A stretch of DNA of 64,000 nt, taken from positions 62,001 through 126,000 of the forward strand of contig NZ_VWPY01000003.1 in the NCBI RefSeq assembly GCF_011839805.1, in the 5' to 3' direction. The notes under the pieces were generated by a model. The model saw only the letters and a program-made list of their open reading frames with translations, was not told the DNA's origin and did not search any database. Of this stretch, positions 1 to 64,000 are shown piece after piece (the stretch's first letter is position 1; each line of letters starts with the position of its first letter). The DNA is from Kineococcus rubinsiae (GTDB lineage Bacteria > Actinomycetota > Actinomycetes > Actinomycetales > Kineococcaceae). A program made the translations under genes and the position numbers.

Positions 1-1061
1 GGCACGTCGACGATCTCTGCGCCCTGGTCGGCGAGGTCGTCGACGGCCTGGTCGACGATCTTCGTCACCTCGTCGGTGCCGGGGCGCGGACCCTCCGGGA
101 TGGCCGTGGAGTAGTCCCAGTGGAAGGAGCCGATCCGCTTGCCCTGCAGGGCGGTGTCGCTGAGGCCGGGGACGAACGTCGACGGGTCCTGCTCGGAAGC
201 GATCGCGGTCTGCGGGTCGGCGGGGTCCACCCCGGCGAGCACGCTGCCGAGCAGGGCGGCGTCCTCGACCGTCGTGGTCATCGGGCCGGACACGTCCTGG
301 CGCACCGACAGCGGGACGATGCCCGCGACGCTGGTCAGGCCCATCGTCGGGCGGTAGCCGACGAGGCTCTGGTGGGCGCTCGGCCCGATGATGGAACCGC
401 AGGAGTCGGTGCCGAGGCCGGCGGCTGCGAAGCTGGCGGCGATCGCCGCACCGGTGCCGCCGCTGGAACCCGAGGCGCTGTACTCCTGGTTGTACGGGTT
501 CGCGGTGCGCCCGCGCACCGAGGACAGCGAGTAGGTGCCGTGCCAGGCGAACTCGGCCATGTTCGTCTTGCCGATGATGATCGCGCCGGCGGCGCGCAAC
601 CGCGCGACGGCGGTGGAGTCGTGCGCGGTCTGGTAGTCGGCCAGCGCTACGCTGCCCGCGGACGTCGGCATGTCGTAGGTCGCGTAGTTGTCCTTCACCA
701 GCACCGGAACCCCGTGCAGGGGACCGCGGGAGATGCCGGCCTCGCGTTCGGCGTCGAGCAGGCGGGCGTTCGCCAGCGCGGTGGGGCTGACGGTGACGAC
801 GGCCTTGAGGCCAGGCTGGTCGGCGTAGGCGTCGTCGTAGGCCTCGATGCGGTCGAGGTAGGCGCTCACCAGGTCCACCGAGGTCGTCTTCCCCGCGTCG
901 AGCATCTCGACCTCGGTGGTGACGTCAAGCCCGATGACTTGGGGGAGTTCGTCGTGCGGGGTGGGGGCGGCGCTCGCGGGGGCGAACGTGGGGGCGAGGC
1001 AGAGAGCGGTGGCGGCCAGCAGCGCGGCGGAGCGGCGGCGGACGCGGGACGAGACGGGCAC
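1..1061 (-). CDS. Secreted amidase (amidase-signature family), 3' end cut by window edge
   Basis: About 353 codons are visible and the C-terminus lies beyond position 1. The GTG start at 1061 follows GGAGG by 4 nt. Residues 1-32 form a signal peptide (VRRR, then an Ala/Leu core ending in ASAA). The amidase-signature triad is readable: Lys123 in PVLVKDNYAT, the cis-Ser in the SGSSGGTG loop (199-200), and nucleophile Ser223 in DSCGSIIGPS. Family members hydrolyse amides to acid plus ammonia; here the enzyme acts outside the cytoplasm, and the substrate cannot be read. The upstream GTNAC repeats could link it to nitrogen control. The family call is firm. Confidence 0.9.
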   Translation of the reverse strand, partial: MPVSSRVRRRSAALLAATALCLAPTFAPASAAPTPHDELPQVIGLDVTTEVEMLDAGKTTSVDLVSAYLDRIEAYDDAYADQPGLKAVVTVSPTALANARLLDAEREAGISRGPLHGVPVLVKDNYATYDMPTSAGSVALADYQTAHDSTAVARLRAAGAIIIGKTNMAEFAWHGTYSLSSVRGRTANPYNQEYSASGSSGGTGAAIAASFAAAGLGTDSCGSIIGPSAHQSLVGYRPTMGLTSVAGIVPLSVRQDVSGPMTTTVEDAALLGSVLAGVDPADPQTAIASEQDPSTFVPGLSDTALQGKRIGSFHWDYSTAIPEGPRPGTDEVTKIVDQAVDDLADQGAEIVDV

Positions 1062-1112
1062 GGGGCCTCCGAGGACGACGGGGTGTCGCCTCGGAAGCTA
1101 GGGGCGCCGAAG

Positions 1113-1166
1113 GTCACCTGTGCGTCCGACGTGTCACGCCTGTGTTACGCCTGGGACTTATGTGAC
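1113..1166 (-). promoter_or_regulatory. GTNAC direct repeats, GlnR-box-like, upstream of amidase
   Basis: On the plus strand TGTCACGCCTG (1132-1142) is followed directly by TGTTACGCCTG (1143-1153), and a third copy TGTGACGCC starts at 1161. This gives GTCAC-N6-GTTAC, the spacing of an actinobacterial GlnR half-site pair, plus GTCAC at 1113 and GTGAC at 1162. The block sits 70-100 bp upstream of a gene whose product would release ammonia. Binding by GlnR is inference. Confidence 0.35.
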
Positions 1167-1176
1167 GCCGCCGGAA

Positions 1177-1713
1177 CTACCCGGTGACGCGGCGGACCGT
1201 CCCGACGACCAGGTCCACGGCCACGCCGAACACCAGGTGCGACCCGCCCTCCCAGACCCACCACGCCTTGGGAAGTTCTGACAGAGACGCCTGCACTCCC
1301 GTCACCGGAAGGACCGCGCCGTGGAACGCGCCGAACAGCGCGGCGCCGCCGAGGGTGCCCGCGCCCGCCCGGGCGAAGGGGATCCGCCGCGACAGCACCG
1401 AGTAGGCGACGGGGTAGCCGTAGGCGAGGGCGCGGTGGAACCAGACGGCGCCGGCCTCGAGGTCGTCGCCCTCGAGGGCGTCCCCGTCGCCGCCGCGCCA
1501 GTCGACCAGCCGGCGGTACAACACCGAGGGGGGCATGCGTTCGCCGTGGCCCGTCGGGTCGGCGCCGGGCAGCTCCTTCTGGCCGGGGGCGGGCGGGAAG
1601 ACCTTCTCGCCCCAGCCCTGCAGCGTGGACTCGGCCTTGCCCTTCGCCTGCACGCCGACCCAGCCCGCCAGGAGCCCGGTCGCCACGTCGAGCACGAATC
1701 GCGATGTCTTCAC
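1177..1713 (-). CDS. DUF1440 (YagU-like) family membrane protein
   Basis: 178 aa from a GTG start. A hydrophobic helix covers residues 6-22 (VLDVATGLLAGWVGVQAKG), followed by a polar middle and two or three further hydrophobic stretches near residues 95-110, 118-135 and 158-172. The GLLAGWVGVQAKG opening and the later pattern fit the DUF1440/YagU family of small inner-membrane proteins, whose E. coli member has been linked to acid resistance. It reads away from the oxygenase gene at 1831. Family recognised from memory of the pattern; function not assigned. Confidence 0.6.
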   Translation of the reverse strand: MKTSRFVLDVATGLLAGWVGVQAKGKAESTLQGWGEKVFPPAPGQKELPGADPTGHGERMPPSVLYRRLVDWRGGDGDALEGDDLEAGAVWFHRALAYGYPVAYSVLSRRIPFARAGAGTLGGAALFGAFHGAVLPVTGVQASLSELPKAWWVWEGGSHLVFGVAVDLVVGTVRRVTG

Positions 1714-1830
1714 AGGGTCTGGCTACAGCACGGCGGCCACCAGCGCAAATGTGCACCTTCAAGCACTTCGCTCGGCCGAACGGGGTGGCCCGTCGCTCCG
1801 GACGCCCGCGGGGAGGTGCACCATGACGCC

Positions 1831-2877
1831 GTGACCGACACGACTGCTGCACCGGCTTCGTCCGGCGCGATGCTGACGACGCTGCCCGTCCTCGACCTCT
1901 CGCGCCTGGACGCGGGACCCGAGGAGGCGGCCGCGTTCCGGGACGAGCTGCGCACCGTCATGCACGAGGTGGGCTTCTTCTACCTCACCGGGCACGGGGT
2001 GCCGGGTGAGCTGACGGACGACCTGCTGGACGTCTCGCGGCGCTTCTTCGCCCTGCCCGAGGAGCAGAAGCTCGCGATCGAGAACGTGCACAGCCCCCAG
2101 TTCCGCGGCTACACCCGCGTCGGCGGGGAGCTGACCGCCGGGGACGTGGACTGGCGCGAGCAGATCGACGTGGGCGTCGAGCGCGACACCGTGCCGACCG
2201 GGGACGGGGTCGCGAACTACTGGCGCCTCGAGGGGCCGAACCTGTGGCCGCAGGAGCTGCCGGAGATGAAGGCGACCGTCGACCGCTGGAACGACCTGCT
2301 CAGCGGGGTCGCGCTGCGGCTGCTGCGGGCCATGGCCGCCTCGCTGGGCGCGCCGGCGGACAGCTTCGACGACGCCTTCGCCACCCGGCCCTTCAACCTC
2401 ACCAAGATCGTCCGCTACCCGGGGGAGTCGGACCCCGACCCGGTGCAGGGCGTCGGCCAGCACCGCGACGGGGGCGTCCTCACCCTGCTGCTCGTCGAGC
2501 CCGGCAAGGGCGGCCTGCAGGTCGAGCACCACGGGCAGTGGATCGACGCCCCCGCCGTCCCGGGCGCCTTCGTCGTGAACATCGGCGAGATGCTCGAGCT
2601 GGCGACGCAGGGCTACCTGCGGGCGACGCTGCACCGGGTGATCTCGCCGCGCAAGGGCAGCGACCGGATGTCGATCCCGTTCTTCTTCAACCCGGCCCTG
2701 GACGCGCGGATGCCGCAGCTCGAGCTGGCCGAGGAGCTGCGGGGCGAGACCGGAGAGCTGTCGCTGGACCCGACGAACAGCCCGATCCTCGAGACCTACG
2801 GCGACAACGCGCTGCGCTACCGGCTGCGGGCCCACCCGAACGTCGTGGCGATCCACCACGCGGACCTGCTCGGCTGA
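1831..2877 (+). CDS. 2-oxoglutarate/Fe(II) dioxygenase, isopenicillin-N-synthase-like
   Basis: 348 aa. The N-terminal DIOX_N-type domain (PVLDLSRLD to about residue 130) is followed by the jelly-roll oxygenase domain. Fe ligands are visible in the HxD of GQHRDGGVLTLLL and the distal His in ATLHRVISPRKGSDRMSIPFF, whose R-x-S binds 2-oxoglutarate. This is the plain architecture of IPNS/flavonoid/gibberellin-type oxidases; the substrate is unknown. GTG 1831 is chosen because GGGAGG lies upstream at 1810-1816, though 14 nt is a long spacing; ATG 1870 is an alternative. A four-codon ORF (ATGACGCCGTGA, 1823-1834) overlaps the start. Confidence 0.85.
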   Translation: MTDTTAAPASSGAMLTTLPVLDLSRLDAGPEEAAAFRDELRTVMHEVGFFYLTGHGVPGELTDDLLDVSRRFFALPEEQKLAIENVHSPQFRGYTRVGGELTAGDVDWREQIDVGVERDTVPTGDGVANYWRLEGPNLWPQELPEMKATVDRWNDLLSGVALRLLRAMAASLGAPADSFDDAFATRPFNLTKIVRYPGESDPDPVQGVGQHRDGGVLTLLLVEPGKGGLQVEHHGQWIDAPAVPGAFVVNIGEMLELATQGYLRATLHRVISPRKGSDRMSIPFFFNPALDARMPQLELAEELRGETGELSLDPTNSPILETYGDNALRYRLRAHPNVVAIHHADLLG

Positions 2878-2890
2878 CGCGTCCTCCTCC

Positions 2891-3550
2891 TCACCACCAC
2901 GGCCGCCCGCGCGTGACGCGGTGGGGTGAGCGGTCGGCCCGGGCGTCGTCGAGGACCCGCTCGACCTCCTCGGGGCTGCCGACGCCGTCGGCTTCCCAGC
3001 CGCTCTCGTGGCCGATGACCTCCCCGTGGGGGGTCACCACGTGGACGACCTGGCCGTTGACGACGTCCACGACGGCGGCGTCGAGCAGCTCGAGCTCTGG
3101 ACTGGAGCCGTCGTCGCAGGCGTCGCACCCGCACGAAGGCAGGCTGGTCAACAGGACGGCCGGCTGCCCGGTGCTGACGGCGACGATGTTGTCGTCCCAC
3201 CCGTCGAAGCCGCGGTAGCTGATCAGCAGCGGCTGGGCCCCGGCGCGGTGCGGGCGGAGCCAGTGCGCACGGGTGGGGGAGACGTCGTAGGGCAGGCCCT
3301 TGAGCCAGGCCGCCGGGGTGTCGGCAGGGTCGAGCGGCTCCACCGTGGCCAGATCCAGCTCGGTCAGGGCGCGCGTCCAGGCCTCGGCTCGGGCGGTGAG
3401 GATCCGGTACTTGCCCGGGTCCAGGCATCGGGAGTACTCCTCCTCCGCCGGTGACCCTGCGCCCGGGTGCGGGTCGGGCCAGCCAGGGAGCGCCGCCGCG
3501 GTCTCCGCGAAGGCGGCCTCGACCGCGGCGAGGAGGATCTGCTCGTTCAC
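2891..3550 (-). CDS. DUF6226-like protein
   Basis: 219 aa from GTG 3550 (VNEQILLAAVEAAF); a longer reading is possible but its extra N-terminus looks non-coding. Soluble, acidic, without membrane segments. Features include a WPDPHPGAGSPAEEEYSRC stretch, LLISYRGFDGWDDN, and a C-G-C-D-A-C cluster in SLPSCGCDACDDGSS that could bind metal. I recall such actinobacterial proteins as DUF6226; nothing in the sequence gives a biochemical role. It converges on the oxygenase gene and diverges from the nucleotidyltransferase gene. Confidence 0.6.
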   Translation of the reverse strand: MNEQILLAAVEAAFAETAAALPGWPDPHPGAGSPAEEEYSRCLDPGKYRILTARAEAWTRALTELDLATVEPLDPADTPAAWLKGLPYDVSPTRAHWLRPHRAGAQPLLISYRGFDGWDDNIVAVSTGQPAVLLTSLPSCGCDACDDGSSPELELLDAAVVDVVNGQVVHVVTPHGEVIGHESGWEADGVGSPEEVERVLDDARADRSPHRVTRGRPWW

Positions 3551-3623
3551 GTCGGCGACGGTAGACAGCCGCGCGGGCTGCAGCGACCGGTTTGCGCGGC
3601 GCCCAGGGCCTCTGACATGACAA

Positions 3624-3654
3624 AACCTCGGCGGCCGGAGGCCGAACCGAGGTT
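3624..3654. terminator. Strong hairpin between two divergent genes
   Basis: AACCTCGG (3624-3631) pairs with CCGAGGTT (3647-3654), and inside it CGGCC (3632-3636) pairs with GGCCG (3640-3644) around a GGA loop, leaving an AA bulge. This is 13 bp of stem. It looks like a terminator but lies between the starts of two divergent genes, so it may end an unseen short transcript or sit in a 5' leader. No U-tract follows on either strand. Confidence 0.45.
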
Positions 3655-3752
3655 GTACCGTGATTATCGCAAGAAAGCGGCTTGATGTCAAGCAGCGGTA
3701 CGAAGCGCCGCGGTGCTCGGCGGCTCTCCAGCTACTCGAAACCCTGGGCCAA

Positions 3753-3785
3753 TGGCTGTTTTTTCAGCCACATGGCTCGTATAGT
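3753..3785 (+). promoter_or_regulatory. Palindromic operator and -10 of a leaderless promoter
   Basis: TGGCTG-TTTTTT-CAGCCA (3753-3770) is a perfect 6-bp inverted repeat with a T6 centre. TATAGT (3780-3785) is a good -10, and the GTG start at 3792 lies 7 nt downstream, where transcription should begin. A leaderless mRNA is therefore likely. The palindrome covers the -35 position and is a plausible operator for the winged-helix domain encoded next. Confidence 0.45.
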
Positions 3786-3791
3786 GGCCGC

Positions 3792-4421
3792 GTGGACCTG
3801 ACGCTCCCGATCCGCAGTGTGGTGCCCTCGCTCGAGGGTCCGGTCCTCGTGGTGCTCGCAGGCGTCAGCGCCCCGGTGTCCGGCCGGGAAGTCACCCGCC
3901 TGGTCGGAAAGACCTCTCACGCCGGGGTGCAGCGCGTGTTGTCGCGCCTCGCCACGGAGGGCGTGGTCCACCGGGAGCGGCGCGGCAACGCGGTGTTCTA
4001 CCGCGCCAACCGCGAGCACCTCGCCTGGCCCGCCGTCGAGCTGCTCGCCGGTCTGCGGCGACAACTGCTGAGCCGGATCACCGATCAGGTGGGGACCTGG
4101 CTCGTTCCCGCGCTGACCGTGGCCGTCTTCGGTTCTCTCGCTCGCGGTGAAGGTGGCACCGACTCCGACGTCGACCTGCTCCTCGTTCACGGTGACGACC
4201 TCACCGACGATCTGACCAGGTCGTGGGAGCAGCAGGTGGACGCACTGGTGGCAGCGATCGAGGCGTGGACCGGCAACCGGGCTCAGCCCTACGACGTCTC
4301 GCTGGCCGAGGTGCGGGCTCACGTGGACGCGGGAGAGCCCCTCGTCCAGTCCTGGCGGCGGGAGGCCATCACCCTGGCCGGCCGTGAGGTCAGCGCACTG
4401 CTGCGGAGCGTTTCACGGTGA
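3792..4421 (+). CDS. Winged-helix plus minimal nucleotidyltransferase protein (probable antitoxin)
   Basis: 209 aa from GTG 3792; no Shine-Dalgarno, leaderless start. Residues 17-75 read as a winged helix (recognition region VQRVLSRLATEGVVHRER, wing GNAVFYRANREH). Residues 105-175 hold a minimal nucleotidyltransferase with GSLARGE (114-120), metal-binding D126-x-D128, and a likely third carboxylate near D168. In MNT-HEPN modules such as MntA-HepT the MNT protein AMPylates and silences the HEPN RNase; the winged helix suggests it also represses its own operon. It overlaps the next gene by GTGA. Domain calls are firm; the antitoxin role is inference. Confidence 0.8.
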   Translation: MDLTLPIRSVVPSLEGPVLVVLAGVSAPVSGREVTRLVGKTSHAGVQRVLSRLATEGVVHRERRGNAVFYRANREHLAWPAVELLAGLRRQLLSRITDQVGTWLVPALTVAVFGSLARGEGGTDSDVDLLLVHGDDLTDDLTRSWEQQVDALVAAIEAWTGNRAQPYDVSLAEVRAHVDAGEPLVQSWRREAITLAGREVSALLRSVSR

Positions 4422-4729
4422 GCCCCTCCGGTCGCACGAGCGACTGCTCCCCGTCCGAGGGTCGCGTCCGCCTCGAACAGGCGCGCGCCTTCCTGGAAGT
4501 CGCCGAGCTCGTCCTGGACGAGGCCGACGACGGGCTCGCGACCCCCCAGGCCGTCGAACTCCTGGCGACCGTGCTGCCGGACGGGCCGTCGATGGCGAAG
4601 GACCTCCGTCGCCTGCTGGAGATCAAGGACCAGGCGCACTACGCCGCGACGATGATCTCGGGTCCGCGCGCTGAGCAGGCGGCGCAGTGGGCTCGGCGCC
4701 TCTACGACCTGGCGGTCCGCGCCGGCTGA
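4418..4729 (+). CDS. Small HEPN-like protein, probable toxin partner
   Basis: 103 aa, predicted all-alpha: helix 18-37 (RLEQARAFLEVAELVLDEAD), a TPQAVELLATVL helix, then DLRRLLEIKDQAHYA and a C-terminal helix. Size, helix pattern and the basic-KDxxH segment resemble HEPN proteins encoded beside minimal nucleotidyltransferases. The canonical R-x(4-6)-H motif is not exact: the nearest Arg before His74 is R65, with K70 closer, so the catalytic site is either variant or degenerate. Translational coupling (GTGA overlap) to the nucleotidyltransferase supports a two-part module. A non-toxic HEPN accessory is the alternative. Confidence 0.6.
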   Translation: MSPSGRTSDCSPSEGRVRLEQARAFLEVAELVLDEADDGLATPQAVELLATVLPDGPSMAKDLRRLLEIKDQAHYAATMISGPRAEQAAQWARRLYDLAVRAG

Positions 4730-4751
4730 ACCGCCTCCGACCGATCGACCC

Positions 4752-5276
4752 TCAGAAGACTCCGTACTTCTGCCGCGGGTCGATGAGGTCGTGGCCCGGT
4801 GCGACGGGGACGGCGGTGCCGTCGTCGAAGATCGCCTGGCGGCGCAGGCGCCCGGCGGTCTCGTCGTGCTGCTGCAGGAGTTCGATGACGTTGCCGTCGG
4901 GGTCGGCGATGTAGACCTGCTCGACGTAGTCGTCGCGGACGCGGTAGCCACCGACGCGGTCCTGCCCGGTGGCCCGCAGCCGCTCGATGTACGGCGCGAC
5001 CTCCGGGACCCAGAGGGCGAAGTGCGCGACGAGGCCGGTCTTCAGCTCGTCCGCGCCCCAGTTCGGCGGGTTGTCCCGCAGCCGGCCGGGGGTGGACTCC
5101 TGCACGACGTGGATCTCGCCGCCCCCGAGGGCGAAGTACGCACCTTTGAAGGTGAAGTCGGTGGGCCGGACGATCTCGGTGCAGCCGAGGACGCCGACGT
5201 AGAACTCGCGGGTGCGGTCGAGGTCCTCGACCACGATGCAGACGTGGTGCAGGAACGGTCCGGTCTGGGCGGTCAT
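4752..5276 (-). CDS. VOC-family (glyoxalase/dioxygenase-like) protein
   Basis: 174 aa from ATG 5276; a start at 5312 would add 12 unconserved residues. A single vicinal-oxygen-chelate unit: FLHHVCIVVEDLDRTREFYVGVLG opens the first beta-alpha-beta-beta-beta module, VAHFALWVPEV the second, and YIADPDGNVIELLQ closes it. Candidate metal ligands are His in LHHV, His in VAHFAL and Glu in VIELLQ. Lactoylglutathione lyases, fosfomycin/bleomycin resistance proteins and dioxygenases share this fold, so substrate cannot be named. It converges on the HEPN-like gene. Confidence 0.8.
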   Translation of the reverse strand: MTAQTGPFLHHVCIVVEDLDRTREFYVGVLGCTEIVRPTDFTFKGAYFALGGGEIHVVQESTPGRLRDNPPNWGADELKTGLVAHFALWVPEVAPYIERLRATGQDRVGGYRVRDDYVEQVYIADPDGNVIELLQQHDETAGRLRRQAIFDDGTAVPVAPGHDLIDPRQKYGVF

Positions 5277-5403
5277 CGATGATCCGATCTCGGGGGGTGG
5301 TGCGCCCATCATGGCCTGGGGGTCCGCAGCCGCTGCAGACGACCTGTCGGATCTGCGCCGACGGTGACGTCTGGGGTCGATGTCCGATCGCCCGTCACAC
5401 GGC

Positions 5404-6189
5404 TCAGCGGGCCAAGGCGACGTAGAAGATGGCCGGGTAGGTCGCGACGAAGGCCCAGAAGAAGGTGTTCAGCCGCATCAGGACCGCGGTCGACAGGTGG
5501 AAGACCAGGCCGCAGGCCAGGATGAGGTAGGTCAGCGGGCGAAGGCCGATCAGCGCCAGAGGGAAGGCCGCCTCCATAGCCATCACGGAGAAGCCCGCCA
5601 GCCGGGCCACCCGCGGATGACCGTTAAGGATCCGGTAGGCGCTTGCGTGCCCGTAGATGGTGGTGCCCAGCACACCCGGTAGGGCCTGCCCGCTGCGCCA
5701 GACCGGTGAAGCGACCTTCTTCAGCCCGGCCGTCGTGTACGCCAGGCAGGCTTGCAGGGCGATGAACCACAGGGCCGCGTCCGCCACCGTCGGCACTCGG
5801 GCGATCAGGAGGGCGCAGCCCACGACCAGGCACATCTGGTCGGCCCCGTCGTGGCCGTACGAGGAGCGCACCTGAGCGAGGGCGGCGCCCACGACGACGA
5901 AGCCCAAGGCAAGCACGCGCGGCACCGTCCCGCCCCAGGGCAGCACCAGCAGCAGGGCGGCGCCGAACCGCACAGCGAGGACCACCCGGTACCGGGACGA
6001 GGTCATCACGGCCTCGAGCACCCAGCCCCACGACCCCGTCTTCCACGGTCGGCTGAGCCGCCCGACCGGCCAGCCGGCGAGTCCGTGGTCGCTGAGGACC
6101 CCGGGACGGACGAGGTACTCCAGGCAGGACACGGCCACGGCCAGCGCGATCAGCCGCTCCGAGAGGGCGAGGTACTGGTGCTCGGTCAT
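5404..6189 (-). CDS. HTTM-domain multi-pass membrane protein (SdpB-like)
   Basis: 261 aa with five or six predicted membrane helices (about 10-28, 70-88, 90-108, 118-133, 137-153, 196-218, 222-252). HTTM family signs: polar GHDGADQ before a helix, Y-T-T-A-G-L-K-K followed by W-R-S-G-Q-A-L, and FHLSTAVLMRLNTFFWAFVATYPA with the conserved His. The HTTM superfamily contains vitamin K-dependent gamma-carboxylase and SdpB, which with SdpA matures the B. subtilis SdpC killing peptide. The start overlaps the preceding gene by ATGA (6186-6189). HTTM call good; exact activity unknown. Confidence 0.75.
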   Translation of the reverse strand: MTEHQYLALSERLIALAVAVSCLEYLVRPGVLSDHGLAGWPVGRLSRPWKTGSWGWVLEAVMTSSRYRVVLAVRFGAALLLVLPWGGTVPRVLALGFVVVGAALAQVRSSYGHDGADQMCLVVGCALLIARVPTVADAALWFIALQACLAYTTAGLKKVASPVWRSGQALPGVLGTTIYGHASAYRILNGHPRVARLAGFSVMAMEAAFPLALIGLRPLTYLILACGLVFHLSTAVLMRLNTFFWAFVATYPAIFYVALAR

Positions 6190-6692
6190 GCGAGCGGGTG
6201 GAAGGACGACAGGAAGACCGGCGCGATGTCGACCGCCCCGTGCCGCCGCCGTGAACTCATGAGGACGAACTGGGTCCGGGTCGCAGGATGCGTCCGGGGT
6301 GTGGCGGAGACGTGGTCGAGGAGGGTCAGGTAGGGGGTGGACAGGTAGATCGACGCGTTGTGGGGGCCCAGTTCGTCGATCCACACGGCCAGGTCCTTCA
6401 TGACGTCGAAGATCGCCTTGTTGTGCCGCCGGCCGGGGTTCCAGGCGAAGGCGAACGGGTTGGCGGGGAGGTAGGGGAGTTCACGCCAGGAGGTGAGCAG
6501 CTCGTCTGCACCCCGGTCCCTCACCAGGATGTGGTAGTCGAGCGTCCCCGGTGTCGGCGCGAAGAAGTTGTACGCCGGAATCAGGCCGAGGACGTCGAAG
6601 CGCCGCATCGCCCGCAGAGCGCGGTCCGAGACCTGCGCCAGGGCCGAGAGGACCAGCCACAGCGCCAGGAAGCCCACGGCGATCGCGGCCAC
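6186..6692 (-). CDS. One-TM partner protein of HTTM gene (SdpA-sized)
   Basis: 168 aa. One N-terminal hydrophobic helix (IAVGFLALWLVLSALAQV, residues 4-21), then a soluble domain with LIPAYNFFAPTPGTLDYHILVRD. An N-terminal anchor followed by P-x-x-x-F-F-x-x-x-P resembles the layout I remember for SdpA (about 158 aa), but identity cannot be claimed. It lies 21 nt after the preceding gene and overlaps the HTTM gene by 4 nt, so the three are one operon. Probably a membrane-anchored helper of the HTTM enzyme. No catalytic motif recognised. Confidence 0.65.
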   Translation of the reverse strand: MAAIAVGFLALWLVLSALAQVSDRALRAMRRFDVLGLIPAYNFFAPTPGTLDYHILVRDRGADELLTSWRELPYLPANPFAFAWNPGRRHNKAIFDVMKDLAVWIDELGPHNASIYLSTPYLTLLDHVSATPRTHPATRTQFVLMSSRRRHGAVDIAPVFLSSFHPLA

Positions 6693-6713
6693 GGTGCACG
6701 ACCTCCGCCCGCG

Positions 6714-7473
6714 TCAGCGCTGCAGCCGGATCGCGCGCTGTCGGATGCCCATCAGCTCGCGCGCCGACTTCTCCGGGCCGAGCTCGCGGAGAGTGGCTTC
6801 GTCCAGGTGATCGACGGGATTCTCCACCGGCATGATGGCCAACGCGATGAGGATGAGGATCGCGTAGGCCGTCATGCTCTCCGAGCAGCCCGCGTTGGGT
6901 GCGATGTTGAGTTCGACCTGGTCCGCGCCGATCTGCTCGACCGCTGCGGCCTCGGCGGCGGTGAGGACGGGGTCTGCCCGCAGGGCGACCGCCTCGAGCT
7001 CGTCGTCGCTGTCGTCGAGCAGGTGCTCGATCAGCGTGAACTCCTCGGCCGGCAACCGGCCCCCGTTGTAGGCGCAGGGGATGACGGCGAGGTCGCCCTG
7101 TTCCGGGAGGACGAGGTGGGCCGCCAACTGGCGCGCTCCGCAACGGATGGTGCCGTAGACCCCCCGCGCTCCCGAGGACCTCCCTGATCTCGGCGGGCTC
7201 CTTCGACCGCCGCCCCGCGTGCTGCTCCTGAAGGGACGCGGCCAGAGAACCGTCGTCGTGGTCACCGGCCGCGATGTCGCGCACCCGCTGCAGGCGCTCG
7301 TCCCCCCGGCGACCGACGTAGACGGTGATGCTGCCAGGTGCGGCCAGGCGTAGTCCGCGCTCGTCCGCGGGGCGGTAGTCGAGGACGTCGACGGACGACA
7401 CGCGCCGTCGACGGGCCTCCTCGTCTGCCGTCGAGAAGAACCTCAGCTCTTCGAGGTCCACGCTGTTCTCCAT
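6714..7473 (-). pseudogene. Frameshifted first gene of HTTM operon; possible precursor peptide or substrate
   Basis: ATG 7473 (GGTGAG upstream) opens a frame reading MENSVDLEELRFF to EIREVLGSAG, then loses sense at a C6 run (7160-7165 on the plus strand). Removing one base joins it to the frame that continues VYGTIRCGARQLAAHL to RQRAIRLQR and stops at 6714. The joined product is 252 aa. It is mostly acidic and soluble, with Cys111, Cys133 and Cys196, and a hydrophobic stretch just after Cys196 (TAYAILILIALAIM, 201-214). I do not recognise the family. A precursor whose hydrophobic part is processed by the two downstream proteins is an inference. The shift may be a sequencing error, slippage or true decay. 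Confidence 0.55.
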
Positions 7474-7936
7474 GGCGAAGCTCACCCAACTCCTGGTGTC
7501 GAGGACGTCAGCACTCTGCTGGGGTGCCGACGCGACTCGTCCCGCTGCTCGCCGCTGAGCGGGGCGGGCAGGGCGGGTTGACACCGATCAGCACGACGTG
7601 GCTCCGACGAGCAGTGGCTCACCGTGGCTCACGAGGGTGTCTCCTTCCGCAGGTTCGAGGAAGGACGACACCGGGACAGCGCTCCGTCGCGCTGGGACGA
7701 GGCGGTCAACCTCGCGTGTCTGGCCGCCCTCCGCGTCGTGCCTGAGGTGGTCCAGCTACCGCTCCGCGAACGTGGTTCGGGCCGGGGAAGCACAGAAGCG
7801 TGTGCCCCCGCGGTGGGATCCGCTCTGCTTCGAGCGAAGATCGTTCGGGAGGTGAGCGTACTCGGCGTCACCGGTGGCGTCCAAGGGTTGCCACGCTCGA
7901 GAGCACTTCTCTGCGTGCACCGAGCCACGCGTCGAT
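7474..7936. other. 463-bp stretch without a convincing gene
   Basis: Short ORFs exist on both strands, but none shows the third-position G/C bias of the neighbours, a ribosome-binding site and a recognisable domain together. GTGGCTC occurs three times (near 7599, 7614 and 7624), and TTGACA lies at 7578-7583 on the plus strand without a matching -10. It holds the presumed promoter of the HTTM operon at its left end and the end of the ABC exporter at its right end. Confidence 0.5.
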
Positions 7937-9712
7937 CTAGGCGTGCTGCGCGGTCCAGGCCGCGTGCAGCCGCGAGTACGGTCCGCCCGCGTGCGCCAGC
8001 TCCACGGCCGACCCGACCTCCACGACCCGCCCCGCGTCGACGACCACCACGGTGTCGGCGGCCTCCGCGGTCGAGAGCCGGTGGGCGATCGCGACGGACG
8101 TGCGGCCGGACAGGACGCCCTCGAGCGCTCGCTGCAACCGGACCTCGGTGGCGGGGTCGACGGACGACGTGGCCTCGTCGAGGACGAGCAGGTCGGGGTC
8201 GGCGAGGTGGGCGCGAGCCAGGGCGACGAGCTGGCGCTCGCCGGCGGAGAGGCGTTCCCCGCGCTGGCCGACGGGGGTGTCGAGGCCCTCGGGGAGGCCG
8301 TCGAGCCAGCCCGTGAGGCCGAGCTCGTCGAACGCGCCGCGCACGTCGGCGTCGGTGGACCCCGGGCGGCCGCGGCGGACGTTGTCGCCGACGCTCACGT
8401 CGAACAGGAAACCCTCCTGCGGGACGGCGACGACACGGCGGTGCAGCTCGCGGCCGGGCAGGTCGCGGGCGTCGACGCCGTTGAGCAGGACCCGGCCCGC
8501 GGCGGGGTCGACCAGGCGGGTCACGAGGCGCGCGAGCGTGGTCTTGCCGGAACCCGTCTCGCCGACGACGGCGGTGCGGGAACCGGCAGGCAGGTGCAGG
8601 GCGACGTCGGCCAGGACGACCTTCTCGGTGCCCGGGTAGGTGTAGGCGACGTCCTCGACGCGCACGTCGACGGGCCCGGCGGGCAGCGCCTCCACGCGGT
8701 CCCCGGCGGGTTCGGGGACGACGACCGGGGTGTCGATGAGCTCGACCACGCGGCGCCAGCCGGCGAGGGCGTTCTGCAGCTCGTTGAGCACCTCGGTGGT
8801 GGCCTGCACGGGCCCGACCCACAGCTGCGCGAGGAACAGGAACGCGAGCAGGCGCCCGAGGGTGAGGTCGCCGCCGATCCCGAGCAGGGTCCCGACGACC
8901 ACGACCAGTGCGACGACGAGACCGGAGACGACGACCCCGGCGGAGAACGTCGACGCCGTGGCGACCTGGGCCTTCACGGCCTGCTTGCGGTGCGCCTCGA
9001 CGGCCGCGTCCACGGCCCGCCACGACCGCGCGGACGCGGCGTGCGCGCGGATCACGTCGGCGCCGACGACGGTCTCGGAGACCGCGCCGAGCAGTTCGCC
9101 CATCCGCACCCGCACGAGCGCGTAGGCCGTCGCGACGGGGCGCTGCAGCCGGTTGCGGATCAGCACGAGGGGGACGAAGCAGCCGACCACCACGAGGGCG
9201 AGCTGCCAGGAGTAGAAGAACATCACCGCCGTCGCGAGCAGCACCTGCCCGAGCGACAGCACCAGCACCAGCATCCCGGTCTGCAGGAACGTCGAGATGG
9301 TGTCGACGTCGCTCGTGACGCGGCTGACCAGCGCCCCGCGGCGCTCGCCGCTCTGGGTGAGGACCGCGAGGTCGTGGACGTGGCGGAACGCGCGGACGCG
9401 CAGGCTCGCGAGACCCGCCTCGGTGGAGCGGAACAGCCGCACGTTGACGACCCACGCGGTCACCGTGGTGATCAGGACGACGACGGCCGCGATCGCGCAG
9501 ACCGTGACGACGCGCGAGACGTCGGGACCGCCGGCGGCGAGCAGACCCGTGTCGATGGTCTGCTGCACGGCGATCGGGACCACGAGCTTGCCGATCGTCG
9601 TGGCCGCGGCGATGACCAGCGTCACCCGCAGGCCGACGGCGAACTCGGGCGCGAGTTCCCGCGCCCGGCGCAGGACGCCGCCCCGGGGAGCGGAGGTGGT
9701 GGGGGTGCTCAT
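7937..9712 (-). CDS. ABC exporter half-transporter with consensus ATP site
   Basis: 591 aa. Residues 1-310 form the six-helix exporter domain (VTLVIAAATTIGKLVVPIAVQQTID near the start). The nucleotide-binding domain has Walker A GETGSGKTTLARL, signature LSAGERQLVALARAHL, Walker B LLVLDEATSSVD with the catalytic Glu, and H-loop AIAHRLST. The ATG start overlaps the stop of the upstream ABC gene (ATGA), so the two are co-translated and form a heterodimer. Such exporters move drugs, lipids or peptides; the substrate is not visible. Confidence 0.9.
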   Translation of the reverse strand: MSTPTTSAPRGGVLRRARELAPEFAVGLRVTLVIAAATTIGKLVVPIAVQQTIDTGLLAAGGPDVSRVVTVCAIAAVVVLITTVTAWVVNVRLFRSTEAGLASLRVRAFRHVHDLAVLTQSGERRGALVSRVTSDVDTISTFLQTGMLVLVLSLGQVLLATAVMFFYSWQLALVVVGCFVPLVLIRNRLQRPVATAYALVRVRMGELLGAVSETVVGADVIRAHAASARSWRAVDAAVEAHRKQAVKAQVATASTFSAGVVVSGLVVALVVVVGTLLGIGGDLTLGRLLAFLFLAQLWVGPVQATTEVLNELQNALAGWRRVVELIDTPVVVPEPAGDRVEALPAGPVDVRVEDVAYTYPGTEKVVLADVALHLPAGSRTAVVGETGSGKTTLARLVTRLVDPAAGRVLLNGVDARDLPGRELHRRVVAVPQEGFLFDVSVGDNVRRGRPGSTDADVRGAFDELGLTGWLDGLPEGLDTPVGQRGERLSAGERQLVALARAHLADPDLLVLDEATSSVDPATEVRLQRALEGVLSGRTSVAIAHRLSTAEAADTVVVVDAGRVVEVGSAVELAHAGGPYSRLHAAWTAQHA

Positions 9713-11616
9713 GCCATGCCCGCCTTGTTGTTGTGCGCTTCCTCGGCCCGGTCCGCGGCGGCCCGGGCGTAGGCGGTCACGAGTTCCCGGTAACCGGCGT
9801 CGCGGGCGGCCACCTCCTCCGCCGGTCCGCGGTCCACGACCCGGCCGCGTTCCAGGTGCACCACCTCGTCGGCCAGCGCGATCGTCGCGGGGCGGTAGGC
9901 CACGACGACGACCGTCGTGCCCTCGCCGGACTCGGCCAGGCCGTCGAGCACGGCCCGTTCGACCGTCGGGTCGAGGGCGCTCGTGGCGTCGTCGAGGACG
10001 AGCAGCCGGGGCTTGCGGACGAGGGCGCGGGCGAGCGCGAGGCGCTGGCGCTGGCCGCCGGACAGCGTCGAACCCCGCTCGCCGACCAGTTCGTCGAGGC
10101 CACCGGGCAGCGCGGTGACGAAGTCCTCGGCGCGCGCCAGGCGCAGCGCCCGCCAGATGTCGTCGTCGCTCACCCGGCGCCCGGCAGGGATGTCGTCGGC
10201 GTCGAGGCCGAGGGCGATGTTGCCGCGCACGGTGTCGTCGAACACGAACGTGGACTGCGGCACGAGCGTCGCGGTCCCGGCGACCTGACCCTCCGCGAGC
10301 TCCCGGACGTCGACGCCGTCGAGCACCACCTCACCCGACGTCGGGTCGACCAGGCGCACCAGCATCCCGGCCAGCGTCGACTTCCCGGCGCCCGTGCTGC
10401 CGACCACCGCGACCGTGGAACCCGCGGCGACGTCGAGGGTGACGTCGGCCAGGGCGGGCGTCGGCTCGTGCTGCGGCGCAGCGGTTCGCGCCCGCTGACC
10501 GGGGAGGTCCGGGTGCTCGTCGAGCGGGTCGACGGCGGGGACGGGGTGGCGGTAGCCGAGGCCGCTCGTCGCGACCGGAACCGGCCCGGCGTCGGGGGCG
10601 TCGTCGAACGTGCGCCCGCCCCACGGGGTTGTCGCGCTCTCGCGCAGCACGGCCTGCACCCGGGCGTCCCCGGCGACCGTGCGGGGCAGTTCCGACAGCA
10701 CCCAGCCGAAGGAGCGCACCGGGAACGCGAGCAGCCCGAGCAGGTAGGCGATCTGCACCAGGTCGCCGACGCCCACCGCGCCGCCGGCTGCGCGGGACGC
10801 GCCCACGCAGAGGACGGCCAGCGTGCCGAGGGCGGGCAGCGCGTCGATCACGGGTTCGAACGCCCCGCGGGTCCGGCCCGCCGCGACGTTCGCGTCCCGC
10901 AACCGGTTCGCGTCGACGGTGAACCGCTCGACCTCCTCGTCGGCGAGGCCCAGCGTCTTGACGACGAGCGCGCCCTCGAAGCTCTCGTGCGCCGTCGCGG
11001 ACACCTCGCCGCGCAGCTGCTGCACGCGCGTGACCCGCGGCGACATCCGGCGCTGGTAGACGATGTTCGCGAGCAGAAGCGCGGGGATCACCAGCAGCCC
11101 GATGGTGGCGAGGACCGGGTCAGCGGCGGCCATCGCGACGCCCGCGACCGCGATGAGGACCACGACGCCCAGCGCGAACGGCAACACGAACATCGCCTGC
11201 CAGGTCGCCTCGACGTCGGAGCCGGCCGTGGCGAGCAGGCGGCCCGCGGGGTGGGCGTGGTGCCAGGCGAGGGGGAGTTCGAGGTAACGGCGCGCGAGGC
11301 GCCGCCGGTAGCTCGCCTGCAGGGCGAAGGCCACCATGCCCGCCCAGATCCGCCGCACGAGGATCCCCGCGACGGTCACGACGGTGACGGCCATCAGCGT
11401 CGCGCCGGCCAGCCACACGTCGCCGGTGCTGACGGTGCCCGAGCCGGTGACGGCGGGGACGACGACGCGGTCGGTGACGCGGCCCACGAGGTAGCCGGAG
11501 GCTGCGGTGCCCGCGCCGTAGACGGCCGAGCCCGCGATGGCGATGCCGAACAACCGGGGTTCTTCGCGGGCGCCCCGGGCCATGGTCCGCATGCCGGTCA
11601 GGAAGGTGCCGCTCAC
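9709..11616 (-). CDS. ABC exporter half-transporter with degenerate ATP site
   Basis: 635 aa from GTG 11616 (VSGTFLTGMRTMARG); no Shine-Dalgarno seen. Exporter-type membrane domain over residues 20-310, then a nucleotide-binding domain with Walker A GSTGAGKSTLAGM and signature LSGGQRQRLALARAL. Two catalytic residues are changed: Walker B reads LLVLDDATSALD (Asp for the catalytic Glu), and the H-loop reads VVAYRPATI (Tyr for His). This is the usual asymmetry of heterodimeric exporters (TM287/288, BmrCD type), with the other subunit supplying the working chemistry. A long apparent upstream extension of the frame is antisense to other genes and is not coding. Confidence 0.9.
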   Translation of the reverse strand: MSGTFLTGMRTMARGAREEPRLFGIAIAGSAVYGAGTAASGYLVGRVTDRVVVPAVTGSGTVSTGDVWLAGATLMAVTVVTVAGILVRRIWAGMVAFALQASYRRRLARRYLELPLAWHHAHPAGRLLATAGSDVEATWQAMFVLPFALGVVVLIAVAGVAMAAADPVLATIGLLVIPALLLANIVYQRRMSPRVTRVQQLRGEVSATAHESFEGALVVKTLGLADEEVERFTVDANRLRDANVAAGRTRGAFEPVIDALPALGTLAVLCVGASRAAGGAVGVGDLVQIAYLLGLLAFPVRSFGWVLSELPRTVAGDARVQAVLRESATTPWGGRTFDDAPDAGPVPVATSGLGYRHPVPAVDPLDEHPDLPGQRARTAAPQHEPTPALADVTLDVAAGSTVAVVGSTGAGKSTLAGMLVRLVDPTSGEVVLDGVDVRELAEGQVAGTATLVPQSTFVFDDTVRGNIALGLDADDIPAGRRVSDDDIWRALRLARAEDFVTALPGGLDELVGERGSTLSGGQRQRLALARALVRKPRLLVLDDATSALDPTVERAVLDGLAESGEGTTVVVVAYRPATIALADEVVHLERGRVVDRGPAEEVAARDAGYRELVTAYARAAADRAEEAHNNKAGMA

Positions 11617-11697
11617 TGGACGAAGCTTCGCACGGCTGGGCGAACCGCGCTGATCGTCGCGGGGCGACCGGTCGGTGCGGTGCGCCACGATCAGGGG

Positions 11698-12627
11698 GTG
11701 CGCGTGATCGTGGACCGGGACAGCGTGGCGATGGGCGACGACGTCGAGTTGCACGAGCAGACCGTCGAGGTCGCGGAGACGGCCACGCTCGCGGAGCTCT
11801 TCGCCGTGGCCGCCCCGCGGGTCTCGGTGTCCGGCGGCTCGACGTGGGTGTCGTCCTGGAACGGCACGCCCTTCGCCGTCTGGACCGCCCCCTGGGAGGA
11901 ACCGCGGACGTGGGACGACCGGTTTCGCACCGTCGCGGACCTGCCGACCGGGCCGGGCGTCCCGCACCTCGACCACGCGTACTGGACGCAGGTGGACGCG
12001 GACTGGCTGCTGGGGCGCCTGCGCGCGGGGGAGCCGCTGGACCGCCGTCGCCTGCGCGAGCAGTGGGCCCCGCTGGCGGCGCGGCGCCACGAGGCCGCGC
12101 TGCGCGAGCGGGAGCGCACGGAGCCCGCGCGGCTCTTCGACCCCGCGACCGTCGCGGCCCTGGAGTCGCTCGGCGCGCGGATCGACCTGCACACCGACCG
12201 CGTGTGCCGCGTCGAGGCGGGGGACCCGGCGGGACTCTGGCGCGCGGAGCGCTTGGACACCATGACGCTGGTCTGGACGCCGACGGGGCGCTGCGGCAGC
12301 CTGCGGCCGACCGGGCTGGCGCAGGTCTGGCTCGTCGCGCTGGTCGGGGCCGCCGTGAGCGGACGCGGCCCCGACGCGCTGCCCCCGCCGGCCGCCGAGT
12401 CCGCCGTGCGCGCCGGCCCGCGCCTGCACACGGTCACGCGGGACGTGGGCCGGCGGCGGGACCTGGCGCAGCTGCCCGACGCGGTGCACGCCGCGTGGTT
12501 CCAGCGGACCCTCGACCGCTCGGTCGAGGAGGTCGCCGCCGCGTACGGAGCGCGACCGCCCGCTCCTCGTCCGTGGTGGAGCCGGTGGTGGAACCGGTGG
12601 CGAGCGGCACCACCCCGCGACGGGTGA
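11698..12627 (+). CDS. Hypothetical soluble protein
   Basis: 309 aa from GTG 11698 (VRVIVDRDSVAMGDDVELH). The N-terminal 60 residues alternate beta-like segments (VELHEQTVEVAETATLAELFAVAAP), then come TWVSSWNGTPFAVWTAPWEEP, an Arg-rich helical region (RRRLREQWAPLAARRHEAALRERERTEPARLF), and a C-terminal tail with several Trp (PWWSRWWNRW). No signal peptide or membrane helix. Not recognised. Codon bias and a stop 12 nt before the next gene support it as real and co-transcribed with the acidic protein that follows. Confidence 0.65.
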   Translation: MRVIVDRDSVAMGDDVELHEQTVEVAETATLAELFAVAAPRVSVSGGSTWVSSWNGTPFAVWTAPWEEPRTWDDRFRTVADLPTGPGVPHLDHAYWTQVDADWLLGRLRAGEPLDRRRLREQWAPLAARRHEAALRERERTEPARLFDPATVAALESLGARIDLHTDRVCRVEAGDPAGLWRAERLDTMTLVWTPTGRCGSLRPTGLAQVWLVALVGAAVSGRGPDALPPPAAESAVRAGPRLHTVTRDVGRRRDLAQLPDAVHAAWFQRTLDRSVEEVAAAYGARPPAPRPWWSRWWNRWRAAPPRDG

Positions 12628-12639
12628 CAGGCTTGGCGC

Positions 12640-13863
12640 ATGGCACGCCACGAGGACCGGCCCCCCGTCAGCGACTCCTACGCCCTGGGCGAGTCCGCGC
12701 TGCGCGAGCTGCGTGAGCCGCTGCGCCGCTGGCTCGACCTCAACGCCGAGGTCGACGAGGAGGTGGGCGTCGACGCGATCCTCGAGGCGCTCACCGTCGC
12801 CGCCGGTGGGCTGCTCACCGTGCGGCCGCAGGCGCAGCTCGTGCGCCAGTCGCCCGAGGACGTCGAGGCGCTGACGGGCCGGGTGATCCCCGCGATGGTG
12901 TCCGACGTCGGGTCGCCCGACCCGGAGGAGATGGAGCAGGACCTCCAGCAGCTCTGGCTGACGTTCCTCACCTTCCTCGGCGACACGGGCCGCTGGGCGG
13001 GCTCGCGCGGGGACCTGGAGACGTGCCTGTCGCTGCTGGCCGGTGAGCCGCCGGAGGTCACCGAGGTGCTGGCGCAGGCCGCCGCGAGCGTCGACGAGGG
13101 CGAGGAGGACGCGACCGTCCTCGCGTCCTTCCCCGTCCGCGCGGCCATGGCCGTCCTCGAGCACGTGGGCGAGGGGCTGACCGTCCCCGACGACGAGGAG
13201 CTGGCCGCCGACGACGTCACCGCCGTGCTCGCCGGGTTCGAGCACCGCCTCCCCGTCACCGAGGGCGAGGACGGCGAGCCGCAGCACCTCGAGGACGTGC
13301 CGTGGCTGCGCCAGGTCGTCCTGACGATGATCGCCCTCGACCTGCTGGACGGCGAGGACGAGACGCTGCTCGTGCCGGGCGCGGAGGCCGCGACGTGGCT
13401 GGAACCCTCGCCCGAGCCGCGGGAGCTGCGCCGCCACCTCGTCGGCAGCTTCATCCTCGACGACCCGTCCGCGATCGACGGCGGGTTCTCGATCGCCGAG
13501 GCCGTGCTGCCGACGATCTTCGCCTCCGCCATGGCGGGGCAGCCCTTCGACGACGCGGACCTCGAGGAGCTCGTCGACGGGGCCGCCGGCCTCGGGCCCG
13601 CGGCGGCCGTCGCGATCGGGGAGCTGAAGGAGCGGCTGCAGGAGCTGAGCGTCTTCGGCATCGTCAGCGAGTCCGCGCCGTGGACGGTCGCGCGCGGGTA
13701 CTGGCCGGCCATCGCGGCGGCCGCTGCCGAGGAGGACGACGGCCCGCTGGGCGACCTGTTCGGCGGCGAGGAGCCGCCCCACTGGTTCGACTCGGTGCTC
13801 GGCCAGCTCGGTGTCGGCGACGACCAGGCGCAGCAGATCCGCGGGATGTTCGGCGGCCGCTGA
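12640..13863 (+). CDS. Acidic hypothetical protein, paralogue of the gene at 52239
   Basis: 407 aa, rich in Glu/Asp and helical. Segments such as QQLWLTFLTFLGDTGRWAGS-RGDLETCLSLLAG align by eye with SSWASYLEFLGESGSWRGEDEELADCLDVVAA in the protein encoded at 52239-53228, so the two are paralogues. The order is shared: N-terminal helix, FLxFLGxxGxW core, then two further helical blocks (about 165-240 and 270-400). The C-terminus (DDGPLGDLFGGEEPPHWFDSVLGQLG) is acidic. No enzyme motif or known domain seen; function unknown. Confidence 0.7.
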   Translation: MARHEDRPPVSDSYALGESALRELREPLRRWLDLNAEVDEEVGVDAILEALTVAAGGLLTVRPQAQLVRQSPEDVEALTGRVIPAMVSDVGSPDPEEMEQDLQQLWLTFLTFLGDTGRWAGSRGDLETCLSLLAGEPPEVTEVLAQAAASVDEGEEDATVLASFPVRAAMAVLEHVGEGLTVPDDEELAADDVTAVLAGFEHRLPVTEGEDGEPQHLEDVPWLRQVVLTMIALDLLDGEDETLLVPGAEAATWLEPSPEPRELRRHLVGSFILDDPSAIDGGFSIAEAVLPTIFASAMAGQPFDDADLEELVDGAAGLGPAAAVAIGELKERLQELSVFGIVSESAPWTVARGYWPAIAAAAAEEDDGPLGDLFGGEEPPHWFDSVLGQLGVGDDQAQQIRGMFGGR

Positions 13864-13912
13864 GCTCCCGCACGGCCACCGCGGGCCGGATCGACCGTGG
13901 CACTCTGAACCG

Positions 13913-15172
13913 GTGTCCGTCCCTCCCCGACCGCCTGCGGTGCGCCGCGGGTCGAACCTGCCGCGCGTCGGGGACTACAACCGCGCGGTCGTGCTGGACG
14001 CGGTGCGCCGGCACGTGGACGGCCTGAGCCGCGTGGAGGTCGCCGCGCTCACCGGGCTCTCGGCGCAGACGGTCTCGAACATCTGCCGGTGGCTGCTCGA
14101 CCAGGGTCTCGTCGAGGAGACGGGCAAGAGCAGCGGCGGCCCGGGCAAGCCGCGCACGATCCTGCAGCTCGCGCCGCACGGGCGCTACGCCGTCGGCGTG
14201 CACCTCGACCCGGTGCTCGTCACGACCGTGGTCCTCGACCTGCGCGGCGGCGTCGTCGCCCGCTCGAACGTGCCGCTCTCGCCCGAGGTGCCGCCGCACC
14301 TGGTGCTGAAGATGGTGGCCGCGGAGGTGGAGTCGACGATCGCCGCGTCCGGGGTCCCGCGCGAGCGGATCGCCGGGCTCGGGGTGGCGGTGCCCGGGCC
14401 CGTGGACGGGCCGGCGGGGGCCGTGGTCGGCGCGCCGAACCTGCCCGGCTGGCAGCGGGTCCCCGTCCAGGACGAGCTCGCGCGGCGCACCGGGCTGCCG
14501 GTGCTGCTGGACAAGGACGTCATCGCGGCCGCGGTCGCGGAGATGTGGGCGGGGGGCGCGGGACCGACGGGCTCCTTCGCGTTCTTCTACCTCGGGACCG
14601 GGCTCGGGGCCGGGCTCGTGCTGCGCGGCGAGGTGCTGCGTGGCGCCTCGGGCAACGCCGGTGAGCTCGGGCACCTCGTCGCCGACGGGGCCGGCCCGCT
14701 CTGCGCGTGCGGGCAGCGCGGCTGCCTGGGGGAGATGAACTCACCGCGCGCGATGGTCCTGCGGGCCCAGGAGGCGGGCCTCGGCCCCTGGCCGACGGAC
14801 GACGAGCTGCAGGTCCACGACGCGCTGGCCCGGGTCTGCGAGCTGGCCGGGCAGGGGGTCCCGGAGGCGCTCGCGGTCGTCGACGGCGCCGCCGCGCGGA
14901 TGGCCCGGGCCGTGTCCGGCGTGCAGAACCTGCTGGACATGGACCTCGTCGTCTTCGGCGGACCGCTGTGGTCGCGGCTGGAGAGCCGCTTCCTGGAGGT
15001 GGTGCCGCCGCTGGTGCGCGCGCGCGAGGTCGCCTCGGCCCTGCACCCCGTGGAGATCCGCGGCACCCGCGTCGGGCAGGACGTCGCCGCGGTCGGTGCG
15101 GCCTGCCTGGTCCTCGACGACGCGTTCAGCCCGCGCTCCTCGGTCCTGCTGGTCTCGCCCGCCAGCCCTTGA
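13913..15172 (+). CDS. ROK-family transcriptional regulator
   Basis: 419 aa from GTG 13913. The N-terminal winged helix (residues 15-75) includes RVEVAALTGLSAQTVSNICRWLLDQGLVEE. The ROK sugar-kinase-like domain follows: GLGVAVPGPVDGPAG, LPVLLDKDVIAAAVAEMW, GTGLGAGLVLRGEVLRGASGNAGELGHL, and the zinc motif with CACGQRGCLG. ROK repressors sense sugars or sugar phosphates. The next gene is a GH38 alpha-mannosidase whose promoter starts in this gene's stop codon, so it is likely the mannosidase regulator. Family assignment is secure. Confidence 0.9.
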   Translation: MSVPPRPPAVRRGSNLPRVGDYNRAVVLDAVRRHVDGLSRVEVAALTGLSAQTVSNICRWLLDQGLVEETGKSSGGPGKPRTILQLAPHGRYAVGVHLDPVLVTTVVLDLRGGVVARSNVPLSPEVPPHLVLKMVAAEVESTIAASGVPRERIAGLGVAVPGPVDGPAGAVVGAPNLPGWQRVPVQDELARRTGLPVLLDKDVIAAAVAEMWAGGAGPTGSFAFFYLGTGLGAGLVLRGEVLRGASGNAGELGHLVADGAGPLCACGQRGCLGEMNSPRAMVLRAQEAGLGPWPTDDELQVHDALARVCELAGQGVPEALAVVDGAAARMARAVSGVQNLLDMDLVVFGGPLWSRLESRFLEVVPPLVRAREVASALHPVEIRGTRVGQDVAAVGAACLVLDDAFSPRSSVLLVSPASP

Positions 15173-15198
15173 CGTCGAAACTCCACTTGATTTAGATA
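15169..15198 (+). promoter_or_regulatory. Candidate promoter of the alpha-mannosidase gene
   Basis: TTGACG (15169-15174) overlaps the TGA stop of the ROK gene. After 18 bp comes TAGATA (15193-15198) in an unusually AT-rich patch (TTGATTTAGATATC). The remaining 97 bp to the gene are GC-rich leader. A ROK operator may overlap, but no clear palindrome is seen. Confidence 0.4.
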
Positions 15199-15295
15199 TC
15201 GGGTGGGGATCGACGACGACCCGCACGCCGGGCGTCCGTGGTGAGCCCGGGGCGGCGTGACCCGCCGTCCTGACCGCACCACCGGAGGAGTCCCG

Positions 15296-18200
15296 TTGTT
15301 CGTCAACCCCCGCCTCGTCGAGATGCGCGTCGAGCGCTTCGTCTCCGAACGGCTGGAACCCGCCCTCTACCGCCGCCGCGCCCCGCTGGAGGTGACGGCG
15401 TGGGTGGCGCCGGGTGAGCCGGTGCCCTTCGCCGAGGCGTCCGCCAAGTCCTTCGCGCCGTTCGCCGCCGGGCAGTCCTGGGGCCGGCCGTGGGGCACGA
15501 CGTGGTTCCGGCTCACCGGCCCCGCCCCCGCGGGGTGGGGCGGCGCGGGCACGCGGCTCGAGGTCGTCGTGGACCTCGGCTACAGCCACGTCCAGCCGGG
15601 GTTCCAGGCCGAGGCGACCGCCTACCGGCCGGACGGCACGATCGTGAAGGGGCTCCACCCGCGCAACCGCTACCTGCCGCTCGCGGAGGTCAGTTCGGGC
15701 GGCGGGGTCGACGTGCTGCTCGAGGCGTCGTCGAACCCGGACGTCTCGGGCGACGGCGTCTTCGCGACGCCGACGAAGCTCGGTGACCTCGCGACCGCCG
15801 GGGACGCGCCGCTGTACCGGTTCACGGCCGCCGACGTGGCCGAGCTCGACGTGACGGTCTGGGAGCTGCTGCAGGACGTCTGGACGCTGCGGGGGCTGCT
15901 GCCCGAACTGCCCGAGCAGTCCTCGCGGCGCGCCGAGGTCCTGCGCGCCCTCGACGACGCGGTGGACGCCGTCGACCCGTCCGACGTCGCGGGGACCGCC
16001 GAGGCGGGTCGCCGCGCGCTGGCGCACGTGCTCGCGCAGCCGGCCTCGGCCAGCGCCCACCGCGTCGTCGCCGTCGGGCACGCCCACATCGACTCGGCGT
16101 GGCTGTGGCCGACGCGGGAGACCGAGCGCAAGTGCGCCCGGACGTTCTCGAACGTCCTCGCCCTCATGGACGAGGACCCGGACCTCGTGTTCGCGTGCTC
16201 CTCCGCGCAGCAGTACGCGTGGGTCCGCGACGGCCACCCGGAGCTGTTCGCCCGCATCAAGCAGCGGGTCGCCGAGGGCCGGTTCGTGCCCGTCGGCGGC
16301 ATGTGGGTGGAGTCGGACACGAACATGCCCGGCGGGGAAGCCCTCGCCCGGCAGTTCGTCGCCGGGAAGCGGTTCTTCGCCGAGGAGTTCGGCGTCGAAC
16401 CCCTGGAGGTCTGGCTGCCGGACTCCTTCGGCTACACGGCGGCCATGCCGCAGATCGCCCGGGCGGCGGGGGCGCGGTACTTCCTCACGCAGAAGCCGTC
16501 GTGGAACGAGGTGAACCGGATGCCGCACCACACGTTCACGTGGGAGGGCATCGACGGGTCCCGCGTCTTCACGCACTTCCCGCCCGCCGACACCTACAAC
16601 TCCGAGGTCAGCGGCGCGGAGCTCGCGCTGGCCGAGCGGCAGTTCGCCGAGAAGGGCCGGGCGACCACCTCGCTGCTGCCCTTCGGCTACGGCGACGGCG
16701 GTGGCGGGCCCACCCGCGAGATGCTCGCGGCCGCGGCGCGCACCCGTTCCCTGGAGGGGTCGCCCGCGGTGGAGATCGCCGCGCCGGGGGAGTTCTTCCG
16801 CCGGGCGCAGGCGGAGTACGCCGACCCGCCCGTGTGGAGCGGGGAGATGTACCTGGAGTTCCACCGCGGCACCTACACGTCGCAGGCGCGGACCAAGCGC
16901 GGGAACCGGCGCAGCGAGCACCTGCTGCGCGAGGCGGAGCTGTGGGCGACGGCGGCCGCCGTCCAGCACGGGACCGCCTACCCGTACGAGGACCTCGAGC
17001 GGATCTGGCACACGGTGCTGCTGCAGCAGTTCCACGACATCCTCCCCGGCTCCTCGATCGCCTGGGTCCACCGCGAGGCCGAGGCCCGCTACGCCGAGGT
17101 CGCACGGGAGCTGACCGCCCTCGTCGAGGGCAGCCTGCGGGAGCTCGCGGGGGAGGGGACGACCCCGGTCACCTTCAACGCCTCGCCGTTCGCCCGCGAC
17201 GGGGTTCCCGCACTGGGTGCCGCACCGGCCGCCGTCGGTGCGGACGCGACCGCGTCGGCGGAGGACGGGGGTTTCGTCCTCGCCAACGACCGCGTGCGCG
17301 TGGTGGTCGACGCCGACGGGCTGCTGGCGTCCGTGCGCGACCTCGCCGCCGACCGCGAGGTGCTGGCCCCCGGGGCGCGGGGCGGGCTGCTGCAGCTGCA
17401 CCGCGACACCCCCACGCAGTGGGACGCCTGGGACGTCGACGAGCACTACCGCCGCCACACGACCGACCTCGTGGACGCCGAGTCCGTGGAGCTGATGGAC
17501 GGCTCCGCGGAGCGGGTGGCGGTGCGCGTGGTCCGCGCGTTCGGGGACTCCCGCGTCGAGCAGGTCATCTCCCTCGCCGCGGGTTCCGCGTCGGTCGACC
17601 TGGAGTTCGACGTCGACTGGCACGAGCGCCAGAAGCTGCTGAAGCTGGCGTTCCCGCTGGACGTGCACGCCGACCGCGCGGCCTCGGAGATCCAGTTCGG
17701 GCACGTCATGCGCGCCACCCACACGAACACCTCGTGGGACGCCGCCCGGTTCGAGACGTGCGCCCACCGCTGGGTGCACGTGGGCGAACCCGGCTGGGGC
17801 GTGGCCGTCGCCAACGACTCGACGTACGGACACGACACGGGGCGCACCACGCGCGAGGACGGCGGGACGACCACCTCGGTGCGGTTGTCGCTGCTGCGGG
17901 CGCCCCTGTTCCCCGACCCGGACGCCGACCAGGGCGAACACCGGCTGCGCACCTCCCTCGTCGTCGGCGCCGGCATCCCCGACGCCGTCCGCGAGGGCTA
18001 CCGGCTCAACCTGCCGCTGCGCGAGGTGGCGGGCGCCGGGCCCGTCGAACCGCTGTTCGCGGTCGAGGGCGACGGCGTGGTCGTCGAAGCCGTCAAGCTC
18101 GCCGAGGACCGCAGCGGCGACGTCGTCGTGCGCCTGTACGAGGCCCACGGCAGCCGTGCCCGCGCCGCGGTGCGCCCGTCCTTCGGGGTGGCCTCCGTCG

Positions 18201-18325
18201 TGGAGACCGACCTCCTCGAGCGGCCGGACGCCGCGCCCCGCGCGCTCCGGAACGCCGACGGCGGCGTCGCCCGGCTCGACCTGCGGCCCTTCCAGCTGGT
18301 CACGCTGCGCTTCGCCCGCGCCTGA
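15296..18325 (+). CDS. GH38 alpha-mannosidase
   Basis: 1009 aa. Start taken as TTG 15296, 7 nt after GGAGG (15284-15288); a GTG further upstream lacks such a site. The GH38 catalytic domain carries the zinc site in AVGHAHIDSAWLWPTRET (near residue 262), the nucleophile Asp in LPDSFGYTAAMPQ (near 375), and QQFHDILPGSSI (near 580). The middle and C-terminal beta domains follow, to TLRFARA. These enzymes remove alpha-mannose from glycans or oligosaccharides. No signal peptide, so cytoplasmic action on imported sugars. Regulated most likely by the ROK protein upstream. Confidence 0.93.
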   Translation: MFVNPRLVEMRVERFVSERLEPALYRRRAPLEVTAWVAPGEPVPFAEASAKSFAPFAAGQSWGRPWGTTWFRLTGPAPAGWGGAGTRLEVVVDLGYSHVQPGFQAEATAYRPDGTIVKGLHPRNRYLPLAEVSSGGGVDVLLEASSNPDVSGDGVFATPTKLGDLATAGDAPLYRFTAADVAELDVTVWELLQDVWTLRGLLPELPEQSSRRAEVLRALDDAVDAVDPSDVAGTAEAGRRALAHVLAQPASASAHRVVAVGHAHIDSAWLWPTRETERKCARTFSNVLALMDEDPDLVFACSSAQQYAWVRDGHPELFARIKQRVAEGRFVPVGGMWVESDTNMPGGEALARQFVAGKRFFAEEFGVEPLEVWLPDSFGYTAAMPQIARAAGARYFLTQKPSWNEVNRMPHHTFTWEGIDGSRVFTHFPPADTYNSEVSGAELALAERQFAEKGRATTSLLPFGYGDGGGGPTREMLAAAARTRSLEGSPAVEIAAPGEFFRRAQAEYADPPVWSGEMYLEFHRGTYTSQARTKRGNRRSEHLLREAELWATAAAVQHGTAYPYEDLERIWHTVLLQQFHDILPGSSIAWVHREAEARYAEVARELTALVEGSLRELAGEGTTPVTFNASPFARDGVPALGAAPAAVGADATASAEDGGFVLANDRVRVVVDADGLLASVRDLAADREVLAPGARGGLLQLHRDTPTQWDAWDVDEHYRRHTTDLVDAESVELMDGSAERVAVRVVRAFGDSRVEQVISLAAGSASVDLEFDVDWHERQKLLKLAFPLDVHADRAASEIQFGHVMRATHTNTSWDAARFETCAHRWVHVGEPGWGVAVANDSTYGHDTGRTTREDGGTTTSVRLSLLRAPLFPDPDADQGEHRLRTSLVVGAGIPDAVREGYRLNLPLREVAGAGPVEPLFAVEGDGVVVEAVKLAEDRSGDVVVRLYEAHGSRARAAVRPSFGVASVVETDLLERPDAAPRALRNADGGVARLDLRPFQLVTLRFARA

Positions 18326-18455
18326 CGCCAGCGCTTCCCGGCCGGCCGCGCCGTGGCCGGGCGACCCTCGACGGGGCGCCCGGTCGCGGCCGTGGCTCAA
18401 GATCCGGGCCGGGGGCGCCGACCAACCTTCTACACACCAGTGGAAGGGGCGTCGC

Positions 18456-19445
18456 GTGCCCGGCAGTGACACCGCGGTCCCGTCGGACCGGGCCCCGTCG
18501 CGGGTTCCCGGGGCGCTCACCGCGCCGGCGAGCGTCGACCTGCCCGGCTTCCCCGAGGGCGTGCGCGCCGCCGCCTTCTTCCAGAGCAGCGCCCTGGTGA
18601 TCGTCTTCGGCGCCGACGGGCGCTGCCTGGTGGCCAACCCCGCGCTGACGCGCCTGCTCGGCTGGGACGCGGAGGACCTGCGCGCCGCGCCGTTCTGGGA
18701 CGTCCTCGCCGTCCCCGAGGAGCGCGACCTGGCTCGCGACTGCCTCGTGCGGGCGGTGCGCGACGGCGAGGCCTTCCCGCAGGAGGCGGACTGGCTCACC
18801 CGCGACGGGCAGCGCCGGCGCATCTCGATGCAGACCGACGCCCTGCGCGACGAGCACGGCGCGTCCTGCGCGATGGTCGTCGTCGGCGTGGACGTCACCG
18901 AGCAGCGCCGGGCCGAGGCGCTGCTGCGCCGGCGTGCCACGACGGACCAGCTGACCGGACTGCTCAACCGCGGTGCGTTCTACGAGACCCTCACCGCCGT
19001 GCTGGCCGACCCCGCGGGGACGGGGTGCGGGCTGCTCTACTGCGACCTCGACGGCTTCAAGGCCGTCAACGACACCCACGGGCACCGCACGGGTGACCTG
19101 CTGCTGGTGGAGGTGGCGCAGCGGCTGCGGGCCGCCGCCGGCCCCACCGACGTCATCGCCCGCCTCGGCGGCGACGAGTTCGTCCTGCTGCGCACCGGGG
19201 TGGACGAGCAGGAGCTCCTCGCGCTGGCGGCACGCCTGCAGCAGTCGGTCCGCGGACCGGTCGCCACGGTGGCGGGCCTCCTCTCGGTCGACGTCAGCAT
19301 CGGGACTGTCTGCGCGGGCCCGCACGCCCACCCCGACGAGGTCGTCCACAGCGCCGACCAGCGCATGTACGGCGTGAAGGCCGCGCACCGCCGCGTCCGG
19401 CAGACGGGTGCCGCCGCGCGGTGCGAGGCGCCGTCACCGACCTGA
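18456..19445 (+). CDS. PAS-GGDEF diguanylate cyclase
   Basis: 329 aa from GTG 18456, 6 nt after GGAAGGGG (18442-18449). PAS domain over residues 45-160 (FFQSSALVIVFGADGRCLVANPALTRLLGWDAEDL) with PAC tail GVDVTEQRRAEALL. The GGDEF domain begins TTDQLTGLLNRGAFYETL, with LYCDLDGFKAVNDTHGHRTGD and intact RLGGDEFVLLR near residue 238. No RxxD inhibitory site at the usual position. Makes c-di-GMP from two GTP in response to a PAS signal. No membrane helix, so cytosolic. Confidence 0.92.
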   Translation: MPGSDTAVPSDRAPSRVPGALTAPASVDLPGFPEGVRAAAFFQSSALVIVFGADGRCLVANPALTRLLGWDAEDLRAAPFWDVLAVPEERDLARDCLVRAVRDGEAFPQEADWLTRDGQRRRISMQTDALRDEHGASCAMVVVGVDVTEQRRAEALLRRRATTDQLTGLLNRGAFYETLTAVLADPAGTGCGLLYCDLDGFKAVNDTHGHRTGDLLLVEVAQRLRAAAGPTDVIARLGGDEFVLLRTGVDEQELLALAARLQQSVRGPVATVAGLLSVDVSIGTVCAGPHAHPDEVVHSADQRMYGVKAAHRRVRQTGAAARCEAPSPT

Positions 19446-19482
19446 CCGCTACTTCGGCGCGTTCGCCCGGCCGGCGCGGAGG

Positions 19483-19632
19483 TCAGGGTGCGACCTCCTG
19501 CAGGCCGTCGCCGTGCAGGACGTACCTCGTTCCGCACCGGGGGCAGCGCACCAGGGGTTCCTGCTCGGGCCCCCAGCGCACCTCGACGACGAGGACCTGG
19601 ATCCCGTCCCGGGGGCAGACCGCGTAGTCCAT
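19483..19632 (-). CDS. 49-aa zinc-ribbon-like small protein
   Basis: ATG 19632 to TGA 19483 encodes a 49-residue protein beginning MDYAVCPRDGIQVLVVEVRW. It has C-P-R-D-G near the start and C-P-R-C-G-T-R-Y in the second half, giving a Cys-x-x-Asp ... Cys-x-x-Cys set typical of half zinc ribbons. It sits 31 nt after the immunity-gene stop on the same strand. No clear Shine-Dalgarno. Coding bias is acceptable; function unknown. Confidence 0.5.
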   Translation of the reverse strand: MDYAVCPRDGIQVLVVEVRWGPEQEPLVRCPRCGTRYVLHGDGLQEVAP

Positions 19633-19663
19633 GCGCGGAGCGTACGAGCCGCCGCCCCCGCCG

Positions 19664-20623
19664 TCACGGGTCGAGTTCCTCGGGGTTCCAGTCGAAGGTC
19701 CGGATGCGCCAGAACATCCACGTGAGCCAGAGCCGCAGGTGCGGCGGTTCGACGAAGCAGCCGAGGGCGACGACGGCCGCGTGCAGGTCGTCGTCGTCCA
19801 GGCGGAGGAGCTCGTCGCCCTCGGCCGCGAGGCGGTCCAGGACGGCGGCCGGCTCGGCGAACAGCATCCGCCGCTGATCCGTCCACGGGGTGAGCTGGTA
19901 CGTGTCGCTGAAGCAGCCGCCCAGCACGGCGGTCAGCGTCGGCCACGCCGCGCGCCAGGAGGCGGCGCGCGGATCGTCCACCGGTTCGGCGACGTGCACG
20001 CCGCGGACGAACGGGTGCATGCCGTTGCCGGTGAGGGAGCGGCTGAGGCGGACGCCGACGCGGGTGCTGCTGCGGGAGCGGACGACCAGCTGGTGGCCGT
20101 ACGTGTCCCGTTCCTCGAGGTCGCTGACCTCACCTACCACCTGCCCCGTGTCGTAGAGCAGGTACAGGTGGACCCCGCCGTCGGCGTCCGCGGCGAGCCA
20201 GTCTTCGATGCGGCGTACGTCGACCCGCGACGCTTCCCGGGCCCAGCGGTCGGCGGCGTCGGGGTCCAGGCGCGTGGTGGTCCTGCGGCGCCAGGTGTAG
20301 TGGTCCGGGAGGTGCTCGCTCGGGAGCACGGTGTCGGGGTGGTCGACCGCCTCCTGGAGGCGGTTCTCGAACCACGTGGCCCACCGTCGCCAGGAGGTTC
20401 CTTCCAGGGGTTGCCACACGTTGGCGCCCAGGGAGTTGATCGCGTTCCGGATGTCCTCCTCAGAGCTCGTCGCGTCCACGGCGGCCCGCCAGCGCCCGAG
20501 CGTCAATCCGGCGTCGTGGTTCGGGGCGGCGATCTGGCGCTCGAGGGCCTCACGGTCGTCGAGGCTGGTGTAGACGATGTCCCGGTCCTCGCCGAAGCTC
20601 TCCTCGATGATGGGATCGTCCAT
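19664..20623 (-). CDS. Probable immunity protein for the RNase A-like toxin
   Basis: 319 aa, soluble, acidic at both ends (MDDPIIEESFGEDRD ... WNPEELDP), rich in Trp and Arg in the middle (TSWRRWATWFENRLQEAVDHPD, HYTWRRRTTTRLDPDAADRW). The start codon shares one base with the toxin stop (TGATG), the tight coupling expected for toxin-immunity pairs. No recognised immunity family. It is larger than typical CDI immunity proteins, so an extra domain is possible. Role rests on position and composition only. Confidence 0.6.
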   Translation of the reverse strand: MDDPIIEESFGEDRDIVYTSLDDREALERQIAAPNHDAGLTLGRWRAAVDATSSEEDIRNAINSLGANVWQPLEGTSWRRWATWFENRLQEAVDHPDTVLPSEHLPDHYTWRRRTTTRLDPDAADRWAREASRVDVRRIEDWLAADADGGVHLYLLYDTGQVVGEVSDLEERDTYGHQLVVRSRSSTRVGVRLSRSLTGNGMHPFVRGVHVAEPVDDPRAASWRAAWPTLTAVLGGCFSDTYQLTPWTDQRRMLFAEPAAVLDRLAAEGDELLRLDDDDLHAAVVALGCFVEPPHLRLWLTWMFWRIRTFDWNPEELDP

Positions 20624-21867
20624 CAGGTTCGGCCTCCGTCCAGGTACGCGGTCCTCACGTAGTACTCACCGGCAGCGGTACGACCCACGACGATCTTGGC
20701 ACGGCTGGCGGGCCGCTCCACCGCTTCCCCGTTCACCTTGACGAGCAACGTCCCGCTCGACGGGGGGACGGCGGCGTAGAGGGCGACCGTCCCTCCTACC
20801 GGCAGTTCCACGAGTCGTGACCGGTTCTCGCCCAGGACTCGAGTGATCACCGATTGCGCCGTCGACAGGTCGGTCCATCGGGACGCCTCTCCCAGGGGCC
20901 TGCCGAGCTGCCCTGTGGCCGGGTTCGGCGTTCCCTTGAAGAGCCTCGCCCTCAGGTAGTCGTCGTCGACGTCGACGTGCCGTTCGATCGTGTGGCCGCC
21001 TTCGACACCTTCGCTGCGCGAGAGGTCGACGCCGACGAGCATCTCGTCGAGGCTCTGGGGAACGAGCCCGGGAGCACGGCCGGGACCGTTCCGCTCGTGG
21101 CCGGGAACGCCGTCGGGCGTGACGCGTTCGACGGCCCGGCCGAGGCCGCGACCGACGGCCGCCGCACCGAGGGCGCCGGCGGCGGTGCCGTAGCGGCCGT
21201 CCTCGAGGTCGTCGACGTGCAGGGCGTCGCGGACGGTGTCGACGGGGTGGGTGGCCTGGCTCTGCAGGGCGGCGGGCAGACCGCGGACGTCGCGCCACCA
21301 GCCGCCGGGGTCGTCGAGCCAGCCGAGGCCGATCCACAGGCTGCCCTCGACGCTCTCGCCGACGGCGTCGCCCGCGTCGGCGAGGTGCTCGCCGAGGGAT
21401 CGGGGACGGTGCGGGACGTGGTCGAGGATCGCGGTGAGCCGCTGGGCGAGGCGGTCCGTCGCGTCGTCGTAGGCGTCGAGGACCTGCTGACGCGTGCGCT
21501 GCCAGCGGTCGACGGCGGCCCAGGTGGACTGGAAGTCGGCGACGGTGAGGGTCGTGTCGAGGGTGCGCCGCTGGGCCTCGGCGAGGTCGGCGTCGACGGT
21601 GCGGAGGCGCGCCTGCAGCACCCCGAGCTCCCGGGAGAACTCCTCGACGATGCCTGCGCCCGCCGCGGCCACGTCCGCGAGGAGGGTGAGGCGGTCGTGC
21701 AGGGCGTCGGCGCGCGCGGCGAACCCGAGCTGCGCTGAGCCGGACCAGCTGCCGATGCGCGCCCCGGCGGTGTGGCCGGCGGCCTCGGCGAAGGCCGTGC
21801 CGGTGCTGCGCGCCGCCCGGGCGGCGGTGTCCGCGGCCCCCGGCGACAGCATCGACAGCTCGTCCAT
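20623..21867 (-). CDS. Polymorphic toxin: WXG/LXG-like helical N-terminus and RNase A-like C-terminal domain
   Basis: 414 aa. Residues 1-150 are helical with W-S-G (41-43) and Ala-rich heptads, like WXG100/LXG delivery domains of type VII secretion substrates. Residues 150-285 link to the C-terminal domain. Residues 290-412 match the bacterial CdiA-CT RNase A pattern: GGHTIERHVDVDDDYLRARL, ASRWTDLSTAQSVITRVLGENRSRL and EYYVRTAYLDGG. His297, Arg308, Thr406 and Tyr408 keep the 11- and 2-residue spacings of the catalytic set I recall for the Yersinia kristensenii toxin (His175, Arg186, Thr276, Tyr278). Predicted tRNA/RNA-degrading effector with the adjacent immunity gene. Confidence 0.85.
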   Translation of the reverse strand: MDELSMLSPGAADTAARAARSTGTAFAEAAGHTAGARIGSWSGSAQLGFAARADALHDRLTLLADVAAAGAGIVEEFSRELGVLQARLRTVDADLAEAQRRTLDTTLTVADFQSTWAAVDRWQRTRQQVLDAYDDATDRLAQRLTAILDHVPHRPRSLGEHLADAGDAVGESVEGSLWIGLGWLDDPGGWWRDVRGLPAALQSQATHPVDTVRDALHVDDLEDGRYGTAAGALGAAAVGRGLGRAVERVTPDGVPGHERNGPGRAPGLVPQSLDEMLVGVDLSRSEGVEGGHTIERHVDVDDDYLRARLFKGTPNPATGQLGRPLGEASRWTDLSTAQSVITRVLGENRSRLVELPVGGTVALYAAVPPSSGTLLVKVNGEAVERPASRAKIVVGRTAAGEYYVRTAYLDGGRT

Positions 21868-21906
21868 GCGGGGAACCTAGGTCGCACGGCACCGACGGCG
21901 GCTGCG

Positions 21907-21954
21907 TCGTCCACAGGCAGTGTCGTCCACAGGCGCGGTCGTCCACAGGTTCCG
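21907..21954. repeat. Three tandem 16-bp repeats containing TCGTCCACAGG
   Basis: TCGTCCACAGG begins at 21907, 21923 and 21939, an exact 16-bp period; the last five bases of each unit vary. The block lies 40 bp upstream of the toxin start. TCGTCCACA differs by one base from the actinobacterial DnaA box TTGTCCACA, but nothing else here suggests an origin. More likely a regulatory array for the toxin operon or an unstable repeat. Confidence 0.55.
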
Positions 21955-21985
21955 CTGCCCACGGGTGGTGGGGGACGAGGGGGGT

Positions 21986-22483
21986 TCAGCTCGGCAGGAC
22001 GTGCGGCAGCTCCTCGCCCGCGCGCCAGACCTCGTGGATCGTCACCGTCGCGAAACGCCAGCCCTCCTCGGTGCGGCGCAGCGTGCAGTCGTACCAGCCG
22101 GCGCCGTCGGCGTGCCGTGTGAGGTCCCCCGTGAACCGGTGGACTCCGAGCAGGTACGAGCGGGTCGTCGCGGTGTCGCCGTCGACGTCGATCGCGTGGT
22201 TGGAGGAGAGGTGCCACGTCGCGTCGTAGCGCGCGAGGCCGCTCGGGGACCCGGTCCGCGCCAGCTCCTCGTGACCCGAGAGCCGGAACGGCGTCCCCTC
22301 GACCTGGAACACGCCGTCCGGCAGGTAGAGGGCCGTGTTCGCGGCGAAGTCGCCCACGTCCAGGGTGCGGGCGAACTCCACGAGCAGGTCGCCGATGGCG
22401 GCGCGGTCGACGAGCCACCGAAGCTGCGCGACGGGGTCGGTGGGCGGGGCGGCCGGCACGGCGGTGTGCGGGGTGGTGGTCAC
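21986..22483 (-). CDS. SnoaL/NTF2-like protein
   Basis: 165 aa from GTG 22483 (VTTTPHTAVPAAPPTDPVAQLRWLVDRAAI). Cone-shaped alpha+beta NTF2-like fold: helix WLVDRAAIGDLLVEFARTLDVGD, then FAANTALYLPDGVFQVEG, HLSSNHAIDVDGDTATTRSYLLGVHRF and GWYDCTLRRTEEGWRFATVTIHEVWRAG. SnoaL-like proteins are small hydrolases, isomerases or dehydratases. It follows two SDR genes on the same strand after 184 bp and probably belongs to the same catabolic locus. Confidence 0.78.
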   Translation of the reverse strand: MTTTPHTAVPAAPPTDPVAQLRWLVDRAAIGDLLVEFARTLDVGDFAANTALYLPDGVFQVEGTPFRLSGHEELARTGSPSGLARYDATWHLSSNHAIDVDGDTATTRSYLLGVHRFTGDLTRHADGAGWYDCTLRRTEEGWRFATVTIHEVWRAGEELPHVLPS

Positions 22484-22667
22484 GGCCAGAGTCTGCGGAA
22501 CGGGGCGCCCCGGCGGAAGGCGGACCGGGTGATGCCCGTCATCACCGGCGGGGATGAGTCCGTCCGCACTCGCGGAGCGCCTCGGTGTGGGGAAGTGGTG
22601 ACCGTGGGCACCCGTTCGCCGCACGTCCCTCTGCGGGCTGATCCGTTCTCGCCGAGGGTGTCTGGTC

Positions 22668-23441
22668 TCAACCCGGGAGGACGGCCGACCAGCCGCCGTC
22701 GACGACGAGGTTCGCGCCCGTCACGTACGAGGCCTCGTCGCTCAGCAGGAACAGCGCGCAGCGGGCGACCTCCTCCGGGGCGCCGATCCGGCCGAGGGGG
22801 ATGGCGTCCGCGATGGACCGCATCGGGTGGTCGGCGCGCAGGAGGTCGCTCTCGGTGGCGGGGGTGCGGATCATCCCGGGGCTCACGCAGTTCGCGCGGA
22901 TGCCGTGCGGCGCACCCTCCGCGGCGAGCTGCCTCGTCATCGCGACCACCCCGCCCTTGGTCGCCGTGTGCGCGAGGCGGGTGTTGGTGCGGGAACCCGT
23001 GGTCCCGGCCGTGGAACCCACGAGCAGGATGCTCCCGCCGCCCCGGGCAACGAGGTGCGGCCAGGCCGCACGGGTGGTGAGGAACACGGTGTCGAGTTCC
23101 GCGCGCAGCACGAACGACCAGTCCGCGTACGACGTCGCGGCCACGGGGGAGAAGCGCGTCGCGCCGGCGTTGGCGTGCAGCAGGTCGATGCCGCCGTGCC
23201 GGGCGGCCGCGCCGTCGACCCACGCGCCGACGGCCGCCTCGTCCGTGAGGTCGAGGGGGGCCGTGCTGTCCAGCCGTCCCCCGGCGGCCTCGACGAGGCG
23301 CACGGTCTCCGCGGAACCCGCCGCGTCCAGGTCGCAGCCGACGACGACGGCGCCCTCGGCCGCGAACAGGAGGGCTGCCGCCCGGCCCTGCCCCCCGGCG
23401 GTGCCCGTGACGAGGACCACCTTGTCGACGAGGCGGTTCAC
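22668..23441 (-). CDS. SDR-family oxidoreductase with His in place of catalytic Tyr
   Basis: 257 aa from GTG 23441. Classical SDR: Rossmann glycine motif VLVTGTAGGQGRAAAL, LHANAGATRFSP at the NNAG position, the Ser strand ILLVGSTAGTTGS, and C-terminal ASYVTGANLVVDGGWSA. The active-site Y-x-x-x-K instead reads H-T-A-T-K (LAHTATKGGVVAMTRQLA). That replaces the proton donor and may alter or abolish normal dehydrogenase activity. It overlaps the next-upstream SDR gene by 4 bp, so the two are made together. Confidence 0.88.
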   Translation of the reverse strand: MNRLVDKVVLVTGTAGGQGRAAALLFAAEGAVVVGCDLDAAGSAETVRLVEAAGGRLDSTAPLDLTDEAAVGAWVDGAAARHGGIDLLHANAGATRFSPVAATSYADWSFVLRAELDTVFLTTRAAWPHLVARGGGSILLVGSTAGTTGSRTNTRLAHTATKGGVVAMTRQLAAEGAPHGIRANCVSPGMIRTPATESDLLRADHPMRSIADAIPLGRIGAPEEVARCALFLLSDEASYVTGANLVVDGGWSAVLPG

Positions 23442-24229
23442 GCGCCGGCCATCGCGTCCGCGATCGACTTCACGCCGCCGTGGGCGGTGAGACCACCGTC
23501 GACGGTGACCTCGGCGCCCGAGACGAACGAGGCGGCCGGGCCGAGCAGGAACACGACGACCGCGGCGACCTCGTCGGCGGTGCCCGTGCGGCCGAGCGGG
23601 GTCTCCGCCACGTTGGCGGCGCGGAACCCGGGCGCGGCCGAGGCCGTCATCGGGGTCTCGATGAAGCCGGGGTGGACGGTGTTGACGCGGATCCCCCGGG
23701 GGCCGAGCTCCAGGCAGGCGGCCTTGGCCAGGCCCCGCAGCGCCCACTTGCTCGTCGTGTAGGCCAGGGGCACGTGCCCCGTCAGCGCCGCGACGGAACC
23801 GACCACGACGATCGAGGAACGGGCGGCCATGAACGGTGTCACGGCCTGCACGCCGAGCAGCGTCCCCACGACGTTCACCTCGTGCACGCGCAGCAGGTCG
23901 GCCGGGGAGACGTCGCCCAGGCGGGCGCGCCACGTCACGCCCGCGTTCCCGGCCAGCGCGTCGACGCGCCCGAACCGGCGCGCGACGTCCGCGGCGGTCC
24001 GCGACCACGCCTCCTCGTCGGTGACGTCGAGGCGGCGGTACTCCACACCGGGCAGCGGCTCGCGCGGCTCCTCGAGCACGTCCAGACCGAGGACGGTGGC
24101 GCCCTCCGCGGCGGCGAGGCGCGCCTGCGCGGCGCCGAGGCCGGAACCGGCCCCGGTGACGAGGACGACGCGGCCCGCGAGGGCGGGCCTCCCCGGTGGG
24201 GGAGGAGCGGGGGTGGACGACGGCGGCAC
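23438..24229 (-). CDS. SDR-family NAD(P)-dependent dehydrogenase
   Basis: 263 aa. VVLVTGAGSGLGAAQARLAA binds the cofactor, LAGNAGVTWRARLG follows, Ser in IVVVGSVAALTGH, and the catalytic tetrad continues in YTTSKWALRGLAKA (Tyr and Lys intact). C-terminus ends in SGAEVTVDGGLTAHGGVKSIADAMAGA. Asp at the end of beta-2 (LGLDVLEEP) suggests NAD(H) preference. First gene of an operon running leftward, divergent from the LysR gene. Likely oxidises an alcohol intermediate of the catabolic locus. Confidence 0.9.
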   Translation of the reverse strand: MPPSSTPAPPPPGRPALAGRVVLVTGAGSGLGAAQARLAAAEGATVLGLDVLEEPREPLPGVEYRRLDVTDEEAWSRTAADVARRFGRVDALAGNAGVTWRARLGDVSPADLLRVHEVNVVGTLLGVQAVTPFMAARSSIVVVGSVAALTGHVPLAYTTSKWALRGLAKAACLELGPRGIRVNTVHPGFIETPMTASAAPGFRAANVAETPLGRTGTADEVAAVVVFLLGPAASFVSGAEVTVDGGLTAHGGVKSIADAMAGA

Positions 24230-24307
24230 GGTGGGTTCCTCCTCGGGACGCGCCTCATGCTGCGGCGTGCGTGCGCCGGGCGGAAGGTGCGCTGAGGCAT
24301 ACCCCGC

Positions 24308-24322
24308 ATCGACCCCGTCGAT
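24308..24322. promoter_or_regulatory. LysR-type box between SDR operon and LysR gene
   Basis: ATCGAC-CCC-GTCGAT is a perfect 15-bp inverted repeat containing T-N11-A, the classic LysR-type recognition core. It lies 30 bp before the LysR start and 79 bp before the divergent SDR start. Related 15-mers occur at 25314 and 26710. Confidence 0.55.
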
Positions 24323-24351
24323 ACAGTGACGGGCATGCGGCGGCGTCGGCG

Positions 24352-25269
24352 GTGAACCTCGCGAACCTCGACCTGAACCTGCTCGTGCCCCTGGACGCCC
24401 TGCTGCAGGAGCGCAGCGTCACCCGCGCCGCCGAGCGGCTCCTGCTCAGCCAGCCTGCGCTGTCCGCCTCGCTGGCCCGCCTGCGCCGCCACTTCGACGA
24501 CCCGCTGCTGGTCCGGGTCGGCAACACCTACCAGCTCACCCCCCTCGCCGAGCAGCTCGCGGCGCGCACCCGCGTCCTGCTCGCCGACGTCGAGCGGGTG
24601 TTCTCCGCCGAACCGGACTTCGACCCGCGCACGACGACGCGCGAGTTCACGATGGTGACCAGCGACTACAGCAGCACGGTCCTCGCCCCGCTGGTCGTGG
24701 CGCTCCTCGACGCCGAGGCACCCCGGGCCCGGCTGCGGCTGTCCGCGAACACCCCGCGCGTGGTCGACGGGGCGGAGCGGGTACTGCTGAGCACCGACCT
24801 CATGGTCATGCCGCACGGGTTCGTCGCCGACCTCCCGCACCAGGACCTGCACCGCGACGAGTGGGTCTGCGTCGTCGCCGCGGACAACACCGAGGTGGGG
24901 GAGACGCTGTCGCTGGAGCAGGCGCGGACGATGCCCTGGGTCGCGAGCTACCACGGCCCGACGGCGTCGACGCCGGCCGCGCGGCAGATGCGGATGCTCG
25001 GCGTGGAACCCCACGTCCAGGTCGTCACGGAGAACTTCCTCACCGTGCCCGGGCTCGTCGCGGGCAGCGGCCGGGTGGCCCTGCTGCAGCAGCGGCTCGT
25101 CGACGCGCTGCCCCCGGGCTCCGGCGTCCGCGCCGTCGCGTGCCCCGTGGAGGTGGGCCCGCTCATCGAGGCGATGTGGTGGCACCCCTCCTACACCCCC
25201 GACCCGGAGCACTCGTTCTTCCGGGACCTGGTGCTGCGGGCGGCGCAGGGGACGACCCCACCGCCCTGA
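24352..25269 (+). CDS. LysR-family transcriptional regulator (LinR/NodD-type)
   Basis: 305 aa from GTG 24352. Winged helix over residues 3-62: LDLNLLVPLDALLQERSVTRAAERLLLSQPALSASLARLRRHFDDPLLVR, the NLNLL...F-DPLLVR pattern of the NodD/LinR-like branch. The effector-binding domain follows (FTMVTSDYSSTVLAPLVVALL to residue 300). Divergent from the SDR operon with an inverted repeat between them; it probably senses the pathway substrate and activates the SDR, transporter and dioxygenase units. Confidence 0.9.
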   Translation: MNLANLDLNLLVPLDALLQERSVTRAAERLLLSQPALSASLARLRRHFDDPLLVRVGNTYQLTPLAEQLAARTRVLLADVERVFSAEPDFDPRTTTREFTMVTSDYSSTVLAPLVVALLDAEAPRARLRLSANTPRVVDGAERVLLSTDLMVMPHGFVADLPHQDLHRDEWVCVVAADNTEVGETLSLEQARTMPWVASYHGPTASTPAARQMRMLGVEPHVQVVTENFLTVPGLVAGSGRVALLQQRLVDALPPGSGVRAVACPVEVGPLIEAMWWHPSYTPDPEHSFFRDLVLRAAQGTTPPP

Positions 25270-25313
25270 CCGTCCGCCCGCCCCCCTCTGCACCCGTTCA
25301 CCCGGACGGCCGC

Positions 25314-25328
25314 ATCGACGTGGCTGAT
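25314..25328. promoter_or_regulatory. LysR-type half-palindrome upstream of MFS gene
   Basis: The 15-mer ATCGACGTGGCTGAT keeps ATCGAC and the final GAT of the box at 24308 with the same T-N11-A spacing. It is 100 bp before the MFS start at 25430. Binding by the LysR protein is inference. Confidence 0.4.
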
Positions 25329-25429
25329 GGGCGTCCCCACGGTTGTCTATTGGTCAGCGCCCACGCGGGACGCGATGCTCGGCCTCCCGGTTGACCCGCG
25401 ACGGCGCGGGCCCGCGGCAGGAGGATCCC

Positions 25430-26701
25430 GTGTCCGACGTCATCCCCGACGGCCCCGTGCGCTCGACGACCGCGGCGCACGCCACGTCACCGACCCGCCC
25501 CGGCGCGGCGGCCCGCACCTCCCCACCCACCACGGTCGGGAGCGCCCCCGACCGCCGCCCCACCGCGCTGCAGGCCACGTTCCTGCTCTGCCTCAGCTGC
25601 CTGTCGGTGCTGGGCGCGGTCCTCATCGCGCCCGTGCAGCCCGCCATCGCCCGGGCGTTCGCCGACCAGCCGGGCGTGGGGCTGCTGGTCCCGGTGTCCC
25701 TCACGGTGCCGGCGCTCGTCGTCGGCCTGACGGCCCCCTTCGCGGGCCGCATCGTCGACCGCGTCGGCCGCATCCGGCTGCTCGTCGTCGCCCTGGTCGC
25801 CTACTCGATCTTCGGCACCGCACCGCTGTGGCTGGGCAGCCTGCCCGCGATCGTCGCGAGCCGCGCGCTCGTCGGTGTCGCCGAGGCCGCCATCATGACG
25901 AGTTCCACGACCCTCATCGGCGACTACTACTCCGGCGCCCGGCGCAACCGCTACTTCGGCCTGCAGACCGTCGCCGCGTCCGTCTCGGCGATCGTGTTCC
26001 TCGCCGCGGGCGGGGTGCTCGGGCAGGGGAACTGGCGCGCCCCGTTCTGGCTGTACGCCGTCGGGATCGTGGCGGCCGTCCTCGTCCCGCTGCTGCTGTG
26101 GGAACCTGCCGCCCGCGTCCGCGGGGAACTGCCCGCGGTGCCGTGGCGCCGGATCCTGCTGCCCTTGGCCATCACCGTGCCGGGTGGTGCGGTGTTCGCC
26201 ACCCCGATCGTGCAGCTGTCCTTCGTGCTCGACGCCGCGGGCGTCGACGACAGCGCGGCCATCGGCGCGATCAGCGCCTTCGCCTCGGTCGCCACGGCCG
26301 TCGGGGCGTTCGCGTTCGCGCGGCTCGCACGTCGAGGGCCGACGACCCTGCTGCTGGTCTCGCTGACGCTCGCCGGCGTCGGCATCGCCGTCCTGGCGCT
26401 GTCCCCGGCCGTGGCGCCGATCGTCGTGGGTGCCGTGATCGCCTCCGCGGGAACCGGTCTGCTGCTCCCCACGCTCCTCACGTGGACCCTCACGACGCTG
26501 CCGTTCGAGCAGCGCGGCCGGGCCACCGGCGTGTTCACGGGCTGCCTCTTCTTCGGGCAGTTCCTCTGCCCGCTCGTCGTCTTCGCCCTCACGGCTGCGC
26601 TCGGTGGCCTGTCCGCGGCCCTGCTGGGCATCGCCGTCCTCGCCGCCGTCCTGGTCGCGGTCGTGCTCGCGCGCCGGCCCAGCGTCGCCCTCGAGGGCTG
26701 A
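25430..26701 (+). CDS. MFS transporter, probable importer of the catabolic substrate
   Basis: 423 aa from GTG 25430 with CAGGAGGA 5 nt upstream. Cytosolic Pro/Thr-rich tail of about 45 residues, then twelve membrane helices starting TFLLCLSCLSVLGAVL. The loop 2-3 motif reads GLTAPFAGRIVDRVGRIRLL, and AALTSST-like helix 5 reads ALVGVAEAAIMTSSTTLIGDYY. Drug/aromatic-acid type MFS. Position between the LysR gene and the dioxygenase operon argues for uptake rather than drug export, but direction cannot be read from sequence. Confidence 0.88.
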   Translation: MSDVIPDGPVRSTTAAHATSPTRPGAAARTSPPTTVGSAPDRRPTALQATFLLCLSCLSVLGAVLIAPVQPAIARAFADQPGVGLLVPVSLTVPALVVGLTAPFAGRIVDRVGRIRLLVVALVAYSIFGTAPLWLGSLPAIVASRALVGVAEAAIMTSSTTLIGDYYSGARRNRYFGLQTVAASVSAIVFLAAGGVLGQGNWRAPFWLYAVGIVAAVLVPLLLWEPAARVRGELPAVPWRRILLPLAITVPGGAVFATPIVQLSFVLDAAGVDDSAAIGAISAFASVATAVGAFAFARLARRGPTTLLLVSLTLAGVGIAVLALSPAVAPIVVGAVIASAGTGLLLPTLLTWTLTTLPFEQRGRATGVFTGCLFFGQFLCPLVVFALTAALGGLSAALLGIAVLAAVLVAVVLARRPSVALEG

Positions 26702-26709
26702 GCGGACGC

Positions 26710-26739
26710 ATCGACCTCCGTGATGCCCCGCATCACGGA
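26710..26739. promoter_or_regulatory. LysR-like box overlapping a long palindrome, after MFS and before dioxygenase operon
   Basis: ATCGACCTCCGTGAT (26710-26724) matches the boxes at 24308 and 25314. It overlaps a perfect inverted repeat with 10-bp arms TCCGTGATGC / GCATCACGGA around CCC (26717-26739). The palindrome starts 16 bp after the MFS stop and could be its terminator (no U-tract), the operator of the next operon, or both. Confidence 0.45.
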
Positions 26740-26831
26740 ACTCCGCTTCCGCGGCCGTCTCCTCCTGCGCCACAGTCGTGGCGACCGCACGAGGCCGTGC
26801 CGGCCGCACTCCCCACCCGGAAGGATCAACG

Positions 26832-27857
26832 GTGATCAAGCTCCTCTCGCACCTGGCCCACCTGGAGATCGCCTCCCCCGACGTCGAGGCCTCCGTCTCC
26901 TTCTACGAGCAGCACTTCGGCCTGGAGGGCGTGGACCGGGACACCGACGGATCGGTGTCCCTGCGCTGCTGGGGCGACTACTACCGCTACAGCCTCGTCG
27001 TCAGCCCGGGGGAGCAGCCGGCCGTGCTGAACATGGCGTGGCGCACCTCCAGCGACGAGGCGCTCGACGAGGCCGCCCGCCGGATCGAGGCGCAGGGGAC
27101 CACGGGGACGTGGCACGGGGCCCGCCGCCACCACGGCCGCTCCTACCAGTTCACCGGCCCCTACGGGCACACCATGGAGCTGTACTGGGAGGTCGAGCGG
27201 TTCGTCGCCCCCGAGGGCCGAGCCTCGATCTTCCCCGACCGCCCCTCGCGCCGTTCCCGCCACGGCGCCGCCCCGCGGTTCCTCGACCACGTCACCGTCG
27301 CCGCGTCCGACGTCCGGGGGTTCGCCGACTGGTACAACGAGGCGCTCGGGTTCCGCATCATGGCCTACACGCAGCTGGACCACGCCGACGTCACGGTGTT
27401 CGGCGTGCTCACGACCAACGAGAAGTCCCACGACCTCGGCGTCGTCCTGGACTCCTCGCCGATCCCGGGCCGCGTGAACCACATCGCGTTCTGGGTCGAC
27501 TCCCACGAGGAGCTGCTGCGCGCCGCGGACGTCCTCATGGAGAACGGAACCGACATCGAGTACGGCCCGTCCGTCCACGGCGTCGGCGAGCAGACGTTCC
27601 TGTACTTCCGCGAGCCCAGCAGCCTGCGCGTGGAGCTGAACACCGGCGGCTACCGCAACTACGTCCCGGACTGGACGCCGAACGTGTGGACGCCGTCGGC
27701 CGGGTCGAACAGCATCTACCGCAACGGCGCCATGCCCATGTCGATGACCGAGTCGTTCCCGCCGGACGCGACCCACCCCAGCGCGACGGAGGAGGGCGTC
27801 CTGCCCGGCACCGAGGAGCAGCTGCTGAACCCCTACGCCCTGCAGGGCCAGGGCTGA
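26832..27857 (+). CDS. Type I extradiol ring-cleavage dioxygenase (catechol 2,3-dioxygenase-like)
   Basis: 341 aa from GTG 26832, after GGAAGGA. Two VOC modules: LAHLEIASPDVEASVSFYEQHFGLE (N-terminal) and FLDHVTVAASDVRGFADWYNEALGF (C-terminal). Fe(II) ligands are His in FLDHVTV, His in VNHIAFWVDS and Glu in LRVELNTGGY, the standard 2-His-1-carboxylate set of the C-terminal module. Cleaves a catechol-type ring next to the hydroxyls using O2. A C-terminal extension (WTPNVWTPSAGS to end) is typical of the longer members. First gene of a seven-gene operon. Confidence 0.9.
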   Translation: MIKLLSHLAHLEIASPDVEASVSFYEQHFGLEGVDRDTDGSVSLRCWGDYYRYSLVVSPGEQPAVLNMAWRTSSDEALDEAARRIEAQGTTGTWHGARRHHGRSYQFTGPYGHTMELYWEVERFVAPEGRASIFPDRPSRRSRHGAAPRFLDHVTVAASDVRGFADWYNEALGFRIMAYTQLDHADVTVFGVLTTNEKSHDLGVVLDSSPIPGRVNHIAFWVDSHEELLRAADVLMENGTDIEYGPSVHGVGEQTFLYFREPSSLRVELNTGGYRNYVPDWTPNVWTPSAGSNSIYRNGAMPMSMTESFPPDATHPSATEEGVLPGTEEQLLNPYALQGQG

Positions 27858-27870
27858 GGGGGGCGGCACC

Positions 27871-29028
27871 GTGTTCGAGTACTTCCCGGGCAACTACGTC
27901 TGGAACCTGTCGGCCAACCTGGCCATGGAGATGGGCGCCCGCATCGGCGAGGTGGACGCCATCTGCCGTCCGCTGCGCGCGGCCCTCGAGCGGGGCGATG
28001 AGGTCGGCACCCCGCAGTTCCTGGCCTCCTGGGAGCGTCAGGGCGACCAGCTCGTCGAGCTGGCCGCGGAGGACGAGGCCGCGGGCCGCCGCTTCAGCGC
28101 GGGCGAGAAGCTGGGGCGCGCGGCGACGTACTTCATCACGGGTGAGCGCATGCAGGCCCGCGACCACGCCCCCCGCGTCGCGCTGTACGCCAAGTTCCGC
28201 CACACCTTCGACCGGGGCGCCGCGCTGGCCGGGGAGGACGTGACCCGGATCGAGGTCCCCTACGCGGGGACGCACCTCGCGGCGCTGTTCGTGCCCGCGC
28301 AGGGCGTCGAGGGACCGGCCCCCGTGCTCGTGCAGGTCAACGGCCTCGACTCGACCAAGGAGATGGTCTACCGGACCGGGCCGGCCCTGAAGCTGGCCCG
28401 GCGCGGCGTGGCCTCGCTGATCGTCGACCAGCCCGGCACGGGGGAGGCCCTGCGCTGGCAGGAGCTGCCCGCCGTGGTCGAGGCCGAGGAGTGGGCGAGC
28501 GTGCTCTACGACCACCTCGCCGCGCGGACGGACGTCGACCCGGACCGCATCGGCATCCTCGGCGTCTCGCTGGGCGGCTACTACGCCCCGCGGGCCGTGG
28601 CGTTCGAACCGCGCTTCGCCCTCGGCGTCGCCTGGGGCGCGAACCACGACTGGGGCCAGGTGCAGCAGGCGCGGCTGGCGGCGCAGGGGGAGCGTCCCGT
28701 CCCGCACTACTGGGAGCACGTGCAGTGGGTGTGGGGTGCGGCCGACCGCGACGAGTTCTTCGAGATCGCCCGGCGCGTCACGCTGGACGGCGTCCTGGAC
28801 CAGGTGAAGGTGCCGTTCCTCGTCACCCACGGGGAGCAGGACCGGCAGATCCCCCTGGCCTACGCCCACCGCAGCTACGAGCAGCTGGTCAACAGCCCCG
28901 ACCGGGAGCTGAAGGTGTTCACCGACCGCGAGGGCGGCGTCCACCACTCCAGCGTCGACAACGGCGCCGTGGCCACGGACTTCATCGCCGACTGGGTCGC
29001 CGAGCGCTTCTCCGGGCGGCTCGGGTGA
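27871..29028 (+). CDS. Alpha/beta hydrolase, FrsA/dihydroxypseudooxynicotine-hydrolase-like
   Basis: 385 aa from GTG 27871. A helical N-terminal region (1-130) precedes the alpha/beta core, the layout of C-C bond hydrolases such as 2,6-dihydroxypseudooxynicotine hydrolase and esterase FrsA. Nucleophile Ser in GILGVSLGGYYAPRA, acid Asp in THGEQDRQIPL, and His in GGVHHSSVD. Next to an extradiol dioxygenase it most likely hydrolyses a C-C or side-chain bond of the ring or its cleavage product. Overlaps the next gene by GTGA. Confidence 0.85.
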   Translation: MFEYFPGNYVWNLSANLAMEMGARIGEVDAICRPLRAALERGDEVGTPQFLASWERQGDQLVELAAEDEAAGRRFSAGEKLGRAATYFITGERMQARDHAPRVALYAKFRHTFDRGAALAGEDVTRIEVPYAGTHLAALFVPAQGVEGPAPVLVQVNGLDSTKEMVYRTGPALKLARRGVASLIVDQPGTGEALRWQELPAVVEAEEWASVLYDHLAARTDVDPDRIGILGVSLGGYYAPRAVAFEPRFALGVAWGANHDWGQVQQARLAAQGERPVPHYWEHVQWVWGAADRDEFFEIARRVTLDGVLDQVKVPFLVTHGEQDRQIPLAYAHRSYEQLVNSPDRELKVFTDREGGVHHSSVDNGAVATDFIADWVAERFSGRLG

Positions 29029-30026
29029 GCGCGCCGACCAGTGCCGCGGCGGCCACCCCGACGTGGGACCGGTCCGACCCGGAGGGCGCCATCGCCGAGG
29101 CCGCCGCGCGCTGCTCGAACTGGGGCCGCTGGGGCCCGGACGACGTGCACGGGACGCTGAACCACCTGACACCGGAGCTCCGCGTGCGGGCGGCGGGTCT
29201 CGTGCGCCGCGGCGTGACGTTCTCCCTGTCGCAGTCCTTCGACATGGACGGGCCGCAGAAGGGCTGGCGCCGGCGCACCAACCCGGTGCACACGATGCTC
29301 GACACCGGGGTGGACGCCGAGCGCGGCAACCAGGGGTTCCCGCACGGGATCGGCGGCGCCGACGACGTCATCACGATGCCGCTGCAGTGCTCGACCCAGT
29401 GGGACGGCCTCGGGCACATCTTCGACCACGGCCGGGCCTGGAACGGCCGCCGGGCCGGGGACGTGGTGACCAGCGAGGGCGACCTCGTCACGGGCATCCA
29501 GACCGCCGCCGCCCCGCTGTGCGGGCGCGGCGTGCTGCTCGACGTCGGCCGCGTCGTCGGGGAGGACGGCGAACTGCCCGACGGCTTCGCCATCACGACC
29601 GAGCACCTGGACCAGACGATCGCCGCGCAGGGTCCGACCGCCGGCGTCGGGCGGGGCGACCTCCTGCTCGTCCGCACGGGACGCCTGGCCCGCGCCCGCC
29701 GCGAGGGCTGGGGCGACTACGCGGGCGGCGCGTCACCGGGGTTGTCCTTCGGCACGGCCGGGTGGCTGCACGGCAGCGAGATCGCCGCGGTCGCCACCGA
29801 CACGTGGGGCTTCGAGGTGCGCCCGAACGAGTTCGACGTCGCCTTCCAGCCGCTGCACCAGGTCGTCATCCCCCACGTCGGGCTCTACCTGGGGGAGATG
29901 TGGGACCTCGACGCGCTCGCGGCCGACTGCGCCTCGACCGGGGTCTTCGAGTTCCTCCTCACGGCCTCGCCGCTGCCCGTCACGGGCGCCGTCGGCTCAC
30001 CCGTCAACCCCATCGCCCTGCTCTGA
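29025..30026 (+). CDS. Cyclase-family (KynB-like) metal-dependent hydrolase
   Basis: 333 aa from GTG 29025. Contains GTLNHLTPELRVRAAGLVRRGVTFSLSQSFD near the start and the family metal motif as CSTQWDGLGHIFDHG, where the usual H-x-G-T-H-x-D reads S-T-Q-W-D; Asp and the following His are kept. Also GVGRGDLLLVRTGR and SEIAAVATDTWGFEV. The family hydrolyses amides or lactones (kynurenine formamidase, isatin hydrolase). The Q-W-D variant occurs in a recognised subgroup. Likely opens a ring or amide in the pathway. Confidence 0.85.
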   Translation: MSAPTSAAAATPTWDRSDPEGAIAEAAARCSNWGRWGPDDVHGTLNHLTPELRVRAAGLVRRGVTFSLSQSFDMDGPQKGWRRRTNPVHTMLDTGVDAERGNQGFPHGIGGADDVITMPLQCSTQWDGLGHIFDHGRAWNGRRAGDVVTSEGDLVTGIQTAAAPLCGRGVLLDVGRVVGEDGELPDGFAITTEHLDQTIAAQGPTAGVGRGDLLLVRTGRLARARREGWGDYAGGASPGLSFGTAGWLHGSEIAAVATDTWGFEVRPNEFDVAFQPLHQVVIPHVGLYLGEMWDLDALAADCASTGVFEFLLTASPLPVTGAVGSPVNPIALL

Positions 30027-30084
30027 CCACCGGCGCCCCCGCACCGGCCCGCACCACCGAGCACAGCACAGGAAGAAGGCGACG

Positions 30085-31224
30085 ATGCCTGCAGTGAGTT
30101 CCGCCCTCGTCATCGGCGGGGGCCCGGCCGGTGCGGCCGCGGCCGTCCTGCTCGCGCGGGCGGGGGTGGCCGTCGACCTGGCCGAGCAGCGTCCCGGCCC
30201 CCCCGAGGTCGGGTCCGGCATCACGCTGCAGGGCAACGCCCTGAGGGTCCTGCGGGACCTCGGCGTCTGGCCGCGGGTCGCGGCCAGCGGCTTCCCGTTC
30301 GACTCCCTCGGCATCCGCGCCCCCGACCCGGCCGGCACCCTCCTCGTGGAGATGCCGGACGTCCGCACGGGCGGCCCCGACCTCCCCGGGACCATGGGGA
30401 TGTCGCGCCCGGAGCTGGCCCGGATCCTGCTCGCCCGCGCCGCGGAGGTCGGTGCGGAGGTCCGCTTCGACACCTCCGTGACAGGTCTGGAGCAGGACGC
30501 GGACGGTGTCGACGTCCGGTTCGCGGACGACTCGACCGGGCGCTACGACGTCGTCGTGGGCGCGGACGGGATCCGCTCCGCCACGCGCGAGCTCATCGGC
30601 GTCCCCGTCGAGACGCGGCCGACGGGCATGGGCATCTGGCGCATCCACGCGCCGCGGCCGCCGGAGGTCGTGCGCACCGACCTCGTCTACGGCGGTCGCT
30701 GCTACATCGCCGGGTACTGCCCGACGAGCGAGGACACCCTCTACGCCTACCTCGTCGAGGACCACCAGGACCGCAGCGGCCTGGACCAGGCCGAGCAGAT
30801 CGCGGTGTTCCGCGATCTCGCGTCGTCGTACCACGGCCCGTGGGACGCGGTGCGGGACGGACTCACCGACGAGACGCCCGTCAACTACACGCGGTTCGAG
30901 AGCCACTTCGTCGACGGACCGTGGAACCGGGGCCGGGTCGTGCTGATCGGTGACGCCGCGCACGCCTGCCCGCCCACCATCGCGCAGGGCGCGGCCCAGG
31001 CCCTCGAGGACGCGGCCGTGCTCGGCGAGCTGCTCACCACCTCCGAGCGGCTCGACGACGCGCTCTGGGAGCGGTTCACCGCGCGCCGCGGCGACCGCGC
31101 CCGGACGATCGTCGAGGCGTCGGTGCAGCTGGCGCAGTGGATGCTCGACCGCGTGCCGCGCGAGGAGACCGACGTCCCCGGGCTGATGGCCCGGACGTTC
31201 GCGCTCGTGGCGGTGCCCGCGTGA
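30085..31224 (+). CDS. FAD-dependent aromatic-ring monooxygenase
   Basis: 379 aa, ATG 30085 after AGGAAGAAGG. FAD-binding ALVIGGGPAGAAAAVLLARAG, NADPH/FAD motif YDVVVGADGIRSATRELIG (DG motif), and the second FAD motif RVVLIGDAAHACPPTIAQGAAQALEDAAVL. Class A flavoprotein hydroxylase, salicylate/hydroxypyridine-hydroxylase-like. It would hydroxylate the ring to make the catechol or diol cleaved by the dioxygenase. Translationally coupled to the next gene (GTGA). Confidence 0.9.
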   Translation: MPAVSSALVIGGGPAGAAAAVLLARAGVAVDLAEQRPGPPEVGSGITLQGNALRVLRDLGVWPRVAASGFPFDSLGIRAPDPAGTLLVEMPDVRTGGPDLPGTMGMSRPELARILLARAAEVGAEVRFDTSVTGLEQDADGVDVRFADDSTGRYDVVVGADGIRSATRELIGVPVETRPTGMGIWRIHAPRPPEVVRTDLVYGGRCYIAGYCPTSEDTLYAYLVEDHQDRSGLDQAEQIAVFRDLASSYHGPWDAVRDGLTDETPVNYTRFESHFVDGPWNRGRVVLIGDAAHACPPTIAQGAAQALEDAAVLGELLTTSERLDDALWERFTARRGDRARTIVEASVQLAQWMLDRVPREETDVPGLMARTFALVAVPA

Positions 31225-32234
31225 GGTTCGCGACCGTCGAGCAGGGCGGGCGCCGGTTCGGCGGGGTCGTCGTCGGGGCGGCCGGCGAGGAGGTCCTGCA
31301 CGCGCTGCCGCTCGGCACGACCGTCGACGACCTCGTCGCGGCGGGGCTCGGGGCCGCCGTGGAGGCGGGGGAGCGGGCCGTGGGCTCCTCCGACCCCGTG
31401 CCGGTCGCGGCGCTGCGCCTGCTGCCGCCGCTGCGGCCCGCCTCGGTGCGCGATTTCGTGGCCTTCGAGGAGCACGTCGAGGGGGTCGTGCGCAGCGTCT
31501 CCGGCGAGGGCGGCGTGCAGCCCGCCTGGTACGAGGCGCCGACGTTCTACTTCGGCAACCCGCACAGCGCGATCGGCGCGCACGACGACGTCGCCGTCCC
31601 GCCCGGCTGCTCCGCGTTCGACTACGAGCTGGAGGTCGCCGTGGTCGTCGGCCGGGAGGGGACGAACCTCAGCCCGGAGGAGGCCCGCGGGCACGTGTTC
31701 GGCTACACGCTGTTCAACGACTGGTCCGCGCGCGACCTCCAGCGCCGCGAGATGCAGGTCGGGCTCGGTCCGGCCAAGGGCAAGGACTCGGCGGTGACGC
31801 TCGGCCCGTGGCTCGTGACCGCCGACGAGCTGGAGTGGTCCCGCGACGCGGACGGGTTCCTCGACCTGGCGCTGACCGCGAGCGTCAACGGCCGCGTCGT
31901 GGGTTCGGACCTGCTGTCGAACGCCTCCTGGACGTTCGAGGAGATGATCGCCTACGCCTCGCGCGGCGCGGTCGTGCGGCCCGGGGACGTCCTCGGGTCC
32001 GGGACGGCCGGCAACGGCGGCTGCCTCGCGGAGCTCTGGGGCCGGGCGGGCCGCCAGGACCCGCCCCCGCTGGTGCCGGGCGACGTCGTGCGCCTGGAGG
32101 CCGAGGGCCTCGGCGCGGTGCAGAACCGGGTGGTCGCCGGCGCGGCGATCGGCGACCTCCCGGTGGTCCGGGCCGCCCGCACGCGGCCCCGACGACGGCC
32201 GGCCGACCGCGTCGACCCCGCCGGTAGGGTCTGA
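31221..32234 (+). CDS. Fumarylacetoacetate-hydrolase-family protein
   Basis: 337 aa from GTG 31221. FAH C-terminal domain: [80 protein letters not shown]. The acidic metal ligands are in [10 protein letters not shown] and [11 protein letters not shown]. The GPAKGKDS stretch is typical. Members hydrolyse C-C bonds of acylpyruvates, hydrate or decarboxylate 2-oxo-dienoates after meta-cleavage. Lies 2 nt before the CoA-transferase genes. Confidence 0.9.
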
Positions 32235-32236
32235 GC

Positions 32237-33007
32237 GTGGACAAGGTGGTCGGAGCGACGGAGGCCGTCGCGGGCATCGCCGACGGCGCGAGCATCGCCG
32301 TGGGCGGGTTCGGGCTGTCCGGCATCCCGTGGATCCTCGTGGAGGCGCTGCTCGAGCAGGGCGCCGGCGGGCTCACGGTCGTGTCGAACAACTGCGGTGT
32401 CGACGGGGCCGGCCTCGGGCTGCTGCTCGCCGCGCACCGCATCGACCGCGTCATCGCCTCCTACGTCGGGGAGAACAAGGAGTTCGCCCGGCAGTACCTC
32501 GCGGGCGAGCTGCAGGTGGAGCTCACGCCGCAGGGAACCCTCGCCGAGCGCCTGCGCGCGGGCGGCGCCGGGATCGGCGCGTTCTACACGCCCACCGGCG
32601 TCGGGACCCAGGTGGCCGACGGCGGCCTGCCGTGGCGCTACCACGCCGACGGGACCGTGGCCCTGGCCTCGCCGCCCAAGGAGGTCCGCACGTTCCTGGG
32701 CCGCGAGATGGTCCTCGAGGAGGGCATCGTCACCGACGTCACGCTCGTCCGGGCCGCCGTCGCCGACCGGCACGGGAACGCGGTGTTCCACGCGGCCGCG
32801 CGGAACTTCAACCCCCTCGCCGCGATGGCCGGGAGGTTCACCGTCCTGGAGGCGGAACGGGTCGTCGAGGCGGGCGAGATCCACCCCGACGACGTGCACC
32901 TGCCGGGCATCTTCGTGCAGCAGGTCGTCGCGCTGACGCCGGAGCAGGCCTCGCGCAAGCAGATCGAGAAGCGCACCACGCGCGGACCCGGGGAGGCGGA
33001 GCGGTGA
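32237..33007 (+). CDS. 3-oxoacid CoA-transferase subunit A
   Basis: 256 aa from GTG 32237. Family I CoA-transferase alpha subunit: [41 protein letters not shown], the oxyanion-type [17 protein letters not shown], and [32 protein letters not shown]. Works with the overlapping beta subunit to move CoA from succinyl- or acetyl-CoA to a 3-oxo acid (3-oxoadipate or acetoacetate). End of the aromatic operon, so the pathway probably ends in a 3-oxo acid. Confidence 0.93.
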
Positions 33008-33657
33008 CCGGCTGGACGCGCGACGAGATCGCGGCCCGCGCCGCGCTCGAACTGCAGGACGGGCAGTACGTGAACCTCGGGATCGGGCTGCCGACGCTCG
33101 TGCCCACCCACCTGCCCGCGGGGGTCCACCTCGTCATGCAGTCCGAGAACGGCATCCTCGGTGTGGGCCCCTACCCGCTGGAGGAGGAGGTCGACCCCGA
33201 CCTCATCAACGCCGGCAAGGAGACCGTCACGGTCCTGCCGGGTTCCTCGTTCTTCGACTCGGCGCTCAGCTTCGCGATGATCCGCGGCGGCCACGTCGAC
33301 GTCGCCGTCCTCGGCGCCATGCAGGTCTCCGTCGCCGGGGACCTCGCGAACTGGATGGTGCCCGGGAAGATGGTCAAGGGCATGGGCGGGGCCATGGACC
33401 TCGTCCACGGCGCCCGCCGCGTCGTCGTGACCATGGAGCACACCGCGCGCGACGGCAGCCCGAAGCTGCTGGCGCGGTGCGACCTCCCCCTCACGGGCAA
33501 GGCGGTCGTGGACCGGGTCATCACCGACCTCGGCGTCCTCGACGTGGCGGGCGACGCGTTCGAGCTCGTCGAACTCGCCCCGGGCGTCACGCGCGAGGCG
33601 CTCGTCGCCGTGACGGGCGCCCCGGTGCGCGACCGGGCGGGTTCTCCCACCTCCTGA
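33004..33657 (+). CDS. 3-oxoacid CoA-transferase subunit B
   Basis: 217 aa from GTG 33004, overlapping subunit A by [21 protein letters not shown], catalytic Glu in [44 protein letters not shown] and [23 protein letters not shown], all classic for the beta subunit. Forms the covalent glutamyl-CoA intermediate. Confidence 0.94.
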
Positions 33658-33667
33658 CGCGGCGGCG

Positions 33668-34222
33668 TCAGCTCCCGAAGACGACGTCCGCCGTCGCGAC
33701 CGTGCCGGCGGTGCGGCCCGGGGCCGTCTGGTGCTGCCAGTAGAGGTTGGTGTGCGCGATGACGGCGGCCGGGGCGGGGGCGCCCCACGACGTCTTGTCG
33801 CCCGTTGTGTGGGCGTCGCCGACGAGGGTCGCGTCGTAGCCGCGGGTGAACGCGCCGTGCAGCGTCGAGCGGATGCACGCGTCGGTCTCCGCGCCCGCGA
33901 TCACGAGGCGGCCGACGCCGAGGCCGGCGAGGACGTCCTCGAGGTCGGTGGCTTCGAAGGAGTCGCCGTGGTTCTTGTGGACGTGGGCCTCGCCGTCGCC
34001 CGCCGGGAGCTCGGGCACGACCTGCCAGTCGTCGCTGTCGCGGGCCATGAACTCGTCGGCGTGCTGGACCCAGACGACCGGCGTCCCGGCCTCGCGCGCC
34101 CGCCCGACGAGGGTGGCGATGTTCGCGACGACGGCGTCGCGCTCGTGGGCCTCGGCGACGACGCCGTTCTGCACGTCGACGACGAGGAGGGCGGTGTTCG
34201 GGCGGTTCTCCAGGGTGGTCAT
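33668..34222 (-). CDS. Isochorismatase-like cysteine hydrolase
   Basis: 184 aa from ATG 34222, after GGGGAG. Catalytic triad Asp16 (LLVVDVQNG), Lys83 (VHKNHGDSF) and Cys116 (AETDACIRST), with the cis-peptide region before Cys. The family hydrolyses amides or carbamoyl groups (nicotinamidase, N-carbamoylsarcosine amidase, biuret hydrolase). Converges on the CoA-transferase operon with a 10-bp gap, so it is probably not part of that unit. Confidence 0.9.
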   Translation of the reverse strand: MTTLENRPNTALLVVDVQNGVVAEAHERDAVVANIATLVGRAREAGTPVVWVQHADEFMARDSDDWQVVPELPAGDGEAHVHKNHGDSFEATDLEDVLAGLGVGRLVIAGAETDACIRSTLHGAFTRGYDATLVGDAHTTGDKTSWGAPAPAAVIAHTNLYWQHQTAPGRTAGTVATADVVFGS

Positions 34223-34290
34223 GGTCTCCCCTTGCTCGCGCGGTGTCCGTGCTCCGCACGCTAGCGCCGGGCACCGACAGCAGAGTGGGC

Positions 34291-35298
34291 TCAGCGGGGC
34301 TGGCGCCGGTGCCGGGCGAGGTCGGAGTTCACCAGCCCCAGCAGGGCCAGGACCACCACGAGCCCGGCCGTGGCGAGCAGCTGGGAGGACACGAACAGGC
34401 ACACCTGGGTGATGAGCAGCGACGCGAGGGCGCTGCGCTGGAACGACTCCACGGCCGCGCGCCGCCCGCGCCGGCGCGCCTGGACCAGACCCGCGGCCAC
34501 GAACACCAGGGACACCGCGGTGCCGACGAACACCCCGGCGATCGAGACGTCGTAGAGGTCGCGGCGGCTCCACACCTCCAGCAGGACCAGCACCGACATC
34601 AGGGCCTGGCCGGCCAGCAGCACCCCCATGAGCGGCAGCGCCCACCACGCGGCGGAGGCGCGTTCGACGCGGGCGGCGACCGCCCGCCAGGCCCGGAGCA
34701 CGTGCTGCGGGACGCCCGGGGAGCTCGTGGGCACGGTGGTGAGCAGAGCCCGCAGCTCGGCGGCCGCGGGGGAGTCGCCCGCCTTGGCCAGCGAGCGGAG
34801 GGCCTCGTCGCGCCGGTGCTCCGGCAACCGCCCCGCGAGCCCGTCGACCAGGGCGTGCGCCGCGGCGGCCACCCGCTCGTCGGCGTCGAGGGGGCGGCGG
34901 CGGCGCCACGTGTGACCGGCCACGACGACCCCGGCCAGGACGCCGTACATGATCGCCGCGGCGGGTTCGTAGAAGTAGTCGTTGTCGGTGGTGACGAACT
35001 TGCCGACCTCGTCGATGAACAGCCCGAACCCCACGCCGCCGAGGACCGCGCTGAGCGGGCGGGGGCCGGGGCCCAGGTAGGCGAGCTGCAGCAGCAGGGC
35101 CGCCGCCATCAGCAGGCCCCCGGGCAGGACGTGGGCGATGTGCAGGCCGGCGCCGCCGCCGATCTGCGGGTAGCCCGTCAGCGCGAGCAGCGTCCGCGTC
35201 AGCAGGATCGTCGTGACCGCGGAGACGACGAACGTCGTCAGGTGCTGCACGGCCTTCGGGCTGCGGACGAAGTCCACGGGAGGGGGCCGTCGGGACAC
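34291..35298 (-). CDS. Multi-pass membrane protein of unknown function
   Basis: 335 aa. About eight hydrophobic helices: four in residues 20-130 (VVSAVTTILLTRTLLALTG, VLPGGLLMAAALLLQLAYLG, AVLGGVGFGLFIDEVGKFV, AAAIMYGVLAGVVVAG), a soluble helical stretch at 130-210, and four more to residue 325. Motif FGLFIDEVGKFVTTDNDYFYEPA contains several acidic residues within or next to a helix. I do not recognise the family. Single gene between the isochorismatase-like and PAS-GGDEF-EAL genes. Confidence 0.7.
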   Translation of the reverse strand: MSRRPPPVDFVRSPKAVQHLTTFVVSAVTTILLTRTLLALTGYPQIGGGAGLHIAHVLPGGLLMAAALLLQLAYLGPGPRPLSAVLGGVGFGLFIDEVGKFVTTDNDYFYEPAAAIMYGVLAGVVVAGHTWRRRRPLDADERVAAAAHALVDGLAGRLPEHRRDEALRSLAKAGDSPAAAELRALLTTVPTSSPGVPQHVLRAWRAVAARVERASAAWWALPLMGVLLAGQALMSVLVLLEVWSRRDLYDVSIAGVFVGTAVSLVFVAAGLVQARRRGRRAAVESFQRSALASLLITQVCLFVSSQLLATAGLVVVLALLGLVNSDLARHRRQPR

Positions 35299-35326
35299 CC
35301 CAGCACGCTACGCGAGGCGGCCGGGC

Positions 35327-37087
35327 TCAGCCCGCGGTGCGGACGGGTGCCCGCTCGTCCCGCGTCCGGTCCACCGGCGCCCAGTCCTCCAGCGCGCCGG
35401 CGGTCAGCGGCCGGGCGAAGAGGTAGCCCTGCACGAAGTCGCAGTCCATGCCGACGAGCGCGAGGCGCTGCCCCTCGGTCTCCACGCCCTCGGCGACGGC
35501 GCGGATGCCCATGGCGTGCGCGAGCTGCACGCACGTCGCGACGATCGCGTCGTCGCCGTCGTTGACGCCCAGGCCCATCACGAAGGAGCGGTCGATCTTG
35601 AGCTCGTCGACGGGGAAGCGCTGCAGGTACGTGAGGCTCGCGTAGCCGGTGCCGAAGTCGTCCACGGCGATGCCGACGCCGAGGGCCTTCAGCGCGTGCA
35701 GCGTCGCGGCCGCGGTCTCCGGGTCGGTGACGAGCGCCGTCTCGGTGACCTCCAGGACCAGCAGGCGCGGGTCGAGGCCGTGGCGGGCCAGCACCGCGGT
35801 GACGGCGGCGACCAGCCCGGGGTCGGCGAGCTGGCGGGTCGAGACGTTCACGGCCATCTCCACGGTCCGGTGCGCGGGGTCGTCCGCCCACCGCGCCGCC
35901 TGCGCGACCGCCGTGTCGAGGACCCAGGCGCCGAGCTCGCGCACGAGCCCCGACTCCTCCGCGACGTCGATGAACGCCGCCGGCGGCAGCAGGCCCCGCT
36001 CGGGGTGCTGCCAGCGCACCAGCGCCTCGACGCCCGTCATCGTGCCCGCCGCCAGCCCGATCCGCGGCTGGTAGTGCAGGCGCAGCTCGCCGCCGGCGAC
36101 CGCGCGGCGCAGCTCCCCGAGCAGCCGCAGCCGGTCGACGGCGACGTCGGTGCACGCGGGGTCGTGGACCTCGACGCGGCGGCGCCCGGCCGCCTTGGCG
36201 CGGTGCACGGCGACGGCCGCGTGGTGCAGCAGCCGCTCGGCGGTGTCCTCGGGCGAGGCGGTGACCGCGACGCCGACGCTCGCGGACACGACGATCTCCA
36301 GGCCCTGCACGACGAGGGGGACGCCGAGGGCGGCCTGCACCCGCTGGGCGAGGGCGACGGCGGCCGCCGCGTCGAGCTGGTCGGCGACGACGAACTCGTC
36401 CCCAGACAGGCGCGCGACGGTCGCGGACTCGCGCACGCTCGCGCGCAGCCGGCCCGCGACGACCCCCAGCAGCTCGTCGCCGGCGGCGGTGCCGAGGCTC
36501 GCGTTGACGGCGGCGAAGTGGTCGAGGTCGACGAAGAGCAGCCCGAACGGCGCGGGCGCGCCCGCGAGGCGGTGCGTCAGCTCCGCGTCCAGGCCGGCCC
36601 GGTTCGGCAGCCCGGTCAGGGCGTCGCGCAGCGCCTGGCGCCGCAGGTCCTCCTCCGCCCGCACGCGCGCCGCCTCGGACGCCTCGGCGCGGTGCAGGGT
36701 GGCGACGAGCTCCTGCTCGTAGGCGCGGCGCTCCGGGATGCTGAACACGATGATCCGCAGCTCCGCCGCGCGGTCCCCGGCGGCGGGGCTGCGCGTCGCG
36801 GTCAGCAGGCACGCGCGCCGGGAGCGGTCGGCCGCGACGACGTCGACGACGACCTCGCTGACGGCTCCCGCGGTGAGCAGCTGCGGCAGGCAGTGCGTGC
36901 TGAAGAGGATGCGGTCGCCCACGGGCAGCAGGCGCAGGACCGACGTGCCGAGCAGGTCGCCGCGCCGGTACCCGGCCCAGTCGAGGAACGTGTCGTTGGC
37001 GCGGGTGATCGTGCCGTCGTCGGTGGTCGTGAGGTACCCGCACGGTGCCTGCTGGAACAGCGCCTCGGCACCGTCGGCGGTGCTCAC
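35327..37087 (-). CDS. PAS-GGDEF-EAL c-di-GMP protein
   Basis: 586 aa from GTG 37087. PAS (5-120: FQQAPCGYLTTTDDGTITRANDTFLDWAGYRRGDLLG), short coiled coil (RRAYEQELVATLHRAEASEAARVRAEEDL), GGDEF domain (160-310) with SGDEF instead of GGDEF, and EAL domain (330-575). The EAL site looks complete: GVEALVRWQHP, AVNVSTRQL, VTETAL, IAVDDFGTGYASL, ELKIDRSF, AEGVETEGQ and DFVQGYLFARP. Likely a phosphodiesterase with a weakened cyclase. Its start overlaps the RsbQ-like gene by GTGA, so the PAS domain probably receives the hydrolase-derived signal. Confidence 0.93.
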   Translation of the reverse strand: MSTADGAEALFQQAPCGYLTTTDDGTITRANDTFLDWAGYRRGDLLGTSVLRLLPVGDRILFSTHCLPQLLTAGAVSEVVVDVVAADRSRRACLLTATRSPAAGDRAAELRIIVFSIPERRAYEQELVATLHRAEASEAARVRAEEDLRRQALRDALTGLPNRAGLDAELTHRLAGAPAPFGLLFVDLDHFAAVNASLGTAAGDELLGVVAGRLRASVRESATVARLSGDEFVVADQLDAAAAVALAQRVQAALGVPLVVQGLEIVVSASVGVAVTASPEDTAERLLHHAAVAVHRAKAAGRRRVEVHDPACTDVAVDRLRLLGELRRAVAGGELRLHYQPRIGLAAGTMTGVEALVRWQHPERGLLPPAAFIDVAEESGLVRELGAWVLDTAVAQAARWADDPAHRTVEMAVNVSTRQLADPGLVAAVTAVLARHGLDPRLLVLEVTETALVTDPETAAATLHALKALGVGIAVDDFGTGYASLTYLQRFPVDELKIDRSFVMGLGVNDGDDAIVATCVQLAHAMGIRAVAEGVETEGQRLALVGMDCDFVQGYLFARPLTAGALEDWAPVDRTRDERAPVRTAG

Positions 37088-37911
37088 CCGGGGTTCCGCA
37101 GGTGCGTCAGCACGGCGGCCGCGGTCTCCTCGGGGGCGCTGACGTGCGGGCAGTGGCCGATCGCCGCCAGCTGCACCAGGACGCTGCCCGCGATGCCCTC
37201 GTGCACCCGGCGCACCGCGGTGGCCGGGGCCAGCGCGTCGGCGCGGCACTGCACGACGAGGGTGGGCGTCGTGACCCGCGCCAGCACGTCGCGGCTGTCG
37301 GAGAGGAACGTGACGCGGGCGAAGTCGCGCGCCGTCTCGGGGTTGGTCTGGCGGAACGCGTGCGTCAGCTCCTCCCCGAGCTCGGGCCGGTCGGGGGTGC
37401 CCATGATCATCGGCGCGACCGCCGCACTCCAGGCGAAGTAGTTGTGGTCGAGGGAGTCCAGCAGCTCCTCGACGTCCTCGCGGGAGAACCCGCCCTCGTA
37501 GCCCGTCGCGGGGTCGTCCACGTAGCGCGCCGACGGGGCCAGCAGCACCAGCTGCGAGAAGCGCTGCGGCGCAGCGACCGCCGCGCGCACGGCGACCATC
37601 GCGCCGACGCTGTGGGCGACCAGGACGACGTCGTGCAGGTCCAGCTCCGCGCAGACGTCCAGCAGGTCGCCGGCGTACCCGTCGAGCGAGGAGTGCCGCA
37701 CGCGGTCGTAGGCCGCCGGGTCGGAGTGGCCGGCGCCGGCCTGGTCGAAGAGCACCACGCGGTGCTCGCCGGTGAACGCCGGGAGGATCCGGTGCCACAT
37801 CTCCTGCCCCGACCCGAAGCCGTGGACCAGGACGACGGTCCGGCCCCCGGGACGGCCCAGGACGGTCACGTTGGCGCGCCGGGCCGCCGTGTCTGCTGCG
37901 AGGTGGTTCAC
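37084..37911 (-). CDS. RsbQ-like alpha/beta hydrolase
   Basis: 275 aa from GTG 37911. RsbQ/KAI2/D14-type hydrolase: VVLVHGFGSGQEMWHRILPAF, FDQAGAGHSD, Ser101 in LVAHSVGAMVA, Asp225 in QCRADALAP and His253 in IGHCPHVSAPEE. In B. subtilis RsbQ supplies a small hydrophobic ligand that triggers the PAS domain of the phosphatase RsbP under energy stress. Here the partner is a PAS-GGDEF-EAL protein joined by a 4-bp overlap, so the same sensory input probably feeds c-di-GMP turnover. Confidence 0.85.
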   Translation of the reverse strand: MNHLAADTAARRANVTVLGRPGGRTVVLVHGFGSGQEMWHRILPAFTGEHRVVLFDQAGAGHSDPAAYDRVRHSSLDGYAGDLLDVCAELDLHDVVLVAHSVGAMVAVRAAVAAPQRFSQLVLLAPSARYVDDPATGYEGGFSREDVEELLDSLDHNYFAWSAAVAPMIMGTPDRPELGEELTHAFRQTNPETARDFARVTFLSDSRDVLARVTTPTLVVQCRADALAPATAVRRVHEGIAGSVLVQLAAIGHCPHVSAPEETAAAVLTHLRNPG

Positions 37912-38038
37912 CGTGGTCCGTTCTCCGTGGTGCACGCCGTGGCGTCGACGTCTCCCTCCGTGCATCGGCAGCGGGGTCGGCGTCCTGAACCGCCGCTCCA
38001 GCGGGTGCGCCGGCCGGGCGCGGTGGCAGGCTGCGGAC

Positions 38039-39121
38039 GTGACCTCCCCCGGACCCGTCCCCTTCGCCGTCGTCGGCAGCGGCTGGCGCTGCGACTTCTT
38101 CCTGCGCCTGGCCCGGATGGCGCCGCACGCGCTGCGCGCCGTCGGCGTCGTCACCCGCAGCGCGGAGAGCGGCGAGCGCGTGACGCGGGAGTGGGGCGTG
38201 CCGGCCGTGCGCACCATCGCCGAGGTGCTGGCGGGGGAGCGGCCCGCCTTCGTCGTCGCCTCCGTGCCGTGGGCGCAGATGCCGGTCACCGTGCGCGAGC
38301 TCGTCGCGGCCGGGCTGCCCGTCCTGGCCGAGACGCCCCCCGCCCCGGACCTCGACGGCCTGCGGTCGCTGTGGGCCGACGTCGGGGCGAGCGGGCGCGT
38401 CCAGGTCGCCGAGCAGTACCTGCTCATGCCGGGCCACGCCGCGCGCCGGACCCTGGTGCGCGAGGGCGTCATCGGCGAGCCCACGTCGGTGCAGGTCTCC
38501 TCGACGCACCAGTACCACGCGGTCTCGCTCGTGCGCGGCCTGCTCGGCGTCGACCGCGAACCCGTCACGGTCACCGCGCGCCGGTTCGCGGCGCCGCTGC
38601 TGGACCCGATGAGCGGCGCCGGCTGGAACCCGCCGGCCCCGGCGGAACCCCGCACCACCACGCTCGGGATGCTCGACTGGGGCGGGCGCTCCGGCCTCTA
38701 CGACTTCACCGACAACCAGTGGTGGAACCCGCTGCGCGCCCGGCGCGTCGTCGTGCGCGGCTCGGCCGGGGAGATCGTCGACGACGCCGTCACGCGGATG
38801 GTGGACCCCACGAGCCCCGTCACCTCGCTGCTGTCCTACCGGCGGCGCGGCATCGACATGAACCTCGAGGGCGTCGACCTCGACACCGTGAGCTTCGACG
38901 GGCGCGTGGTCTACCGCAACGCCTGGGCGGGCACCCGGATGTCCGAGGACGACATCGCGGTGGCGCAGATCCTCGCCGACACGGGCGCGTGGGCGGCCGG
39001 CGACGGGCCGGAGCCGTACCCGCTCGCGCAGGCCTGCCAGGACCACGCGGTGGCGCTCGCGATCGAGGAGTCGGCGAGCACGGGCGCCGACGTCACCGTC
39101 GCCGGGGAGCCCTGGGCCTAG
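38039..39121 (+). CDS. Gfo/Idh/MocA-family oxidoreductase
   Basis: 360 aa from GTG 38039. Rossmann start PFAVVGSGWRCDFFLRLARMAP with G-x-G-x-x, then VVASVPWAQMPVTVRELVAAGLPVLAETPPAPDLDG, where the usual EKP reads ETP. The C-terminal domain includes VAEQYLLMPGHAARRTLVREGVIGEPTSVQVSSTHQYHAVSLVRGLLG, with a candidate catalytic His. NAD(P)-dependent sugar or polyol dehydrogenase family; the ETP variant weakens the usual Lys role. Substrate unknown. Confidence 0.85.
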   Translation: MTSPGPVPFAVVGSGWRCDFFLRLARMAPHALRAVGVVTRSAESGERVTREWGVPAVRTIAEVLAGERPAFVVASVPWAQMPVTVRELVAAGLPVLAETPPAPDLDGLRSLWADVGASGRVQVAEQYLLMPGHAARRTLVREGVIGEPTSVQVSSTHQYHAVSLVRGLLGVDREPVTVTARRFAAPLLDPMSGAGWNPPAPAEPRTTTLGMLDWGGRSGLYDFTDNQWWNPLRARRVVVRGSAGEIVDDAVTRMVDPTSPVTSLLSYRRRGIDMNLEGVDLDTVSFDGRVVYRNAWAGTRMSEDDIAVAQILADTGAWAAGDGPEPYPLAQACQDHAVALAIEESASTGADVTVAGEPWA

Positions 39122-39162
39122 ACCCCCCGCCCCGCCGGGGCCGCGCGGGTAGCGTCGGCGGG

Positions 39163-39558
39163 GTGCACCGACGGACGGCCGCCGCGGCCCTGGCGGGTCT
39201 GCTCCTGCTGACCGCGGCCTGCGGCGACGGCGGGGCCGGCGACGCGGCCGCCGCGTGCTCGACGGCGCCCGTGCCCGCTGAGGACCCGGGTGCGGACGAC
39301 GCGGCGGGCGTCTCGACCGAGCGCCGCGACGCCTACGCGCAGGCGGCGGAGCTCGCGGCCTCGGCGGCCGAGGAGGACGCCCGCTGGCGCGACCTCGCGG
39401 GCGGGTACGCGACCCTCTCCGACACGGCCGCGCAGGTGGTCGCGACGGGGAGCGGCGAGAGCGCGCTCTCCGACGAGCAGCTCACGGGCCTGGTCACGCA
39501 GGTCGTCGCGGCGTCCGCCGCCGTCCGGCGCCTCTGCGCCGTCGCCGAGGTCAGCTGA
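39163..39558 (+). CDS. Small lipoprotein
   Basis: 131 aa from GTG 39163. Signal peptide VHRRTAAAALAGLLLLTAAC with a lipobox-like TAAC, Cys20 as lipidation site. The mature part is an acidic, Ala-rich linker then a helical domain (AYAQAAELAASAAEEDARWRDLAGGYATLSDTAAQVV) with two further Cys (CSTAPV and RLCAVAEVS) that could form a disulfide. No family recognised. Confidence 0.7.
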   Translation: MHRRTAAAALAGLLLLTAACGDGGAGDAAAACSTAPVPAEDPGADDAAGVSTERRDAYAQAAELAASAAEEDARWRDLAGGYATLSDTAAQVVATGSGESALSDEQLTGLVTQVVAASAAVRRLCAVAEVS

Positions 39559-39562
39559 CCCC

Positions 39563-39611
39563 GATCCCTCCGTGATCTTGCAGGGATCACCTGCATGATC
39601 ACGGAGGGATC
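39563..39611. terminator. Bidirectional terminator between convergent genes
   Basis: GATCCCTCCGTGATC (39563-39577) pairs perfectly with 39597-39611. Inside it TGCAGG (39579-39584) pairs with CCTGCA (39590-39595) around GATCA, separated by one T-T mismatch. It begins 4 bp after the lipoprotein stop and overlaps the stop of the convergent LysR gene, so it can end both transcripts. Confidence 0.75.
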
Positions 39612-40488
39612 AGGACGCCGAGAGGCCGCGGGGGCCGCTGGAGAGCACGGCCGCGGCGAGTGCCCGGGCCGCGGGCCGCCCCTCCGTCCGCGGGTTCGTC
39701 AGCAGCACCAGGTCGATCTGCCCGAGCTCGGGCAGCTTGTGCTGGGCGCCGAGCTGGGTCAGCTGCACGGGCACGAGGCTGCTCGCGAGGCACGAGACGC
39801 CGATGCCCGCGGCGACCGCGGCGATGAGGCCGTTCACGCCGCGGCACACGCACGCCGTGCGGTAGCCGATGCCCGCGTTCTCCAGCGCCTCGTGCATCGC
39901 GGTGCCGCTGAGGCTGGGTGAGGGGTAGACCGCGAGGGGGATGGGCTTGGTGAGGTCCAGGCGGGTGGACGGGTTGCCCACCCAGACCATCCGCTCGCGC
40001 TTGACGAGCTTGCCCTCGCCGGAACCGCGCGGGCGCTTGCCGATGAAGATGTCGAGGCGGTCGCTCTCGAGGCGGCGGTGCAGGGTTCCCGACTGGTCGA
40101 CCGTCAGCTCCAGGTCGACCCGGGGGTTCTCGGAGCGGAAGTCGCGCAGGATCTGCGGCAGCCGGGTCAGGGCCAGGTCGTCCGACATCCCGATGCGCAG
40201 CCGGCCGTGGGGGCGCTCGCCGCGGAAGTAGCTCGCGGCCTCCTCGTGCGCCGCGAGGATGGAGCGCGCGAACCCCAGCATCGCCTCACCGTCCGGGGTG
40301 ACGGAGACGGTGTGCGTGTCGCGCAGCACGAGGGTGCGCCCGACGGCCTCCTCGAGCTTGCGCAGGTGCTGGCTCACGGTGGACTGCCGGACCCCGAGCC
40401 GCGCGGCCGCCTGGGTGAAGCTGTTCGTCTGCGCCACAGCGAGGAACGAGCGGAGCTGCACGGGGTCGAGCGTCGTCGCCGGATCCAC
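39610..40488 (-). CDS. LysR-family transcriptional regulator
   Basis: 292 aa. Winged helix LDPVQLRSFLAVAQTNSFTQAAARLGVRQSTVSQHLRKLEEAVGRTLVLRDTHTV, then the two-lobed effector domain (RLRIGMSDDLALTRLPQILRDFRSENPRVDLEL). Divergent from an MFS gene with 124 bp between, which suggests it controls that transporter. Effector unknown. Confidence 0.92.
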   Translation of the reverse strand: MDPATTLDPVQLRSFLAVAQTNSFTQAAARLGVRQSTVSQHLRKLEEAVGRTLVLRDTHTVSVTPDGEAMLGFARSILAAHEEAASYFRGERPHGRLRIGMSDDLALTRLPQILRDFRSENPRVDLELTVDQSGTLHRRLESDRLDIFIGKRPRGSGEGKLVKRERMVWVGNPSTRLDLTKPIPLAVYPSPSLSGTAMHEALENAGIGYRTACVCRGVNGLIAAVAAGIGVSCLASSLVPVQLTQLGAQHKLPELGQIDLVLLTNPRTEGRPAARALAAAVLSSGPRGLSAS

Positions 40489-40612
40489 CAGGTCCCGCCC
40501 ATCGCGATTCGTGATGACTGATAGTTGCTTGATCGAGGTAGCTGGGGGTGAAGTCTACGCGGGTCCTCGCCGAGACTGGGTGGCAGAGCGTTGGACCACG
40601 AGAGGTTTGGTT

Positions 40613-41905
40613 GTGACCGCGGCGATCGCCGAGCACGGCAGGAAGTCCGTCAGCAGAGGATCCACCCGCAGCGGAGGGCTGCGCGCGACGTTCGGGGCGC
40701 TGGCCGTGCCGAACTACCGCATCTACGTGAGCGGGCAGGCCGTCGCGAACACCGGCACCTGGATCCAGAACATCGCCCTCGACTGGCTCGTCCTGCAGCT
40801 GACCGGCAGCCCCGCGGCCGTCGGCATCGCGATGGCGCTGCAGTTCACGCCGATCCTCTTCCTCGGGATGCACGGCGGCATGCTCGCCGACCGCTACTCC
40901 AAGCGCACGATCCTCATGACGACGCAGGTCCTCTCGGGCCTGCTCGCGGGCTCGCTCGCCGTCATGACGCTGACGGGCCGGATCTCGGTCGGGTTCGTCT
41001 ACGCCGTCGCCCTCATCGGCGGGGTCGTCTTCGCGATCGACAACCCCACGCGCCAGGTGTTCGTCAGCGAGGTCGTCCCGGCCCGCTACCTGCGCAACGC
41101 CGTCGCCCTGAACGCGGCCGTCTTCCAGAGCACCCGCCTCGTCGGCCCCGCGGTGGCCAGCATCCTCATCGGCACGGTCGGCAGCGGCTGGGCCTTCGGC
41201 GTGAACGCGCTCTGCTACCTCGGCCCGACCGTCGCGCTGGCGTTCCTGCGCACCGCCGACCTCACCCCCACGCCGCGGTCCCTGCGCGCGCCGGGGCAGC
41301 TGCGCTCGGCGCTGCGCTACGTGGCGGACCGCCCGCACGTCGCGTGGACGATCGCCCTCGTGGGGGTCTTCGGCACCTTCGGCCTCAACTTCCCCGTCGT
41401 CCTCACCGCCATGGCCAGCCAGACCTTCGCCGGCGGTGCCGGGCTCTACGGGACCTTCAACATCGTCCTCGCGGTCGGCTCGATCGCCGGCGCGCTGATC
41501 GCCGGCAGCCGGACGCGCATCCGGCTGCGGCTGATCGTCGCGATGGGCGCGGCCTTCGGGCTGGCGCAGTTCGCGGCCGCCCTCGCCCCGACGCTCGCGG
41601 TCTTCGTGGTCGCGCTGGTCGCCATGGGCGTCACCAACCTGGCCTTCCAGGCGATGGCGAACTCCTCGGTCCAGCTCTCCGTCGACCCGGAGTTCCGGGG
41701 CCGGGTCATGGGCCTCTACATGCTCGTCTTCATCGGCGGCACCCCGCTCGGCGCGCCGCTGGTCGGCTACGTCACCGAGCACGCCGGCGTGCGGGCCGGG
41801 ATGGCGCTGTGCGGCCTGGTGCCGATGGTCGCGGCCCTCGCGCTCGGCCTGATGCTCTCCGTCCGCGTCTCGCGCGCCGCCCGGACGGCGCAGCTCGCCG
41901 CCTGA
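40613..41905 (+). CDS. MFS transporter, EntS/MFS_3 type
   Basis: 430 aa from GTG 40613, 7 nt after GAGAGG. Twelve helices; opening FGALAVPNYRIYVSGQAVANTGTWIQNIALDWLVLQLTGSPAAVGIAMALQFTPILFLGMHGGMLADRYSKRTILM is the MFS_3/EntS-like exporter pattern, with motif A in GGMLADRYSKRT. Also DNPTRQVFVSEVVPARYLRNAVALNAAVFQSTRLVGPAVAS. Probably exports a small molecule (siderophore-type or drug). Likely regulated by the divergent LysR protein. Confidence 0.92.
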   Translation: MTAAIAEHGRKSVSRGSTRSGGLRATFGALAVPNYRIYVSGQAVANTGTWIQNIALDWLVLQLTGSPAAVGIAMALQFTPILFLGMHGGMLADRYSKRTILMTTQVLSGLLAGSLAVMTLTGRISVGFVYAVALIGGVVFAIDNPTRQVFVSEVVPARYLRNAVALNAAVFQSTRLVGPAVASILIGTVGSGWAFGVNALCYLGPTVALAFLRTADLTPTPRSLRAPGQLRSALRYVADRPHVAWTIALVGVFGTFGLNFPVVLTAMASQTFAGGAGLYGTFNIVLAVGSIAGALIAGSRTRIRLRLIVAMGAAFGLAQFAAALAPTLAVFVVALVAMGVTNLAFQAMANSSVQLSVDPEFRGRVMGLYMLVFIGGTPLGAPLVGYVTEHAGVRAGMALCGLVPMVAALALGLMLSVRVSRAARTAQLAA

Positions 41906-41934
41906 GCGGAGGGGACCCGCCACGGCGTGTCCCG

Positions 41935-41946
41935 TTGAAGGGTCAA
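41935..41946. promoter_or_regulatory. TTGA-AGGG-TCAA operator candidate upstream of MarR gene
   Basis: A TTGA/TCAA inverted repeat with 4-bp centre lies 23 bp before the MarR ATG, where many MarR regulators bind similar short palindromes to repress themselves. The downstream TCTAGTACC patch may hold the -10. Weak by itself. Confidence 0.3.
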
Positions 41947-41968
41947 GAGTTCTAGTACCGTGGGGAAC

Positions 41969-42517
41969 ATGACGGATCCCCGGCAGGATTCCGCCACGGT
42001 TGCGGTCGACGGGCCCCCGCGGTGGCTGACGACGGACGAGCAGGTCGCCTGGCGCGGCCTCGTCGAGCTCAGCGTGAAGCTGCCCGCGCTGCTGGACGCG
42101 AACCTCCAGCGCGAGGCCGCGGTCACCAACTTCGAGTACGGCGTGCTGGCGCGGCTCACCGAGGAGCCCGCCGGCCTGCTGCGCATGAGCGCGCTCGCGC
42201 AGGACTGCAACGGCTCCCTGTCGCGGCTCTCGCACGCCGCCAAGCGCCTCGAGGGGCTCGGGCTGATCGAGCGCAGCACCGACCCGGCCGACGGGCGCTA
42301 CACGATCGCCACGCTGACCGAGGCGGGCCGGCGCAAGGTCGTCGAGGCGGCCCCCGGCCACGTCCGGACGGTCCTGCACCACGTGATCGAACCCCTCACG
42401 CCCGAGCAGCTGGAGCAGCTGACGGAGATCGCGCGCGCCGTCCTGGCCCGCATCGACCCCGCCTCGCCCTTCCTCTGCGGCTCGGTGACGAGCCGGGGCA
42501 CGACGCCCCCCGGCTGA
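41969..42517 (+). CDS. MarR-family regulator
   Basis: 182 aa from ATG 41969 (GTG 41960 in frame is an alternative). N-terminal helix WRGLVELSVKLPALLDANLQREAAVTNFEYGVLARL, winged helix LLRMSALAQDCNGSLSRLSHAAKRLEGLGLIERSTDPADGRYTIATLTEAGRRKV with the D-P-x-D-G-R wing. Dimeric repressor of drug, phenolic or oxidative-stress genes. It follows the MFS gene by 63 bp on the same strand and may add a second layer of control. Confidence 0.92.
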   Translation: MTDPRQDSATVAVDGPPRWLTTDEQVAWRGLVELSVKLPALLDANLQREAAVTNFEYGVLARLTEEPAGLLRMSALAQDCNGSLSRLSHAAKRLEGLGLIERSTDPADGRYTIATLTEAGRRKVVEAAPGHVRTVLHHVIEPLTPEQLEQLTEIARAVLARIDPASPFLCGSVTSRGTTPPG

Positions 42518-42538
42518 GCGCGGGCTGGGCCCGAGGGC

Positions 42539-42868
42539 TCAGCCGTCCCCGCGGCGGGCGTGCAGCGCCCGCTCGCGCACCAGCAGGAACAGCGGCACCG
42601 CGAAGGCCATCGCCACCACCAGGCCGGCGACGACGTAGGCCAGCGGCCACCGCATCCCGAGCCGCCGGCCCTCGGTGACGACGAAGATGCTGACGGCGGC
42701 CGCGAGGACGAGCAGGTCGACGGCCGCCGACGAGGACGCCGCGTTCGCGAACCACGCCTGCACGTACCCGGTGGAGCCGTCGTAGGTGAGGTTGAAGTAC
42801 CAGGTGAGGACGAGGCCCGCCGCGGCCGCGACGCCGTAGAACACCTGCCGCCCCGCCGAGGCGCTCAC
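42539..42868 (-). CDS. DUF2834 small membrane protein
   Basis: 109 aa from GTG 42868. Three hydrophobic helices: VFYGVAAAAGLVLTWYFNLTY, AAVDLLVLAAAVSIFVVTEG and WPLAYVVAGLVVAMAFAVPLFLLVRE. Motifs WFANAASSSAAVDLLV, E-G-R-R-L-G-M-R-W and AVPLFLLVRERAL match DUF2834. Function unknown. Overlaps the upstream membrane gene by GTGA. Confidence 0.82.
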   Translation of the reverse strand: MSASAGRQVFYGVAAAAGLVLTWYFNLTYDGSTGYVQAWFANAASSSAAVDLLVLAAAVSIFVVTEGRRLGMRWPLAYVVAGLVVAMAFAVPLFLLVRERALHARRGDG

Positions 42869-43779
42869 GCCGCCACCGCCCGGCGGCGCAGGACGAGCCC
42901 GCCGGCGACCGCGACCGCGAGCGCCCAGCCGAGCGCCGCGAGGCCCACCGCGGTGTCGGGGCGCAGCAGCGGCAGGCCGCGCAGCGCCTGCCAGGCCAGC
43001 AGGACCACGCCGCCCGCGTACCCGGCCGAGGCGACGGTGACCAGGCGGGCGGCGGTGCGGTCGGCGAGCCCGGGCGCCCAGCGGTGCAGCGCCCAGGCGA
43101 GCAGGAGCAGCACCTGCAGGCCGTGCAGCCCGGCGAAGTGCGCCACCCGGAGGTCGCCCGCCGCGGTGCTCCAGCCCGTCACCGGCAGGCCGGGCCCGCC
43201 GTCGGGGGCCCCGACGGTGTGCGCGCCCGCGGCCGTCGCCGTGCGGTTGGCCAGCATCAGCCCGGCCTCGGCCATGCCCAGCAGCGACACGAGCAGCCCG
43301 CCCCGCAGGCCCGCCGCGAGCGTGCGGGGCAGCCCGCGCTGGCGCAGCAGCAGGACGGCGGCCGCGGCCGCGGCGAGGAAGACGAGCGCGACGAAGCCGC
43401 CCATGGCGCTGAACACGGCCGCGTCGAAGGGGGTGTCGTCGTTGAAGTGGCTCGTCGTGCCGCGGGCGACCTGCAGGCCGATGAGCAGCAGCTCGACGAC
43501 GAGGGCCACCCCGGTCGTCCAGGCGATGGCGGCGACGGCCCGGCGGTGGCCCGTGACCTGCCGCAGCACCCAGGCGAGCGTGGCGCAGTAGACGGCGATG
43601 GAGACGGCGAACTTGGCGGGCTTGAGCCACGCCGGGGCGCCGGTGATGGTGCGGTCGTCGAGCAGCAGGCCGACGGCGGTCGCGGCGAGCGCGGCGACGC
43701 AGGCCACCGCGACCCCCCGGAGCACCCGGGACGCCGTGGTGGGGGAGGGCGGGGCGGGGGCGGGGTGCAGCACGGTCAC
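42865..43779 (-). CDS. Multi-pass membrane protein in operon with DUF2834
   Basis: 304 aa from GTG 43779, after GGAG; upstream in-frame codons lie in the operator region and are unlikely to be coding. Seven or eight helices (VLRGVAVACVAALAATAVGLLL, FAVSIAVYCATLAWVL, AVAAIAWTTGVALVVELLLIGLQ and onward). TSHFNDDTPFDAAVFSAMGGFVAL and VAHFAGLHGLQVLLLLAWAL carry conserved-looking His residues. Family not named. Divergent from a TetR gene that likely controls it. Confidence 0.7.
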   Translation of the reverse strand: MTVLHPAPAPPSPTTASRVLRGVAVACVAALAATAVGLLLDDRTITGAPAWLKPAKFAVSIAVYCATLAWVLRQVTGHRRAVAAIAWTTGVALVVELLLIGLQVARGTTSHFNDDTPFDAAVFSAMGGFVALVFLAAAAAAVLLLRQRGLPRTLAAGLRGGLLVSLLGMAEAGLMLANRTATAAGAHTVGAPDGGPGLPVTGWSTAAGDLRVAHFAGLHGLQVLLLLAWALHRWAPGLADRTAARLVTVASAGYAGGVVLLAWQALRGLPLLRPDTAVGLAALGWALAVAVAGGLVLRRRAVAA

Positions 43780-43848
43780 GGGGAGCTCCAGGAGCGAGGA
43801 GGGGTGGTGCGAACACCGTTCACTCGCCTCGCCGCGGTTGTCAACAGT

Positions 43849-43863
43849 GTTCTCCTCGAGAAC
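43849..43863. promoter_or_regulatory. TetR operator candidate GTTCTC-CTC-GAGAAC
   Basis: A perfect 6-bp inverted repeat with 3-bp centre, flanked by AAC on the left and GTT on the right at equal distance, which extends the symmetry. GAAC-ACC-GTTC at 43811-43821 may be a second weaker site. It lies between the TetR gene (43896) and the divergent membrane operon (43779). Confidence 0.45.
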
Positions 43864-43895
43864 GTCGTTCACACGACTGCGGTAGCCTTCTCCCC

Positions 43896-44591
43896 ATGAC
43901 CGCCACCACGCGCCGCAGCGAGCAGCGGGCCGCGACGCTCGCCGAGATCAAGGCGGCCGCGTGGGCGGACATGGCGCGCTCCGGCACCACGGGGCTCTCC
44001 CTGCGCGGGGTGGCCCGCGAGATGGGCATGGCGGTCTCCGCGCTCTACCGCTACTTCCCCAGCCGCGACGACCTCCTCACCACCCTGGTCGTCGACTGCT
44101 TCGACGCCCTCACGGCCCGGCTGCGCACCGCGCTGGACGAGGTGCCCGCCGGCGCCGACGCCGTCGAGGCCTACCTGCACGTCGGCCGCGCCTACCGCGA
44201 CTGGGCGCTCGCCGACCCGCTGCAGTACCGGCTGGCCTTCGGCAACCCCGTCGACGGCTACACCGGCACCGACGCCACGACGGCCGCCGCGCAGCGCTCC
44301 TCGGGCGTCCTGCTCGAGGTGATGGCCCGGGCCGTGGACGCCGACCGCGTGGACACCGCCACCGTCGACGCGCTCCTCACCGACCCGCTGCGCGCGGCGC
44401 TCGAGGGCTGGTCGGCCGCGCTGCCCCGCCCGCTGCCCGCGGCCGCCCTCGGCGCCGCGGCGATCTGCTACGCCGCCCTGCACGGGGCCATCGACCTCGA
44501 GCTGAACCGGCACCTGCCGCCGCAGCTGCGCGGTCAGCCCGCGCTGTTCGACGCCACCCTGCGCTCGACCATCACCGCCCTCACCCGCTGA
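43896..44591 (+). CDS. TetR-family regulator (TetR_C_13-like)
   Basis: 231 aa. Winged-less HTH: QRAATLAEIKAAAWADMARSGTTGLSLRGVAREMGMAVSALYRYFPSRDDLLTTLVVDCFDAL. The C-terminal ligand domain has the AYRDWALADPLQYRLAFGNPVDGY segment seen in a common actinobacterial TetR subgroup, also present in the TetR at 63191. TAGCCT at 43883 places a start site at the ATG, so it may be leaderless. Confidence 0.92.
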   Translation: MTATTRRSEQRAATLAEIKAAAWADMARSGTTGLSLRGVAREMGMAVSALYRYFPSRDDLLTTLVVDCFDALTARLRTALDEVPAGADAVEAYLHVGRAYRDWALADPLQYRLAFGNPVDGYTGTDATTAAAQRSSGVLLEVMARAVDADRVDTATVDALLTDPLRAALEGWSAALPRPLPAAALGAAAICYAALHGAIDLELNRHLPPQLRGQPALFDATLRSTITALTR

Positions 44592-44706
44592 CGGCCGGGG
44601 CCGGCGGCGCCGCACACGTGGTCCACAGCGCCGGCTGGCGCGGGACACAGCGGACTGCCAGGCTCGCGCGGGTCCTGACGTCGCAGCGCTGCGAGAGGTC
44701 CACGCC

Positions 44707-45993
44707 ATGCCCCGAAGCTCCCGTCCGTCCCGGCCCCTGCTGGGGGCCGCCACCCTGATCGCGCTGGCCGCGACCGCCGCCGCCTGCGGCGTCCAGCCCG
44801 CCCCCACCGCCGACCCGGCCGGCGGACCCCGCCACGCCCGGGCGAAGAACGTCGTCGTGCTGCAGGGCGACGGCATGGGCATCGCCCACCGCGAGCTGGT
44901 CCGGCTGGCCACCAAGGGCCAGGACGAGGAGCTGGCGATGGACTCCCTCGACGTCGCCGGCTGGGTCCACACCGACCCGCTGGACCCCGAGGACACCGTC
45001 ACCGACTCCGCCGCCTCCGCGACCGCGTTCGCGACCGGTGTGCGCACCTACAACGGGGCCGTCGGCGTCGACGCGGACGGCCGCGCCCTGCCGACGCTGC
45101 TCGAGCAGGCCCGCCGCGCCGGCAAGGCCACCGGGCTCGTGACGACGTCGCAGGTCACCGACGCGACGCCCGCGGCCTACGGCTCGCACGTCCCCGACCG
45201 AGACGACCAGAGCGAGATCGCCCGCCAGTTCATCGAGGAGACGCGCCCCGACGTCGTCCTCGGCGGCGGCGAGGACCGGTGGCTGCCGCCGGGCGAGGAG
45301 GGCGCGTGGCCCGACCACCCGGCCACCGACCCCACCGAGGAGAGCGCCGGCACGCAGGGCAACCTCATCGAGCGCGCGCAGGAGCTCGGCTACCACTACG
45401 TCTCCGACGCCGAGGGCCTGGCCGCGGCCCGCCCCCGCGGCCGGCTGCTCGGCCTGTTCGCCAACGAGGAGATGTTCGAGCACCGCAACGAGGGCCCCGA
45501 CGCCCTGTACGACCCGGCGGTCCCGCTGCGGGACATGGCGTCCAAGGCGCTGGACGTGCTCTCGCGCGACCGCGACGGGTTCTTCCTGCTCGTGGAGGAG
45601 GAGGGCGTCGACGAGATGGCCCACCACAACAACGCGCACCTCACGATCGAGGCGGGCGCCGCGCTGGACTCGACCGTGCAGCTCGTCCTCGACTTCGCGG
45701 AGACGCACCCCGACACCCTCGTCGTCGTGGTCGGCGACCACGAGACGGGCGGGCTCGCCATCGAGAACCCCGACGCGGACGACGAGTCCGGCGACGGGGA
45801 GTCGACCGAGGACGGGCCGTTCACCGTGGCCGGGACGGACCTGGAGTTCGTCGTCGACTGGACCACGGAGCAGCACACGGGGGCGGCGACGCCGCTCACG
45901 GCGCAGGGGCCGGGGGCGGACCGCCTCGGCCGCGTCCAGGACAGCACCGACGTCCACGACGCCATCGCCGCCGCGATGCTGGGTCGTCGCTGA
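44707..45993 (+). CDS. Alkaline phosphatase, probable lipoprotein
   Basis: 428 aa. Signal peptide with Cys27 after AATAAA as a possible lipid site. PhoA fold: NVVVLQGDGMGIAHREL (metal Asp), TVTDSAASATAFATGVRTYNG with the nucleophile Ser near residue 101, FFLLVEEEGVDEMAHHNN, and VVVGDHETGGLAI. Releases phosphate from monoesters outside the cell. A short tandem repeat follows the stop. Phosphate-box control not visible. Confidence 0.92.
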   Translation: MPRSSRPSRPLLGAATLIALAATAAACGVQPAPTADPAGGPRHARAKNVVVLQGDGMGIAHRELVRLATKGQDEELAMDSLDVAGWVHTDPLDPEDTVTDSAASATAFATGVRTYNGAVGVDADGRALPTLLEQARRAGKATGLVTTSQVTDATPAAYGSHVPDRDDQSEIARQFIEETRPDVVLGGGEDRWLPPGEEGAWPDHPATDPTEESAGTQGNLIERAQELGYHYVSDAEGLAAARPRGRLLGLFANEEMFEHRNEGPDALYDPAVPLRDMASKALDVLSRDRDGFFLLVEEEGVDEMAHHNNAHLTIEAGAALDSTVQLVLDFAETHPDTLVVVVGDHETGGLAIENPDADDESGDGESTEDGPFTVAGTDLEFVVDWTTEQHTGAATPLTAQGPGADRLGRVQDSTDVHDAIAAAMLGRR

Positions 45994-46080
45994 GATCGGG
46001 TCGTCGCTGAGGTCGGGGCTGCACCGGCTCGGGTCCGCGCTGAGGTCGGCGCTGCGCCGGGTCCGGACCGCGCCGAGGTC
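45981..46080. repeat. Degenerate tandem repeats downstream of phosphatase
   Basis: GGGTCGTCGCTGAGATC (45981-45997, including the phosphatase stop) is followed by a near copy (45998-46014). A 33-bp unit starting at 45998 recurs at 46031 with 28 of 33 bases the same, and a decayed third unit follows to about 46080. Probably replication-slippage debris. Confidence 0.6.
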
Positions 46081-46165
46081 GCGAACCGGCGCCCGGCGCG
46101 GCCTGCTGGCCGGGGGCGGGGAGGGCTTGGGACAGTGGCCCTCCCCGCCCGCCCAGGAGGACGCC

Positions 46166-48124
<1,959 letters not shown>

Positions 48125-49011
48125 GCCCCGGCGCGGCCGGGGCCGGGTCAGTCGGAGAGGTGTCGGTCGCGGAGGTACCGGTCGGTGAGGGGACGTCGGG
48201 CGGGCCGATCGCGGGCGTCTCCTGCGCCGCCGCGCCGGCGAGCGCCGCGTAGACCGCGGCGAGGCCCGCGACGGCCTGCGCCACCCGCTCCCGCTCGCGC
48301 CGCGGGTCCTCCGCGCGCAGCAGCGGGCGGAACACCCCGGCCAGCAGGTCCGGGTCCCGGACGGCGGTCGCGGGGCGGTGCCACAGGCCCGGGGGCAGCA
48401 CGGGAGCCCCGCCCGGGCCGTCCCAGAAGTCGGCCGCCGGGTCCTCCTCGGGCGCGGCCGGGAGCTCGGGCACCACGACGAGCGCGCGGCCGCCGCGCGA
48501 GAGCCCCTCCAGCGGAACACCTCTGGCCCGCAGCCACGTCGCCGGGGCGTCGTCGGCCAGGTCCGCGACCGCGAGGGCCAGGGCGACGGCGTGCTTGCAC
48601 AGCGGGTCCGGGTCCGGGCAGCTGCAGACGAACTCGACGTCGTCCTCGGTGAGCCCCGTCGGCCGCGGCGGGGGTGTGCGGGCCCCGCGGCCCGCCTGGG
48701 CGGCCAGGTCGGCGGTGCCCGCGAGCAGCGCTGCGAGCAGCCGCGGGTCGTCCAGCAGCAGCCGGAACAGCCGCGCCGCCTCGTCGCGGGGCAGGGCGCG
48801 GACGTGGACCTGCACGTCGTGCTGGAGGCCGCTCGCGCCGTGCACGGTCGCCGTGAAGCGGCCGCGGGCCACGTCGATCCGGCCGACGGCCCCCTCCTCG
48901 AGCAGGACGAGCCCCCGGTCGTGGCGGCCCGGGTCGGCGAGGTCCTCGACGAGCCGCGCGAGCTCCTCGCCCGACGTCGCGGCGCGCGCGTCGGCGAGGT
49001 GCCCCAGGCCT

Positions 49012-52000
49012 TCACGCATCGACGGCCTCCTGCGACAGCACCAGCAGCTCCCGCAGCGCCTCGGTGCCGAGCTCGGTCAGCCAGCCCTCGCCCGGCCCGA
49101 CGACGAGGTCGGCCAGCGCGGACTTGCCCGCGATGACGGCGTCGATGCGCTCCTCGACCGTGCCGGCCGTGACGAGCTTGCGGACCTGCACCGTGCGGTC
49201 CTGGCCGATGCGGAACGCGCGGTCGGTCGCCTGGTCCTCCACGGCGGGGTTCCACCACCGGTCGACGTGCAGGACGTGGTTGGCCCGCGTGAGGTTCAGC
49301 CCCGTGCCGCCCGCCTTGAGCGAGAGCAGCAGCAGGGGCGGCCCGTCGTCGGACTGGAACCGCCGGACGATGCCGTCGCGCTGGGTGCGGGTGGTCCCGC
49401 CGTGAAGGAACGGCACCTCGACCCCGAACCGCTCCTGCAGGTGCGGCGCGAGCATCCGGCCGAACTCCGCGAACTGCGTGAACAGCAGGGCCCGGTCGCC
49501 CTCCGCGAGCAGGGACTCGACGAGGTCGTCGACGGCCGCGAGCTTGCCGGAGCGGTGCCGGCCGCCGCGCAGCAGCGGCGACCCGTCGCCGAGGAAGTGC
49601 GCGGGGTGGTTGCACACCTGCTTCAGCTGGGTGAGCGTGCGCAGCACGGACCCCTTGCGCTGCATCGGGGACAGGTCGTCGAGCCCGGTCAGCAGCGCGT
49701 CGACCGTCGAGCGGTACAGCGCCGCCTGCTCGCGCGTCAGGGACACGGGCACGACCATCTCGATCTTCTCGGGCAGGTCGGCGATGACCGCCTTGTCGGT
49801 CTTCACCCGGCGCAGGACGAAGGGCCGGGTCACCGCCCGCAGCCGGGAGGCGGCGGCCGCGTCCGCCCGCAGCTCGATGGGCCGGGCGAAGCGGTCGCGG
49901 AACGCCGCGGCCGAGCCGAGCATGCCCGGGTTCACGGCGTCCAGGACGCCGCGCAGCTCCTCCAGGCGGTTCTCCACGGGAGTTCCCGTCAGGGCGATGC
50001 GCCGGGCCGCCGGGACGCGGCGCACCGCGCGGGCCTGCCGGGTCGCGGTGTTCTTCACCTGGTGCGCCTCGTCGAGGACGAGCCGGTGCCAGGCCACGCC
50101 CGCGAGCTCGTCGACGTCGGAGGCCAGCACGCCGTAGGTCGTCACGACGACGTCGGCGTCCGCGTAGGCCGCGACCGCCTCGCCGCGCGCCCGCGACGCC
50201 CCGTGGTGCACCCGCACGCGCAGGGTCGGGGCGAAGCGCGCCGCCTCCCGCGACCAGTTGCCCACCAGCGACATCGGGCAGACCAGCAGCGTCGGCCCGG
50301 GGGAGGGCGCGTCGTCGCGCTCGTGCAGCAGCAGCGCCAGCACCTGCACCGTCTTGCCCAGCCCCATGTCGTCGGCCAGCACCGAGCCGAGGCCCAGGCG
50401 GTCCAGGAACGCCAGCCACGACAGCCCGCGGTGCTGGTAGGGCCGCAGGACCCCCTGCAGCGCAGCGGGGACGGGGACCTGGACGACCTCGGCCTCCGTG
50501 CCGCGCAGCAGCCCGTCCACCCAGCCGCGGGCCGTCACGGCGGACAGCGGCACCGGCAGGGCATCGGCGCCCGCGAGCTCGGCGACGAGCCCGGCGAGCG
50601 AGGCGGGGGCGTCGTCGCGGCGCTGCCGCGCGCGCCGCACGAACCGCCGGGCGGCGGCGAGGCTGCCCGGCTGCAGGCGCACCCACTCCCCGCGCAGCCA
50701 CACCAGGGGCGAGGCCGCGTCGGCGAGCACGCCGAGCTCGTCCTCGGTCAGGACGTCCCCGCCGAGCGCCACCGACCAGTCCCACGACACCAGGGCCGCG
50801 AACCCCAGCGGGCGCTCCCCGCCGGCGTCGCGCGAGCCCTGCACGTCGAGGCGCAGGGAGGGGGCGACGCGCGTCCAGTCGCGCGGGAGCAGCAGGGTGA
50901 CGTCCGCCTCGCGCAGCAGGTCGGCGCCGTGCTCGACCAGCCCGAGCGCGGTCGTCGTCGTGACCCAGAGCCGGCCCTCGTCGACGGCGTCGCGCCGGGC
51001 CGCGCGCAGCGACGGCAGGACGGTCAGCGCCCGCCGCAGCCCGTCGCGCAGGGCCGCGACGGCCTCGCGGTCCCCCGTGAGCCCGGCGAGGGGCTCGGGC
51101 ACCGCGCCGTCGAGGCGGACCAGGACGTCCACGGGCCAGGCCGCGTCGTCTCCGGCCGCCACCTCGTCGTCGGACCACCGCGGCTCCTGCAGGCGCAGCA
51201 CCACCTCGACCCGCCGCCGGCGGTGCGAGGCGACCCAGGTGGCCAGGTCGGCGCGCAGCCGCGCCCAACGCGAGGCGTCGACGCCCAGGGCCGTGCCCCG
51301 CACCAGGGCGGTCAGCAGCGGGTGGGCGTCGGTCAGGACGGGCTCGACGCGCGCGTCCCCGGCGGCCCGCTCGCGCACCAGCACGGGCACGACCGCGTCG
51401 AGCAGCCCGGCCAGGACCTCCTCGGCCGTGCCCGCCGTGGCCCCCCTGGACCCCGTGCGCAGGGCCGTGGACAGAGCCGGGGGCAGGGCGGCGGCGTGGG
51501 CGGCGATCCACGCGCGGACGTCCTCGTCGGGGGCGAGGCGCCACGTCGCCCGCACCACGTCGGTGCCGGGCTCGGAGACCGCCTCGGGCACCACGCGCCC
51601 CGCCTCGACGAGCCGCTCGACGTCGCGCACGAGGGCCGCGAGGTGCCGGACCTCGCGCCCCACGAGGAGGGCGGGACCCTCGGCGACGCAGCGCAGCGCG
51701 GCCAGGCTCGTCGCGACGTCGGGGGCCGCCACGGGCAGCGCCACGACCTCTAGGGCGGTCGACCCCGCGGGGCGGCGCTGCTGCGGGACCCGGCCGACGG
51801 CCTCGGGGCTGCGGACCGGCACGCCGTCGCGCACCGGCATGAGGACCCGCACGGTCCGCGCCGGGCCGGTCAGCGCCGCGCGCAGCGACGCGTCCGGCAG
51901 GGACCGGGCCAGCGCGCGCCGCTCGGCCGCCGGCAGGGCCCCCGGGTGGGCGGCGAGCCCGGCGCCGAGCTCCCAGCGCGAGTGCCGCTCCAGCCACCAG

Positions 52001-52098
52001 ACCACGCCGTGCGCCGGGGAGAGGACCGCGTGCACCACCGCGGGACCGGCGGGCGGGGCGGACGCCGGTCCGGTCGCGGAGGTGGTGCGCAGGACCAT
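49012..52098 (-). CDS. SNF2-family DEAD/DEAH-type helicase
   Basis: 1028 aa. The N-terminal 550 residues are a bacterial SNF2 accessory region. Helicase motifs: I SVLADDMGLGKTVQVL, Ia LLVCPMSLVGNW, II LVLDEAHQVKN, III ALTGTPVENRLEEL, IV ALLFTQFAEFGRML, V LLSLKAGGTGLNLTRANHVLHVDRWWNPAVEDQATDRAFRIGQ (V-VI). Translocates on double-stranded DNA or remodels nucleoprotein; the paired SWIM gene is the usual actinobacterial arrangement. Confidence 0.93.
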   Translation of the reverse strand: MVLRTTSATGPASAPPAGPAVVHAVLSPAHGVVWWLERHSRWELGAGLAAHPGALPAAERRALARSLPDASLRAALTGPARTVRVLMPVRDGVPVRSPEAVGRVPQQRRPAGSTALEVVALPVAAPDVATSLAALRCVAEGPALLVGREVRHLAALVRDVERLVEAGRVVPEAVSEPGTDVVRATWRLAPDEDVRAWIAAHAAALPPALSTALRTGSRGATAGTAEEVLAGLLDAVVPVLVRERAAGDARVEPVLTDAHPLLTALVRGTALGVDASRWARLRADLATWVASHRRRRVEVVLRLQEPRWSDDEVAAGDDAAWPVDVLVRLDGAVPEPLAGLTGDREAVAALRDGLRRALTVLPSLRAARRDAVDEGRLWVTTTTALGLVEHGADLLREADVTLLLPRDWTRVAPSLRLDVQGSRDAGGERPLGFAALVSWDWSVALGGDVLTEDELGVLADAASPLVWLRGEWVRLQPGSLAAARRFVRRARQRRDDAPASLAGLVAELAGADALPVPLSAVTARGWVDGLLRGTEAEVVQVPVPAALQGVLRPYQHRGLSWLAFLDRLGLGSVLADDMGLGKTVQVLALLLHERDDAPSPGPTLLVCPMSLVGNWSREAARFAPTLRVRVHHGASRARGEAVAAYADADVVVTTYGVLASDVDELAGVAWHRLVLDEAHQVKNTATRQARAVRRVPAARRIALTGTPVENRLEELRGVLDAVNPGMLGSAAAFRDRFARPIELRADAAAASRLRAVTRPFVLRRVKTDKAVIADLPEKIEMVVPVSLTREQAALYRSTVDALLTGLDDLSPMQRKGSVLRTLTQLKQVCNHPAHFLGDGSPLLRGGRHRSGKLAAVDDLVESLLAEGDRALLFTQFAEFGRMLAPHLQERFGVEVPFLHGGTTRTQRDGIVRRFQSDDGPPLLLLSLKAGGTGLNLTRANHVLHVDRWWNPAVEDQATDRAFRIGQDRTVQVRKLVTAGTVEERIDAVIAGKSALADLVVGPGEGWLTELGTEALRELLVLSQEAVDA

Positions 52099-52238
52099 GG
52101 CGCCATGGTGGACGACGCCACCGACAGCAGCCCGGCCCCGTGCCCCGCCCCGCGCCCCGCCCCGCGCCGGGGCGCCGCGACCGGGACCCGCTGGGTAGGG
52201 TCGGCCGCCCGTCCCCGACGTCCCGAGGTGCCCGAGCC

Positions 52239-53228
52239 GTGCCGAAGAAGAAGTCCTCCCGCACGTCGTCGCGCCCCGTCCGCACGCCGGTCGTCCGCTC
52301 CCCGCTGCGCACGGGCGGGCGCGCGATCGGCGACCTGCAGGTGCCGTTCCGGGCCTTCCTGGAGGCCGAGGCGGACGCGGTCGGGGCGGACGCGCCTGAG
52401 GCGGACGCAGTCGCGGTGGCCGGCACCGAGGTGGACGGGATCGAGGCTCCGGACGACTGGATGTCCCCGGGCGACGTCGAGGCCCGGCTCATGGAGTCCC
52501 TCGGTTGGCTCCTGCTCTCGCAGGGCGAGGACGTCGCTCCGTCCTCGGCCACGTACTTCACGGCCGCGGAGCTGCAGGGCCTCCTGGGGGAGGTCCTGCC
52601 CGCGGTCGCCGAGGCCAACGACCTGGACCTGCCCGAGCTCCGCGAGGAGGTCGCGTCCTCGTGGGCGTCCTACCTGGAGTTCCTCGGCGAGTCGGGCAGC
52701 TGGCGCGGGGAGGACGAGGAGCTCGCGGACTGCCTCGACGTCGTCGCGGCCGACGCCCCCGGCGAGCTCGGCGGCGACGTCCTCGACGCCCTGGCCGTGG
52801 CGGTCTCCGGCGTCACGCTGGAGGAGGAGCTCGCGGCGCTCGCGGCCGTCCCCGTCGTGGCCGCGGCCACCGCCGAGGAGGACCTCGCGCCTGAGGCCCG
52901 GCGTGCCGCCGACCGCGCCGTCCTCGTCGGCTGGATCGTGGAGCAGGTCACCGGCGCGACGGTCGAGGCCGGCATGGTCGGTGGCCTCTCGGCGCTCGCC
53001 TCTGCCGTGCTGGGGCGGCCGATGTCGACCGGGGAGCTGCAGGCGACGGTCGGGCCCGACCAGCCGGAGGCGATGTCGGCCGCCCTCGACCTCGTGAGCC
53101 GCCTCACCGCGGGCGGGGTCCTGTCGGCCGACGAGCCGTGGACCGCGCCCGCGGGCCTCGGCCCGGCGATCGCGGCGTCCGTCCGGGTGTTCTTCACCGA
53201 CGACGAGGAGCCGGCCGCGGAGGGCTGA
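52239..53228 (+). CDS. Acidic hypothetical protein, paralogue of the gene at 12640
   Basis: 329 aa from GTG 52239, after GAGGTG. A basic N-terminal tail (PKKKSSRTSSRPVRTPVVRS) precedes an acidic helical body. ELREEVASSWASYLEFLGESGSW aligns with the FLTFLGDTGRW region of the 12640 protein, and the following helices keep the order. No recognised domain. The basic tail could bind nucleic acid or simply be disordered. Transcribed divergently from the SNF2 operon. Confidence 0.68.
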   Translation: MPKKKSSRTSSRPVRTPVVRSPLRTGGRAIGDLQVPFRAFLEAEADAVGADAPEADAVAVAGTEVDGIEAPDDWMSPGDVEARLMESLGWLLLSQGEDVAPSSATYFTAAELQGLLGEVLPAVAEANDLDLPELREEVASSWASYLEFLGESGSWRGEDEELADCLDVVAADAPGELGGDVLDALAVAVSGVTLEEELAALAAVPVVAAATAEEDLAPEARRAADRAVLVGWIVEQVTGATVEAGMVGGLSALASAVLGRPMSTGELQATVGPDQPEAMSAALDLVSRLTAGGVLSADEPWTAPAGLGPAIAASVRVFFTDDEEPAAEG

Positions 53229-53239
53229 CGACCCGTCCC

Positions 53240-54109
53240 TCAGCGCCAGGAGCTGAGGGCGACGGGCCGCATCGACTCGCTGAAGCGCCCGTCGTCGCTC
53301 GCCGCGGCCAGCAGCGCCCGCAGGTCGCGGTCGAAGGCGGGCAGCCGGTCGCCGAAGAGGTGCGGGGTCGAGCTGGAGAGCGAGTACACCGACGCGGCGA
53401 CCTCCTCGACCGTGCGCTCGACGACGCGGCCGGGCAGCTCGACGCGCTCCGGCCCGGAGAACCCGGCGGCACGGAGGACGTCGTCCTCGTCGCCTGCCGT
53501 CCGCCCGGCCAGCACGCGCTGCGCGGGGGTCTGCCGCGGGCCGAGGTGCGCCTCGACCAGCGCCTCGACCGCCCGCCGCGGGGGCCGGGGGTGGGGCAGG
53601 TCGTCGGGGCCGTCGAGGCCCTCGTGCGTGACGGCGCCCACGTGCAGCAGGGCCCCGCCGGCGATGAGCATCGACCGCACCGCCGCGGCCACCCGTGGGC
53701 GGTCCATCCAGTGGAAGGACTGGGCGAAGGTCACCAGCCGGGGGGCCGGGAGGTCCGCCGGGAGGTCCTCGGCGCGCAGCCGCCGCCAGGAGACGTCGCC
53801 CACCCCCTGGCGGTCCGCCTGCCGGGCCGCCTCGGCGAGCATGTCCGCGTCCGCGTCGATGCCCACGGCCTGCGCCACGAGGGGTGCGAGCGGCAGCGTC
53901 AGCGACCCCGGGCCGCAGCCGACGTCGAGCAGGACGCCCGTGCCGTCCAGCCCCAGCGTCCGCGCGACCACGCCCGCGAGCTCCGGGGGGTAGGGGACCC
54001 GGCCGACCGCGTAGTGGGCCGCGCTGCCGGCATAGAGCAGCGGGTCCCCACCGGCCACGTCCCCGCCGGCCACGTCCCCACCGGCCACGTCCCCCGGGCC
54101 CTGCGTCAT
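53240..54109 (-). CDS. Class I SAM-dependent methyltransferase
   Basis: 289 aa from ATG 54109. Methyltransferase motif I LLDVGCGPGSLTLPLAPLV, motif II AVGIDADADML, RLRAEDLPADLPAPRLVTFAQSFHWM; typical of Methyltransf_11/25 small-molecule enzymes. Residues 7-21 are three GGDVA-type repeats encoded by a 15-bp tandem array. Starts 4 nt after the TetR stop, so it is co-transcribed. Substrate unknown. Confidence 0.88.
   Translation of the reverse strand: MTQGPGDVAGGDVAGGDVAGGDPLLYAGSAAHYAVGRVPYPPELAGVVARTLGLDGTGVLLDVGCGPGSLTLPLAPLVAQAVGIDADADMLAEAARQADRQGVGDVSWRRLRAEDLPADLPAPRLVTFAQSFHWMDRPRVAAAVRSMLIAGGALLHVGAVTHEGLDGPDDLPHPRPPRRAVEALVEAHLGPRQTPAQRVLAGRTAGDEDDVLRAAGFSGPERVELPGRVVERTVEEVAASVYSLSSSTPHLFGDRLPAFDRDLRALLAAASDDGRFSESMRPVALSSWR
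54044..54088. repeat. Three 15-bp tandem repeats in the methyltransferase N-terminus
   Basis: GTCCCCACCGGCCAC occurs at 54044, 54059 (one A-to-G change) and 54074. The unit is a multiple of three, so copy-number change would only lengthen or shorten the GGDVA stretch. Confidence 0.75.
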
Positions 54110-54113
54110 CCCC

Positions 54114-54719
54114 TCAGCGTGCCACCGCGGGCGGCGCCAGCAGGGGCAGGAGCTCGCGCTCGACGGCGTCCAGCGGTGCCGTCGAGCGCTGCGCGCGCGC
54201 CTGGAGGAGCGCACCCTGCACGGCGGCCTGGAGCAGCGAGGCCAGCGACGCGGCGCGCTCGGCGGGGAAGCCGTCGCGGCGCAGCACCGCGGCCGCGTCG
54301 CTCCGCCAGTCCGCCAGGCCGGTCGCGGCCGCCTCGCGCAGCGCCTCGTTGCCGGCGGCGACGTCCACGACGGTCGCGGCGAACGGGCACCCGCGGGCGT
54401 AGTCGCCGTCGGTGAGGGCCGCTCGCCAGCGGGCGACGACCGCGCTCAGCATCGCGGCCGCGCCGGTGCCGTCAGCAGCGGCGGCGCCCACCACGGCGCG
54501 CGCGACGACGTCGGCGCGCGCCAGGGCCTCGGCGACGAGCTGCGTCTTGCCGCCGGGGAAGTAGTGCTGCAGCGAGCCGCGCGGGGCCTGGGCGTGGGCG
54601 ACCACGTCGCGCAGGCCGACGCCGGAGACGCCGCGCTCCTGGATGAGCGCGCGCGCGCTGTCGACCATGCGGTCGCGGGGGCCGGGTGCTTCGGGGTTCG
54701 ACGTCATGACGAGTGTCAT
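54114..54719 (-). CDS. TetR-family regulator (LmrA/YxaF-like)
   Basis: 201 aa from ATG 54719, with GGGGAGG 7 nt upstream. HTH: RMVDSARALIQERGVSGVGLRDVVAHAQAPRGSLQHYFPGGKTQLVAEALARA; the APRGSLQHYFPGGK signature is the LmrA/QacR-like subgroup. The C-terminal part has ARGCPFAATVVDVAAGN. Divergent from an MFS exporter, with two identical-type palindromes at both starts. Repressor of that exporter and of itself. Confidence 0.92.
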   Translation of the reverse strand: MTLVMTSNPEAPGPRDRMVDSARALIQERGVSGVGLRDVVAHAQAPRGSLQHYFPGGKTQLVAEALARADVVARAVVGAAAADGTGAAAMLSAVVARWRAALTDGDYARGCPFAATVVDVAAGNEALREAAATGLADWRSDAAAVLRRDGFPAERAASLASLLQAAVQGALLQARAQRSTAPLDAVERELLPLLAPPAVAR

Positions 54720-54754
54720 GCTACAACCTCCCCATGGATTATGACGGTCGTCAT
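54706..54754. promoter_or_regulatory. Two ATGAC-N4-GTCAT operators between TetR and MFS genes
   Basis: ATGAC-GAGT-GTCAT (54706-54719) covers the TetR start, and ATGAC-GGTC-GTCAT (54741-54754) lies just inside the MFS gene. Centres are 35 bp apart. TACAAC (54722-54727) is a -10 placing the MFS transcript start at its ATG (54734); CATAAT (54743-54738, minus) suits TetR. Both promoters would be covered by bound TetR. Confidence 0.65.
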
Positions 54755-56191
54755 GTTCGGCGGGACCGGCGCTCGTGGTGGGGCGTCGCCGTCGCGTGCC
54801 TCGGCATGACGATGAGCTTCCTGACCATCACCGCCACCGTCTCCTCGCTGTCCGCGATCCAGGCGGACCTGGGGCTCAGCAGCGTCCAGCTCGTCTGGGT
54901 CAGCAGCGCCTACCCGCTCGCCCTCGCCGCGCTCGTGCTCTCGGCCGGCACCCTCGGCGACGTCCTCGGGCGCCGCCGGGTGTTCCAGGCGGGCAGCCTC
55001 GTGCTCGCCGCCGGGGCCGTCGTCACCGCGACCGCGGGCTCCGCCGGTGCGGTCGTCACCGGCGAGGTGGTCATGGGGGCCGGCGCCGCGCTCGTCGTGC
55101 CGAACAGCCTGGCGCTGGTCGCCGGCACCTTCGGCGACCCGGCCCGGCGGGCCAGCGCGGTGGGCGTCTGGGCGGCCTGCTCGGGCATCGGCCTCGCCGT
55201 CGGTCCGCTCTCGGCGGGCCTCCTGCTCGCCTCCTCCGGGTGGCACGCGGTGTTCCTCGTCGACGTGGTGGTCGCGGTCGTGGTCCTCGCCGCCGCGCCC
55301 CTGGTCCTGCCCGACACCCGCGTCCCCGGCCGCGTCCTCGACGTCCCCGGCACGCTGGCGGCGTTCGTCGCGGTCTCGGCCCTGGTGGTCGGGGTCGTCG
55401 AGGTGGGCTCCGACGGCCTCACCGGCGCGGTCCCGGTGGCCGCAGGCGCCCTCGCCGTCCTCGCCCTGCTCGCCTTCGTCGCGATCGAGCGCCGCAGCAG
55501 CCACCCCGTGGTGGACCTCGCCCTCTTCCGCTCGCGCCGCTTCACGACGGCGCTGGTCGTCGCCGCGGTCGCGCTGTTCGCCTTCACGGGCGTCGCGCTC
55601 GTCCTCGTCCTCGACCTGCAGCGCGTGCACGGCGTCACGGGCCTCGGCTCCGGGTGGCGGCTGCTCGGGCTGATGGGCCCCTACGTCGTCGTCAGCGCCC
55701 TCGCGGCGCGCGTCGTGCGGCGCGCCGGGGTCCGCCCAACCCTCGTCACCGGCCTCCTGCTGACCGCGGCCGGGGCGCTGCTCGCCCGCGCCACCGGCCC
55801 GCAGACGTCCTTCGCCCTCACCTGGCCGGGGTACCTGCTCGTCGGCGTCGGCCTCGGGCTGCTCATCGCCCCCACGACCGCGGCGGCGCTCGCCGGCCTG
55901 GACGCCGCCCGCACCGGCATGGCCGGCGCCACCCTCACGACCGTGCGCCAGGTCGGTGCCGCCCTGGGCGGCAGCGTGCTCGGCACGGTCGTCACCCGCG
56001 GCTACGCCGACCGGCTGCGCTCGGGCGCCGGCGACCCCACCGCCGCCTTCTCCGCCGCCGTGGGCGACGGGCTCCTCGTGGCCGTCGTCGTCCTCGTGCT
56101 GGCGGCCGCCCTGCCGCTCCTCCTCCTGCGCACCCCGCGCACCGCTCCGGCCGAAGCGCTCGGCCTCGTCCCCGAAGGATCCCCCCTGTGA
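54734..56191 (+). CDS. MFS drug exporter, DHA2 (14-helix) type
   Basis: 485 aa from ATG 54734, no Shine-Dalgarno, likely leaderless. Fourteen predicted helices; GMTMSFLTITATVSSLSAIQADLGLSSVQLVWVSSAYPLALAALVLSAGTLGDVLGRRRVFQAG contains motif A (GDVLGRRR), and GLAVGPLSAGLLL is motif C. EmrB/QacA-like proton-driven exporter. Followed by an SDR gene with a GTGA overlap. Confidence 0.92.
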   Translation: MDYDGRHVRRDRRSWWGVAVACLGMTMSFLTITATVSSLSAIQADLGLSSVQLVWVSSAYPLALAALVLSAGTLGDVLGRRRVFQAGSLVLAAGAVVTATAGSAGAVVTGEVVMGAGAALVVPNSLALVAGTFGDPARRASAVGVWAACSGIGLAVGPLSAGLLLASSGWHAVFLVDVVVAVVVLAAAPLVLPDTRVPGRVLDVPGTLAAFVAVSALVVGVVEVGSDGLTGAVPVAAGALAVLALLAFVAIERRSSHPVVDLALFRSRRFTTALVVAAVALFAFTGVALVLVLDLQRVHGVTGLGSGWRLLGLMGPYVVVSALAARVVRRAGVRPTLVTGLLLTAAGALLARATGPQTSFALTWPGYLLVGVGLGLLIAPTTAAALAGLDAARTGMAGATLTTVRQVGAALGGSVLGTVVTRGYADRLRSGAGDPTAAFSAAVGDGLLVAVVVLVLAAALPLLLLRTPRTAPAEALGLVPEGSPL

Positions 56192-56889
56192 ACATCTCCG
56201 GACGCACCGCTCTCGTCACCGGTGGGCAGCGCGGTCTCGGCCGCGCCCTGGCCGCCGCCCTCCTCGACGCGGGGGCCACGACCGTCCACGTCACCGCCCG
56301 CCGACCGGTCCCGAGCGACGACCCGCGGCTCAGGCCCGTCGAGCTGGAGGTGACCGACGCGGCGCAGGTCGCCGCGCTGGCGCAGCGCCTCGGCGACGTC
56401 TCGATCGTCGTGAACAACGCCGGGGTCGACCGCTCCACCGACCTGCTGACGGGGGACTTCGCCGACGTCCGCGACGAGTTCGAGGTCAACGTGCTGGGCC
56501 TGCTCGCGGTGTCGCGCGCCTTCGCGCCGGTCCTCGCCGCGGCCGGGGGAGGCGCGCTGCTCAACGTGCACTCGGCGCTGTCGTGGGGGAGCGCGGGCAA
56601 CGGCTACAGCGCCTCGAAGGCGGCCGCTTGGTCGGTCACCAACGGCCTGCGGGCGGCGCTCGCACCGGCCGGGACGCTCGTCACCGGGTTGCACCTCGGC
56701 TACACCGACACCGACATGACGGCGCACGTGGACGCCCCGAAGAACGACCCGCGCGACGTCGCCCGCGCGGCCGTCCAGGGGATCCTCGACGACGCCACCG
56801 AGGTGCTCGCCGACGACACGAGCCGCTTCGTGAAGTCCGCGCTGGCGGGCGACCCCGTGCACCTCGGGCTCGCGCGCGCGGCCGCCTGA
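56188..56889 (+). CDS. SDR-family oxidoreductase
   Basis: 233 aa from GTG 56188. TALVTGGQRGLGRALAAALL, IVVNNAGVDRS, Ser in LLNVHSALSWGSAGNGYSASKAAAW with Y-x-x-x-K intact. RossmannSDR lacking the usual C-terminal DGG tail, like atypical short SDRs. Coupled to the MFS exporter under the same TetR control, so it may modify or detoxify the exported compound. Confidence 0.9.
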   Translation: MNISGRTALVTGGQRGLGRALAAALLDAGATTVHVTARRPVPSDDPRLRPVELEVTDAAQVAALAQRLGDVSIVVNNAGVDRSTDLLTGDFADVRDEFEVNVLGLLAVSRAFAPVLAAAGGGALLNVHSALSWGSAGNGYSASKAAAWSVTNGLRAALAPAGTLVTGLHLGYTDTDMTAHVDAPKNDPRDVARAAVQGILDDATEVLADDTSRFVKSALAGDPVHLGLARAAA

Positions 56890-56919
56890 GCCTCCCGGAC
56901 GCGGCGACCCCGCCCCGGC

Positions 56920-57945
56920 TCAGCCGGTGGGCGGCACCGAGAGCACGGCGTAGGCGTCGAGCTCGGCGAGGAGCTCCTCGCGCCGCTCGTCGCTGATCCA
57001 GGCGATCTCGAAGGCGTTGCGCTGGAGCTGGATGAGCTCGTCGGGCGTGAGGTCGGCCGCCTCCGCCAGGGCGCGGGCGTTCTCGTTGACGTAGCCGCCG
57101 AAGTAGGCCGGGTCGTCGGAGTTCACGGTCACCTTCACGCCCGTGCGCAGCAGCATCGCGATCACGGGCGCCTTCGAGTCGTCGGTGACGAAGGAGTTCG
57201 ACACCGGGCAGCAGGTCAGCCCGATGCCGCGCTCGCGCACCAGGGCCAGCAGCCGGGCGTCCTCGACCACGTTCGTGCCGTGGTCGAGGCGCTCGGTGCC
57301 CAGGTCCTCCAGCGCCTGCCGGAGGTGCTCGACGCTGTCCTCCTGGTCGACGTCGCAGTGCATCGTCAGGTGGAACCCCGCCTCGCGGGCGGTGGCGAAG
57401 ACCTCGGTGAACTTCGCGGGCGGGTTCCCGCGCTCGTCGGAGTCGAGCCCCACCCCGACGATGAGGTCCTTGAAGGGCAGCGCCGCGCGGATCGTCTCGG
57501 CCGCGCTCTCGACCGGCAGGTCGCGGACGATGCAGAGGATCAGCGCGGACGTGATGCCCAGCTCGGCCTCCGCCTCGACGGTCGCGCGGTGGTAGCCGCG
57601 CACGACCGTCTCGAACGGCACCCCGCGGCCGACGTGGACCTGCGGGTCGAAGAACACCTCCGCGTGGCGCACGTCCTGGGACGCGGCCTTGCGCAGGTAG
57701 GCGAGCGCGAGGTCGTGGAAGTCCTCCTCGGTCACCAGCACGTCCATCGCCGGGTAGTAGACGGCCAGGAAGGAGGCCAGGGAGTCGAAGACGTAGGTGG
57801 CGCGGACCTCCTCGACCGTCGTCTGGCCGATGTCCACGCCGTTGCGCTGCGCCAGCTCGAGCTTGAGCTCGGGCTCGAGGGTGCCCTCGAGGTGCACGTG
57901 CAGCTCGCACTTGGGCATGAGGTCGATGAAGGGGCCGAGGTCCAC
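56920..57945 (-). CDS. Adenosine/adenine deaminase
   Basis: 341 aa. Zinc ligands His16 and His18 in CELHVHLEGT, the His in LTMHCDVDQED, and SDDPAYFGGYVNEN with the metal Asp. LDHGTNVVEDARLL holds the catalytic His region. The S-D-D-P-A-Y-F-G-G-Y form is the one I associate with adenine deaminase (Aah1-like) rather than true adenosine deaminase. Purine salvage; releases ammonia. Single gene convergent with the SDR. Confidence 0.9.
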   Translation of the reverse strand: MDLGPFIDLMPKCELHVHLEGTLEPELKLELAQRNGVDIGQTTVEEVRATYVFDSLASFLAVYYPAMDVLVTEEDFHDLALAYLRKAASQDVRHAEVFFDPQVHVGRGVPFETVVRGYHRATVEAEAELGITSALILCIVRDLPVESAAETIRAALPFKDLIVGVGLDSDERGNPPAKFTEVFATAREAGFHLTMHCDVDQEDSVEHLRQALEDLGTERLDHGTNVVEDARLLALVRERGIGLTCCPVSNSFVTDDSKAPVIAMLLRTGVKVTVNSDDPAYFGGYVNENARALAEAADLTPDELIQLQRNAFEIAWISDERREELLAELDAYAVLSVPPTG

Positions 57946-58000
57946 GCGCCCATCATGGCGGCCCCCGCGGCGGGCGTCGACGGGTGCCCGCGGTTCCCCG

Positions 58001-58022
58001 TTGACAAGACGTCAGACGTCTG
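58001..58022 (+). promoter_or_regulatory. TTGACA -35 with overlapping palindrome before fucosidase genes
   Basis: TTGACA (58001-58006) is followed at once by AGACGTC-A-GACGTCT (58007-58021), a 15-bp near-perfect inverted repeat that contains the 10-bp palindrome CAGACGTCTG. The operator fills the spacer to any -10, so a repressor (GntR- or LacI-type) is likely. No such regulator gene is adjacent. Confidence 0.45.
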
Positions 58023-58134
58023 TGACCGTGACTGCGACGACGAGGTCCCGGGGCGGCGACGAGGCGTGACCCCGGACCTCGGGCACCCGGGGAGCTCCGC
58101 GGGCGCCCGCCCGACTCCGACGGAGGACATCCGC

Positions 58135-59475
58135 GTGGCCCACTCCGAGCACGTCCGGCCCGAGAACTACCGCCGCTTCGAGCGGGAGGTCCCGGCCTGG
58201 TACCGCGACGCCAAGTTCGGCATCTTCGTCCACTGGGGCGCCTACTCCGTGCCCGCGTGGGCGGAACCCATCGGCGAGCTGGGGACGATCGACGCCAAGA
58301 CGTGGTTCGCCCACAACCCCTACGCCGAGTGGTACGCCAACACCATCCGCATCGACGGCAGCCCCGCCCAGCAGCACCAGCAGGACGTGCACGGCGGCGC
58401 GCCGTACGACGACTTCCTCGACCGGTGGACGGCCGAGGACTTCGACGCCGACGCCGTCCTGGACCTCTTCCGGCGGGCCGGTGCGCGCTACGTCGTCCCG
58501 ACGACCAAGCACCACGACGGCATCACCCTGTGGGACGCCCCCGGCACCGACGGCCGCAACACCGTGGCCCGCGGCCCTCGCCGCGACCTGGTGGGGGAGT
58601 TCGCGACCGCCGCGCGCGCGGCCGGCCTGCGCTTCGGCGTCTACTACTCCGGCGGGCTCGACTGGCACGTGAGCGACTTCCCCGCGCTGGACGACATGGA
58701 CTTCTCGGCCCGGCGTCCCGTGGACGAGGCGTACACCGACTACGCCAACGCACACTTGGACGACCTCGTCGAGCGCTACGCCCCCGACGTCCTGTGGGGC
58801 GACATCGAGTGGCCCGACGCGGGCAAGCCCGCGGGCCCCCGCAGCTTCGAGCACGTGCTGGACCGCTTCTACGCCGCGAACCCCGAGGGCGTGGTCAACG
58901 ACCGGTTCGGGGCCACCCACTGGGACTTCCGCACGAGCGAGTACCAGCAGGGCCGCGACAACGAGGACGACAGCGCCTGGGAGAACTGCCGCGGCGTCGG
59001 CTACTCGTTCGGCTACAACCAGGTCGAGGACGCCTCGCACTACATGGACGGCCCGGCCGCGGTCCGCCACCTGCTGGACGTCGTCTCGCGCGGCGGGAAC
59101 TTCCTGCTGAACGTCGGCCCCGACAGCCGCGGGCGGATCCCGGAGCTGCAGCGGCAGTGCCTGGAGGGCGTCGCGGACTGGATGGAGCTGCACGCGGCCG
59201 CGGTGCACGGCACCACGGTGCTGGACGCGGCGCTCGCCTCGGCGGGCGAGGAGCCCTGGGTGCGCTGGACGCGCGCGGGCGACACCGCGCACGCCGTGGT
59301 GGACGCGGCCGGCGAGGTGGCACTCGCGGCCGACCCGGCCCGGCTCGACGTCGCTTCCGCCCGCCTGCTCGACGGCACGCCGGTGCCCGCCCGCGCCGAG
59401 GGCGACGGCATCGTCGTCGACGTGCCCGCCGCGAAGGTGCCCGGCCCGGTCGTCGTCGCCCTGGACCTGCGGTGA
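58135..59475 (+). CDS. GH29 alpha-L-fucosidase
   Basis: 446 aa from GTG 58135, 7 nt after GGAGGA. GH29 signs: WYRDAKFGIFVHWGAYSVPAW, RYVVPTTKHHDGITLWDAP, GVYYSGGLDW, nucleophile Asp in DVLWGDIEWPD, and NFLLNVGPDSRGRIPE. No signal peptide, so intracellular. Removes terminal alpha-L-fucose. The second GH29 gene overlaps its end by GTGA. Confidence 0.93.
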   Translation: MAHSEHVRPENYRRFEREVPAWYRDAKFGIFVHWGAYSVPAWAEPIGELGTIDAKTWFAHNPYAEWYANTIRIDGSPAQQHQQDVHGGAPYDDFLDRWTAEDFDADAVLDLFRRAGARYVVPTTKHHDGITLWDAPGTDGRNTVARGPRRDLVGEFATAARAAGLRFGVYYSGGLDWHVSDFPALDDMDFSARRPVDEAYTDYANAHLDDLVERYAPDVLWGDIEWPDAGKPAGPRSFEHVLDRFYAANPEGVVNDRFGATHWDFRTSEYQQGRDNEDDSAWENCRGVGYSFGYNQVEDASHYMDGPAAVRHLLDVVSRGGNFLLNVGPDSRGRIPELQRQCLEGVADWMELHAAAVHGTTVLDAALASAGEEPWVRWTRAGDTAHAVVDAAGEVALAADPARLDVASARLLDGTPVPARAEGDGIVVDVPAAKVPGPVVVALDLR

Positions 59476-60968
59476 GCGCGGCCGTCTCCGCCGACGACGC
59501 GGAGCTCGCCCGGATCCGGGCCGTCGCGACCGCCGGGCCCTTCCAGCCGGAGTGGCCGTCGCTGCAGACCTACGAGTCCCCGCGCTGGTACGCCGACGCC
59601 AAGTTCGGCATCTTCATCCACTGGGGCGTCTACTCGGTGCCGGCGTTCGGCAACGAGTGGTACGCGAGGAACATGTACAAGCAGGGCACGCCGGAGTTCG
59701 ACCACCACGTCGCGACCTACGGCCCGCAGACCGGGTTCGGCTACAAGGACTTCGTGCCGCAGTTCACGGCCGAGCACTTCGACCCGCAGCAGTGGGCCGC
59801 GACGTTCCGGCGGGCCGGGGCGCAGTTCGTCGTGCCGGTCGCCGAGCACCACGACGGGTTCGCGATGTACGACACCGCCCGCTCGCGGTGGAAGTCGTCC
59901 GCGATGGGGCCGGGCCGCGACGTGCTGGGGGACCTCGGCGCCGCGGTGCGCGACCAGCACATGGTGCTGGGCGCCTCCTCGCACCGCGCGGAGCACTGGT
60001 GGTTCATGAACGGTGGGAACCTCTTCGACTCCGACGTGCGGGACCCGGCGTTCGCCGACCTGTACGGCCCCGCGATGCGCGAGGAGACGGCCCCGAACCA
60101 GCAGCACCTCGAGGACTGGCTGCTGCGCACGGTCGAGATCATCGACGGCTACCGCCCGCAGGTGCTGTGGTTCGACTGGTGGATCGAGCAGCCGGCGTTC
60201 GAGCCGTACCTGCGGCTGCTCGCCGCCTACTACTACAACGAGGCCGCGCGGTGGGGCCGCGAGGTCGTCATCAACTACAAGTGGGAGGCGTTCGCGCCCG
60301 GCAGCGCCGTCTACGACATCGAGCGCGGGGCCATGCCCGGGATCCACCCGCAGGTGTGGCAGAACGACACGTCGGTCTCGCGCACGTCGTGGAGCTTCGT
60401 CGAGGGCCACGAGTACAAGGGCGTCGCGGAGCTCGTCGGCGAGCTGGTCGACGTGGTCGCCAAGAACGGCGTGCTGCTGCTGAACATCGGCCCGAAGGCC
60501 GACGGCACCATCCCCGCGGCCGAGGTCGAGCTGCTGCACGGTATCGGGGACTGGCTCGACGTCAACGGCGAGGCCGTCTACGGCACGCGGCCGTGGACGA
60601 TCCCGTCGGAGGGGCCGACGGAGTTCGCCGCCGGGTCCTTCGTGGACGCGACCGCCCGCGAGTACGGCTCCCGCGACGTCCGCTTCACGGCGCGCTCGAA
60701 CACCACCGGTTCCTACGTCTACGCGACCGTGCTCGCGTGGCCGGAGGACGGCACCGCCCGCATCCGCGCGTTCGGGCGGGCCTCCGGTCTGCTGCCGCTG
60801 GAGATCGCGGACGTCACGGTCCTCGGTGCGGGAGAGACGACCTCGCGCCGCACGGGCGACGCGCTCGAGGTCGACCTGCCCGCCGAGCGGCCGAGCGGTG
60901 TCGGCGTGGTGGTCCGCGTCCGGGTCGTCGAGCCCGTCGCGGTGCGCCGCACCGACCAGTGGCACTGA
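59472..60968 (+). CDS. Second GH29 alpha-L-fucosidase-like enzyme
   Basis: 498 aa from GTG 59472. WYADAKFGIFIHWGVYSVPAFGNEWYARNMY, FVVPVAEHHDGFAMYDTARSRWKSSAMGPGRD, candidate nucleophile Asp in VLWFDWWIEQPAF, and GVLLLNIGPKADGTIP. Only moderately like its neighbour, so not a recent duplicate; the two may split alpha-1,2 and alpha-1,3/4/6 linkages. The C-terminal beta-sandwich (FTARSNTTGSYVYATVLAWPEDGTARIRAFG) is typical of the longer branch. Confidence 0.92.
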   Translation: MSAAVSADDAELARIRAVATAGPFQPEWPSLQTYESPRWYADAKFGIFIHWGVYSVPAFGNEWYARNMYKQGTPEFDHHVATYGPQTGFGYKDFVPQFTAEHFDPQQWAATFRRAGAQFVVPVAEHHDGFAMYDTARSRWKSSAMGPGRDVLGDLGAAVRDQHMVLGASSHRAEHWWFMNGGNLFDSDVRDPAFADLYGPAMREETAPNQQHLEDWLLRTVEIIDGYRPQVLWFDWWIEQPAFEPYLRLLAAYYYNEAARWGREVVINYKWEAFAPGSAVYDIERGAMPGIHPQVWQNDTSVSRTSWSFVEGHEYKGVAELVGELVDVVAKNGVLLLNIGPKADGTIPAAEVELLHGIGDWLDVNGEAVYGTRPWTIPSEGPTEFAAGSFVDATAREYGSRDVRFTARSNTTGSYVYATVLAWPEDGTARIRAFGRASGLLPLEIADVTVLGAGETTSRRTGDALEVDLPAERPSGVGVVVRVRVVEPVAVRRTDQWH

Positions 60969-61026
60969 GCGAGCCGTTCAGCACCCCACCCGGCGCCCAC
61001 GGGCGCCGGGCGGGGGCTCCACCGGT

Positions 61027-61341
61027 TCACGAGGTGATCTTCAACCCCACGACCCCGCCGATGATCATCGCCAGGAAGACGAGCTTGAGGACGGACGCGG
61101 ACTCCGCCCCGGTCACCATGGCGTAGGCGACCGTCACGACGGCGCCGATGCCGACCCACACCGCGTAGGCGGTGCCGACGGGGAGGTAGCGCAGGGCGTG
61201 GGACAGCCCGACCATGCTCGCGACGACCCCCACGACGAACACCGCGGTCGGCAGCTTCCGGCTGAAGCCCTCGGAGCGGTCCAGCGCGGTGGCCCACACC
61301 GCCTCCAGCACACCGGAGATGACGAGGAACAACCACGGCAC
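61027..61341 (-). CDS. SMR guanidinium exporter (Gdx/SugE type)
   Basis: 104 aa from GTG 61341, with GGAGG at 61347-61351 and 5-nt spacing; this start aligns with SugE (PWLFLVISGVLEAVWATAL), while GTG 61353 would add four residues and bury the ribosome site. Four helices, essential Glu in ISGVLEAVW, and LRYLPVGTAYAVWVGIGAVVTVAYAMV typical of Gdx. Exports guanidinium in exchange for protons. The leader resembles a guanidine riboswitch. Confidence 0.9.
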   Translation of the reverse strand: MPWLFLVISGVLEAVWATALDRSEGFSRKLPTAVFVVGVVASMVGLSHALRYLPVGTAYAVWVGIGAVVTVAYAMVTGAESASVLKLVFLAMIIGGVVGLKITS

Positions 61342-61342
61342 G

Positions 61343-61445
61343 ACGGCCTCCACGGGCCGTCTTGTCGTCGACCGGGTACGGCACCCCTCGTCCGGGAGCC
61401 CGCGGGCCGCGGGCTCCCGGCAACCGTGTCACGACCGTTGCGGGG
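61343..61445 (-). ncRNA. Candidate guanidine-I (ykkC-type) riboswitch
   Basis: Read on the minus strand: GGTTGCCG, then a perfect 13-bp hairpin with 3-nt loop (61392-61420), then GGACGAGGGG, ACCCGG and GACAAGACGGCCCGTGGAGG. Order and spacing resemble the ykkC conserved blocks as I remember them (GGUUCCG, hairpin, GGUCCGAGAG, ACACGG, GGGACAAAAGCCCGGGAG). The last block contains the ribosome site, and ACGGCC/GGCCGT (61343-61360) forms a hairpin around it. The Gdx gene downstream is the classic target. Not verified by a covariance search. Confidence 0.45.
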
Positions 61446-61467
61446 CGGCCAGCCGGCCGCCCGGGGA

Positions 61468-62484
61468 TCAGCCCTGCGCGACCCGGACGACCATCTTGCC
61501 GGTGTTCCCGCCGCGCATGAGGTCGAGGAACCCGTCGACGGCGTGGTCGATGCCGTCCACCACGGTCTCGTCGAAGACGACCTGGCCGCTGGTGAGCCAG
61601 CCGGTCATGTCGGCCACGAAGTCGGGCAGCCGGTGGAACCAGCCGCCCACCGTGAACCCGCGCAGCGTGAGGCCGCGCGTGACCATGTTCGTGAGGTTGT
61701 CGGGCCCGGGGGTGCGCTCGGTGGAGTTGTAGGCCGAGATGGCCCCGCACAGCGCGGCACGGCCGCCGTCCTTGAACGCGTCGAGCGCGGCCTCGAGGTG
61801 GTCGCCGCCCACGTTGTCGAAGTAGACGTCGATGCCGTCGGGCGCCACCGTCGGCAGCTGCTCGCGCACGGGGCCGTCCTTGTAGTTGAACGCCGCGTCG
61901 TAGCCGTACTTCCCGGTCAGCAGCGCGACCTTCTCGGACGACCCCGCCGAGCCGACGACGCGGGCGGCGCCCTTGAGCCGCGCGATCTGGCCCGCGGCGG
62001 TGCCGACGGCCCCGGCCGCCCCGGAGATGAAGACGGTGTCGCCCGGCTTCATCCCGGCGATGTCGAGCAGCCCGACGTAGGCCGTGAGCGCCGTCATCCC
62101 GAGGATGCCGAGGTGGGCGGAGGAGGGGACACCGGGCAGGTCGGGGACGACGCGGAACTCGCCGGCGTCGCCTTGGGCGACGGTGCGCCAGCCCTGCATG
62201 TGGGACACGAGCGCGCCCACGGCGACGCTGTCCGCGGCGGACTCCACGACGCGGCCCACGGCCCCGCCGGTCATGGTCTCGCCCAGCGCGAAGGGCGGGA
62301 CGTAGCTGCGTCCCTCGTTCATCCGGCCGCGCATGTACGGGTCGACGGAGAGGAACTCGTTGGCCACGCGGACCTGACCGGGCGCGAGGTCGGGGAGGTC
62401 CACCTCGACGGTGCGGAAGTCGTCGTGGGTGGGCCAGCCGTGGGGGCGGGCGACGAGCTGGACCTGCGTGCTGCGAGTCGACAT
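61468..62484 (-). CDS. CurA-like NADP-dependent zinc-free reductase (MDR family)
   Basis: 338 aa from ATG 62484. MDR fold without zinc ligands: VNEFLS-type VANEFLSVDPYMRGRMNEG, ILGMTALTAYVGLLDIAGMKPGDTVFISGAAGAVGTAAGQIARLKGAARVVGSAGSSEK, and VYFDNVGGDHLEAALD. Matches curcumin/dihydrocurcumin reductase and leukotriene B4 dehydrogenase type double-bond reductases. Reduces alpha,beta-unsaturated ketones with NADPH. Confidence 0.92.
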   Translation of the reverse strand: MSTRSTQVQLVARPHGWPTHDDFRTVEVDLPDLAPGQVRVANEFLSVDPYMRGRMNEGRSYVPPFALGETMTGGAVGRVVESAADSVAVGALVSHMQGWRTVAQGDAGEFRVVPDLPGVPSSAHLGILGMTALTAYVGLLDIAGMKPGDTVFISGAAGAVGTAAGQIARLKGAARVVGSAGSSEKVALLTGKYGYDAAFNYKDGPVREQLPTVAPDGIDVYFDNVGGDHLEAALDAFKDGGRAALCGAISAYNSTERTPGPDNLTNMVTRGLTLRGFTVGGWFHRLPDFVADMTGWLTSGQVVFDETVVDGIDHAVDGFLDLMRGGNTGKMVVRVAQG

Positions 62485-62596
62485 GCCCGCCACGGTAGGC
62501 CGCCCGGCCTGCGACCGATGACTGCGGGCGACGCCGGAGCTCCCCACCGGGCCCTCGTCGGTCTCGCCGGGGCGCTGTGACGCCGACCCGGAGCGG

Positions 62597-63103
62597 TCAG
62601 CGGTGCACGCGCTCGGCGGAGGTGATCCGGAAGACGGGGTGCTTCGGCGCCGCGGCCAGCAGTTCCGCGTCGGTCGCGGAGGCGTCGACGCCGTCGAAGA
62701 ACATGCCGACCTCCCACGCCCAGCGGCGCAGGTACTCCCGCAGCAGGGCCGGCTTGTCGGCGTCGGGGACCTCCACCGCGGTGAAGGCCTCCGACCGCCG
62801 GCCGGCGCGCAGCTCGCCGGTGCCCGCGGCCCGGAGGTTGCGCACCCACTGCGTGTGGCCGCGGGGGGCCACGAGGTAGCGCGTCCCGTCGATCGTCAGG
62901 GGGTTCACGGGCGTCGTGCGCCACTCGCCGCTGGTGCGGCCGCGGACCGCGAGGACGCGGGAGCCGGCCAGCGGCAGGCCGAGGCGCGTCGAGACCGCCA
63001 CGAGCGGGTTGAGCACCCGCCGGGTCAGGACGTCGGGGGCCAGGTAGCGGGGCGCCGCGCTGCCGTGAGCGGTGGTCTTGTCGGAGAGCACTGATCTCGT
63101 CAT
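62597..63103 (-). CDS. F420-dependent nitroreductase-family protein
   Basis: 168 aa from ATG 63103. Split-barrel flavin/deazaflavin family: SRVLAVRGRTSGEWRTTPVNPLTIDGTRYLVAPRGHTQWVRNLRAAGTGELRAGRRSEAFTAVEV, the pattern of Ddn-like F420H2-dependent reductases. R-G-R-x-S-G and W-V-R-N-L-R are the signature parts. Divergent from a TetR gene with repeated operators between, so likely induced by a substrate the TetR senses. Confidence 0.85.
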   Translation of the reverse strand: MTRSVLSDKTTAHGSAAPRYLAPDVLTRRVLNPLVAVSTRLGLPLAGSRVLAVRGRTSGEWRTTPVNPLTIDGTRYLVAPRGHTQWVRNLRAAGTGELRAGRRSEAFTAVEVPDADKPALLREYLRRWAWEVGMFFDGVDASATDAELLAAAPKHPVFRITSAERVHR

Positions 63104-63172
63104 GTCCTCAGGATGCACCCCTCGCCCCCACTGCGCAAGAGCACCGCTCTCGTCCGTGAGCACCGATCCCGC
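63086..63172. promoter_or_regulatory. Three GAGCACYGMTCYCGY repeats between reductase and TetR genes
   Basis: GAGCACTGATCTCGT (63086-63100), GAGCACCGCTCTCGT (63139-63153) and GAGCACCGATCCCGC (63158-63172) share a 15-bp pattern. The middle copy holds the perfect inverted repeat AGAGC-ACC-GCTCT. They span the starts of the divergent reductase (63103) and TetR (63191) genes, as expected for TetR operators. Confidence 0.5.
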
Positions 63173-63190
63173 ATGTGGGAGGATGGCCTC

Positions 63191-63868
63191 GTGCCTGCCG
63201 TCCCCACCGCCCGCGAGCGCGCGCGCCGCGAGCTCACCGCCGACATCCTCGAGGCCGCCCGCCGCCAGCTCGCCGAGTCCGGGGCGGCGGCGCTGTCGGT
63301 GCGCGCGGTCGCCCGCGAGCTGGGCCTGGCCTCCTCGGCGCTCTACCGCTACTTCGCCACGCGCGACGAGCTCCTGACGGCGCTGATCGTCGAGGCCTAC
63401 GGCGACCTCGCCGACGCGGTGGAGGCCGCCGCCGCCCCCCGGCGCGGGCGGTCCCGGCGGGCGCGCTTCACGGGCGGGTGCCGGGCGCTGCGCGCGTGGG
63501 CCGTCGAGCACCCCCACGAGTACGCCCTCGTCCACGGTTCCCCCGTCCCCGGCTACCGCGGCGACGAGCGGACGACCGCGGCCGGCGCGCGGGCCCCGCT
63601 GGCGCTCCTCGCGGTGCTGGACGGCCTGGAGGACCCGGCCCCCGTCGCCCGCCTGGAACCCCGCCTCGCCGAGGGGGCCTCGCGGATCGCGGCGGCCGGG
63701 GCGGGCGCGGTGCCGCCCCGCCTCGTCGTGGCGGCGGCGCAGTGCTGGACGGCGCTGCTGGGCCTGGTCAGCAGCGAGCTGTTCGGTCAGCTCGCGAACA
63801 CCTTCGACCCGGCCGACGCGTTCGCCGACGCCACGATCGAGGCGCTCGCCGACCGTCTCGGGCTCTGA
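63191..63868 (+). CDS. TetR-family regulator (TetR_C_13-like)
   Basis: 225 aa from GTG 63191, 6 nt after GGGAGGA; ATG 63173 is a less likely start. HTH: TARERARRELTADILEAARRQLAESGAAALSVRAVARELGLASSALYRYFATRDELLTALIVEAYGDL. The C-terminal part ALRAWAVEHPHEYALVHGSPVPGYRGDERT matches the subgroup also seen at 43896. Controls the divergent F420-type reductase and itself by position. Confidence 0.92.
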   Translation: MPAVPTARERARRELTADILEAARRQLAESGAAALSVRAVARELGLASSALYRYFATRDELLTALIVEAYGDLADAVEAAAAPRRGRSRRARFTGGCRALRAWAVEHPHEYALVHGSPVPGYRGDERTTAAGARAPLALLAVLDGLEDPAPVARLEPRLAEGASRIAAAGAGAVPPRLVVAAAQCWTALLGLVSSELFGQLANTFDPADAFADATIEALADRLGL

Positions 63869-63918
63869 GCCGCCCGGTCCCCGAGCGGCCTGTTGGGCAA
63901 CGGGTCCGGAGCCCCGAC

Positions 63919-63956
63919 GTGCGGCCTCGCCGGGAGTGCGTCAGCGTGGGCCGCAC
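63919..63956. terminator. Possible terminator hairpin after TetR gene
   Basis: GTGCGGCC (63919-63926) pairs with GGCCGCAC (63949-63956) across a 22-nt loop, 51 bp after the TetR stop. No U-tract. The rest of the window (63869-64000) shows no convincing gene. Confidence 0.3.
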
Positions 63957-64000
63957 TCCGCGGAGCCCCCGGTCGCCGGGCCGCGGGGGTCCGAACACGG

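Follow-up and report, generated by a model that had tools for sequence, protein, structure and literature searches.

A three-gene cassette of Kineococcus rubinsiae that pairs LinL-like and HTTM proteins and may modify its own long precursor

Two described peptide systems employ a protein with a single transmembrane segment (TM) paired with a membrane protein of the HTTM type, namely LinL plus HTTM in the linaridins and SdpA plus SdpB in the making of a cannibalism toxin, and in both of them the chemistry carried out by the pair is an open question. In linaridin biosynthesis, LinL, HTTM and a hydrolase are the suspected threonine dehydration enzymes; in corynaridin these are CrdL, CrdG and CrdE, respectively, and LinL serves as a marker for finding linaridin clusters (PMC9927463). 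In the SdpABC and YitPOM systems, a substrate, a one-TM protein and an HTTM protein are encoded in one operon and the C-terminal part of the first protein is variable. YitM and SdpC have the N-terminal three quarters in common, but not the toxin part (PMC6818787). Here we describe a locus of Kineococcus rubinsiae, found in a stretch of 64,000 nucleotides that was analysed as a whole (the window), whose three genes, designated A, B and C, resemble the Sdp operons in encoding a candidate substrate with a variable C-terminal part, a one-TM protein and an HTTM protein in that order.

Gene layout and the relatives of genes B and C

The initial annotation of this DNA described a leftward operon of three genes with junctions of 21 and 4 nucleotides, and re-reading of the open reading frames at positions 5404-7473 bore out the frames, their strands, the protein sizes and both junctions, the first being a gap between A and B and the second an overlap between B and C. 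Around the cassette, we found no Rfam match, sigma-70-type promoter or terminator. The features of the locus are collected in Table 1.

Table 1. Coordinates of the A-B-C cassette and its features in the window
Feature	Position	Strand	Description
Gene A	7473..6714	-	103 codons plus 149 codons in the next frame, 252 aa
Gene A, 5' part (residues 1-103)	7165..7473	-	Conserved N-terminal domain, first portion, with motif APGSITVYVG
Gene A, 3' part (149 residues, next frame)	6714..7163	-	Remainder of that domain, with YNGG and LIEH, then the Cys region, the variable segment and the C-terminal tail
Frame break of gene A	7160..7165	-	C6/G6 run in this assembly
Gene A segment matching the hypervariable segment of homologues	6801..6875	-	MTAYAILILIALAIMPVENPVDHLD; candidate core peptide
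Gene B	6186..6692	-	168 aa, GTG start, LinL-like, one N-terminal TM
Gene B motif	6549..6578	-	PAYNFFAPTP; P39, F43, F44, P46
Gene C	5404..6189	-	HTTM membrane protein, 261 aa, several TMs
Gene C Lys158 codon	5716..5718	-	Invariant in HTTM alignments; falls, via SdpB, on GGCX Lys218
Cassette-bearing stretch missing from the closest congener (G014)	5332..7925		Candidate insertion

The product of gene B, which has no Pfam match, had been compared with SdpA in the initial annotation, and this part of it found no support. Neither Pfam nor NCBIfam identified B as SdpA, a search of the whole genome with the SdpA family PF17418 was negative while the B. subtilis control was positive, and an hhalign alignment of B with SdpA, spanning the TM and the P-x2-W-x-FF motif, was marginal (probability 3-30%). 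Its kinship lies with the LinL-type proteins of clusters encoding PxxxTP peptides, with which it aligns and groups; in the tree it falls on the linaridin (LinL) side and not with SdpA, and 19 LinL-type proteins all keep the proline and phenylalanine residues of its motif listed in Table 1. One supported group (96/95) unites the B proteins from four A-B-C loci with those of two non-linaridin pairs (L007 and L014). Since four Lys or Arg residues follow the TM of B and none precedes it, the positive-inside rule predicts that its soluble part is cytoplasmic.

B is also homologous to the one-TM family DUF5819 (PF19136; hhalign probability 94.8%, E 5e-8), and in every DUF5819 locus examined an HTTM gene adjoins (L048-L055 and L027-L029). 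No A was found at these loci, and their one-TM proteins form a separate clade in the B tree (99/98); the DUF5819-HTTM pair could be a relative of LinL-HTTM that has not been described and serves a different role. This brings three separate annotations, SdpA, LinL and DUF5819, under one recurring scheme in which an HTTM protein has a one-TM partner. Two further loci with such pairs deserve mention. At L007 (genome G226), a 75-aa ORF precedes the LinL-like gene on the minus strand, about 150 nt upstream of position 7259, and is a candidate short substrate; no A homologue was found in G226. At L014 (3732-6342), on a plasmid of the halophilic archaeon Haloplanus, LinL-like and HTTM genes lie directly after a sugar-transfer ATP-grasp gene, and a SagB/ThcOx-family dehydrogenase is encoded about 4 kb from the pair, making this a possible archaeal peptide cluster.

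Gene C is the sole HTTM match in its genome, with a score under the cut-off of Pfam HTTM (PF05090; 20.8 bits against 27.7, E 3e-4), and against the SdpB family of NCBIfam (TIGR04033) it gave 17.6 bits and E 0.0024, which does not reach the cut-off of 178 bits. Profile-profile comparison upheld the relationship to SdpB that had been proposed for it (E 7e-12, probability 97.5%), and in the tree C lies on the linaridin side in a clade separate from SdpB; judged by sequence, C is related to SdpB yet is not a member of that family. Lys158 of C aligns with the invariant Lys of SdpB, the Lys motif is kept in 40 of 40 HTTM proteins, and similarity together with this invariant residue places C in the HTTM superfamily. 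Moreover, an SdpB profile matched the human gamma-carboxylase GGCX (E 4e-5) with the invariant Lys of SdpB on Lys218 of GGCX, which we take to be the catalytic base. A direct sequence search of C against GGCX was not significant, and in a PDB fold search using the low-confidence AlphaFold model of C (two-sequence alignment, pLDDT 52) GGCX ranked fifth with a non-significant E of 2.3, a result that we did not count as evidence because the model was so poor. The two proteins also differ in that GGCX has 758 residues and a large C-terminal domain, which the 261-residue C lacks.

B and C are homologous to the LinL protein (CypL or CrdL) and the HTTM protein (CrdG, or the N-terminal part of CypH) of the linaridins, and the cassette has in common with linaridin clusters a one-TM protein carrying P-x2-[WN]-x-FF-x-P-x-P and an HTTM protein carrying the invariant Lys. 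Clusters of B and C relatives encode PxxxTP peptides, an alpha/beta hydrolase that is often fused to HTTM, a methyltransferase and an ABC transporter. The cassette, in contrast to linaridin clusters, is devoid of an alpha/beta hydrolase, a methyltransferase, a decarboxylase and a small PxxxTP precursor; its candidate substrate is a protein of 250 residues, and its gene order is A-LinL-HTTM, whereas that of the linaridins is HTTM(-hydrolase)-LinL. Precursors with PxxxTP were found in the linaridin-type clusters L015 and L017, and no small PxxxTP precursor with a Thr-rich core was found near the cassette in the window, L006, L013 or L034. Thus, although a LinL homologue and an HTTM protein are both there, the lack of the hydrolase and of the precursor led us not to adopt a linaridin assignment, and we file the cassette as a member of neither the linaridins nor SdpABC, since its enzymes are common with the first and its layout with the second. 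Because LinL is the marker by which linaridin clusters are found (PMC9927463), loci like A-B-C could be misfiled as linaridins. Moreover, with only the common pair and one candidate substrate left, the cassette would offer the simplest place to learn what an HTTM-plus-one-TM pair does. A different combination was seen at L012, on a Streptomyces atratus plasmid, where LinL, HTTM and hydrolase genes lie directly after genes for a lantibiotic dehydratase and a lanthionine synthetase C, in a possible hybrid lanthipeptide-linaridin cluster.

Gene A and its recurrence with genes B and C

Gene A had no significant match in Pfam, NCBIfam, PHROGs, PADLOC or the PDB and is a previously unnamed protein of about 250 residues; it has no signal peptide or hydrophobic N-terminus, and an AlphaFold model of its 3' part, made from a two-sequence alignment, reached a pLDDT of 40 and was too poor to be relied on. 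As revealed by an alignment of nine members, the protein consists of a conserved N-terminal domain with the motifs PPGS[VI]VVYV, Y[NT]GG, [IV]VEH and LT..E, a short region usually containing Cys, a hypervariable segment of about 25-32 residues and a conserved tail (...LL..RR). In three pairs of homologues, amino acid identity was 0.40, 0.41 and 0.31 in the variable segment against 0.81, 0.69 and 0.52 in the N-terminal domain, and dN/dS was 0.49-1.04 in the segment against 0.16-0.36 in the domain; for the first two pairs the divergence of the segment gave Fisher p values of 4e-5 and 0.004, with boundaries picked by eye. The composition of the segment varies from locus to locus, it is nearly identical between the window and L006, and the Rhodococcus copy of A lacks the Cys. 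A conserved domain, a hypervariable segment and a conserved tail together make the pattern expected of a substrate, and A is probably a lengthy precursor, one segment of which changes fast. The earlier proposal that A is a precursor or substrate therefore remains our best guess, now with the hypervariable segment behind it, while the three Cys and the hydrophobic stretch, which are indeed seen in the A of the window, are not conserved across the family. Since only three of the nine A proteins (window, L006 and L013) have the hydrophobic stretch, an SDP-like, pore-forming toxin is no general trait of the family.

The gene is intact in seven of the nine copies and frameshifted in the window and in L006 (4228-4985), a copy in a metagenome-assembled genome (MAG) that is 78% identical to the window's and is broken at another position; the two breaks are either two independent events or two assembly errors. 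Between the window and L006, dN/dS of gene A was 0.12 for residues 1-103, 0.20 in the middle and 0.04 in the last 70 residues, and gene B gave 0.14 and gene C 0.22. The low values on both sides of the break show that A is translated on both sides, and purifying selection throughout indicates that the break in the window is either recent or an assembly error. The frameshift of the window may be an assembly error, or else its gene A, being frameshifted, may be dead.

Co-occurrence of the three genes had been set beforehand as a test of the operon, and it held: A, B and C stood in the same order at all nine loci carrying A, the window included, so that we regard A-B-C as a unit. The nine loci come from Actinobacteria, one Rhodococcus plasmid (L013, from a plasmid search) and one Verrucomicrobiales MAG (L006, found by scanning genome contigs with a pattern of B); L034 came from a phylum sample. 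When 395 genomes of one family were searched with a profile of A only, six matches were obtained, five of them new, and B and C followed in each of the six. The Rhodococcus A is a distant homologue, for which pairwise BLASTP against the A of the window gave no match and a profile of three A proteins gave E 2.5e-5, the best of 2000 shuffles being 0.12. A fourth gene common to all A-B-C loci was not found. Weak A matches in three genomes (G799, G813 and G852), with no B or C nearby, were taken as chance.

A proposed modification of gene A and its alternatives

The synteny, the purifying selection, the LinL and HTTM membership, the conserved Lys, the hypervariable segment and the patchy spread are computed results, from which we infer what A, the residues changed, the chemistry, export and the biological role might be. 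We propose, giving it about an even chance, that A-B-C is a self-contained, horizontally spread, minimal linaridin-related cassette that modifies A. The A protein would be a cytoplasmic substrate made up of a conserved leader-like domain of about 180 residues, the usually Cys-containing region, a candidate core peptide and the conserved tail. B, a membrane-anchored protein whose soluble part faces the cytoplasm, would act together with C as an enzyme in the membrane, to which A binds and which alters the variable segment of A. Considering the region of gamma-carboxylase fold and the catalytic Lys in C, we suggest that C may perform quinol-dependent strong-base chemistry on C-H bonds, leading to dehydration, epimerisation or similar. 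Release and export of the modified piece would fall to a protease and a transporter encoded outside the cassette, and the released product might serve against competing bacteria or as a signal. The cassette may represent a small and so far undescribed route to modified peptides. With somewhat less confidence, we consider it a tentative candidate for a new ribosomal peptide class, in which a hydrolase-free pair of LinL-like and HTTM proteins would modify an internal, fast-evolving segment of about 30 residues within a 250-residue protein, driven by quinol-dependent base chemistry as in the vitamin K-dependent carboxylase.

In favour of modification we count, besides the constant A-B-C order, the purifying selection, the hypervariable segment, the placement of B and C on the linaridin side, the invariant Lys and the empty site in the closest congener, the genes of LuxR-type regulators upstream of the cassette at two loci (L082, 3115-4251, and L083, 6532-7680) and an ABC-transporter gene directly downstream of it at one (L080, 8011-9981). 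Several points count against it: A exceeds the usual size of a precursor, and none of the known leaders resembles its domain; a RiPP would not normally have a conserved tail behind its variable segment; the Rhodococcus A lacks the Cys, and the segment composition depends on the locus; most A-B-C loci have no accompanying protease or exporter; and the A of the window carries a frameshift. Moreover, the absence of the linaridin hydrolase means that the B-C pair may do something else.

One alternative, which we hold to be possible but unlikely, is that A is a soluble third subunit, for recognition or catalysis, of a B-C membrane enzyme whose target is a lipid, or else a peptide encoded elsewhere. 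The length of A, 250 residues, with a well-conserved N-terminal domain and tail, would suit a subunit, as would the constant company of the three genes and the existence of HTTM/one-TM pairs with other partners, such as DUF5819-HTTM or the pair behind the ATP-grasp gene of the Haloplanus plasmid. However, when one stretch of a constrained protein is hypervariable and has an elevated dN/dS, as in A, it typically belongs to a substrate or takes part in an arms race, and no small conserved peptide gene was found alongside the cassette.

Even less probable, in our estimate, is a true SdpABC-like killing system, in which A would be a pro-toxin from whose C-terminal hydrophobic segment B and C make a membrane-active peptide, causing neighbours to lose their membrane potential. 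The initial annotation had labelled the locus SdpABC-like, and the gene order and the HTTM protein justify that much of the label: precursor, one-TM protein and HTTM protein follow one another at all nine A loci as in the canonical sdpCAB-type loci of Actinobacteria (L021 and L037-L039), and C is related to SdpB. In addition, the A of the window has Cys, a hydrophobic stretch and a tail of about 40 residues as SdpC-like proteins do, and the A homologues vary like YitM and SdpC, with the N-terminal part common and the toxin part not (PMC6818787). The remainder of the label, however, was not supported. B does not match PF17418 SdpA and groups with LinL, A has no similarity to an SdpC-like protein, and the SdpC-like proteins of the Sdp loci carry a signal peptide, which A does not. 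The SdpI immunity protein (PF13630) had no match in the genome, and the hydrophobic toxin segment, confined to the three A proteins named above, is not conserved in the family. A strict SdpABC reading thus falls short on several of the marks examined.

Distribution of the cassette and its surroundings in the window

The cassette is absent from the 10 other species of the genus, and in the closest congener the stretch listed in Table 1 is missing between an ABC transporter gene and a glyoxalase gene, leaving a clean empty site. The G+C content of the cassette is 0.70 against 0.75 for the genome, and no terminal repeats were found at the cassette. The search for relatives in phages gave no HTTM protein, A was found in no viral contig, and among the plasmids searched A occurred in one only. 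By this patchy distribution, which includes a plasmid and a second phylum, A-B-C is a mobile, horizontally spread cassette. We consider it very improbable that it is a decaying import here, with A a pseudogene by frameshift and B and C functionless relics, because, for all that the frameshift, the absence from every other species with a clean empty site in the nearest and the lower G+C would fit such decay, dN/dS against L006 is low in A, B and C alike and to either side of the break, B and C are intact, a one-base homopolymer difference is a common assembly error and the system is intact elsewhere.

Two neighbours were tried as parts of the cassette and rejected, namely the ABC exporter genes that lie upstream of A, from 7937 on, and are present in all congeners examined, and the glyoxalase gene (4752-5312), which belongs to the host backbone. 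Further along, on the plus strand, an HTH-nucleotidyltransferase gene (3660-4421) overlaps a gene of 103 aa (4418-4729), the two forming an MNT/HEPN-like pair with weak PADLOC matches to PDC-M05A and PDC-M05B. This pair is missing at the corresponding place in the closest congener, which points to a second recent insertion or loss beside the cassette.
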